From: Dipylidium caninum
Lineage: Eukaryota; Platyhelminthes; Cestoda; Cyclophyllidea; Dipylidiidae
Length of the DNA stretch: 64,000 nt
Direction: 5' to 3'
Assembly: GCA_017562135.1 (NCBI GenBank)
Contig: QEYB01000026.1
Coordinates: forward strand, 62,001 to 126,000
Shown here: positions 1 through 64,000 of the stretch, piece by piece
Layout of the letters: each line of letters begins with the position of its first letter
How positions within the stretch are numbered: the first letter of the stretch is position 1
The notes under the pieces: generated by a model
What the model was told of the DNA's origin: nothing
The model's database searches: none
Seen by the model: the letters and a program-made list of their open reading frames with translations, nothing else
Program-made: the position numbers and the translations under genes

Positions 1-7963
<7,963 letters not shown>

Positions 7964-8180
7964 CGGCGGCGTCACGATTGTTATTCTCTCCCTTCCATGT
8001 ACAGTCCAAATTGGGCCCCCATCTGAGATTCAGCCATACCGACATGACCACTTTTTCACCTTTCGGCCATACAAAATCATCCTCAGTCTAACGCGAAAAA
8101 GTACACACACATGCCCACCTACAGTCACACCTGTACAGTCTGCCCACGCGCCGCTCTCCACACAACGGAATGTGCGCGGC

Positions 8181-8186
8181 AATAAA
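8181..8186 (+). promoter_or_regulatory. Poly(A) signal of LATS
   Basis: Canonical AATAAA about 218 bp after the LATS stop codon, the only such hexamer I see shortly downstream on this strand. It probably ends the LATS transcript. Confidence 0.5.
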
Positions 8187-10170
8187 ACGGTGTTTTGGGT
8201 TTCACTATACACAAAGTGGAACTAATAATAGGCGGTAACGCAGATGAACCAAACGCATTGTGCGATGCCGCTTTAACGCCTGACACAGACTCTTTCTCTC
8301 TCACCTAAACCCCAACACCGTTACTGATGGCTATCAGTAGGAGTGTGCGGAGCGTCTCCTGGAATTCATGGGCTGAAAGGCTGGTTGACCAGGACCTATC
8401 CAACGTGTCTCCTCGACTCATAGTCATGGGATCGAGACTGGTTTCGCCGTGCATCACTCCTCCCAAATACGACTAGTTCAGGTTTCACGTGGTGACATCT
8501 TCGCCTACAACTGCACCAAGTGAGAGTCATAACGTGTCCTCGTTTGTTCACTACCACGTAATCCACTAGCGTAGCCGATGGATCTAATGACAGTTTTAGG
8601 GTGGTGGACTGCGCTATTGACAACTTCTTTAAAGCCGATTCAACTATTAATGAGAGGCGTGATGGCCTGGGCGTTTGATGGATGGCAATGGATGGTTTTT
8701 TGACTTGAAAGTCGCATGTGCGAGAGGGAGGCGTAACGGCGCCCTAAAAAAGCTCATCCAAGCAGACGGTTGGTCACAGTCCTTAAATGCAGGTTGCTCG
8801 CATTCTCACCGAAGAGGTTGGTCCCACCGCCTCGTCGTGGCCACAGCGAAAGTGACCCGCGCTCTCGTGCACATTTGAGGTACTTGTCATACCGTTGTGG
8901 GCTCAGACTCCTAACGCAGCACACTTGGATGTGGACAAGAAAACTGAGGAGTCAATCTTGCCTAAAACACCCCATAATCTTCTTGTCTACACATCTTCAG
9001 CCGGTGTCCCCCTAAAGGCTTGCCCTTAAATGAGAAAATTTATAAAGAATAAGAAAGTGTTGTAAATGCGAGCGTGGGACTATGGGAAGGAAAAGAACTT
9101 AGTAAAGAAGGATAATTTAAACACGAGGCTTAGCTGTACTAAGCAAGTTCTATACATCCGTTGGGTGCTCCATTAGTCTTGGAGGCTGGAAGGCATTCGC
9201 TGATCACTGCTGAGGCTCATCATCGGTCAAATTTTGCAGGAGTGGCCAAGCGTAGAGGTTGCTGTCAAGTCCAGCCGTGTATGCCTCAAGTCGACTTGGA
9301 TTCCAGACACAGGCTGTCACCTACAAAAGTGGGCATTTCACATCTTGGAAGAGGTTAATGTAAGGATATATTAAATAACGGAAGGCGAGTCGCAAGAGTA
9401 CTGCTGAAAGTTCAGCAGTGGATCCTCCTTCACGCCTACATAATGTTTAAACATGAGCCACTTAGAATGAATAGACAAATAAGGGAAATCTCTTGGGTAA
9501 CACGCAGCCAAAACAGGAAGACCACTTCAAATTGTCAGCGGACGCATAAATGAAGAGTGGGAACACCAGAGGAGGACGAAGAGGACCGGACTAGACAGGT
9601 GTACGCCGACGGTCAAACCAATCTCGAGGATGAAACGTCAAAGACACTGAACAGGGCCTGTGGGGAACTTGGACATGAAATTGGGTAAAACACAAGCACA
9701 GGAAGTATGCGCTAGGCAACCGCCTAATTCGTCTCGTGTAAATGGCTTGGCGGATCGAAGTGTCACAGTTTTGGAAGAAAAGGTGTTCAACTTAGGAGAG
9801 GTAAGTCACGATGGGCTCTTTAAGTGCTCACTACTGCGGCCTATCACGACATTATGCAGTCGCCGCCAAATGTACTCACCACAGTCTCCTTTTCAGAGCC
9901 GTGGGAAAACCGCCCAACAGGAATAGCGTACTGATGTGTCTACCGAAAATGAGACGTTGCCTTTACCAAAGGACGAAAGTAGCTGCATATCAAGAGGAGA
10001 CACGAAAAATGAACTGTTGGGTTGGGGTGAGAAGTGGATGGGGCGGCGCTTGCTAAGGAAAACATCTGACTTAATATGAACATTACACTGTCGGCTACTA
10101 GCCTCGCAACTGATTTGCGAGACAAAGTACCTTAGCGAAATGTCGTTTGACGGTCCACTGAGGGGGCGCA
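8187..10170. other. Non-coding interval between convergent LATS and ERCC8
   Basis: No supported coding exon was found on either strand. This is where the last ERCC8 exon(s), encoding the final WD40 blade, would be expected on the minus strand, but I could not recognise them. The remaining short reading frames look random. Confidence 0.5.
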
Positions 10171-10179
10171 ACAGAGTCG

Positions 10180-13100
10180 CGAGAATACGAAGGATTGCAG
10201 ACAGAGGCAAGAAGTAGGGCCTGTTCGTTGGGAACGAAGACGAGCCCGCCCTCACCGCCCGATACATGAAGGCGGGGACTGATGCCACCGCTGGTCACAG
10301 CGAGGCGGACGCTTCGCGAAGAGCCCATTTCGCTGTGTGGACCGGTGGTGGAGGCGGTGGCAGCAGTCGCGATGCGGGGCTGTGCGTTAGCAGACGCGCA
10401 CGGCGCTCCTCCGGCAATATCGAGACCCCAGACACGCAAACACGAGCTGTTCCGAGCTCCTGTGCCACCCCACGAGAGGAGATGCAATCCATCGGGACTG
10501 TTGGCCACCCCCTTTACTCCACCGTTGTGTGCCAATGCTATGTGCAAAAACATAAGAGTTGGAGTCGCTCCCGCTTTCAATTACAATCATCCATCTTTTC
10601 AATGTGTCCATTTCACATTTGTTCACCATAAAGACTTCTTTCGTATTGCCTTGCAGGGGAAAATTTAACTGAACTACAGCCTTCAAAACTTCAGCCTCAC
10701 CAAAGGCAGTTATTTGGCGATGGGAAACGATTGACGCTCTGATACATTCGCTAAAGCCTGCTCTCACTCACCTCTCCAATTGGCCTTCATCAAACAGAAA
10801 CAACCATAGGAGACATGAGATACCAGTTTCGCTAAATCCTATCACCATCGGCCTTCCTGTAAATTCCCTTTTCCTCATCTAAACTTGCACGTCACATTCG
10901 TGCGATCTGCTAAACCAGAGGGAGGTGTTGGGGACGACTGAAAGGAGTAGAGGGCACCTAGTGCCAGATTAGCGAGAAGAGGGCATTCTGGGTGAGTTCA
11001 ATGAAGAGTCCCCAAGCTCCCTTCCCCCCAAAAGTGGCAAAAAACATTGAAGGAAAGCAGTAAATATGGGGGAAGTTTTCTATGTTTCTTGACAGTGAGA
11101 GAGGACAAAAAAAGGAAATAGATATAGTAAAAAAACCACGCACCATTGCGTGAATATATGGGTTGGCCATCTTTGTAGTCACAGCTCAATGTGGCAACGG
11201 CTTTCAACGGCACACGAATATCCCAAAAGACAATTCGCCCGTCCTCTCTGGTACAGCATAAAAGAGGGGAAATGGATTAAAAAGAAAACATACAGGAAAA
11301 CTGGATAAAAATAAATATTAAGTTTGAAGCTGCTGCCAATGCTTCTATAGCCTTCATTCTGGCTTGCGGAGGTGACAAACAGGCTATAGGGCCGTAAATG
11401 ACTTCACAAGCCTAATTTCCCGTCAAGTCGACGGAGGCGTTTTCGGAGCCTAAATCCACGGGGCAGATAGACTGTCGAGGTCGCGGTCAGCGGAATTGAG
11501 CCCCGGAACAAGCAACAAACATGTAATTAAACAACAGCGCAAACAACCTACATGGTACACCGATTAGACGGCAAAAGGGATCAAACAGTTAAAGTGAACG
11601 CCAACGAAATGTTCCTGGAATGCTTCCACTAAGGCTGTGACTTCGCATGAAAAGCACAGCCGGGGAATGCACTCTCCATTCATGCAAAAGTAGACTGGTG
11701 TGCGAAGACAGGTAAACAAATTACTAGGGCCATTTAAGAGTGGAGCTTGTCAAATTAACACTTAAAGTGGGAGAAAATGGTAAGAATGCACAATGAAACC
11801 GGTTGACACCCAAAGAAGAGGGTGCAGAGGGGGGGGGGGGGGGAGGAAGGAGTGAGTACTGACAGACCCCGCGGTGAGGAGGCAGAAGGAGTTGCGAGCG
11901 GACCAGAGGATCTGCGCCACCAGGGGTGCGGTGTGGACGCCCAAGAGACTGAGACAAGGCGCCCCGACGAGGGGATCAATGCAGACGGTGTGACGGTCGT
12001 AGTCCTGCCGCAGCGAGACCGCGACGAGGTTGTGTTCCCTCGCGCACGGCGATAATGCCGCCCACGTCATTAGCTCCGGCGTTGCGATCACCTCCACGCA
12101 CTGTGACACAGTCAAACACATCAGGGTGCTACGGAGCCGATGGTGTGCAGGACGCTTGACATGCTATTTTCACCACCCTATCTTCTTCTTCCCTCGAAAT
12201 ACGCACTACACTTAGGAGATTTCTCCTTCCCACATGCTTTTCTGTTAAGGAGGAGGTCGAAAGGTCGGGATTTTTAAGTATTAAACCATATTTTTCGACT
12301 ACCGTTTCGGAATTAACTTTTACCCATGTAAGGATATTGCGGACAAATTTACGGATACATGAAATGTTACAGGTACCGGGTCAGGTTGACAACTAATGGA
12401 ACAAGCTATTAACACGACTGTCTTCTCCCATCGGTACAAAAAGCGAATGTTACACATTTCCGCATCCTACGTTTTAAAAGTAATGTTTTTGTTCGTGCTA
12501 ACAAGTCACAGTTCGCCCCGCTAAGTACTTCTAAGCACTAGTGGGAATCATTTGGTTAAAGAAAGGCGCCATCGGAGGCAGAAATACAATCAGTGGAGTC
12601 CCTTTGGAATATGCTCGCGACTGCAACAGCTCTACTCATCGCGAGAACTTTGTCATGACGTGGGGAGATGAAAAAATTCAAACAGCAGTAGGCTTAAGAG
12701 GACGCTTATACCTTACGACAGTTCTTTCGTGCATTAAAACGGGGCATTCTATAGCTTTTAATCTCACTACCGGAAAGTTATGTCCGCTTTTGAAATAGAA
12801 CGAAAGAAAACCTTTCTTTGTCGTCAACAAATTTTATCAAATAATAAGATTGTTATTATTATTAATGACTTCTTGCCAACGTAAAGGCACTTTGTAAAAC
12901 CCATCCTAGAAAATGTTTCATCGTTTGATGGGAATAATTTAACCAATGCTTGCCTGATGTCTTCTTCATTTTTGAAATTTGTGCTCTTCCAAGAACTCGG
13001 TAAGGACAAAGGCAAGTGATGGTCGGAGAGTGCAAAGTCTGGACTGCTGTTGCTGGCAACATTTCTCCAAATTGGACCTTTCGTTCGGTTTTATAAGCTC

Positions 13101-14607
13101 ATAAGTTATTGCACCTCAAATGTCCCACCATACACATTACAACAGCTTGTTATTCAGAGGTGGAGGGGCTCGGTTTTCTGGGTTCACAAAATGCCCTTTC
13201 CACACGATTTTTCCGTGGGTAGTCCACCTTTCATCCATAGTTACCATCGGGTGGAAGAAGGGCTCGATTTTATTCCCAGCAAGCAGAGTTATGCATGTGA
13301 CGACCAGATCATTCACATTCTTCCGAAGTTAACTCATGTGGCATTCATGTTGAATATCTCCACACCAATCCTACCTTTCGAACATGGTCCGAAGTAGCTT
13401 GCTGAGCCGAATTAAGGCGTTCTGCGATTTCTGTCAGAAAAGGATCTTGCTCCAATACGGTCTTAACAAAATCGTCGTCGATCAAAGACAATCGTTCAAA
13501 TCGTGGTCTACAAGAAGGGTCGAAATTACCTGTTTCAAATTTTTTGAGCCACCTCCGCATGTCCAATCAGAAACTGTCCCTTCACCAAACACTTTCAGTA
13601 AATTCCAACATGCTGCGGTAGCATTTCTTCTTTGTGGAAATTCTTATAAAATGCAGTGGCATAAATGAACGATATGAGTACCCACGGCTACACTATCGCT
13701 TCACACGCAACCTTATTTTAGTTAATCTGTTCCGTTAGTGTGTATACATTAAGCGATACAAAGAGAGAGCCGAACATACACCAAGTATAATGTGTTGTGT
13801 CGGAAATTGCCACAGTAAGGGACAAAACTTACCGGTGGACCCCAAACATTTTTATTAAAGCATGTCAGACTGCGGAGCGGCGACATTATTCACAAGTATC
13901 TACCTGGAAACCATTAGTGCGAACTGTATATAGACTCAAAACAGTCAACTTCACGACTTTGCAACGTAAACTGACCGTTATTGGGAAGAAGAAACTGGTA
14001 TAAAATTGCACTAAGAAGTGCAGTCACACGCACCTCAGTTCTGTTGGTGTCCCAAACTTTGAGTGTATTATCGACGGAGACACTGAAAAAACAACCAGTG
14101 TCCACAGGGCTCCACTGGAGGCACACGGTCTGGCTCATTCTGCCATCAGAGGCGCCCTCGTGGAAGGCAGGGGGGTTGTGCTGAGGCCCGAGGAGAGCGG
14201 AGGGCACGGAGGTAAAGTGACCGAGGACGGGGAAAACCGACGATGTCCCACCGTTTGTCTCAGTGAGACTCTGCGTGTCATAGAGTAAGAGACTGCCATC
14301 CAAATTGGCCGAAAGGAGACTAACGGAGGACCGATAAAAGGTTGGTATGCGAGAGTTGCAAAACGAAGGAAAATTTATCGGGCAACTCGAAAGTAGTCGC
14401 ACTCACAGACAAAACGAGGCCACGAGAAGACAGAACAGTTAAATTGGCTACCCTACGTAGAATGTCTCTTGTTGTATCTATCACCTGCCAAATGTCATCC
14501 TCAAGAAGCATCGACTGGTTACTTTGGGGAGATTGGGCATTTAAACTTACAGAAGCATCTAAACACCAAAGATGACGTTTGAATTCGTAAATACGATGAG
14601 ATTTCAT
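10180..14607 (-). CDS. ERCC8: ERCC8/CSA-like WD40 protein (transcription-coupled repair), 3' end unresolved
   Basis: Homologue of Cockayne syndrome A, the DDB1-CUL4 substrate receptor that acts at stalled RNA polymerase II. Exons from 5' to 3': first exon(s) about 14607-14407 (RDILRRVANLTVL); 14319-14034 (SANLDGSLLLYD, then QWSPVDTG...DNTLKVWDTNRTE, matching human QWYPHDTG...DKTLKVWDTNT); 12100-11864 (EHNLVAVS); 11247-11144 (REDGRIVFWDIR); 10537 to about 10180 (ALAHNGGVKG, then SPDGLHLLSW). The last four junctions close in phase. The exon 1/2 junction does not close with the strong GTGAGT donor at 14406 and needs a weaker donor. The C-terminal blade after GLVFVPNEQALLL was not found. The gene lies just after VPS51 on the same strand, and its second large intron holds a mariner relic. 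Confidence 0.8.
11829..11843. repeat. 15-base G homopolymer in ERCC8 intron
   Basis: Fifteen consecutive G on the plus strand, read as poly-C in the ERCC8 transcript. It starts about 20 nt inside the intron after the donor at 11863. It may vary in length and is prone to sequencing error. Confidence 0.9.
12824..13680 (-). mobile_element. Degenerate mariner-family transposon
   Basis: Fragments of a mariner transposase occur in order on the minus strand in different frames, separated by stops. Near 13650-13345 lies the N-terminal helix-turn-helix region (FGEGTVSDWTCRRWLKKF, then ETGNFDPSCRPRFERLS). Near 13300-13150 is the central catalytic region (KIEPFFHPMVTMDERW). Near 13040-12830 is the C-terminal region (SPDFALSDHHLPLSL, then EEDIRQALVKLF). 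The length of about 0.86 kb approaches that of a full mariner coding region, but frameshifts and stops show it is dead. It lies inside the ERCC8 intron in the same orientation as the host gene. I did not resolve terminal inverted repeats or the TA duplication. Confidence 0.85.
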
Positions 14608-14650
14608 GAGTGATCAAAATTGTGGTTAACAATTAGTCCTCGATTCTTAA

Positions 14651-14656
14651 TTTATT
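14651..14656 (-). promoter_or_regulatory. Poly(A) signal of VPS51
   Basis: AATAAA on the minus strand, 17 nt after the VPS51 stop codon and about 44 bp before the candidate ERCC8 start. It suggests cleavage in a very short intercistronic gap. Confidence 0.6.
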
Positions 14657-14672
14657 CCAAGTAATTTACGTA

Positions 14673-17600
14673 CTAACGTGACTCTACTGCGTCCATCGCA
14701 ATGTCTGATGTCGGTCCGCGTTTACTCCCATCAAAACCGATAGAGTAGTCGACGTCAAAACGGTTGAGATCGAGGCGGCGCTCCACATACTCCCGGCAGA
14801 CCAGAGAACGCGGCTTTATTCCGTACTCGAATTCCAACTAAGGCAGAAAAATAGATGGTTTCTCGTCGGACCACCACTCCTAAGCCAGTAAAGAACCACG
14901 CAATTATCAGATGGTGTTTATTTAAAAATTAAACAAAAGAAAAGTGGAAAGTATCACAAAGGGAATAGTATGAGGAGGGAGATCATAAGATAGCATAGGA
15001 TATCACTTTGACAGATTACTGTCTCCCCGAGAGGTGTCACAAATGGCGTCGACAATCTAAAGGACGGAATGCAAAAATCATCATGATTTTGGAAAAGAGT
15101 TGACACGAGAAATATCAACTCACGCTATCCTCCATCAATTGTGACTCAATACAGCGTTGCATGACACTGTACATCACGTCGTCCAGCACATTCTGCACTT
15201 GCCTGCAATGATAGAAAAGACACGTCTCAGTTCTTCCCACAGTCAACATAGTCCTCACGAGAACTGAACAACTAATTTTTCGTATTCAAGCGTTATCTGT
15301 TAAAATTAACGCCTCTAAAGAATGTTTCATCAAATGAGGGTCTAAATGTCTTAAAAGAATCCAGTGAGACGAAATACACGAACACAAAAATCAGTGTAAG
15401 TACTTCTCATCACTGACGAATCTCCAGAGGTGGATGTACAGATAGTGACAATCAACTTGAATTTGCTGGAGGCCAAATTTTCCGAACGTTCGAGTTCTTG
15501 CACATTCACTGAATGCCTGAAAATCCAAAAGCAACAGGTCTAATATCAAGATCATGAGGTGAATCTTAAACAGGCGTAGAACTTAAACCCTTACCAAAAG
15601 AAGTTAAAAAATCAACATAGTTAGCCTAAGAGTTGATCGTCCAGGCAGATGTCAAGGTTAATATTCTTTACAGGAAAAACAAGTCGCTAAGTAAATATCA
15701 GGGCGACTTATCTAATTTTGCGATTGCAGTTGTGTTTAGCTCACCTTAAGACCAATTTTGATTACCCCAAAGAGGATAGACTCGCGTGTAGGTTTCACAG
15801 GAGCAAAAACATCGACGCGTCGATGGAAGAGACGTCGGAGCTGACTAGCCAACGTCGGGTCATACTCCGGAGAGGTAGCAATGCCGTGTGACTGTTGTGA
15901 GGCGCTTAATGTCCTAGAAGCAGCGGTGAGAGGCATTCCCGCCGTATGTCCACGCTGATACGACATGGAGGAGCCCCAGGAGTATCGACCGTCGGCCGAA
16001 TCACGTCCACCATCCTTTATTCCCCTGCCACGATCAGTCGCCGAAGGTGGAAGTAATTGGCTCACCTGGTGTACAAGTAACCTAATTGAAGCTCGTCGGC
16101 TTTATAAACCATGTACAGGATTAAGAAGGTAAACATACTTGGAAGTCGACGGCAGCCAGGTCTTCCAGGATGCGTCGAATCACTGAGCGGATAGTGCGCG
16201 GCTCAAGACAGCGCAGCCAATCACGGGCCTCAATGGATTTACGCATCATGTGCGCCAGTTGGGCTCCCTCGAATTTGGCGAAAGTAGTCAAGAGATGCGT
16301 GGCTGTGGTGCGAAACTCATCTGCCAATGGGCCAGGTGGAGTCAGAGGCTGCTGCCGGGTAGTCAGCATTTGGCGAATAGCCTGCTGGTGCGATTTAACA
16401 GAGGTTGAGGCTGTAATAAAACACAAACGGCTAAATAAGGGAAATCAGTCATGAAGAACTATGCTAAGTTTGCAGGAAAATAATTTTAATAATGGATGCA
16501 ACAAGATAAATAATTAAACAACAACTATCCATGATCTTAAAGTGCAAGTTGAGCTAATGAATCCTGACGATTGCTTTTAATACGTCTTTATAACATCAAA
16601 TACAGCATTAACTCATGAAAAAATGTTACAGAGGCGTATGCATGATATGCACAAGCAGCGCACATTTGGGGAGGCCAGTGAGAAGAAGGTCATCTGCAAT
16701 ACTTAGCAAATGGCCAATGGTTCCGGAGTTGGCCCAGTCAAGACAGAGTTTCCCCATGAGCAAAATAATACTTCCTGGAATACCGTATGGTATACACTAC
16801 ATAAAAAAATGCGAAAATTATTCGTAGTCAAGTTGTTTATGAACATGGGAGTAATTTTAGAGTTAGAGCAATTTTTGGAAATAATACTTAACGAATTAGG
16901 TACCTTGAAAAGGTCTTCGGAGAATTGGATGAGGAAACGAAGGTAGGCAGTGATGATGCCTTCCCGAACGTAATCCAGACAGAACGCTGCACGGAACGGT
17001 TGAAGATGAGAAAATGTGTTATCGCTTGATAGAAACGGCTAAGAAGAATTAAAAGGAAGGTGAAGTAGAGATGTAAAGAAGGATATTTGGAGACCTGTTA
17101 CTTTATGATTAACAATTACCTCCAAAGATTTGAGGCAATCGCGAAGGTTGGTGGCCAGAACTCGACTCATTTCGTTATAAATTTCAGTGAGTGTCTGTTT
17201 GGCACCCTCACTTTCACTATAATCAATGGCAAAAATGAACAATCAACTTAAACATGATGAACGTATAATGCTTGGGTAGACACATTTGACAGAAAAAGTG
17301 GCCGTCAAGTGTACAAATAAACGGGAATAAAGCACACACCAAAGTCTTAATGTAAACGGACTACGCATCTGAGGAAAATAATGAACTTGGGAATTGAGTA
17401 ATAATAGGGCACCACAACCTAATATTCAATTTCACAACAGACTCATAGTCGCTTCGATCTAAGTATGAAAAATAGGGCTTTATGCCATACTTTCCTAGTG
17501 TTCATGCCTCATTAGTGAACTCCAAAAATGAGTTCAATGAAACGGTGCCTCTCATGTGTCGAAGAAGAAGTCGTATAACCCTTCAGGAAACATTCAACTG

Positions 17601-20063
17601 GCAAAGGAATGGGATAATTGCTTGCCTATTCGTTGGTTTCGGGTAGGTATTAGTGACAAGCTGCTGTCTAACATCAGTCAGACAGTCAACAGCCTGCGCC
17701 TTGAGAGAAAAGAACTGCTTTTCACGACAGCACTGTGCAGCCACCCCCAAAACCATATTTAGAGAGCACTTGTCCAAAAATTGTTTGAATTCATTTGCCA
17801 CCGGAGATGACTCGCTTGGTGCCACAACCTCCAAGATACTGCGTCCAAAACCAGCTAAGCGCGAATAGAGGCGATCCAAGGCTCGGACCAGCAGACTTGT
17901 TTCAACAGATTGAACCTTGACAAATCGAACATTGACAAGAATCGGAAAGACTACTCATTTTGTACCTATATGGACAAGCTTTACTAGCGATAGTTTTTTC
18001 TACGAAAAAACCACTTGGAACGTGCGTGTCTTTGGCATACACATCAGACATTGGATGAAATGACGTTTTAGCCCCAAAATCACCAATTGTCACACAACTC
18101 ACTCCATCTTGTATCCGCTTGTCAACTAAAGTAAGATAGTTTTGAGTCACATTCTGAAGACAGTTGAAGAGAGAGACTTTAAGGTCTTCTTCGAGGTGAG
18201 CATCCCTAGGAAAAAGAGTAGAAAGCAAAAGCGACAACTGACCTCAAAGGCACACCCGCATTGCTAAGAAAGAGACTGGAATAAGCGAAAACGTAAGGCA
18301 GCACGCATTCGGAAAGTGTGTCAGCTGCCGCGTTTGCAAAGTTCAAAAGGCCCTACAAAGAGTACAATAATTGATCTAAAAATTTATGAATAAAATTTTC
18401 TAAAATTTGAAATCTAGAATGGTGAAAAACTACGGGAGGCCAAAGGGTAACACAAAAAGAATTTGCAAATAGATAATACAATAACGATCCCGAAATCACG
18501 GAAATCTCCCCCCCCCGCTCTTGTTAAAGTAATGGGATTGCTTGATAAATGAGTCGAATAAATTAACAACTAAGCATGACGTGCAACATCATAACCTGGT
18601 TTCTCCTTAATCTGCTCATTATGCTCACGCCAAATTTCTTAACAAGTGTTGTTGGGGTAAGAAAACTAAAAGCTACCTATGCCTTCGGTTGTCATAAAGT
18701 AACCATGCTTCCCTTTCCTTTATAGCGCATTTAAAAATACTAAGAAGGCGCTTAAGAAATACCATAAAACAGTAAGGGATAATAAGATTTAAATCGGTTA
18801 CCTGGTCAGCCGAAGATTCCAATACAGCCTCCTCAATTTGTGCGGTTTCCTGAGAAGCTATTGTTTGAAACATCAAATCTATGCGTTGGAAAGCTCTATG
18901 GCATAAAATGGAAATTTGCATTAGTAATGACGACCTACACATGAAGAAACTTTTCGGACAGTTCCGAGATGGGTTGACCTAGTTGTATCAGGACCTCTGT
19001 TGAGGCTGTCAAAGCCTGTGCATCTTCCTACATTGAGTAATTGCGACAAATCAGCGATTATTTACAAAATTGAACAGATCAATTTGCCTCCTGGCAATAT
19101 CAAATCGCGAAAAGTATAAAAAGTTCAATAGATTCAAATGTCTAAAATTTGCATCCATAAAATATTCCGACGGAATTCACGGTTCTACCCGTGATAGAGT
19201 AAAAATGACACGAGAACGCTTTATGTGTATTTAAAATGAAAGGACTTTCAAAATTAATAACAAAGCTATAACAAAATGAACCGAAAAAGAATCTAAAAGA
19301 GCAATAAGTCCCGGATTACCGCGGCATATAGACGAGCTTCAACTTCTTTCTCAATTTCATTAATTAAATCAGTGCAATCTCTATCAATTCCTTGAAAAGT
19401 TGGAATGTTACGATGTTTTTCAAAAAATCCCTTAGCTTTGCCATAGGCTTCCACTGCCTTTGACCACTCTTCCTTCGTCATTAACTCTCGGAGCTTGGAT
19501 GGCAAAGATGATAGGTACCCTAACTGAATGAATTGTGGCTAATTATAGCAAATATTTTCACGAACCTTCTGCAAATTATCGGCGGTGGATGCCAATTTTT
19601 TGATAGATGATCTTGTTTCGCTAATTTCCTTATCAATTTCGCCAGAATAGAGCCTTATCCCCGCCATGCTCTCTGTAAGCGAGTTCATTTCATCTTCAAA
19701 GAGTTTAAAGTTCGATTTCATCTCGAAAAAAGAACCCAATTAGGGAGAAGAAAATAGGCTTACCATTCTGATAGTGTGAATAGCGTTTATGAATTTTTTG
19801 TAATTATCGTATACAAGTGTCTGCATCTCCGAGTCCAGCGAGCGGATTTGTTCGCATACTTCCGTTTCTTTAGCCACCAAGTCGTTAAGGTCACACTTTC
19901 GAAAAAGATCGTCCAGATACAATTTCCGATCAAATTCCGCAGAATCGATGTTCCTAGGATCACTGGAAATTTTGCGCGTCTCATCCTCGAGGCCCGTCTT
20001 CAGGCCGTAGAACTCAAGAAGGCGTCTTTTACGCTGAATTCGGTCTTCTGCACCTGTCTGCAT
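14673..20063 (-). CDS. VPS51: VPS51, GARP/EARP tethering complex subunit
   Basis: Subunit of the GARP and EARP complexes, which tether endosome-derived vesicles at the trans-Golgi and recycling endosomes. Exons 5' to 3': 20063-19764, 19721-19566, 19523-19320, 19027-18939, 18895-18802, 18352-18243, 18205-17966, 17895 to about 17640, 17216-17120, 17038-16888, 16774-16664, 16410-16139, 16065-15745, 15516-15404, 15202-15124, 14837-14673. Diagnostic matches to human VPS51 are [62 protein letters not shown] and [19 protein letters not shown]. The start is the Met at 20063, about 45 residues before the conserved N-terminal domain. All junctions close in phase except the one between the exon starting at 17895 and the one at 17216, whose donor is uncertain. 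Many introns are 37-43 bp. The gene is divergent from ZDHHC6. Confidence 0.93.
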
Positions 20064-20577
20064 CTAGGTAAATATGATATAACTGCACAAAAATAGCCCG
20101 ACAACTAAGCAGGTTTAGTCAGGCAGAAAGATAAAAGAGAGAGAACAACCTTCAGAGGGGGAATGGCAGATCGGGTTATCTAGCGACGATATGGCGAAGC
20201 CACTTTTCATTGGGTAGTGTATTAATGTTCGTGCTAGGCGATCGCGGGGTCATGTAACCCAGTTGATACAGATCTCGATGGCTCCTCTTAAACTTCGTTT
20301 TGTTCGTGGGCCCAGGTATATAAAAGGTAAAAAATGAAACGTGACCGGTAATAATTTCGGCATTAATTTAATAAAATAACTCAAAGCGGGCAAATGTTGA
20401 AATATAACTTTTTAGCCACAATTATGGACGAAATAAGAATGGGATCATGGGGAGGAACAAACGTCTATGCATTCAAGATATGTGACCTACTTTGGCCGTG
20501 AAGACTGAAATTTATTGGATAAGCATAGCGCGCCTTGTTTAGAGGCCGTGTCTAAGTCGCGAAGGCAATTTTATGCA
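20064..20577. promoter_or_regulatory. Divergent promoter region between VPS51 and ZDHHC6
   Basis: About 514 bp separate the two start codons, which face away from each other. The region must hold both 5' UTRs and promoters, so it is probably bidirectional. I see no convincing TATA box or coding exon in it. An in-frame TGA at 20506 limits the upstream extension of ZDHHC6. Confidence 0.5.
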
Positions 20578-22879
20578 ATGTTGCGGGATCCCTTACCTGT
20601 TAATGACTCTGTATGTAAAACTTGGTCGTCAAAATACAGGCGTCTGTCTCATATAGGACCTATATTTGGGATGGGTCTTGTTATTTTCTTGACAATTGTT
20701 GGTTTGTCCGTCATCATATCTACCTTTCTACCGTCTCGGAAGATTTTCGCCTCGGCTAACTTATTTTTCTACGTTTTTCTATCGCTTTACATTTTGCGAA
20801 GCTATGTATTGGCTGCATTTTATGGTCCCGGTTTTGTAGATTATGGATGGAAGCCGGTTAGTTTGTATAGTGATTGTTGTTGCCTGCCCAATTTATTTTA
20901 CCAAAATACTGCTCAATATTGTAGGATATTCCTAAAGATGAGGCGTTTTTGCAATTTTGTATTGTTTGTAATGGATTTAAGCCACCTCGCTCGCATCATT
21001 GCAAAACTTGTGGGAGATGTGTTCTGAAAATGGATCACCATTGCCCTTGGATCAATAGTTGTGTTGGCCATCTAAATCATGGTCATTTCCTCCACTTTGT
21101 TTTATCGGCTCCCCTTGGGTGTTTTTATTGCTGCGTGTTATGCTCATACCGCATCTATTTTGTTCTTACACGTGTAAGTTCTTCAAATATATATTTGGAA
21201 CTTGAGAAAAATATTTTATAATCATCACATTTTACACCCTTTAGTCGTATGCTTTGTATCGGTTCGGTTATGATTATCGACTGCTGTTTAGTTTCTACGA
21301 GATTGCACTTCTATTAATTGCCCTTGGATTCGCATTTGGCGTCCTTTTGGCTGTTGGAGGACTCGGTTACTGTCAACTGAGGAACATTTTGCGCAACCGA
21401 ACAGTTATCGAAGACTGGATAATGACGAAGGTTTGTAGAATTAATCTGTTTTCGAAGCACAATAAAAATTAAATAGTGGTGCTTCAATGTCTTTCTAGGC
21501 CCGTGACAGAAGGGACAATGAATTGAATGCTAAGCCAATGATTTATCCCTACGATCTGGGTTGGAAGTGGAACCTTTTTCAGGTCTGTGAATCCGCTGTC
21601 AATTTTTCTTCGTTATTATGCATTGTACTTCCAATGTCTTGAGGCCATGTTGCTTATCTTTAAAGGTACTCAGTTGGAAGGGGAATCCCATCGGCAATGG
21701 ATATATATGGCCTCTTAAGCCGGGATGCGGACCGTATGATCTTACCGTTAGTGTGTTTCATTATTTTTCAACTTAGTTGTGGTAAAATTTTTAGTGGTCA
21801 TACCTCCATTCCTCAGTTTACACAACTCACTTGAATGATTAATTGGTTGTACTTTTTTTTACCACGATTGTCTTAAACCTTGTTGCACACTATCGCTTTC
21901 GTCCTTCAAAGTTGAAGACTTAAAATCGCCATAGTCAATCAAAAGTGACAGGAACTGAGTAATACTTTTTTGTGTGGGAGGCAGATAGAACAATTGAAAC
22001 AGAAGGACCTTAAGAACAAGACTGCCATTCCATTCCGAATTGAACGCGACTACTCGGGTGGTGTGCTGCCCATGTCTTTCGGTTGTCGCACTTGTTTTTG
22101 TCCGCCGTGTAGTGGGGAGAGTCGAATGGCCGTTGCTGCCGGGGACACCGTTCTTGTTACTCGGGCGCACAAGTGAATACATATTTCTCTTTACCTTTTT
22201 CTCATAACTAATCTTTTTCACATGATATTTATTTTGACTTAGGGAGTGGTATTATGGCCAATTGGTTCACACAGCAGAAAAAAATGATAATTATGCTCTC
22301 AAAGGTTAGCTTAATTTTTCTCGCTCTGCTGGTAATACTTTTACCTATTTTATATTATTATGAAATTCTGCAGTAATTATACAATTATAACGGAAACTCA
22401 GGGTTATTTTGTGTATTCATAATAAATTAGTCATTTTATATTCATCATATTTTCCCCTTGCGACACAAATGTTTTCCTTAGCAGATTCGTTGTGCACTTT
22501 TTCCCACCACCTCTGATAGGCGCTATGTTTTAAGCAACAGAATTTTTTAAGAGTAAAGTAAATTGTGTTGATTGCATACTCACCCGTTTTTAGTCTGGAG
22601 CAATGCTGATAGCACCGACTTCCCACTAATAATTTATATTGAAAGCAATCACTTTAAGGGCTCGGTTTACGGCATTTTTAAGCTTTTCTTAACCTTCCTT
22701 ATTTCTGGAAAGCATAACTCTTACGTTAAGGTTAACGCAACCGGACTAGTTTGTGCTACTTGAACTTTTGTAGTAGTTCCGTGTGTCATCAAATTTTAGT
22801 TCCTATCAAGGGATGGTTCCCGAAGGCCTGTGCAATGGCTGTGAATGGTCAAAATACGAGTAAAGCGAAACAAAACTGA
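20578..22879 (+). CDS. ZDHHC6: ZDHHC6-type protein S-palmitoyltransferase
   Basis: ER multipass DHHC enzyme; in animals it palmitoylates ER proteins such as calnexin and has a C-terminal SH3-like domain. Exons: 20578-20856, 20925-21173, 21245-21430, 21499-21582, 21666-21746, 21985-22172, 22243-22304, 22800-22879, all closing in phase. Two N-terminal membrane helices precede [13 protein letters not shown]. The cysteine-rich domain reads [15 protein letters not shown], then [17 protein letters not shown], with an intact DHHC. Two further helices follow, then [22 protein letters not shown] and the SH3-like part ([23 protein letters not shown]). The start is ATG 20578 because a stop lies upstream and the length before RRLSHIGP fits the family. 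The C-terminus KAKQN is a KXKXX dilysine signal. A possible ATTAAA lies at 22937. Confidence 0.93.
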
Positions 22880-23876
22880 ATGTTGTACGAGTTGCCGTGT
22901 GGGCATCTTTGCCTTTCAAGCGACCACCCCTTGCCTATTAAACTTACGAAATTCAGTCCTCTTGTCTTTTTACTTATATTCACTTTTTTGGTAAAATAGA
23001 CCTCTCTCTGGTCCCATTGGTGTTTTTTTCAAGACGGGAACCATTGATTCGAGCAAATTGACCTGTGTTGATTGTACAAAGCTATGATGTGACATTTTTA
23101 AGGACTTGAATTCACCGCCAACCCTTCCACAAGGCAGGCCGTCTATTCTAAATGATTGGCATCTAATTCGAGTATGCAATATATTGTTTCTTTTTATGTC
23201 AACTTTATGTGAAACGTATTAATGTGTATTTCTCAGAGCCTACAAAGGGAAAGTGCGCACCGGATTATAATCTTGTGGAATCGTAGTTATTAACTGAGAA
23301 AGTAGTTGTTGGTACATCTATCTCGAGTTTTAAGGAGGTTGACTACCAAATTTCGTACATAAATTTGGGAAATTTGGATACTTTTAATTTTAGTATAGTT
23401 TAGTTCCAGTTAAAGTAGTCGCACTACAGTTCTGTCTGCATTGTTCTTGTATTTGAGCCGTTAACTTTATATCCTGCCGATCGTCTAGTCGACATATCAC
23501 TGGTAACTTTTGAGGCCGATATCCGCTCTTTTAAAACGTTCATTTGGAAGACTCAAAATTTGTTATAAAATATGAGGTATGAGTTATGCTGAAGAATTCC
23601 TCACTCAGAAGTAATTTGCCGCCTGAGAGCAGTGATTAGGAGGAAATGATTGAAATTTTCGAAGGCGTGGAGCCACTTGGTGAGTCCGTGTGTCCAGAAC
23701 GGTAGGCATCAGTTTGCCCTTAGACCCCGTGCTCCCTGCAAAGGGACGTGCGCTCGCACTCTATTGGGCATTGGTTATACTCAGCCACGTGAATCATGGC
23801 CAATCACAGGGCGGACAAAACACTCGGCGGATTATTTAAAACCCAGATTGTCCTCAACTTCTGTGACTACTTCCAA
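22880..23876. other. Intergenic region between ZDHHC6 and protocadherin
   Basis: AT-rich sequence with no supported exon on either strand. It presumably holds the ZDHHC6 3' UTR (ATTAAA at 22937-22942) and the promoter and 5' UTR of the cadherin gene. Confidence 0.5.
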
Positions 23877-26605
23877 ATGCTTCTGTCATTCATCACTCTC
23901 TCCGTGTGCACCATCACCTCCCTCGATGCAGCCTCAACTTCTACCAAATCGGTGCATTACGTAGTGCAGGAGGAGTGCGGACCCGGCACGTATATCGGGA
24001 ATCCCATCCGTGATGCCATCATTCGCTATGATGAGCAACAACCTCTCCTAATCAAGCTCATGTACGGCAAGAAGGACGAGTTTATGTTGAATGAGACCAC
24101 GGGAGATCTACACACACTGCGGCATTTGGATCGTGAGACCCTCTGTGGTGATGGGGTGCGTAGGCAGAAGAAGCTCAAACAGTTGCCCACGCAACGCACA
24201 GACATTGAAAAGAGTGATAAAGAAGTTAAGTACGCCCACGTGGACACTTCCCCATTGCGACATCGCACAAGTGTCAAGTAGAGTTAAGCATGGTGGTGCA
24301 CAGCAGGGACAACCTCTTAGAAACTTGGATAAATGTCCACATTGTTGTGCAGGATCTGAATGATAACAGGCCTTATTTTGAGGAGGATTCTTACAATATC
24401 ACAATGAGTGAATTAACTCCCGTCGGTGCCACCTTTCAGCTTCCACAAGCCATCGATTTGGATGAGGCAGAACGTTCCATTCTGCGTTATGGTTTGATAG
24501 ACAAAAGTTCCCCTCCTTGTCGAAATCACTTTTCTATCATGTGCCAGTCGGAGATAGTAACTTGCGACCTCCGTCTGGTCCTCGAGAACCCTGTCGACTT
24601 TGAGTTCTGCCAACAGCACAGTCTACTCCTTTTTGCAGAAGACTCGGGTCCCACTGAAGCCATTCTCGCCATTTTTATCAGTGTCAAAAACGAGAATGAA
24701 CATCAGCCACGATTCATCCAGACTACCATCACGTTAAGCATTCCTCGGGATAATCCAATCGGTGTTATGATAACCAAATTTCAAGTCGTTGACGAAGACA
24801 TCGGAAAGGATGGGGAAATAACTTATGTCACAAACTCATCTTACTTCCAGGTGACTGATGGGAAATTGGTTCTCGCGAAGAGCCTCCTCCATTATCCGGG
24901 CCAAAAATTGAAGCTTTTTGTGGTTGCTACCGATGCGGGCAGTCCACCTCGAAAGTCAACTCTCGAGGTGTCCGTAGACATCACCGGCAAGGAGGCAGAA
25001 GCCAAATCTGGGCAGATATTCATTAAACCACTGGGCGGGGAGGCAGTCAGTGGTTCCGAAGCGTCAATTATACTGCCTAATTCGGCGGAGAAGGACACGT
25101 TGATTGCGTTGTTATGGGTGGAGGGCGGTGATCCCCAGGTATCCTGCTCTATGTACCCTGTTGTCTCCCACTTCTCCCTCGAAAACGCAGATCTCCTAGT
25201 GGATAAACCCATGTTTACACTGAAGGTCAATAATTCGTATGATTTTTCACAGAACTTCGACATTATGCGGGGTCGCATCGAGAGCCGAGATTTTCGCGTA
25301 ATTTGTGGCAGCACTCACTTGCCTCTACGCGTTCGTCTCGCGCCTCCACCCGGGCAACAGTTCCGTTTCCCTCAAAAGGAAATTCAGCTGTTTATCGAGG
25401 AGTCATCCAGTCCGATTATCGGTTTCTACACCCTCAGACCGCTAAATGGAGTTGGGGAGGTGCACTTTGCAAAGGATCGCAGCTCCCAAGACTGCGAACG
25501 CGTTCACGTCCATTCGAGGCTGGGCACCCTGTCGATTCCGCACGGAGTTGATCGTGAGGCCACCCCGGTATTGCGTTGTCGCTTCTCCGCTTCCGACGGG
25601 GATCAACCCCCGAGTCGAATTCGTGTGACCGTTGTGATATTAGTGAAGGATATCAACGACTGCGCACCGTCTTTATCGCAATTGCACTACTCTCTGCCTG
25701 AATTTGACAGTTTTTCTCAAACATCCGACCTTCCTGCTTGGGTGCCCCTCTTCCAATTAACTGCATATGATTCAGACGCGGGACTAAATGGATCAGTTAA
25801 TTTTGAGTTGAGGAGCGTGAAAACTTTCGGTAACGGTTCTAGCGACAATCGTATTCCCGAATTTCGTTTGTCTCCAGACTCTGGTTTGGTCTCCATCAAG
25901 GGGATAGATTATCCGCTTTTAGATAGGGAGGAGATTTTTGAAATAATATTATTTGTTTACCTCTACGATTTGGGCACTCCGTTCCGACTCTCAGGCACGT
26001 ACGAGGTTAGACTTTCTTTGGAAGATGTAAACGACAACATTCCGCTGTTTTTTGATATGGAAAGCGAATCACTTCTGCGAAATATGCCTTGGTACCGATC
26101 GACTGACTCGGTGCCAGGATTCTGGACCCAAATCCGCGTCTTCGATCCGGACTTGGGAGAAAATGGCACTACCGTATTGTCAGTGATGGAAAGGCCTCCT
26201 GAGAAGACTGCGGAGCCCTACCTTCGCCCACATCAGGTCACCCTCTACAAGGACGGAAGGCTATGGGTGGCAGAGGAGGTTGTTAAGAATGTTCCTCTCC
26301 ACGTCATTTATCTCGTAGCGGCGGATAAAGGCTCTCGTCGTCAACTCCACAGCGAAGCCAAACTTGTAGTCGACCCCGAGAACGATCAGCACGGTCGAAA
26401 CCAGTTGAAACGTCCAATGTTTGCGCGTAGTAACGGCTACAGCGCGGGACGAATCATCCAACGTCGACGGACTCAACAGGAGGCATCGTCTCTCTCCTCA
26501 GTCGCTATGAGCAGAGTGCACATTATTCTCCTCATTGTCGGCGTCAGTCTGGTCTGCTGCATTCTCGCCAGCGTCTGCGTCGCCTACGTGGTCCTTCGAA
26601 AATAG
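23877..26605 (+). CDS. Protocadherin-like transmembrane protein with minimal cytoplasmic tail
   Basis: Calcium-dependent adhesion-type protein of about 893 residues. Two exons: 23877-24224 and 24272-26605, joined by a 47-bp phase-0 intron (GTTAAG...ACAAG), which resolves the frame change there. A signal peptide (MLLSFITLSVCTITSLDA) is followed by an N-terminal cadherin domain typical of protocadherins (ETTGDLHTLRHLDRETLC). Cadherin repeats are marked by DLNDNRP, DEDIGKDGEITY, ATDAGSPP, DINDCAP, YDSDAGLNGSVNFEL, LDREEIFEI, DVNDNIP and DPDLGENGT. A single C-terminal helix (VHIILLIVGVSLVCCILAS, then VCVAYVV) is followed only by LRK and the stop, so no catenin-binding or other tail is present. 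An in-frame Met at 23796 would add 27 residues but would spoil the signal peptide. The orthologue is not named. Confidence 0.85.
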
Positions 26606-29600
26606 CACCTTCTTCTCCAAATCGCTCGCGCTCGTTCCCCATACCTCCCCACACCGACGATTTCTGTATTTTTGCACGTGTACATTATATTTTATGAAGA
26701 AATGGCCATGCTTCGAAACAGGTTTCTGTTATCTTCCACTAAATGAGGAAAATTTCTGTGTAGTAGAGATGAAAAAATGATTGGTGACTGTCGGTTTTTA
26801 AGTTAAGTGACGCGAAATGAAAGCCGCCCTCCGCCCCTCCCCGGGTTTAGTAGCCGTCAGCCACCTATTTGTGAATACTACGAAGTCAGGGAATTGTAAT
26901 GCTGGTGGAGAGCATGACCACCATCACCAAAGTCCCAACCCAGATGGGAGATATGAGTATGTGCGGACTAACCGTCTCCACGCTCGGTCACAATAGATAG
27001 TTAAAGTTTTATCTCAATGAACTCGGCCATACAATCGCGTAGGCTAAGTTTACATTGTCATAATTAAGAAGACGGACTTGTTTCATGGCCAAAATTCCTA
27101 GACCCGGATCGACAGTCCACAGCTTCGCATGCTCATCCTTGTGCTCGCCGGACCCACCCTCACCCACGTTGGTGGGGTAGCTAGTGAGTAAAAAATTTTT
27201 CAAAATCCCAAAGCGAGAAAGGAAAAGTATCAGACGAAAGAGTCCGCCCACCTCCTTCGGGGAAACGCATGCCTCTCTCGCCCTTCATGGTACATTCATC
27301 GGGCCACCAGGAATTGTTTCCGTATGACTTCTCACATTAATTTTTACCCGCCATGGTCCCCATCCTCCACTTTAGTTGATGACATTCAATTCACTTTCGG
27401 GTAATAATCAGATTATGTAGTTTAGTCTGAGCCGTTTTCTACAATACTTCCTTCTGCAGACGGTCAGAAGGCAAAATCACGCCGGATGTTGGTTTCTCTT
27501 CCTCAAACAACCGCGCTCCAGTCGCCGTTCGCGGTTGCTCCTTACCCTAACCCTTCATCTCTCCTCCTTCTCCTCCTCCCAGCCGGTATTTATGAGGTGT
27601 GTTGAGTCTAAGACCAATCATCCCCGATGCCAAGACACCTCCGCGGGAAGTAGCAGCTCCCTCGTATAACCCAAATAGTCTATGCCATCGGGGTACACGT
27701 GAATGACAGCCAGGTGAGACAGTTATGATTGCAGTGAGGCGATGGAGCCAAATGTGATGCGAGTTAAGGTGCTCAATACAGTTCTTAGCTTGCTTTACCT
27801 CATCCGATTCTATGGCGCGTATGCTCCTTTTTCTCACGTCTCAAGCTATCATTAAACTCGTTAATTTAAACCCACCCATAATTGAGTTCCCCTCCTCTCA
27901 ACTTCCCGTCCCCTTCTCCCTCCTCCGCCTCTTCCCTCACCTTCTCCGCTTAAACAGGACACAATAACTCCAGTCCAATTAGGTGGGTGATGGGCGCCTT
28001 ACTCACAGTGGAGAGAGCAGGTAAACATGACCGATCATATTAACTTAGACATCATCCTCGCAGAAATTTAGTAAGAGTTCAGTCTCAAGGAGATTGGTGC
28101 CCTCGAGTGACCGACGAATTTAGCGGATACCGTGCAACTCTAAGGGTTGCTTGATTGCAATGGAGAGACACACTTTTGGGCGATTCTCCATTTGGACGGC
28201 ACAATTTCCATGTCAGCGAGGCACTAACTGTTGGCTAATATCATCTCTCTTTGAAGAGTTTAACCAAGTACAACTCATTATGTTCTTTCGCAACACAGCG
28301 AGGTGGCGCCGTTTTCGCGACTGTGAGGAAGACGATTTCATTGTTGACACAGGGAGAAAAGACCCAGTTCATTTTTAATATAAGGAGTAGGTGTTGTGTT
28401 TGGAGTTTGGAGGACCCTCCACACGACAATGCCTCCAAAGAACAGGTTTGTGTTGCCTCCAAACTGTGGCAGCCAGACAGCTATGCAGTGGAATAACCAG
28501 CCTTTAAATTAAAGCGTCAGTCCAGGCGGAGGAATCACATCTGAGTGTTCTCCACGCCTGGCATACGAGTGGGCTGGCAGCTTTCCGAGCTTTGCGGAAA
28601 TCACAATTGCGGTGAGGAAACATGTAGCGAGGTGGGGCAAAACGGAGGAATTAGGCCCTGAGCGGCATACGTGGTGCTCCTCTCACCGGCCACAAGGGGG
28701 TATGTGCGCAGTTGAGAGGAGAAACGCGATTTTGGGTGCCATAAAGTCTGCTTTGCATCGCATTCGCTGGGTTATCACCACAACTGCGCTGGATAGAAAC
28801 GGAGACCAAGATAGGACCTTCTAGGTGAGCGGCTTATTTTATAACTTTAAGTCAGGAGGGTGTCCTTAAGTACGGAAATCCCCTCATTAAAGTCGCCGTT
28901 CCAGTGCAAAATTGCACGAAATACAGGGTCGATTAGAGTTTGGCTCTAATCATACGAGGCATATCTCATGTTCACCGTCACTGACCAAAGATTATCATGA
29001 GAGCATTGCAGATGACAAAGTCAACGGTTTATTTAGGAACTAAGGGAAGGCGCCAAGTGGGCTGAAATTAATGCGCCGCGTCGAGTTGCTGCCTCTCCTT
29101 GAGGAGTTCACATTCAACTCGCGACACGCGAAATGGTCGTGGTCAACTGCATTGTTGAAAGGTAGGCGATGGTAGAATAAGTCGAGCACCCTCGAAATTC
29201 ATTTTCGGATCCTACTACTCCAAGTAAAGGCGGTCCCCTCGAGCCACCAAGTGACGGAGTGTCCCAAGGCCTCTCGCGCCTCCTTCCCGACGGCGCCCCG
29301 CCAGTGTCCGTGCGCCCCCGTCGCTTGCAAATCAGTTGCTCGGTAATAAAGACGATTTGCATTGAGGGTAAACGAATTTTTATCGAACTTTGGGCCACAT
29401 TCATAGTTGCCTTAAGGGCATGGGATTGCAGAGGCATGCAGTTAACAAAGCGACACTTTGGTTTGAACTACAGAGTATAATTAAAGCGGCAATGCTACGT
29501 TATTATCCCATAGATCACTATTAAATTATACGTTATCACGGAATGATGAGGTATTGTAATGAAATTCCACTTCGTTGGACCCACAAGTGTGCAATCCTTG

Positions 29601-30917
29601 TCCGCGTCCTCCTGACTTCCCCGGGAAAATGGCGGACTGGGGCGCGCGCCACCAACTGCAAGTCGTCGAAGCGATTGAATCGGCAGGCTGTCGTTTAAAG
29701 CTGATGACTTCGCATTCGCGGATGTTTGTTGGAGGTGTTTTGCGTGGTTGAATAGATGATGGTCGGTTGCGTGAAGGATCACAATTGTGACGTTTTCCAC
29801 TACAGTAAAACTTTTTGACACTGAGATTTCACACAATTCTCCATAAATTATTCATCCCTTCTCAGCCTGACTCCGACACCGAGTCTCATCAGAGTGGCGA
29901 AAACTTCTCCATTCCTATTTGCATTCACTACTCGTATCATAGAGCAAATGGCCTTTCGCCAACTCGACAGCACAAGTGTCTGCCTTTTTTGCGGAGATTT
30001 GGCGAGTGGAAACGAAAATGGCCTTTCTATCTCCCCTCGTAAACAGCGATTCTACTGCGTGTTCCGGCAATACTCAGTGCGCCAGCGGCCAAATGGAAGG
30101 AAAAGCCACTGACGTCACAGTCGCCTGCCTACACAGCGCCCCAAGCGTCCTGCTCAAAGTCGACTCTTCCGCCTTTGTTTGAGGATGTTTTGCCTTCATG
30201 ACGTCACTGCTGAGTTCGCAGGCGTTGCCCAGGTCAGCGAAATGCTATGGAAGGGTGGACACGGCAACAGTTCCACCTATGTGCACAATGGGAAAGCTGA
30301 GGCAGTCAAGTCGAGGTTCTTTTAGCGATCGGGGCGAGTGGGAGATTCGCACCCGCACGCCGGTTGTAAATCGCAGACACCTTCGTGGCCCTTGTCTCCG
30401 CGGCATCTTGTGCTAAAACACCACGGCGCTCGAATGTCACACGTCGCTATGGTAACACAAATAGTGCAATGAATGAATCCAGGCGATTTTGACGAAGAGG
30501 AGTGTTCCTTCAGAACCATCCGGAAGTAACAATGTCCATTAAAAGGAATGAGATGGAGGATGAATTTGGTCAGCGCCTTTTTACTAAAATCCTCCACTGA
30601 ACACGGGGCATAGAATCAGCAGGTCGCCCTGCTGCAGCATCTTTGGGGTCACCTGGGGGTGAGTGAAAGGACTCTGGATCACAGTCTCCATGCCTGGGTG
30701 GCCGCTGAAACAAGTCTCACAACACTCGTCCCATTCGCTGGTGCCAAACACTTGCTTTTTAGGGGAGGCCACTGAACGGAGGGAAATTGGTTTCATACAA
30801 AACATTGGCTCGTGCCCGAGCTTATCGCACCATTTATGGTTTTTGAGGCAATAAACTTGTTCCAACACAAAGCCCCAGGTTGGTCTGATCAAAACTTCGG
30901 GCGAACTCTCAAAAGAG

Positions 30918-30961
30918 CCGCTGCTATTGGCAATGGCGGCCGCTGCTATTGGCAATGGCGG
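30918..30961. repeat. Two exact tandem copies of a 22-bp unit
   Basis: A 22-bp unit starting CCGCTGCTATTGGC occurs twice back to back. The unit contains ATTGG, a CCAAT-box inverse. Confidence 0.9.
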
Positions 30962-32708
30962 CCACGGAGGTGCATTACTGTCACATTTCTAAGCATACTC
31001 GCCGATGTCCTAGTGAAAGCTACTTCACTACGACTTTGCTCGACGTCGCACCAACTGCATTCCCACAAAATTTGTTGCATGTTTGGTGGAGAAAATTCTT
31101 ATTAGCTGGTGGGTAAGTGGAGTAGGCGAAGGGAGAGGTGAGCGACAGATTCATCAGTCATAGTAGCGATGTTAACGGCCGGCAATGAAATTACCACATC
31201 CGCCTGTTGGCTGAGGAGACGCGGCCAGTGGCTGTCGACTCCCAGGCAGAGGCGAAGTAAATCAGGGTGCATAAAAGCAGACTGGCTATTCATCCGCACC
31301 TCTGACACGTCAGCAAATTAACTCGGCGGATTATGCAGAAAGAGACCCCATTGTTACGCCCACGGCGTCGCTGCGCACCTTCAGCCGCCCAGTCGCCACA
31401 GCCGACCGTGTGGACGTTCTCGTCGCCCCATTAATAATAATGAGTCGCAAACAGTTCCTTCTTGTTGACGGCATGCGCCTAGGAGTGGTAAAGGTAGATG
31501 ACGACTAAATGGACAACACTTCGTCATCTGGAAGTTGCGAAAATTAAGGGATCGTTGTATGATGGAACACATCTTTTCGACAGGAGTGGAAGGAGAGCTT
31601 TGCGGGTAGCGCGTGGATTCGAGGTATTCTTGAGACCCCTCACAACAAGGAATTGACTGCGGAGGCTACGAGTGATGGGCACCTTAAACGTGAGTTTTCG
31701 TCCGCCGGCGCAAATTCGCTCTTTAATCGGCGACACAGCAATCCTCCTCGTTTCCAGCATCACCTGTATGGAGCAGCTTGAAATTAGCAACTGTCTTCAC
31801 CACTGCGAAGTTCAGCGGCGTCTGTAATTCCCTTACCAACCACAATCCTCTTTTTTCAGCTGCGCGGGCCCTAATACAGAACCGACGTGAGATAAACGGA
31901 CCTAAAAGGTTTTTTTGCAGATTAAAATGTGAGACTTCACTGCTGGGTTGTGGGGTCATTTGACGCTTAGCTGACTCGTGGCATTGTAACCCCGGATGGT
32001 TTAGCATGACACAACCTTCGTTTCGATGTTAAATTACTGTTTGGTTGTGAAGGCGTATCACCTCCGTTTTCCCGAGCGATTTATTTTCGACGCATTCCTG
32101 CAGCTTATCCTGAATCGAATGTCCACTGGTACCTCTCATTTCCAGGCAGTGGGGGCGATAAATGTGTGCTAAACCGTGATAAAATGCTTGCAATCAGTCC
32201 ACAAGCGGCCTCGTCATGGTTGGGAGTGTTTGACAGGCAAGTAGGGTCCACTACACTAATTAAAAGGGCGATTGCCGAGGGGATCGCTGATTTTATCGAA
32301 GGCAGTCTTGCTTAAACACTACCACAAAGATGGGGATGGACCGAGTCGACCAGGCTGATGGCGCGACCATTGGAACAAACGCAGCACCATTTGGCGCAGT
32401 GGGAGCGTTTGTGCTTAAGTGTCAACCGGATGCGATGATGACATGACTTCGGGCAGACCTGCCCCCTACGGCGGCCTGAGATGGGGAGGTCTGATTTAGC
32501 TGAGCTATGAGAGATGGCCGGGCAGGATAATGAACAAATTAGTGAAGAGGAAACAAATCCGGCACGTGCTGTGAGTGACAGTTACACCTTTGGCACTTTC
32601 TAGGGTCAGTTAATTTTATTTTAGGACCTACTCAACAAGGGAATGTGCTTGAGAAATGCACCCCACCTGCCTTTTTAATAAGCAGACAGGACGAAAAGGC
32701 TACTGTTC

Positions 32709-32742
32709 TTACGACGGCCAACCGCTTACGACGGCCAACCGC
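32709..32742. repeat. Two exact tandem copies of a 17-bp unit
   Basis: TTACGACGGCCAACCGC occurs twice in succession. The function is unknown. Confidence 0.9.
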
Positions 32743-33180
32743 CGTCCTCATGTATTCCTAAAGCCCATTTGAGGTAAGTTACCTGCCGAATAAGGTGAAA
32801 GCATGCAAGCCACTCAGAGGATGCGTGAATAAGGAGTGAGGAGTTCCGCGAGGGTGGACTCCACTTCGTCCCACGTCCGGGGAGGCGATGCGCTCACTCC
32901 GGCTGGTCGACGCCGCCTACGGCCTCCCACTAGCTGCAATTTCCCTTTCCATGAACACATTCAGGAGTCTGTATGCCCATTCGAACTGGAGTGGAAACGT
33001 TTGCAGGGACTGGAAAAAGAGCTATGCTTAACCGTTCACTACAGAAAGAATAGTCGACGGAGTACTTCCCATATTTCGTTCGATTCGTTTTTCATCAAAC
33101 ACCATGTTGTTTTATAGGTCGTTGTGCACCGCCTTCTCCAGCTTATCAACCGGACTTGGCAATCTCTTAATTCCTCCACA

Positions 33181-33213
33181 GGGAGAGAGAGGGAGGGAGA
33201 GAGAAAGAAAGAG
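33181..33213. repeat. GA-rich purine tract
   Basis: An imperfect GGGAGA/GAAAGA run of about 33 bases. Simple sequence. Confidence 0.8.
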
Positions 33214-36200
33214 GTACTGACCTCCACTGATTTCATAACAACAATTAAAAATTGCCAGTTAACTGACGCTTTACTAGATTTTTTTCCCATAACCGCACTT
33301 CAAACTCCTTTTGATTAGCGGAAGCCCCAGACCGGCAATTATCCTAATTTTGCCCTTTGTGCGATCCCTCGAGGCGTCCTGTCGACCTTCCACAGGAGGC
33401 CGTTTCGAGGCGCGTGGTACGAGGCCAACGAGTGTGGACGTCTAAGTGGCAATTTTGTTCTGTGCATCCCCTGGTCTGTTATTACCCCGCCTCGGGACAC
33501 ATTTGCCGCAGCGTTAGTTAGGTGGTGGCCTCCGCCAACCACCGCCGGGAACAGCTCATCGACAGGCAGCCGTGGCAGAGCAGACACCAGGAGTGCCACT
33601 TTCTAGTGGACGATGGGCCGAAAAAGCGAGCGGTCCTGGCTTGCTCTTTGTACATCGTTTAATTCACACGGAACATAAAATGCATTATCTTGATGTCGCA
33701 ATCTCAGTTGTGAATCTGCATTGAAAGCTGCCAAATGGTGTTTTTGTTCTCGTCAGTAGGGTCGTGGTTGGGCGCCTTCCTTAGGAGGTAGAAAGAGCCA
33801 GAGAGGGCCTAATGTACCACAGTAATTCTCGGGTCCATTTCATTGGGTGGAGGCTGGTCGGACTCTCCGACGTGCACGCCGGTCGGTGTGTTCAGAAGAG
33901 GAGGACTTAAGCAAAATCATACACATGATTTGCTCGCGATGGGCATTAATTCCCCTGTTGCTCACCTCGGTCTAATGGACGCTGGCGCCACGCAAATTTA
34001 CAACTGTACTTGACAAATGCCCGCGAACGCGAGTTAACCGGCTTTTTAAGCTGGAAAAGAGTGACATATGCTCCTGTTCATGCCTCTGCTTAATGAAACC
34101 CAGTCGTCGTCAATAATAGTATGGGCAACTGGATGAGACTTTCCCATTTGGTCTTTTCTTAATAACCTTGCGATCAAATTAGACATTAGTCTGTCACGTG
34201 GACGAGGGCTCTGATCCTAACAGCAGCCCCATACATTTCGTGGATCTCGTTCTATCCGAATCCTTCGCCGCGCAGTTGCCCAGAAGCGCGCACACGCGAC
34301 TTGGGCTGCCACCCAACGTCTGGTGCAGACTCGCTGCTTTGGAAGAGGCAGGTGGAGTCGCAGCATTTAGTCTCACAATGACCGGCAGCTGTGCTGCACA
34401 CCACGAGGTCACTCCAGCTCTTATTGTTTTCAACATTAGAAATTTTGCTTCGGCATGAGGGGTCGGGAGCTGGGAATGTGAACAGGTCTGATCGAAAGGG
34501 GCAGTGTGCTCTGAGATAGACATCTGAAGCGCTTCCGTCGGAGTAGCCAAAAATTGAGAAGACTTTTATTGTTCTGTTCTACACTTTACAGTGCAACCTC
34601 ACACTTATTCCTCATGATTTATGCCAATGTGCCAAAGTGTGGGTTCCCTTTCCTCAGTCCTTACGATGGGCCTTCAGGTGAAGTGAATAAGATTGTGAGC
34701 CTGCTATGTGTCGACGAGATCCAAGGGGAGCAGTGAAGGGTCAGGCAGAGCAGCATCAAAATTCCCTTTCGTCTGTCTGCATGGCACCTTCTAGGCCATC
34801 GACAGCCTCGTTTCACGGGGACACTAGGGGTGCCCTCTTCTGACGACGAGACCCGTTAAGTCCACCACAACCCGTCTCCTTATAGAAGTGTCGACACGAA
34901 TGCCGCGTCCTCCTCACTCGACGAAAGAAGCATCCTTCTCAAATGGTATAGGGCGAGAGAAACGCGACTCTGTGTGAGACGGAATGGCTAGGCAAATGCG
35001 AGGTAACCATGAATGCGGTGGCTCAAATGATTACCAGCAGATTCTGTTGCTCTTATGAGTGTAAAAACGTAATCTAGAGGTAAGTGCAATTCGGGCTGGA
35101 GGGAAAAACATGCCTTCTACTCCGCTTTCATTGTTATCATTAAAATTGCACCCGAATGTTCGCATACAACCTGCCGCCCGGAGAACAAAAGCCGAGTCAG
35201 TCTGCACGAAAGGTATGCATACATGCGATGGTGTTTGTTTCAGAGCTTCCACCTTATCATAAAGCAGTGAAGGTGAATAATTCATATGGCGACGATGAAA
35301 AGGTTAACAGGCTGACGGCCTTGCTTGGGGTCCGCATGTGCGAGAACGCGGTGGGCAATTTGACGAAAGTCTGAAATTCATTGTGTCGCATCTTCGCCTG
35401 GGTCCTCGACTCCACCTCCACTCACCGAATATCCTAGTGGCTCTGCCTCCTCGGTCCGGCCTTCCGTGCGGTTCATCAGAGGTGGACGAATGAAAACTGC
35501 GACCAGAAAAGACTCAAAAACACACCACAGAAAGTAGGTAGACTGGTTGTTTTTAAGACAAAGGATGAAGAATCACAGTGGATTTACGCCAATTCTCGCT
35601 AATGTGTGAGGCAAGAGTCTGTCATTTAGAACTTGTTTAAGTCTTGAATAACTCCAATGAATCAGAAGGTGCACCTCAGGGGGCTGTAGGGTCAGCACCC
35701 CGAAGTAGAGCATATGAGTACTCGAAAAGGCAGCCTTGCATTGCCCATATTAAGTGAATTGTCCGTCTGCGAAACCGCTCCGAGTGGGTGACGATCAGCA
35801 ATTGCTCGGAAGGCTTCTTTTACACTTCGAGGCGTGTACACCAATTCCGGCTAAGCTGAAACTGATGGGCGTTTGCCCGCATGAGGAAGAAGAATGGCAT
35901 CTAATGGAAAAGCAAGATGAATGCAGTCCTCAAAACCGCAAGTCGTTTATTGCATTTCCGGCTGCGGTGTATTGCCATCACCTCTGAACGGCACATCATG
36001 CTCGAGATGAAGAGGCTGAACGTGGTCTCGTTTGTCCACCACACCAGATCGGCAGAGTGCGTTGAGATGGGCACTTCGAGACGAAAACTAAGAAGCCTCG
36101 ATGACCGTGGCTGACAGTTTTCCTCCTTCACGGAGCGCTTGTGTCCTGTCTTCGATATAACCTTTTAACCTAGTTCATTACATACAACTAAATGCATGTC

Positions 36201-39200
36201 CGTGCCAAAAAGTGGACTTTGATACTTGATGCCGATATAGTCGCCAAGGCGATGAGCTCGGCGATATCGTGAATCAATTCATTTTAAGGTCCATTAATCG
36301 TCCTCCAAAAGCTAACAGGCACACAAATTTGCATAGAAAATATGCTTTCGTTCACAACTCAAACTTGGAATTTTCCCCCTTCCTGCGCCCTTATATTGTT
36401 TCAATTCCCAAGGAAGATAAAGCATTTCCCAACTTAACTAAAAGTTGAGTGGCCTTTCTGCGTCCACAGCCGGTGTCTGTCCTACGAACAGACTGTCTAT
36501 GCAAAGCCAATGGACTCAACATTTTGAGCTCGCAACCTCCAAGAGAATTAATTTCCCCGTCCGTCTTGGCGTAGCTGTTGGGTTTGCTGAGGTTGAAGAG
36601 CAGTCAAAGCCGAAAAATTCTCTGTAGAGACATGGGATTTTTTCGCAGGCAGAGAGTGAAAATGAGGAGCCCACCAGAAAGCCCTCACTCAGGATGCCAT
36701 CTTACCGCAGAAGGAACCTTTCAGTTCGCGCTGAGGCACCTTCTCCCTCCTACTCTCCTTGCCCTACCCCATTGATTCCTTTCCGCTTATCGAGGTAGCA
36801 GGTGATTATGAGAGGACATCCTCGTCCAATATTTTGACCATGACAGACTTTTCGGTCATTCAGAATTTTCGAGGCTGCAAAGAAAAGAATTTTATACTTC
36901 ACGAGGCGTGCAATAGAGCACAGACCGAGTTGGTGATCGCAAAAGCTATTGCTTTGGCGTTTTTTAGGGAAAGATGGGCTGTGGGCTAAATGAAATCCTT
37001 TTATACCATCTAAAGCACAATAGATGCTGCTAACACCCTTTCCGGTCTTCAATCATGTTTGAGGAACCAGAAGAATTTGGGCCACTCCTCTACGGCACCA
37101 AAAGGTCGTTGGAAGGCGAGCCTTAGATTGTGGATAAGGCGGTTGTTTCGCATAATTGACTTCAGGGAGTTCGGCAGGCACCCATCTCGCTCGTCAACAC
37201 AACCTTTGTCCCGCAAAGACTGGTGCCAACTGCCTTCTCAGGCACTTGTTTTCTTGACACTTCACGGCACGTCTTCATTCTGGCTTCCCCACCAAGTTCC
37301 ATCTGGCAACAATAAAAATGCTAATACGGGGCTAAATTGGAGTTTTGAAGACATTTTTGGTTTAAGAGAGAGACTTGGGATGTCCACATTGCAGCACCGT
37401 GTAGCGCAGTCCACGATAATACGTGGGGTCCGAGGAACGTCAGAAGAAGCCGCCGCTGGATTCACCAAAGTGGAATATTTCAGACTTATTCATTCCCTGC
37501 TCACAGGCGCTTCAGTCTAGGCTAACTTGAAGGGGGACGAATCCTTCAAGGAACAGCGGAAAAAGCTGGCATTGCGGAGGTGGTTTTTGGCTCTCGTCTG
37601 AGGCTTCCTAAAGTGGGACTGGGCACTTGCTCTATCCCTGAACCTCAGTAGTCCAGTGCGATGCCTCTGGACACACACTACCAAGTTGCCACGTCAAAAT
37701 TCTACCTGAAGGCACCAAAACTCATCCGATTCAAAGAAAATTCATAACGAAAAATTAGAGATTTCCCTATTTTCTTGTACACTAAGGAAAAAGTAACGGT
37801 ACTTTTGCAGTTCATACACTCATAGCGTGCACTGCAATGCTTGCGTCGCCTGAAGAGTCGAAGCCTCTGCTGGCAACGCAAAGTCTGTTTCACAGTCAAT
37901 CATGGTCAGCCACGACAAGGTGTGCCGTTGCAGAGGAAACTCTCACTTGTTATATGCGAAGAGCATTTAACCCACTGCAGAAAACTCCATAAGGCATCCC
38001 CACTGGCGGTGTCGGAGGGGGATACTCAAAAGAGGCACAATGTCACCAGTCTTTACGTCTGCGCAACAGGCTAAAGTACTCACACAAGGACATTTAAGCG
38101 ATGTTCTGTAGGTGAATCCTCAAGACCTCCACACCAGGCGTTTTCCTTCTAAAGCTCTTCAACCATTGGACACGAACATCTCATTGCGTGGATGACGGCT
38201 GGAGGGTGTGAACCCAACCTGTGGGTTAATTTAGCGTCGGATGTAATCCACTTAGTCGGGTGTTTACAGCCTCGCTAAGGCGCTGGGCCGGCCGCCCACA
38301 CCTCCGAGCTGTCCGCCTGCCCCGGCAGCAGGCCTGTTCCGCCTGAGTGGCACGTGGCCAGTTGGAATGGTTAATTGGATTATGCGACGAATAATGAAAT
38401 CAACAACTTTTCCTCCCGCAGTGAGGCTTTACTGCCCATCATTGTTTACTCGAGCATCACAAGGCCCTCTCCGCCCGCGAAGGCCTGAAAATGAAGCCAC
38501 CTTCCTCGGTAAGATTCCGATTGAGAAAAGCGCTTTCATAAGGTCTACAATATGTCGACTGTTCACCGGCTTCGGCATTGGTGGCGTGAGGAGATGCAGC
38601 ATGCAAATTTGACGGTTCATAAAGATTTCAATGTCTCTTATTTCTTCAGCAGGTGGTAAGAGAAAGTGCGGTGTGTCAGGGGCTCTAGAAGACTAGAACG
38701 TAGGAAAACCTCTCGGCAGCGAATTCAAAGGATCGGTTCACACAAAGAAAGGTAATGCACGAACTTAATGCGTAAAAAGAGTAAATCTATCTCTTCTTTA
38801 CCCTAGAAACTTTCGGACTAACCATCCTGCTACCATGAAATAATCAAAGTACCTTAGACAAATGAGGGAATGTTGATTGACAGAAGTTTTTTGAACCTCC
38901 TCAACAATCTGCCGCTTTCATTAAACCACGAAGTGGAGGCTTTTGCAACCGTCTCAACTGCTAAGCAGATGAACTTCGACAGCTTGTCGCGGTTCCATTA
39001 AAAGCATGGCACCGGGTCACTGGAATACGGAACGCACACTTTGGAGAAGGGGACGGGAGGTCGAAAAGCCTCCGCTTAAAGGAGGCCTTCAGCAAAATCG
39101 GCAGTCGCTTCAGAGTTGGTCAAAAATGCGGCAGGATTTTGTGCTGCTCATCTCCCCAGCTTCATTAAAGGAAATGGCGAGAACGAAACCTTCGTGAACG

Positions 39201-41127
39201 GTAAAGGGGATGAGTTAGTCGGACAACTCCACCCCTTTCTTTCCCCCTCTCCCTTCCGGATTGTGTTGATAAACGTATTTCAGAGACTCCCGGCTCCCCT
39301 ATTTTCTCGTCCAGGAGCTGTCCGGCTGAAATCGTCGAGCAGTCGGCGAAATTCCACAACAAATCGGGGGAGGTTGATGTCTGCTTCCCTCTACCTCTTC
39401 ACCGACCAAAAAATGCGCAGCTACCGAGCGATTAAATCATTTAAATGTTAGAAAACAACAGAAGTTATGTTTACGTGAATGGTTACGGAGATGTATAACA
39501 ATGATAAAGTTGAATGCGTTTAGATTTCATTTTTTAAAGTTACAAATAGTTGTATGCAGAAAAAATACAAACAAGGGTCTTTGTCTCTCGGTCAGAGACA
39601 TTTCAGCAGTGTCTACCATGTGATGTGACAGTCATTAGACAATTTATTGCCAGAAGCCTTTCATTCTCTGAGTCCCGACCCGAGCGTCATTCATTCTGCT
39701 TTTCCCCAACCCATGAAATCGTTTAGAGTGCTTCATGTCGAAGGGGTAAGATGTCCCGACACTTCCTGGGGCAGAATTTATATCCATTGGGAAGAGACCA
39801 CTTAATGGCATCTAAATAATTTTGCATTGACGCCAATTGAGCTCGATTTCGTACGCATGGCAGGAGAAATATCGCCTAGAACACGGTGCGCAGCAAATGG
39901 TCCCCCTCTGCTATCCCATTCTCATTCCATGTAAAAGGCTGTGGAAGTATTTTACCCAAGGTTTCGAAAAGTCGAAGCCTTTTAACTCTGATGAGGTTCT
40001 CTAAAGGTGTGGCTTTCTGCTGATTTTACTGAGAAAGGCGAAAAAACGTCTCGAAAAGTAATTAGTCGACCAATACGTGCCCTTAATTCACACTTGTGGT
40101 ATACGCGAAGAACTGCCCCCACTTGAGGACGTCGGGGACAGGGATTTTTTCCACCTCAGTAAGACTCTATTAGCCTTACTCGATGCCCAACCTGTTCACT
40201 GAGGATGCTGAGTTCAAGTTCGGTAATTAAAACCTCCAACGAGGGTTATGCAGGAAGGGCAAACTCCTGAGGGACTAACTTTCTCGACGGTGGAGGCAAT
40301 ACTGCTTCACTGCTGCAATCCTGGCACCCTCGATGGCGTCGTATTTATCAACTTCGGCTTTTATTTAGACACTTAGCGCTCACTTCCAGTGTGAATTTCT
40401 TTGGTATAAGTCTAATCTGCAAGAGTTCACCGAACCATCAAATGCATGGTCACTTTGGAGCTCGCCCATTCACTTTGTTGCCTGCGTGGCTTTATGAAAA
40501 TCTCTTACTTTTAGAGCTGTTGAATTAAAGAACCTTACAGCTGCCAAGCATTGAGTGTTGGGTCGGGCTCGGATTTCAACCACGAAGAACTGCGTCCCCC
40601 TACTCGTCGTCCAAACCGGCCGTGAATGTGTTTTTGATTCAACGACGATCACATATATTCCTAAACTTCCTGGATTCACCCTACTTAGCTGCTTGACATT
40701 CTAAGAATCTCTTTGTGTCTCCTTCTTCGACCCTTCCTCTTCTCATTAACCACTTAGCTATACATTATCTTTTAATCTTTTTAGACAGGTGAGTTACTTC
40801 TAAAGTAGGGCGACTACCTTCTCTACAACGAGGGTTACCTATTTGTGGGAAGAGAATTAACCGATGGAACAACAAAGAGACCCAAGAAGCACCATTGTCC
40901 GCAGGTTTAATTCCTACCCACTCGAGAGGCAACTCCAGATGGCGAATAGAGATAGTATCTTCACAACCCATACGAGGAAAGCAATGGTGGCTTTTTGTGA
41001 CTTTAACTGATTTAACTGCGCCTCTGGCAGCCCATGGGTTTACGGCCAAAACGCTGGCGCACCAGCGCCGACAACAACTCAAATCCCCCCAACCTTGCCT
41101 CCTTGTCCCCTAGGCCGTGACAGGACA

Positions 41128-41161
41128 CCTCTCCACCTCCTCCACCTCCTCCACCTCCTCC
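41128..41161. repeat. TCCACCTCC minisatellite
   Basis: A 9-bp pyrimidine-rich unit repeated about three times in otherwise unannotated DNA. Confidence 0.85.
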
Positions 41162-41654
41162 ATTTGCGTAGTCGCTGCCTTCAGGTGTGCCTGCGAAAAG
41201 CGAACACGGCCTCATCTGGCGCCACTAAGGGTAAAAGATGGCAAATTAATTTGCGCGGTGCAATGCCTGATTCGCCTGTTGTGCAAAAAGGATTGTAAAA
41301 TTTGTTGGATTTTTGAGGCTTGCCGCGACTGGCCGTGCTGTGAAGAGGGTGGGGTATAAAGAAACCTACAAATACAAATTTCTCTGGGTTGCATTCCTAC
41401 AACCTACACGGAAACACGGCGTAGATGTTGCATTCACATGCGGTCACATTGAACGGCCACTTACTCGTGGCGGCAGATAGGAGGTCTTCTCGCAACTTCA
41501 CTTTTCTCCCTGCTTATTTGTCTATTTTTCCGCTGTAATGACATGTGCTTCCCGTCGGGCTGGGGAATAGTCAACATGAATGAGCATCTTAAATACCCCT
41601 CATCATTTAAATTATCGACTTCATGGCATACACTGGGGAGTTTGACTAGACCCT

Positions 41655-41681
41655 GCCGCCGCCCCGCCGCCCCGCCGCCCC
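41655..41681. repeat. CCGCCCC short tandem repeat
   Basis: A GC-rich 7-bp unit in about three to four copies within AT-richer surroundings. GC-box-like by composition, but without any adjacent gene. Confidence 0.85.
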
Positions 41682-44600
41682 AATTTAACTAGACGAGACG
41701 TCGTGCGTTGCAAGTTTCGGAGCCACTGGCGTATCAGACCCCATTAAAAGGATTGGAAAGTCTTCCCACTGGCTGTGACTTCTCCAACCAATAAGGGAAC
41801 GAAAAAGGTGATTCTACTACCTTATGGTCTTGGAGTCGAGGTGATGTCTACCTCCCTCTTGCCATTCTAATCGATGAATGGAGCCACTGACGTGTCTTGT
41901 GAGGAGGTTTATACGCCGTGGTGAATTTGAATGGCTTTGTATCAATGCCTTACAAGTGGACAGCGAATGCCGCAAGGCAGGACATTGTAAAGTTTGGATC
42001 TCATCGCAAACACCAAAAAATTGTTAACAAAATTGCGCATGATGGAACGACTTGAATACTGTAGTCACATCAGACATTTTTGCCTTTGGCCACTTTTCGG
42101 TTTAATATTTTTTCACTTTTCACCTCACGTCGGAAGTAGTGTGTTTAATTCGGATACGTAGGAAATGCCCTATGACAGGTAAAGTTCTTACAACGGAATT
42201 ATTATTCACTTCACAAAATGAAATCATAGAACTCGGGGTTCCAGGAATTACTCAATTCACCCACGTCTCCGTTGAGATGTCGTTAGTTCAATCACATCGG
42301 CAGCAAGTGTACTAACTCCCGACTTGGCTCCTACAAGAAATGGTCAAGTGGGTTGGAGGAAACAGACGTCAAACCGCATTTACGCTTCAGTGTACTTTTG
42401 CATTCATCTTTACAAAACGCTGTGCACTTTTTGGTGGCTTCAATGCCCTCACTCGTCAGGGATGGAGTGGCCAGCCTCGGGCTAAGGCTCAGGTGGTGGT
42501 CACTTTTATTTCACTATTTAGGTGTACTTTGTATGTCTCTGGTTGAGTGACAGTCCCATCTGACATAAATGGTAATTTGACACGATATCTACAAGCAAAA
42601 AAACGGATTTGTTCATCCTGAGCGAAGACAACATATTACCATAACTTTTACTTAAAAATCGACTATGGACATTTTCGAATGTGCTCCAAATTGAGGGCTC
42701 TCTAATGAACGTCTCTCCATACAACACCCACGAGACAAGGAATTATTGGAATGTGTGATTTTGTATCAATTTCATCCTGGCAATGTAAGGATGACATTGG
42801 GTCAAGTCCCCGCCGGATGAGTGCACAAATTGCTGTGAAGTCGAATGAAGGAAATGCCTTCCCCTTAAGGTGGAACAGTGAAAAAATAACTTTTCCAAAC
42901 CACAACAATTTTACAATCGGCTCGATGTCTAAACTAATCGCTTCTCATAAGTGAAATCAGTCAGTGAATATGTGATTATCGTGATAACTTCACGCACTAT
43001 GAGTCGATGGAAACAACACTACTGAGTAACTTTGTCTATCGAACATCATACGACACAGACCACAAATTATGGCCCTCCTCGACATTCTATATTTTCCACC
43101 GTATTTTAGGTTTATCCCAATTTTTTTTTCTTCACAAAGTGCAATTAAAGCTCTGCATTCCTAACCTTATTAAAAGGGGGTAAGGCGAAGGATTTAGAAT
43201 ATTTCCTCTCACTAATTCAGTTGAGGCAGTGGTCTGACCCTACCATCTGTTAAAAGGGGAAATAATGGCCGAGGCCACCTCAATTATGAGTCGCAGATGC
43301 CTTGTGCACGGGATCACACTTTGTGAAATCCCGCGAATGCTCCCCCTCACTGACTCACCTTTCTGTTTCGTGACTTTATTCTTTTGCTACTTCCTATGAG
43401 AATTTCCTGTCCCGTCTCTACAAGTCAAAGGTATTTTCCTTCTGAAGAAATAGCCGTTAGCGCTACTTTTCACGTAAAGGACAACCGGACCGAAACATGC
43501 CTACCAATTATCCTCACAAAATTATCTAATTTTAGTCTGATTGGACTTCATATGAGTGCCGCAACGAAATAACGATAAACAGTGCCAGTTGGCCGGGTCT
43601 CATTTTGACTATTAGAGCAGGCACTAACTCCATTTCGTACTCAGCTTAACATTTGATGAGGAAATCTTCGCCCTTAAACACACTTCATCGTGAGTGATTT
43701 TAACAAAGAGCTGTAAAACAGGTTAATTGTTTCTACATAGCATTCTCGTTCGGCGTTAGAAATATACATTCGCCACAAGGTGCTTCAATGTGAACAATTC
43801 TGCTATGGAAATTAAGACTGTCCAACTTCCGTGGGTTCTAGAGAGTTTGCGTTAAGACCAGGATTATTTTGTCCGTTCTATTGAGAAAGAAATGGAGAGC
43901 AATGTTTAAGCTTTTAAGAAAAGGTTTGTGATACGCACTTGACCTAGCCCGACATTCCACGACTGTTGTAAGATGGTGGAAACATTTTTTTAATGAGTGA
44001 CCTCGAAAAGGAAGAAACGAAGAGAATCTCCTTTAAAATATCGAAAATAGGAATATGCGAAAACTAGATAAAAGGGCAGTGGAGCGGATATTCAGTTGTA
44101 CATGGAATCTCGTATGATATAGTGCCATTAATAAGTGCCGAACAGAAAGACGTTTCGCCATGGATAACGACAGAATTGTAATTCTTTAAGCTTTACTTTA
44201 TCGGTTTGTGCATAAACTCCTGGTGTGAATTGAAATTCCATTGGATTTCCTGGCGTATTACCGAATATTTTCATGTTCAACCATCCTCTTGAATGATAAA
44301 ACATTCGATACAGTCCTTACAGATTTTCTGCCGGTAAGGTCAGCGGTGGTGCTCAAACTTGTGGAGTGTCAGAAAAAATCAGTTTCTCAGCTTACATGCC
44401 GGAGAAGTAGATTTTAAGTAAAAACCGGCCCAAAGGACACATATGATACATTCGACAGACCAAATGAATGTAAGGTAATACCTTTTTGTAAACAGCTAAG
44501 GAGTAAATGCCATATAGTATGATAAGGACTGCTTAAATATTTTTGTCACAAACCTGCTTGTTAACGTTAAAAATATTCTAAAAACGACGTTTATTGTGGG

Positions 44601-44771
44601 ACCTAAGAGAAAATCAAGCAACTTTATATACTTTTCTTGTTTAAAATTTCCAAACTAGCCCAAGCTATTCGGTCAGTACGGCCCTCGCATTAGGTCGTCT
44701 TCGCCTTTGTCGGCGTTTGGCCTTATTTCCTTTTGAGTGAATGTTATTGCTCCCTCAGTCCTCCTCTGTAA

Positions 44772-47700
44772 ATGGCAATTTCTGATATCGTCAGTATGAA
44801 TAACGGGGATACTCACGATATAATGAAGGAAGATGATGACGTTCCTCTTGCAATTCGTATGAACAGGAAACGCTCGTATTCACCGAGCGATGAGGACGTC
44901 CCCTTGGCGACAAAGTAAGTATAAACGCAATTGCCGTGATCTTTGCTGGTAGAATGCAGGAGTCTCATAAAAGGAAGTACGGTCATTCTCTATCTGATCG
45001 GCCGGTTAGGTTCTCTACATATTTTTATTTCTGCCCCTAGAAAAAGCGACCCAAATCGGAGCCATCAGACGGCGATATAAAAATTAAACCTGAAATGAGT
45101 CCATTCAAAGAGGACGTTAAGTCGAGATCGGCTACTGGTACTCCTAAAAAGAGAATAAAGCCAGAGGAACCCGAAGTTGTGTGGAAGTGGTGGGAAGAAA
45201 AGAATAACGACGGGAAATACAAGTGGCGATTTCTCGAACATAATGGCCCATTGTTTGCTCCCCCATACGTGCCCCTACCAAATGGTGTACCATTTTTCTA
45301 CGATGGTCAACGAATTAAGTTGTCTGAACCGGCTGAAGAAGTAGCTGGGTTTTACGCAAAAATGCTAGATCACGATTATACTAAGATGGAGGTTTTCAAC
45401 AACAATTTTTTCAAGGATTGGCAGAGGGTTCGCGAAGTTTATTTCATTTGCGTTTTTTAGGTGATGACGGTGGAGGAAAAGTTAACTATTAAGAAGTTGT
45501 CCAAGTGCGACTTTACTCACATGGCCGAATTCTTTAAAAAGAAAGCGGAAGAAAGGAAGGCCATGTCAAAGGAAGAGAAGCAGAAGATTAAGGAAGAAAA
45601 CCAACGTATTGTCGAGAAGTACGGATTTTGCACACTTGACGGGCATAAACAGAGAATTGCTAACTTCCGTATTGAACCTCCGGGTCTATTCCGTGGTCGC
45701 GGCAATCATCCGAAAACAGGCATGCTGAAAAATCGTATACTGCCCGAAGATGTCATAATCAATTGTTCAAAAGACGCTAAAGTGCCTTCTCCTCCACCGG
45801 GCCACCGTTGGAAAGAGGTACGCCATGATAACACCGTTACATGGCTGGCGTGCTGGGTGGAGAATGTGCAGAATAACTTCAAATACGTGATGCTCAACGC
45901 CTCTTCTCGTCTTAAAGTAGGTGTTGATTCCATCCCTAGTGCCAATTTTTAGGGCGAAAAGATTGGAAAAAGTACGAAGTTGCCAGGAAGCTTCACCGTT
46001 GTGTAGATAAGATTCGTGCTGATTATCGTGCGGATTTCAAGTCCAAGGAAATGCGTGTGCGACAACGTGCAGTGGCGCTTTACTTTATTGATAAGGTATG
46101 CTTTGTTTTTTTTATCTTGAACGTTAATGTGGACGTAGCCTTAGATCGGTTCTTAATCTCCGTCGGATCGATCTCATTAGTTGAAAATGTATACTTAGTG
46201 CATGTCGCAATCACCTTTTTAATCATTCTATGATGGAATAATTCGTTTGATTCCTCTACTATAACTTCGAAAACCATTGCACATATTCGGTTAGCGGTTA
46301 TTATCCGGCAATAGGTCTGTCGTACCCCTTATCAGTCATTGGTTATCTCTCATCAACGGTATTAGCACATATTATCCGCAGAATGCTGGTTTAATGTTTA
46401 ATCCCCGCCCTTATCTGGACGAGTCTGTCCTAGATATTTACCGTCTAAGTGAAGAAGCCCAAAATGGTGAGGGTATATAGTTTTTTACTAAAATGGGGCT
46501 TTATTCTACACCTGAAACAAAATTCAGTAGCTCCGCTAAGGCAATTTGCTCTCCAGATTATTCATTTAAGAGATCGTAGGATATACATGTTTCTGCCGTT
46601 TATCCAATTTTTCGAATGTTTATTTAAGCAGGAGTCAAATTTGCTTATCCAGATAGTTTTATCTCCCTGACTCATTATGCATGAAAGTTTACGGTGAACT
46701 GTTGTCATTAAGTTGGCATTGCGTGCTGGCAATGAGAAAGACGAGGACGAAGCGGATACCGTGGGTTGTTGCTCTCTGCGATGCGAACATATTAAACTGT
46801 ATGAAGAACTCGACGGCAAGCCCTACGTGGTCGAGTTTGACTTTCTCGGCAAAGACTCGATTCGCTACCAAAATTCCGTCTCAGTGCCGAAACGTGTATT
46901 TAAAAACTTGAAAATATTTATTAAAAACAAGCAAGGTAGCGATGATCTCTTTGACCGGCTTAACACGACTACGTTGAATCAGTATCTGCGAGAGTTGATG
47001 GAGGGCCTCACCGCCAAGGTTTTCCGTACCTACAACGCTAGTCGTACACTTGAAGAACAACTGGCTCATCTTACTAATCCAGATGATATACCGGCAGAAA
47101 AGATCCTTGCTTACAATCGGGCCAATCGAGCTGTTGCCGTTCTTTGCAACCACCAACGTGCAGTACCTAAATCCTTCTCCACTTCTATGGAAAATCTTCA
47201 AAGGAAGGTATTCATTACTTCCACTTTTTTAATACTTCCTAAAATAAAATGTTATTAACAATTTACAATAGTCGATATTGTTCAGCCTTGGCTTCTCCCC
47301 ATTCCACCTTGCTGTTTTGTGTCCCGCTAGATTGATGCAAAGAAGGAACAAATTGCCGATGTTATGCAGGAAGCGAGGCAGATCAAGGCGGATTACGCGC
47401 ATTCCAAGTCTGCGGCAAAGCGGACGCAATACGAAAAATTGAAAAAACGTGTCAGCACTCTAAAAGAACAACTAGTAAAACTTCAAGTCCAGGCTACGGA
47501 CAGAGACGAAAACAAGACAATTGCTCTGAGCACAAGTAAACTCAACTACCTGGATCCGCGTATCACGGTCGCCTGGTATGAAATTTTTGATCCTTTCCCT
47601 TTTCCGACTATCCGATTGCCTTTTGATTCGTAGCTGATATGGTATGCACATGACACCTGGAGAAAGACACCTAAGATTGAGCGTGTTTATTCTTGTGTTG

Positions 47701-48200
47701 CCCGAAATTCTTTATGTGGGTGCTCCTGTTCAAGTTATCTCGCAAGTAATTCCTTTCAAATTCTTTTAACTTCTCTAGGGCACTTGTATAAACCCATTTT
47801 AAGTCGGCAATGGATTATAGAATACTTAGTGACTTATAGGTTTGTCAAGGGTAAATGATTGGATGCACAAACCTTTGGACTGAATAGTTACTTTTGATAT
47901 TGTTATACCTTGCTAATTCTTCATTAATGTTATCTTCATAAATTATCTGGGTGACTATTATTCATCATTTCTGTTTATGCTTCGATATTACGTCTGTGAA
48001 CTAACAGGTGTAAGCGTTACAACATTCCGGTTGAGAGAGTCTATAATAAGACGCAAAGAGAAAAGTTCATGTGGGCGATTCAGATGGCCACTGAGGACTT
48101 CAAGTTTACAGACCTTACTTCGGATAAGACCACCAACCAGTTAAAACCGGAGGATGAAGAGGAACCTGAAGACGACGCAGGAGACGAGGATGACTTCTGA
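44772..48200 (+). CDS. TOP1: DNA topoisomerase I (type IB)
   Basis: Nuclear type IB topoisomerase that relaxes supercoils through a 3'-phosphotyrosine intermediate. Exons: 44772-44914, 45041-45427, 45461-45916, 45953-46095, 46713-47207, 47331-47575, 48008-48200. A short acidic/basic N-terminus ([16 protein letters not shown]) leads to the core ([82 protein letters not shown]). A coiled linker follows, then the active site [16 protein letters not shown] with the catalytic Tyr. The end is acidic ([10 protein letters not shown]) where human TOP1 ends in EDYEF. The N-terminal domain is much shorter than the human one. Exon 1 ends in phase 2 at a perfect GTAAGT while exon 2 begins in phase 0, so the 5' junction is not fully resolved; the others close. 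Two introns are 33 and 36 bp. Confidence 0.96.
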
Positions 48201-48228
48201 ATTGCATCTCCTGGGAGCTCTAACTGTA

Positions 48229-48234
48229 AATAAA
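48229..48234 (+). promoter_or_regulatory. Poly(A) signal of TOP1
   Basis: AATAAA 28 bp after the TOP1 stop codon, implying a very short 3' UTR. Confidence 0.7.
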
Positions 48235-50232
48235 TTCCCTACTTGGTTCTACAATAATTGGCTGTCTTTTTTCTTTCTGTGAACAACTGTTCTTTACCTC
48301 TTGCATCTCTGTACGAGTTTAATCACGGCCAATCGGCAATTATTCCCTTTACTACTTGCCTTCAGTCGATGGAGTATAGCTCAATGTGTAAATCATGCTG
48401 CTGATGCCGCTGATAATACTGGCTTTTTCCTGCCGATATCAGTGTGTGTGATTCGTTTTCAATGAGCTCCGCCAATTCTTTTTCTTTACTTTCCATTTTG
48501 ACTCCTCTCTGGTACGACAGCGCGATATGGTTGTACCTTTATTGCTACCAATGGCGAATGTACGCGTACAGCGAATGATAAAATAAATTGCAATGTGAAT
48601 GCATGCCGACATTTTTGATATTGTAAACCGTACCGGCTCTCATTCCGGAGTGGCAACGTGGCTGAAGTCAGCGGCCAGCTGGATATGTTCGCGCAGTAGG
48701 CCTATAAAATAGCTCTCGAAACAGTTTGGTTTGCCAAATTAGATGCGTGTTGCTTGTCCACAGTACATGCTAACCTGTCATACTTCTAAACATTTTCCTT
48801 AGCGAGGCGTTGCTTATCTAACGGCATTCAGTGTTAGTGGGACCCAAACAGATTCCCTCCGCTTAATAAAAGCCGCACAAAATTAGGCCTTACTATGGTT
48901 TTTCTCTGTAGGTCGAATATTACAGCTTTCTCGATGTGATTATAGCGCATTGAACTGAGCTACTCTTAGTACCGTGGTTTTGGGACAAGGAAGAATCAGG
49001 GTGTATAACGTGGCAGGTTTATAATAAAGTTGGTGACAAGTAACAAAAGAAGTTAGTCGCTGCTGCTATCTAACTCATTTATGTTGTACAAACATGTTGT
49101 AAAGCTGAAGGGATGGGAGTTAATCTAGTCCTTTATATTCATGAAATCGTGGAAGTTGGTATGTTATCAGGTTCGAAAACGTGGCGCTATAACAACAGCA
49201 CGTGTAATTTACATTCTTGCCTAAACCTCAAGTGTACTGCTCTCAAATTTCCACTACAGATGCGGAAAGATTAACGTGAGAAGAATGTTAGTTAGGCCTT
49301 TGAAAAGAAGATAGAGTTACCTAGTGCGATCAGCATTTTGAACGGTGGCTAAAACTTCAATTTATACCTGTAATTTACGGCTCTTCTCATATTAAACATA
49401 AGCACGAAATAGGCAATAATTAGAAGTTCAGATTAGGTAATAGAAAAATTTGCAAAATCTAAAGAAGTCAAGATTGGTTTCAAATGACTGTTGCTTACAC
49501 AAGAAGTAGATCGGGAAGTCCGTTGGTGTCGGCATAAATGAATATACTTCGTTTATATTCATGCTGATCGACCGGGGTCTGCGGACAAGGTTGGCTGGGT
49601 GTACATATAGGCATACAAAATGTAGGTTGATATCAAAATATGAAGTGAGTTCGCAGTTTGAAAAAGGTGGCTGCTGTCCTCGATTCGTAAATTAAATTAA
49701 TAAGTCATGTCACATGAGAATTAGCAGAAATTTTCGGAAGCTCTAGTTTGCTGACAACTGATACGCTACTTATGTGCATCATTATGCATATGTACATTTA
49801 TAGAGCTCGCCTCTTTACCAAGCTAAAACGCTTCAGACTTTCCTCACTGTTCAGATTCTGTCGTCACTAATGCTGGCGATAGGCGGTCCGGCTGTTATGG
49901 GTGCGCTTTAGGCTAGTTGATATTTTTGCTTATAAAAGTAACAAGACGAATTACCTACACGTACTACATAGTTTTTACTGTTACACACTTTATTTCTTAC
50001 CAATCAAGACATTGTGTACCCTAAAATGGTGACGGGTGTACTTGCGCTCGACTTGATGCCAACATTTTGCTTGTCTCACCCGAAGTTTGTTGAATTGTTA
50101 CATTTGGTTTAGGGTATGGTAGTTCTTGTTTCATGCATTATATTGGTAATATCTTACTCAATACTTGCCCTCCTTAAAATGAACTACGTCTTTTTAATTT
50201 TTCAATACTCAGGTATTTTCTCTTTTCAGACC
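48235..50232. other. Intergenic region between TOP1 and GSS
   Basis: AT-rich with no supported exon. The last part probably includes a 5' UTR intron of GSS, since a good acceptor (TTTTCAG) lies just before the GSS start codon. Confidence 0.5.
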
Positions 50233-53200
50233 ATGGAAAGTAGTAGCATTTTGTCAATGTTTTCCGAAGCAGAATTGAATAATTGGCTCCTAGATTTTAA
50301 TGATTTCGCTGCGCTAAACGGTAAGATTGCGCCGTTTATGTCAATTGCTGCAGGAATTTTGAAGCATACTCCCGACGGTGCTACTGTGACTCTTCAGCAT
50401 ACATTCCTTCCCTCCCCCTACCCATTGGTTAGGTTCGAAGAGGCTGTTGCCATTCAACGTTCATTTAATAGTTTATATCTTCGTGTCTCGTCAGACCATG
50501 AATTTCTGGAATCCATTTTTAAACCGTACGACAACTTAAGTTATGCATGTTTTGATCTTTCCAATTATTTATTACTACTGTTGTTTAATACTACCCACTT
50601 TCACAAATCATGACGTTTACCCCTTATCTTCCACAATTATATCATAAGCATACCAGGTTTTACTTTTATCCGGTATTTTTCAAGTATATTCTTCCAATTT
50701 AGAGTCCTCTCTCAAGACGACTACATTAATAACTTGTGGAAAATCTACCAAATTGACTATGAACTGGGACCTCTCCAGTCACTCAGACTGTCCCTAAATC
50801 GATGCGACTACATGCTACATTCTTCATTGCCTGGGTGTCCTTTGAAACAGGTTGAGATGAATTTCATTGCGGCCAGTTTTGGCGGCGTAACTGAACGGCT
50901 CGTCAAAGTTCATCAAATGCGCCTTGAACAATTGTTGGGGTCCAAGGCACAAAAAGGTTTTCAGTTTACTTCTCTCTAGTTGGTCTCCTTTTTGGCAGTT
51001 GTTTTGCGTTTGCTAGTTGCTTTACCGATCCTATTTAGTGACTTTATACCACCTCTTCCTGTATTTCTCGGGTAGTATCCGGTTTGAGTTTGGTATGAAA
51101 CGCTATTATCTTTTTATTTCGATTTACTGCGAGCAGACTTGTTTTGTGGTGCTCTAAATTGTATCCCCCGAAAAATTGATTTTATGTGAGTAAGATTGAT
51201 TTCACTTTGGGTCTATTAATCTTACAATATTACGCAGTTTTATCAGCTGGATAGCTTTTGTATATTTGCTTTGGATATAGTTTAAACCCATTTGTGGTAC
51301 CGGTACGTCGATCAAGATGTGACACTAGAGCCACAAATACTTAGTCCTTTTTCCTGAAATTCTGCATAATCTTATGAAGTCATTAAAAACCCGTCTTTTA
51401 CTTCAATGGTTTTCATTTTCAACCGTTTTTGATTATTTATGCATTATCTAATGAGAGGGTTTATCGGACTCAGAAAGGTAGTCCTATAAAATCTAACGAG
51501 GTACACTTGACTGCATTCTCTAATTATTTAACTTATCTACCACTGTGAACGCGACAGTTCCTGTATTACGGCCCTCTTATTGGTTACTCAGCTACCCGCA
51601 TGCCCTTCGGCTACAAAATTCGGGTATGCGATTGCTCATACTGTGGAGCAGTACATGAAAAATAGCTCGCAGTTGCATCGCAATCGTCTTCCTGCTGTTC
51701 TCGTGGTAGTTTCAGAGGGCGAGACTAATATTTACGATCAGCGCTGCATCGAAGAGGCGGTGATTCGGGCCAACCCTTCTTTACGCCTCCTTCGACGCAC
51801 CTTTGCCGAGTTAGCGGAATCTTCTGGACGAGTGGCTGTTGAGGGGGATAGTGGACGTCTGTTTGTGTGCGTTGTAGTATTCTTATCTCAGCTCCACCTT
51901 TTTCCTTCATCAGCCAGTAGATGTGCTTTTATCATGTCTTTAGAGACGGAAATGAAATTGCCCTTATTTACTACCGCACCGGTTACGCCCCGGCTCATTT
52001 CGATAAAGAGGTATTATTTTTTTTTTCAGATAAGCCTATTACTAACTCGTATAAAGCCTTATTTTGCGAAAAACTGCATATTGGTATTCCTTGGTATACT
52101 CAGGCAATTGCCTCGACTTGAACGTAGGGACATATCTTCGTACCACTCCGTAAATTTTTAAGCAATTAGGTGGTTTTACGTTCTATTGTTCTTAAGAAAT
52201 CACGGTCGGTAGTGGTTTTGCGAGTTGATTTCATCTTCATTGAATCTGATAATAGTATTTATTAAAAATCTCACTTAATTTTTGCTTTTGTAGGCTTTAT
52301 TGTTGATCAACTAAAAAATTTTAATAATGACTTACAGCCAAATCGATAAGCGTGTGAATTTGTTTCTGATTTATCTATTAACATTGAAGGAAGTCGATAT
52401 TACAATCATTCATAACCTGAATCTTGTAAATTTGGAACTCTGAACTTTTTCTCGCCATGTAAGCCTACATTTGACCCAAATAAAATGAGGTAATCTGTTA
52501 AATTCCCAAATTCATTGACTATAGTATCTTGATCCCGCCTAGTCAAACGGTTATCACTTCTGATTTGTTTATTTATAAGTAAATAATTTATTTTGTATGC
52601 TTAACAACTATGCAGGCGTGGAACACAAAGCTGCGACTGGAACGAAGTTTAGCGGTTAAGTGTCCCGCGATTAACTACCTGCTGGCTAACATGAAGTTAG
52701 TACAGACGGCTCTAGCTGCCGATCCTGCCATCTTGTCACGGTTTGAAATTGATTCACAGACGGCAGTTCGGCTCTCGACCACTTTCGCGCTCCAGAGCGT
52801 CCTGTCCACTGATTTTTACTTTGCCAACGCCAAAGAAATTGATGAAATGGTAGCTGAGTGCCGTCGTCATCCTCATAAATTCGTCCTTAAACCACAGCGT
52901 GAGGGCGGCGGTAATAACCTATATGGTGGTAAGTCAGGCCCCTGAACCACAATTACATAAGTAACTTTTGTGGCACCGCATTAAATTCGCTATGTATATC
53001 AAAGAAATTGTTTTACAGTTTAGTTACATGGCTTTTTAAAACAAGTTTGTTGCATCACCTATTCTGCACTGATACCAGGAAGGCTTTTACAATTTGTATT
53101 GCTAAAATCAAGCTTATTGCATTAATCTTTATTTTAAGCTTTAGAGATCCAACTGTAAGATGCCGGTATAAGCTACACTTAAACTTAAACTTTTCGATTT

Positions 53201-54605
53201 CTCATTTTTCTTGCTTCTTTTCGAGATGTTTTCTAACCTCCACTTTACAGAATTATTAATTACCGTGAATGAAATGCTTTATTCAGACGGATGGAATTCA
53301 TGGATAAAGTGTAAATGTGAAAATTCCGCAAGAGTTTACATATTGCCACTGATTGTGGGAGTGAAGAGTTAACTGCAGCAATTCCGATCATCCGAGCACC
53401 CATAAGCCAGTGGAAACCCCTCAATAGAATCACGCGTTACGGTCAGGCCGCCAAATGCTCGCACCTCGTTTCATTGCGTACTTCTGCGAGCGTGTCATGC
53501 ATAGTTGACGTGGTAGATGCAAAGACTCCAGGTCGCTTATTTCCGCTTCCGATGAAGAAGAGTATGATGCTTGTCTTTAGACGACATCGTGAGGAAGTTG
53601 GACGAAGTGTTGGGTAAACCGGAGGCTAACGCCTATATTTTGATGGAAAAGTTAAACCCGCCAGTGGTTGAGAACTGTGTGGTCGGTGTCTCGTATCCCC
53701 CGCCTCTGCGTCGTGACATGGTCTCGGAGTTGGGCATCTACGGCGTTCTGCTGAGGTGAGTGAGGCACTTCCTCATCTGGTCAGGATTTTCTAACCCCTG
53801 AAGTGTCCTCTCACCGCTAACATGGATGGAGTGGGGTGGAAAGAGTTTACACCCTCGGTTTACTTGTCTGTACACTGCAAGCCAGCTGTGAGTTGGGTGA
53901 GGACAGTGACTGGTTCGCAGGAGGATTCCTTTTTCTCTTGGAGCATTGATAAAGCTACTGTCCCCGTTAGGATGAAACCTTTTTGTTAGGCCTTGGCAAG
54001 GAGTAAACCGAAGTAAAAGGATCTCGCGACGATAAGTCAAGTTGGGGAGTATTTGGAAAGTGTTAACCAAAATCAGCCAACTCAGTGGTCAATGAAGAGG
54101 GGATATGCTCCCAGCCTTCCATTTGTTTGGCTTAAATCACAATTGCGAATACTCGAGTGTCTTCCCGAAAGTAGGCATTTGACACAGTGTTTAGAAAACA
54201 CTACATTCGTCGATTGCTCGTTACATGCCAGATGTCTCATTCGAACTATGTTTGAGATGAGGGGGGTTGACCACAACAACATTGTCGGAAAGAGGAAGCA
54301 TGTTTGCGACGAGTGCTTGGAAGGTACTTGTTTGTTTGATTGAGACTGCTCTCTTGGTGATTGCGTAATTGGAGCTTTCGTCGGAATAAGGCTCTTGAGC
54401 TCCATTTTTGTCCACGACTGGACACTTCTAATGGTTTTGTCTTGCCCTTTATCTTTCTCGATTGCCTTGAAGTCGAGGTGTGGATGAGTTGGAGAACTAC
54501 GAAGCGGGGCATCTTCTACGCACCAAGTTTGTCGGTGTCGATGAGGGCGGTGTGGTCGCCGGCTTTGCTAGCCTGGATACGCCCCTTTTAGTGAGCTCTT
54601 CTTGA
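50233..54605 (+). CDS. GSS: Glutathione synthetase, eukaryotic type
   Basis: Cytosolic ATP-dependent enzyme joining gamma-glutamylcysteine and glycine, the last step of glutathione synthesis. Exons: 50233-50525, 50703-50956, about 51592-51866, 51944-52020, 52615-52928, 53581-53755, 54473-54605. Family landmarks are VRFEEAVAIQRSFNSLY, LSLNRCDYMLHSS, KQVEMNFIAASFGG, NIYDQRCIEE, LLRRTFAEL, GNEIALIYYRTGY, LERSLAVKCP, the glycine-rich ATP loop KPQREGGGNNLYG, AYILMEKLNPPVVENC, SELGIYGVLLR and GHLLRTKFVGVDEGGVVAGF. All junctions close except exon 2 (phase 1 at 50956) to exon 3, whose acceptor is uncertain. The start ATG directly follows a TTTTCAG acceptor, implying a 5' UTR intron. The total length matches the usual 470 or so residues. 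Confidence 0.95.
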
Positions 54606-54779
54606 AGATCTTCTTATTCAATCCCGGGCTACCACATTTTTCGTGTTTACCTCTGGACAAACAGCGAGAAAACAGTGCCCACCGACTCCTCTTTCCATGT
54701 GGGCACCAAGTAATGTCGCATACTGCAGCGCCAGTGGTGTCCTGATTTTCAGATTAGATATTTTTGAAAGGTGTTTCCA

Positions 54780-54785
54780 AATAAA
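54780..54785 (+). promoter_or_regulatory. Poly(A) signal of GSS
   Basis: AATAAA 174 bp after the GSS stop codon, on the coding strand. Confidence 0.55.
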
Positions 54786-55439
54786 TTTAAAGTTCAGGCA
54801 TCCAGGTCTGGGGTTTCAATTTAACATAATGTCACAGTGTTCTTTTTTTTCCCATAGATCAACAACGTAACTTAAACAGGCGTTTGTGAATAAATCGCGT
54901 GATCGGGGGCAACCCTTATATCTGTTTAATAGCTAGGGGGGTGGATCAAACAGCTCTGGTATCCCGGCGGTTTCCGCAAGTGTTGTTTATTTTTTAGGTC
55001 TTCCTTATGGTGTTTAGGGGTTGGTTTTGGTTTGGCGAATTTGTGGGTGGCCTATGTGTCGGTTCGGTGAAGGGTTTCCGGAGCTACGGGCTTGAATGTC
55101 GGTTAGGGAGGGTCGCTCACCAGCTGGCGTTATAGACTTCCGTCCAGCAATTTAGCACGGAGTGATGTGTATAGCTATCCGGTCCTTCTGCTTACTGACA
55201 ATCTGGCACTTTTAATTGAGAAAATTTTTGGAAATTGTGCTTTACTTCTGTTGTCTTTCGCTTCATCTTTCTAAAACCCGCCATTTTGGAAAAAAATTTT
55301 TGATATGGAAAAGTATATTGGTAAAAATAATCAATGTCTTATAGTATGTTAAGTATTGACCTTAGAAATGCGGTCGATTAAAAACAGGTTAGGCGTGTGT
55401 TGCTGTATTCGGCGTTGCTCTGTATAAAGAAAAAAAATA
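54786..55439. other. Intergenic region between GSS and the DnaJ gene
   Basis: No coding exon supported. It should contain the promoter of the downstream DnaJ gene. A G/T-rich stretch lies at about 54930-55100. Confidence 0.45.
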
Positions 55440-56161
55440 ATGAGTTTCTCCCCAGTTTTTATGCGTGTTCGTAGTGTCTTAAAGACGAATCTCATATTTC
55501 ACACACCTGGCCGGTAGTTTACAGTTTCTAATTGGATTTAATTCGGATAGTTGTGGAAGCTCTGTAAATTCGTCAAAAAATTATTATAAAATTCTTGATC
55601 TCAAATCCACTGCTACGCTTCAGGAAGTCAAGGAGGCCTATATATCACTTTCTAAAAAGGTAAATCTATATATATTCTAGACTTTTCGGATATTAGTATC
55701 ACCCTGATGCAACCGGCGACAATGCTGAACTACGCTCGAAGTTTATCGAAATAAATGAAGCGTTTGCCGTATTAGGTAGAGAATCTACTCGCAGAGAATA
55801 CGATTTTCAACGTAAAATTAATGCCTTCAGGGAAATCGAGTCGGGCTACAAAATGGAGTATCCGGAACTCGAGAATCTCGACCCCAACCTTGCTGCTGCC
55901 TTCGAGGAAGAAATGCGACATCGATGGAACGCAAGGTTGCTCGACTGGATGAGAGGCCAGGGAGAATATGAACTCGAGAGAGGGCATCACGTGAAACCTT
56001 TGCCGGCCATTTTACCCCAGTCCTATGTGTTTAAGGAGTATGCAAAACACGATACCCTCCTCCTTTTGGGATTTGTCGCATTTGCCCTTGGGATGGTTTA
56101 CGTTTACCACACTATGTACGCCACTTCTCTTTGCGACTTCTCAGCCATAGGAATAACTTAG
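55440..56161 (+). CDS. DNAJC4: Membrane-anchored DnaJ (Hsp40) protein, DNAJC4-like
   Basis: J-domain co-chaperone that should stimulate an Hsp70 at a membrane. Certain coding is 55525-55659 and 55697-56161, joined by a 37-bp phase-0 intron. The J domain reads NYYKILDLKSTATLQEVKEA, then the catalytic HPD in YHPDATGDNAELRSKF, and EINEAFAVLGRESTRREYD. The pattern HPD..GN..L.S.F.E..EA..VL.RE..RR.YD is closest to vertebrate DNAJC4 as I remember it. A hydrophobic helix near the C-terminus (DTLLLLGFVAFALGMVYVYH) suits a single membrane anchor. The first exon is uncertain: ATG 55440 (MSFSPVFMRVRS) has phase-0 GT sites at 55455, 55467 and 55476 that could splice to the acceptor at 55524. Its arginines and serines would suit a mitochondrial presequence. 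The gene converges on MRPL37. Confidence 0.75.
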
Positions 56162-56242
56162 ATTATACATTTTATTTTTAGAAAGTCTTCATCTGGCGAA
56201 CAACCCTCTCAAGAAACCAGGATTATATAGAGGTTAAAATAT

Positions 56243-56248
56243 TTTATT
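56243..56248 (-). promoter_or_regulatory. Poly(A) signal overlapping the MRPL37 stop codon
   Basis: On the minus strand the MRPL37 stop TAA runs directly into ATAAA, so AATAAA shares bases with the stop codon. The 3' UTR would be only a few tens of bases. Confidence 0.6.
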
Positions 56249-59200
56249 TATAATACACTCCCGTCAGTAACGAACTTGTTTGTTTTCTCCTCAGAGCCGC
56301 ATTGCCCGTAAAGGTAGCACGTAAAGAGGCGGTAGAAAACGTTCATATCCAGATCGGTGTATTTTGTGTTACGCAGCATACTGCGTTTCGGATAGCGCTT
56401 CCGAACCAACTCGTGATTGCCATCCACCCAAGCCACATTCACAGATTCCTGGAGCACTGGGCTCTTACTCCAATCGGGCGTCGCCAAAGTGTTTAACTGG
56501 AAGGCAATGAAATCAAAGAAGACTCCGTCAGTGCACACCGCTATCACCACTATTGGTTCACGAAGTGCTTCATCGCAGTCATTGCCGTAGAGGCGTTTGG
56601 CGGTGGCTACACACGAGGAATAACAGTGCATAAGACCTATGGCTTGGCGCTGAGCCACTGTGATGCGGTCGCTTTCCGGAGCCGTAAAATCGGACCAAGT
56701 GTTGGGCAGAGCAACATTCACGGTAATAAGGTGTGGGTAAGGGTAGGTAGCCGTCTACGAACGAAGTAACAAAGTTTCAGGAAGGAATAATTGCTTGACA
56801 GTAGTAGCAAAAGCTGACGGACGTACATAAATTCCATCAGAGCTCTCCTGCTTGTAGTGCGTAGTCGAGGTGAGGTCTATTAGCGGTGAGATGAGGTGCA
56901 TGCGCTCTCTGAAGCCTTGAAGAATTTGCGCGTCAGAAGCGCTGAGCGGGGCAGGGGACTCGAAGGGTGGTGCCGGGATAGAAGAGATAAGAGCAAGATC
57001 GTTAAGTTGAGTGAACTGCACTCTGCGTTTTGGCTTCTCTCCCCAACAAAAGGACGTCTCTATGAGACGGTCGCGGAGCAACCATCGCGCTGGTAGGCCC
57101 GTTTGCGGATCGTTCGACGGAGTCAAGCCCATTTTCAAGGACTACAAACAAAATTAAAAGTGGAAGCTAACTGTACCACTTCAATCGAGTCTAAGTCCTC
57201 CAACTATTATTGGGAACAGTTTGTTTATTAACCGATGAAGATGTCTGTCAACAGAATTAAGGAGCATAATCTGAAATTTTGTTAGCAGACACTCTTTTAT
57301 GTCTCCATTTATATTCAAAATAACAATGCAGTCTCAAATCGGCAAAAGAGTGTGCATTTTATCTAGCTTAACGAAGGATCAGAATTACTCAATTTCCACA
57401 AAACCAAGAGATCTTTTAATTTACATTTGTTGAGTAAACCGATTTTGCAAATCAGACCTACTTCCTACCTTACATTATGAGAAAAGTTTTGAGAAACGAA
57501 GCTCCACTTCTACCATGGACTTAAGAATGGGGTCTATCAAATAAATGAAATAGATATCTGTAAGTAAAACGACAATCGAAAGTATTTGATCTAATACTGA
57601 ATCTCAGGTTGGAAGTCAGAGATGTTACTCATCAAAAAATCTGTCAAATTAATATATGCTGACCAAAATGACAGTGCATATCTATATAAAGTAAAATAAC
57701 AAAAATTTGTGTGCTAGGACAAGATTTAAATCGGGGGCATGCGTATACGCGTATGACTTGACTAAAAGATAACATTAAAGGGATACAATAACAAACCTGG
57801 AATTGACAAACACGAAGAAGATTTTGAAGGAGGTATCGGGCTACATTGGTAGGATGAATGCCAAATTCGGTCTTGAATTTCCAAATAGGCAGGTCGGGAT
57901 TATAGCGCTTTGGTAACCTATCTTCATCCGTGTGCCAAACATGCGCATTTAGCACGCTACGCTCAACCGCAAATAGCAGTTTCGAGGTCCCGCTATTTGC
58001 TGATTCTACAACATCCTCGAACATTGATCGAACTGCCGAAGGAGACCCCTCTCGGATAACGGTCTTTGAGAAAAAAAGAGCGGGTCTTGTGGAAGTTAAA
58101 ATACAAGCCAATACAGCTAGGTAGTGGGATTCAGTTAGTCCAATGAGTACAAGGAGCACCTTCATCGGTTTGCTGATAAAAGTTTTTAACGGGACAAGTT
58201 AGAGCCCGTTAAACAGTTGATGTGAATAGATACAACAATGACAATGACAAGTATCTATCATGCGAGCGACGTGGCAAAAGAAGACGCAAGTTGAAATTAA
58301 CTAAAACTCTTGGAGTGTGTTCTAATGCACTGAACAACTGAAAGCGATATCAACAGGTTAACGAAAAAAGAAAGAACCTCGGCAATTGTCTAATGTTTTG
58401 GTCTCACTGTTAGAAATAGAGTAATCGAAATGAATTGCGGTAAATAAGTCCCATGAACCGACGACTTAAGTTGATATAGTTTGCGCAAAATAGATCACGT
58501 CAATCTTGACAATCAGTAGTCAATGTAACAGTTATAGCTACAGTGAAGTGTGAGCACAAAAATGCCCATTCCCTCCCTCTCACTCCTCAAAAAACATTGC
58601 TCATTCCGAATGTACTTGTGTACAACACTCAAAGCATCGGATTATGCAATATTTACATAGGTTCGAAACGATTTTTTTGAAGACACACAAAAAGATAACG
58701 TAAACCGGAGATTAGATCTCTGACTGGCAAAATTTCAAAAGATTGTGTACGTACCCGTTAGTATAGCCAAGTATGACAGTTACCCTTCCTTACAATGTGC
58801 AGATAGACAGAGGAATTTGGATTTTAATAAGAACTTCTAGTATTACGTCAAAATTGACGAAGCATTCACATAACAGCAATCCAAACATGGAAAAATAGAG
58901 GTTTATATACTCACCGCAATAGTTCTAGATTAAACATACAGAAAAAGAATCATAGAGGGCAAAACAACGATAAACTTACATTGGTAAGCAAAGCAACTTG
59001 AGCGATATCCCGAGAAAAGAGGCGAGATGGTTCAAACATGAGACTTGGGGGCAAACTAGTCGCTGCGCCAATAGTACCGTTAAATTGAGCCAGTCGTAGA
59101 GCACGCTGACACTCCCAGACGGCTCTTTCCTCCGACGTCACGCCAATTTCGATTTCATGGGCGAGGGCGTCGCGGTAACGTTGGGACACAAAAGTATCCT

Positions 59201-59366
59201 CAGCCTTCGCCGCAACTTCCGAGATTCGTGAATCGGCGAGGGCTTGCTGGGGTACGCGAATGCGTTGAGCTTTCATGATTGAGCCCCTCTCCCTCCATTC
59301 TTTTTTTATGTACACTGGCAAGAAATCGTGTCGAACTCGACGTGACAATGATGTGGAGAAGCGCAT
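56248..59366 (-). CDS. MRPL37: Mitochondrial large ribosomal subunit protein mL37
   Basis: Metazoan-specific mitoribosome protein. Exons 5' to 3': 59366-58981, 58063-57797, 57141-56827, 56754-56248, all closing in phase 0. The start is the Met at 59366 (MRFSTSLSRRVRHDF), an Arg/Ser-rich mitochondrial presequence. Matches to human MRPL37 are VALLTN|TVIREGSPSAV (human ALWLTKTKLIEGLPEKV), SVLNAHVWHTDEDRLPKR, LISPLIDLTSTTHY, TYPYPHLITVNVALPN, TAKRLYGNDCDEALREPIVV, TDGVFFDFIAFQLNT and VNVAWVDGNHEL. The exon 2 acceptor has a clear pyrimidine tract. The last intron is 72 bp, the first about 0.9 kb. The gene lies downstream of cytochrome b5 on the same strand and converges on the DnaJ gene with only 86 bp between stop codons. 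Confidence 0.9.
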
Positions 59367-59681
59367 CGCTAACACAGAATAAATATCAAGAAGTCAGCAG
59401 CCTTTGTTTTAACTAAAAGTGTGAGCATACAGACGGAGACAAACCACATCGGCTATCGGATGGAAGGGGGAGAGTTGCTGTATTCCAAGGCTTCAAGCAT
59501 AAAAACATGCTTGTAGACATGATTATTCGTTAGGAAAAAAATAGTAATTAGGGCTATAAATTACGGTAATATTCATAGTGAGGGATTCTCCCGCGCCCTG
59601 CCTCGCCTAAGGGTCACGCTAAACCAAACACTCGTTCAAGTAAAAGAAAAGGAAAACCATAGAGCCTCCGGAAGAGTTGCA

Positions 59682-59687
59682 TTTATT
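59682..59687 (-). promoter_or_regulatory. Poly(A) signal for the distal cytochrome b5 isoform
   Basis: AATAAA on the minus strand about 83 bp after the stop of the distal terminal exon. No canonical hexamer was seen after the proximal terminal exon. Confidence 0.6.
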
Positions 59688-59769
59688 TGGCATAGTAGGT
59701 GTGCACAGCAATCAGAAGTTTAAGTTCACGAGATTGTGAAAGGTAGAAAGGAAGTAGAAAAGTATTAAG

Positions 59770-59842
59770 TTACTTAAGGTACCAATAAGCTGTCACTGTC
59801 ACAGCCGCTACGGCAATCGGAAGAAGAGCACCGGTCCAACCA
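59770..59842 (-). other. Distal alternative terminal exon of cytochrome b5 (ER-type tail)
   Basis: Acceptor TTTTCTACCCAG at 59843-59844, reading phase 2, encoding a helix with the proline of the microsomal cytochrome b5 anchor (LLPIAVAAV, compare human VIPAISAVAVALM) and ending YWYLK before TAA. It is followed by AATAAA at 59687-59682. Confidence 0.8.
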
Positions 59843-60938
59843 CTGGGTAGAAAAGAAGAGTTAAACATATCTCAAGAGAGATTACTTAAGACATAATTCG
59901 ACAAGAAAATTGAACTCATAAATAGTTGTTTTTATAACAGCCACAGGGACGTCCCATATAGCAGCATCAGATTAAATCGGAAGCAGACCAAGACAACAAA
60001 TAAAGTTGAAATTTAGAATCATGGATAAGGCAATGACAAAACATGCAGTACCAAACACGAAGCAGTCATATTTAAGGTACCCAGAAAAACAGGCAGTGTT
60101 AAGGTGTGTTTTAAACTAAATTTGATATACCAAAAATGTGGTAGCATATGAATCCATGGAATATAGCGTCTTGGAGCTATTGCAAAACAAACCCAATAAA
60201 CTTAAAATAGAACCCAGCACAATGAATGTAAAAATAAAAGAGGCACGATAGACAATTTGATTTGGTATTCAAATGTGAGTGGATGACGAGGAGAAATGAT
60301 AACTTCAACGACGCCGAATGAAACGCTTCGTCGCAAATGCACCAGCTAATAGCACACAAACAGTAACTGCGAAATTGATCCATCTGTAGCTAGAAAAAAA
60401 GAATGACAAATGGTTCGGAATCCATCCTCCGGTTTATTTTGACCGTCCCCGTTTTTTTAACAAAACGAGACATTCAAGTTGATTGACCCAGATGGAGATG
60501 ATAAACTTACGCAAAGCTTGCTTGTCTGTCTCTCGAGTAGTTGGAAGAAAATTTGAATTTGGACTCTTTATCTTTCTACAAGGTCCCGTAGGCAATGAAC
60601 ATAAACATACATCATCCACGACTCCAATAAGATAATTTTCCATTTGCCTGCGCGCGCCATCCGAGTGACCAACATCTTCGAAGGCTTCTGTAGCATATCC
60701 ACCAGCATTTTCAAGGATCACACAGTCGCCTCCCGGATGCTAACAAAATTAATAGTATGAGTAATTGCACGATATTATAACGAAAGACTTCCGGCAGCAA
60801 AAAAACACTATTGCTCACCTCAGCTAGGAAACCTGAAACGTCATACACTTTGTTATGGATGACAATCCAGCAGTCATTTTCAGTGCAGTGTTCCTTAACT
60901 TCCTCCAGAGTAAACACCTTAGTCTGGTCCTTCGACAT
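59770..60938 (-). CDS. CYB5: Tail-anchored cytochrome b5 with two alternative terminal exons
   Basis: Heme protein that donates electrons to lipid desaturases, P450s and other membrane enzymes from the cytosolic face. Common exons: 60938-60819 ([36 protein letters not shown]), 60739-60611 ([26 protein letters not shown]; both heme-ligand histidines present) and 60575-60511 (charged linker [21 protein letters not shown]), which ends in phase 2 at GC|GTAAGT. Two terminal exons then fit the same phase. Proximal 60389-60305: [19 protein letters not shown], then TKRFIRRR and stop. Distal 59842-59770: [20 protein letters not shown], then YLK and stop. Each supplies one transmembrane helix. The intron between common exons 2 and 3 is 35 bp. 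The heme domain is certain; use of both tails is inference. Confidence 0.9.
60305..60389 (-). other. Proximal alternative terminal exon of cytochrome b5 (basic tail)
   Basis: Acceptor TTTTTTTCTAG at 60390-60391, reading phase 2, encoding one hydrophobic helix and the very basic end KRFIRRR before TGA. A second acceptor 6 nt further in (CTACAG) is also in phase and would drop two residues (YR). Positive charge after the tail anchor is the known determinant that sends tail-anchored proteins to the mitochondrial outer membrane. Confidence 0.8.
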
Positions 60939-61036
60939 CGCAACAAAAATGCGCAGCTAGGAATTAATAGTGACCGCTTGGGCTGCAGAACGCTACAATA
61001 CGACTTGCATGAGGTCACTATCGATGCAAAAGTTGC

Positions 61037-61070
61037 TTTGGTGCCGCTCGCATGATTTGGTGCCGCTCGC
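61037..61070. repeat. Two 15-bp direct repeats, 19-bp period
   Basis: TTTGGTGCCGCTCGC occurs at 61037 and 61056, about 100 bp upstream of the cytochrome b5 start codon on its promoter side. It might be a duplicated factor-binding site. Confidence 0.85.
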
Positions 61071-61226
61071 TTGTTTGCCCCTGCTACGACGTTACCAAAC
61101 CAGCAAGTTCGTCCGGAAAACCATTTTACAGTAGGCGCGACTAAAAAAAATTTGGAAGACTTGCCATTTACAATGAGTAAGTAGATGTCTCCCGCCATCC
61201 ACGGCCCTCAAAAAGGAAGGTACTCG

Positions 61227-61512
61227 TCAGAATACGGTCACCAAATAGTCTTCTGTAACCTATTGAAATGAAGAAGATAATAATTTATCAGCAAAGCATA
61301 AGGCGAGAACGCACATTTTGGATGGCGTCCATAAATCCATTAATTATGTGGGAGAAAAATTTAGCGGCATCGATATTGTTTCCCGTAGTCTACTTCGATC
61401 GAACAGAAGGATCTAAACATGAGTTGTGAAATACGAGCTTTTTCGACATTTCATCTCGCTTTCTAACTCACATATGCCTGCACCGTTTTGATGCCGTTAC
61501 CTTCTTCGTCTT
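61227..61512 (-). CDS. 3' exons of an unidentified gene
   Basis: Three short minus-strand exons close in phase: 61512-61472 (DEEGNGIKTVQAY), 61389-61315 (TTGNNIDAAKFFSHIINGFM, then DAIQN) and 61259-61227 (VTEDYLVTVF, then TGA). Introns are 82 and 55 bp, with donors GTGAGT and GTGCGT. The composition looks like coding and not like chance, and the end is a proper stop. I do not recognise the family. Upstream exons should lie at higher coordinates, antisense to the start of the TMEM94 gene; one candidate lies near 61690-61650. The next gene on the same strand, cytochrome b5, begins 288 bp after this stop. Confidence 0.4.
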
Positions 61513-61723
61513 CTGTACAACATAATAATGTTTTAAAATGTTTTAAGTGTAATCATTGTAAATGGTTGATATCTTTTGCAAAATTCGAAAATTCTATGTG
61601 TTGTTATTATTACTTGCATTACACTTTTGTGACCTTATTGATTATGGGCGTTCAAGGTCATACGCGACCTAGCTGGGATGCGGCTTGGCGTCCATTTGGT
61701 GTTCGGCCTGTGTTTGACCAAAA

Positions 61724-64000
61724 ATGAAGGCTCATGAAGTATCAAAAATGGCACTGGGATTAACGACTGACAGAGCGTTACGTAAATTATATCACCAATT
61801 GCAGAGCATCCGACTTCACAACGAAATTCACGCAAAATTACGTTGGACAGATTATCGTCAATTTATTCCCATTCCATATCCACTAATGTATATATGTACT
61901 GTAATATTGTTCGCAATTTTGGCAGCAACTTTAAGTTGTCAAACGCCTGCCTATCCACCGTAAGAATATCTCTTTATAAACACCGTTAAGTGTCTTTTGG
62001 AATTTCTTTGCGGTGGTTCTTTTAATTTCCTCCACTGTGTTTACAGCTGTAGCTAGTATTAAGCGCCTAGAATGGCATTCTAATGTTGTTGTGACCTCAA
62101 TTTCTACAATATTAGAGGATATCAAATGTGCGTGTAGGTTTTCGAGTTATTGCAGATATGAGAACTCGAGATTTTCCTAGAAAATACGCGCCATTGTATT
62201 TACCCCACTCTCTCAGTTACAATCTTCAGATGACTTATCGAGATGGAAAACTTGCGAACGTGCCAGTGAGTCTTTTGGTTGAAGGTGATATTATCAATTT
62301 GCGACCTGGACAAACAATTAATTGTGATTGTATCTCAATGACGGAGACGTCAGTAAGTTTTCCTTTCGCTTCGTATCATTTCCAGGATGAATATTCGACC
62401 CGATACAGTGTTGGAGAAACATTTTTACCCCATATCGCTAGGACTTTGACTAATCGCAGTCCTTATCCCTCTGTTCATTTGATGGATAAATCTCACCTTG
62501 CAGTAGTTACTACCTCGCCGGCCATTGAACAGATTAAGAATATCCTAAGGCAAAAGGCCCTGAATCAAAAAGTGCAAATACAAAACACTTCATCGTTTAC
62601 ATTTCTCAGAGGTTCTGTTTTATGTTCCACCATTGCAGCCGCAGTTTTTTTTATCATTGGTATCATAACCTCTTCCATACGGGTCTGTATGCATAATCGC
62701 CCTGTTTTAACACCAGTCTCCATATTATGGATAGTTTCAATGAGCACCTTCCTTCTTATCGCTACAATCAGCCTCTTTGTTCCTCTTATATGGATTCTGA
62801 CACTTGGTATGAGCGTAATGCATTTGAGCAAGTGTGCAAGGTCCTATACTTGCGTGGACAAAATTTCAAATTCACCCCCCAGTGGCGGGTTCTCAATATT
62901 GACCAATTTCGCGAAAACGGTAAAGGTGGTGTGATTACTTTCTTTCTATGGTATCATCTTTGATGTACGTATTCCCTCCTACTTTAGATTCTTATTCAAC
63001 CAGATTCGCGTATGGAACAATTGTTGCTGCATCTGGGTCGAATCAGTAGAATGTGTTTTGTGGACAAGAAGGGTATTATAAGTCTTCCGATTCCAACTCC
63101 GGAGAAGCTTTTTTTCTTTAGAGAACGGCAGAACAGACATCGTAACACCATGCGCATACGTTCTTTCAGTCCCAATTCTATCCCACAATCAAGTGATTTT
63201 CCAACATCCCCTCCCCCATCAGGCTCTATCAACATGTTTAGGAACTCACTGGAGACACGGAATACATGTTCAGTTGTGAGTTTTTCGCCCTTCTGACTTC
63301 ACAACCTAAAAATGGTTTTTGACGCTCACTTTTTTTAGTGTCCTCTTGATAATATCCGTGAACAGATACAAGGTCGACGTAGCTCCTTTCAAAATAGTCC
63401 CTGTGTTTCAGAAATCCTTAACATCAACTCTTCACCTGACTGCTTGTATAAACCTCGTTTTGAGTCTCCAAAATGGGATCGCTATTTAGAGTCTCTCAAA
63501 CCTATTGGACTTAATATTCTACTAAATAACTGTCAACCACTAACTCGCGAGCATTATGCCGTTTTTGCTGATCACCTCACCCGAATAACCGCCTCAAGTG
63601 GACAACGTTTCAAGAAGGAGGATTGTCAAAATGAAGGTGAAGCTGTTGCGGTTGTGAACAGCCGCTGTCTTTGTGGCCTCGCTTATCAAATGGGATTTCT
63701 TTCCTCTGCATTACGTCATTACTCTCTCGCGGGCAGTTTGGGTATCTATAAGGCGAACGAGAAGAGAAACACTTTTTGCATTCGACCTAAATCGGGTGTA
63801 TTCCGTGGTGAAAAGGAAAGGAACTTGGACTATTTCCGAAGTCAGGCTCTGAGGATTCAAGAAGCTTATGCTTCAGTACCCAAGGTGAGTTAAATTTTGT
63901 TGTTAGTTTATATCTCTAGGACGGATCATCTGAACCCATCCCTGTCCCAAACTGTTTCTGTACGATTTACCGCGAAGCTAGGAGCTGTGGCTACCACGTG
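61724..64000 (+). CDS. TMEM94: TMEM94/ERMA-type P-type-ATPase-like ER membrane protein, 3' end outside window
   Basis: Homologue of human TMEM94, a large ER protein with P-type ATPase architecture linked to magnesium uptake. Exons: 61724-61959, 61991-62127, 62156-62919, 62990-63275, 63339-63884, 63921 to the window edge; all close in phase. Start MKAHEVSKMALGLTTDRALR matches the human LGLSTRKAL region. Helices: YPLMYICTVILFAILAATL; WNFFAVVLLISSTVFTAVA; STIAAAVFFIIGIITSSI; STFLLIATISLFVPLIWILT. The actuator-like part reads TYRDGKLANVPVSLLVEGDI, INLRPGQ (human AYRDGHLVNLPVSLLVEGDI). The site equivalent to the P-type DKTGT reads FVDKKGIIS (human VDKQGILS). Further match: YLESLKPIGLNILLNNC. Introns 1, 2 and 5 are only 31, 28 and 36 bp. 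Confidence 0.93.

What the first reader, a model, noticed from the sequence alone, without database searches (positions are those of the whole stretch)
59770..60575. One cytochrome b5 locus with two interchangeable tail-anchor exons, predicted to switch ER and mitochondrial targeting
Seen directly: the third common exon ends in phase 2 at GCGTAAGT. Two downstream exons each begin in the matching phase after a pyrimidine-rich AG, encode a single hydrophobic helix and then stop. The near one ends KRFIRRR, the far one YWYLK. Known: C-terminal basic charge directs tail-anchored proteins, including CYB5B, to the mitochondrial outer membrane, whereas less basic tails with the microsomal b5 anchor go to the ER; vertebrates use two genes for this. 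Inference: this animal makes both forms by alternative last exons. I do not know of a description of this arrangement.
Basis: partly seen in the sequence, partly recalled or inferred. Interest (0 to 1): 0.82.

Follow-up and report, generated by a model that had tools for sequence, protein, structure and literature searches.

The report
Tapeworm cytochrome b5 with two tails
A tapeworm cytochrome b5 gene carries, after its shared part, two possible last exons that each encode a different membrane anchor, one weakly and one strongly basic, so one gene might supply two cell membranes, but only one of the two tails is seen in related worms and no RNA evidence was available.

Summary
In detail: on the minus strand a three-exon cytochrome b5 core (60938-60511) ends in phase 2 at GC|GTAAGT, and two downstream acceptors open, in phase, a hydrophobic helix plus stop: near exon 60389-60305 (tail KRFIRRR, net +5) and far exon 59842-59770 (tail K, net +1). 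By its nearest relatives the genome is a tapeworm's. The far tail is the conserved anchor: 5 of 6 named tapeworm entries listed carry it, 0 of 6 carry the near tail, and one stops at exon 3. The near exon is unlikely by chance (about 2% of composition-matched random introns hold any such helix exon, about 0.1% one with tail charge +2 or more), but its use is unproven and its conservation could not be tested in DNA. If used, the mitochondrial outer membrane is the best guess: published charge rules point there or to peroxisomes, and a published survey found no peroxins in four tapeworms. I found no other canonical cytochrome b5 gene in the genome. Alternative tail anchors are known for SLMAP, VAMP-1 and FALDH; my searches listed none for cytochrome b5, though one unnamed protein pair shows the same layout. 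A testable candidate at about even odds.

The parts
60819..60938 (-). CYB5 coding exon 1 (ATG at 60938)
   Evidence: Pfam PF00173 on the spliced protein
60611..60739 (-). CYB5 coding exon 2 with the HPGG and GHS histidines (heme ligands, recalled)
   Evidence: H41 and H65 invariant in 8 rows, two of them this gene's own forms
60511..60575 (-). CYB5 coding exon 3, linker, ends in phase 2
   Evidence: linker KFSSNYS present in 5 of the 6 tapeworm entries, (P0010 lacks the region)
60505..60510 (-). 5' splice site GTAAGT; if unspliced, the frame reads A then stop (GCG TAA), a possible soluble form
   Evidence: M. corti entry P0005 ends at the same point
60433..60438 (-). AATAAA inside intron 3, upstream of the near exon; could end an unspliced, soluble form
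60305..60389 (-). near tail exon: (A)[27 protein letters not shown] stop, tail charge +5; second in-frame acceptor at 60383
59770..59842 (-). far tail exon: (A)[23 protein letters not shown] stop, tail charge +1; conserved canonical anchor
59682..59687 (-). AATAAA poly(A) signal after the far exon; no AATAAA or ATTAAA between near and far exons (variants TATAAA at 59936, TTTAAA at 60115)

Best explanation
This is the only canonical tail-anchored cytochrome b5 gene that I found in a tapeworm genome. Its core is spliced by default to the far exon, the conserved anchor that puts b5 on the ER (possibly partly on mitochondria). A nearer acceptor, 121 nt after the donor, can instead join the core to an alternative helix ending KRFIRRR; that mRNA would stop there and probably run on to the same poly(A) site at 59687. 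With a short helix, basic residues on both sides and net charge +5, and with no peroxisomes to compete, the near form would be inserted into the mitochondrial outer membrane. Shown: gene structure, phases, charges, conservation of the far tail. Inferred: that the near exon is spliced in vivo, and where either product goes.
For: Exact structure. Near exon improbable by chance, and the strong acceptors in intron 3 all lead into the two helix exons. No second canonical b5 gene: the other b5-domain hits in the genome are on C751, 2 kb from an FAD_binding_6 match (reductase-fused type), and on C196 (PGRMC-like by my reading, not tested). Charge rules: mammalian b5 tail at -1 is ER only, +1 also mitochondria, +2 mitochondria only (PMC4592070, passage); a very basic tail behind a hydrophobic helix goes to peroxisomes, and to mitochondria in PEX19-deficient cells (PMC5450235, passages); no peroxins were found in the four tapeworm genomes named in a survey (PMC4690255, passages). 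An unnamed protein pair, P0016/P0019, shares 105 residues and then has two different helices with tail charges +2 and -1: the same layout elsewhere.
Against: 0 of 6 named tapeworm entries listed have the near tail, and the search with residues 86-132 had 1 candidate and no hit at E up to 10. No RNA data. No canonical poly(A) signal between near and far exon. No mARC (MOSC, PF03473) match in the genome, though 7 of 14 control genomes rang, so the best-known mitochondrial partner of b5 (recalled) seems to be missing (the search is blind to introns). The near helix is rather hydrophobic (mean 1.7 to 2.25 by the stretch taken), while above 1.75 marks ER anchors in yeast. My PEX19 and PEX3 searches are uninformative (no control rang). 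Chance criteria were set after the fact.
Confidence: 0.42

Rival explanations
1. The near exon is a chance or decaying cryptic exon inside intron 3; only the far tail is made. T-rich intron DNA readily spells hydrophobic stretches.
Against: With the basic tail the chance falls to 6 and 3 of 5000, and 0 of 5000 at +3 or more; real DNA gives 1 of 742; the strong acceptors of the intron all fit helix exons.
Confidence: 0.4
2. The near exon is used, but its product is not mitochondrial: it stays on the ER because its helix is hydrophobic, or is degraded, and the choice of tail tunes amount, not place.
For: [quoted passage not shown] the SLMAP tails sort by hydrophobicity, not by flanking charge (PMC2712456, abstract).
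Against: In PEX19-deficient cells a hydrophobic helix with a very basic tail went to mitochondria with no ER signal (PMC5450235, passages); mammalian b5 follows charge (PMC4592070, passage).
Confidence: 0.12
3. The variable step is membrane-bound versus soluble: leaving intron 3 unspliced gives a stop at once (GCG TAA), as the donor site itself supplies it, and an AATAAA at 60438 inside the intron could end that RNA.
For: Read-through gives ...RQASFA stop; AATAAA at 60438 lies between this stop and the near exon; the Mesocestoides corti entry P0005 ends at exactly this place; mammals have a soluble b5 (recalled).
Against: The M. corti entry may just be a truncated gene model; a phase-2 intron whose exon is followed by GTAA always gives this stop, so it is no evidence of use; one AATAAA in 668 nt is not rare.
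Confidence: 0.06

Closest known systems
SLMAP TA1/TA2 alternative tail anchors
   Same: One gene, two alternatively spliced tail anchors; both reach the ER and TA2 also mitochondria (PMC2712456, abstract seen)
   Different: Different protein; sorting there depends on hydrophobicity, not flanking charge; experimentally shown
VAMP-1A/VAMP-1B splice isoforms
   Same: A splice isoform of a tail-anchored protein carries a mitochondrial signal in which C-terminal positive charge matters (Isenmann 1998: title in reference lists and a citing passage only; the paper is not held)
   Different: A SNARE; as I recall only the very end changes, not the whole anchor
FALDH (ALDH3A2) ER/peroxisome isoforms
   Same: Splicing swaps a low-charge tail (-1.1) for a very basic one (+9.1) and so changes organelle (PMC5450235, passages)
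   Different: Only the tail changes, not the helix; goes to peroxisomes, which tapeworms are reported to lack
Vertebrate CYB5A and CYB5B
   Same: Same heme domain; for b5, tail charge decides between ER and mitochondria (PMC4592070, passage)
   Different: Two genes, not one locus (recalled)
P0016/P0019 cytochrome b5 pair, unnamed source
   Same: 105 identical residues, then two different helices, tail charges +2 and -1
   Different: Organism and gene structure unknown; could be two genes or two assemblies

Membership tests
Cytochrome b5 (tail-anchored, microsomal/OM type) | Cyt-b5 heme-binding domain | tested here: met
   PF00173 2.8e-26, 91.8 bits over cut-off 23.7
Cytochrome b5 (tail-anchored, microsomal/OM type) | Two axial histidines (HPGG and GHS; recalled) | tested here: met
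   H41 and H65 invariant in 8 aligned rows, two of them this gene's own forms
Cytochrome b5 (tail-anchored, microsomal/OM type) | Single C-terminal helix with short tail | tested here: met
   Both products, by hydropathy
Gene with alternative tail-anchor exons (SLMAP-like) | Two tail exons in the same phase after one donor, each with helix and stop | tested here: met
Gene with alternative tail-anchor exons (SLMAP-like) | Both junctions used in RNA | not testable with these tools
   No RNA reads on hand
Gene with alternative tail-anchor exons (SLMAP-like) | Both exons conserved in relatives | tested here: inconclusive
   Far: 5 of 6 tapeworm entries. Near: 0 of 6, no database hit; no DNA of relatives found
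Mitochondrial outer membrane tail anchor | Net basic tail directly after the helix | tested here: met
   Near tail +5, R before the helix; far tail +1
Mitochondrial outer membrane tail anchor | Moderate helix hydrophobicity | tested here: inconclusive
   Near helix mean 1.7 (19 aa) to 2.25 (15 aa) by the stretch taken; above 1.75 is ER-like in yeast, but mammals show no clear line
Mitochondrial outer membrane tail anchor | Observed on mitochondria | not testable with these tools
   Needs imaging or fractionation

The most novel reading that the evidence does not exclude
In tapeworms, which lost peroxisomes and appear here to have a single canonical cytochrome b5 gene, choice between two last exons replaces the vertebrate CYB5A/CYB5B gene pair and distributes b5 between ER and mitochondria; swapping whole b5 anchors by splicing is an older animal device (P0016/P0019, and forms ending in CaaX-like motifs near the same junction).
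Probability: 0.2. Interest if true: 0.65.

Novelty: new variant of a known kind. Interest (0 to 1): 0.42.

Why it matters
If real, one gene does by splicing what vertebrates do with two genes, in an animal group reported to lack peroxisomes, where tail-anchor sorting is reduced to ER versus mitochondria. It would be a compact natural test of which features of a tail (charge or helix) decide its membrane, and would explain how a worm with one b5 gene serves both.

Tried and rejected
Near exon as a repeat or copied piece: intron 3 with both its parts has one match in the genome, itself (the search skips very common words), and the near tail matched one place. A paralogous gene supplying the other tail: none found. 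Codon-usage test: no power. GC of the near exon (45.9%) is above the flanking intron (34-38%), but 28.7% of 2000 Markov imitations reach that somewhere, so I do not count it. A 144-codon frame given for the near-tail match is not one open frame: the translation shows a stop within intron 3, upstream of the near exon. PEX19 and PEX3 searches gave nothing, but no control genome rang either, so they do not show absence; I rely on PMC4690255 instead. Genome contigs: 45 pattern matches, no relative. Literature: searches (titles and starts of abstracts seen; one search listed 20 of 196 papers); none of the listings showed a cytochrome b5 gene with two tail-anchor exons, nor did the passages seen of a review on dual targeting (PMC11653698); the library is open-licence only. 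Structure prediction was not run, as it would not tell the membrane.

Full report
What is there. On the minus strand at 60938-59770 lies a cytochrome b5 gene. Exons 1-3 (120, 129 and 65 nt; introns 79 and 35 nt) encode the heme domain and linker; exon 3 ends in phase 2 at GC|GTAAGT. PF00173 matches with 91.8 bits, and the best of 52 solved sequences is a cytochrome b5 (2m33, 5.4e-26). Two acceptors follow. At 60389 the near exon adds [27 protein letters not shown] and a stop; at 59842 the far exon adds [23 protein letters not shown] and a stop. The coordinates and sequences in the finding are right.

Whose it is. The top five matches are tapeworm proteins (Echinococcus multilocularis 69%, Hymenolepis weldensis 66%, H. 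microstoma 65%, Taenia crassiceps 68%, Mesocestoides corti 65%), with T. asiatica tenth. The genome (106 Mb in 920 contigs) is thus a tapeworm's, by inference; the species was not established.

Far tail. Of six named tapeworm entries among the 120 listed of 601 hits, five end in the far type (GWTG or SWTG ... AYFxxK) and the sixth (M. corti, P0005) stops where exon 3 ends. The T. asiatica entry lacks the end of exon 2 and all of exon 3, probably a gene-model fault. The far exon is the canonical anchor.

Near tail. None of the six has it. The near isoform as query listed no further named tapeworm entry among 120 of 590 hits, and residues 86-132 alone gave one candidate and no hit at E up to 10. 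Gene models often show one form per gene, so this is weak evidence against; I found no DNA of relatives (genome contigs: 45 pattern matches, none a relative).

Is it chance? With criteria set after seeing the exon, 1 of 742 real stretches of 668 nt held a comparable exon and 0 of 742 one with net charge +2 or more; only 25 of the 742 were T-rich like the intron. In composition-matched imitations the figures were 107 of 5000 and 85 of 5000 (any), 6 and 3 of 5000 (+2 or more), 0 and 0 of 5000 (+3 or more). Intron 3 has three acceptors with 12 or more pyrimidines out of 15: 60389, 60383 and 59842, each leading into a helix exon. A codon-usage score and the exon's GC content did not help.

How it may work. 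Intron 3 can be removed to either acceptor. The near form would stop 27 codons on and, as no AATAAA or ATTAAA lies between near and far exon, probably share the poly(A) signal at 59687; it would then be a choice of acceptor, not of poly(A) site. Two tandem acceptors 6 nt apart give the same near tail less two residues. The near tail has net charge +5; the far tail has +1, as do the five other tapeworm far tails. For mammalian b5, a tail of -1 goes to the ER, +1 also to mitochondria, +2 to mitochondria alone (PMC4592070, passage). Very basic tails go to peroxisomes, and to mitochondria without PEX19 (PMC5450235, passages). No peroxins were found in the four tapeworms named in a survey (PMC4690255, passages). 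So the near form points to mitochondria, while the far form may be ER or shared. Against this, the near helix is rather hydrophobic, which can favour the ER. A third product is open too: unspliced RNA would stop at once and meets an AATAAA at 60438, giving a soluble form like the M. corti entry.

Context. I found no other canonical b5 gene in the genome: the remaining b5-domain matches are on C751, 2 kb from an FAD_binding_6 match (reductase-fused type), and on C196. Desaturase-family matches, possible ER partners, are on two contigs; MOSC (mARC), the known mitochondrial partner (recalled), has no match. These searches ignore introns and can miss split genes.

Known or new. Alternative tail anchors are known for SLMAP (abstract), VAMP-1 (title and a citing passage) and FALDH (passages). 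For cytochrome b5 my searches listed no such gene. Among 139 listed database proteins one pair, P0016/P0019, shares 105 residues up to the anchor and then differs in the whole helix, with tail charges +2 and -1, so anchor swapping at this junction may be more widespread. Verdict: observation confirmed, interpretation about even, a new variant of a known kind.

Noticed in passing
database proteins P0016 and P0019: Two unnamed cytochrome b5 sequences identical over 105 residues, then two wholly different tail anchors (tail charges +2 and -1); by my reading the only such pair among 139 listed proteins.
   Followed up: partly
database proteins P0050, P0123, P0042: Cytochrome b5 forms without a helix that end in CaaX-like motifs (CVLQ, CVIS, CSLS) at about the same junction (Oedothorax, Lineus isoform X2, unnamed): possibly prenylated alternative ends. 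4 of 139 end in Cxxx; the fourth, P0018, has it after a helix.
   Followed up: partly
window 60505-60510 and 60433-60438, and P0005: The donor GTAAGT in phase 2 supplies a stop at once if intron 3 is kept, with an AATAAA 72 nt on; the M. corti entry ends at that stop.
   Followed up: partly
L001 / G000:C751:530116-532516: Second b5-domain gene with an FAD_binding_6 match 2 kb on, probably a b5/b5-reductase fusion.
   Followed up: no
window 59393-56248, minus strand: Next gene downstream, same strand; its first open frame begins about 0.3 kb after the b5 poly(A) signal; family not identified (two Pfam tries failed on my coordinates).
   Followed up: partly
window about 55640-55860, plus strand: By eye, a DnaJ-like stretch with an HPD motif read on the plus strand (sequence); no family search made.
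   Followed up: no
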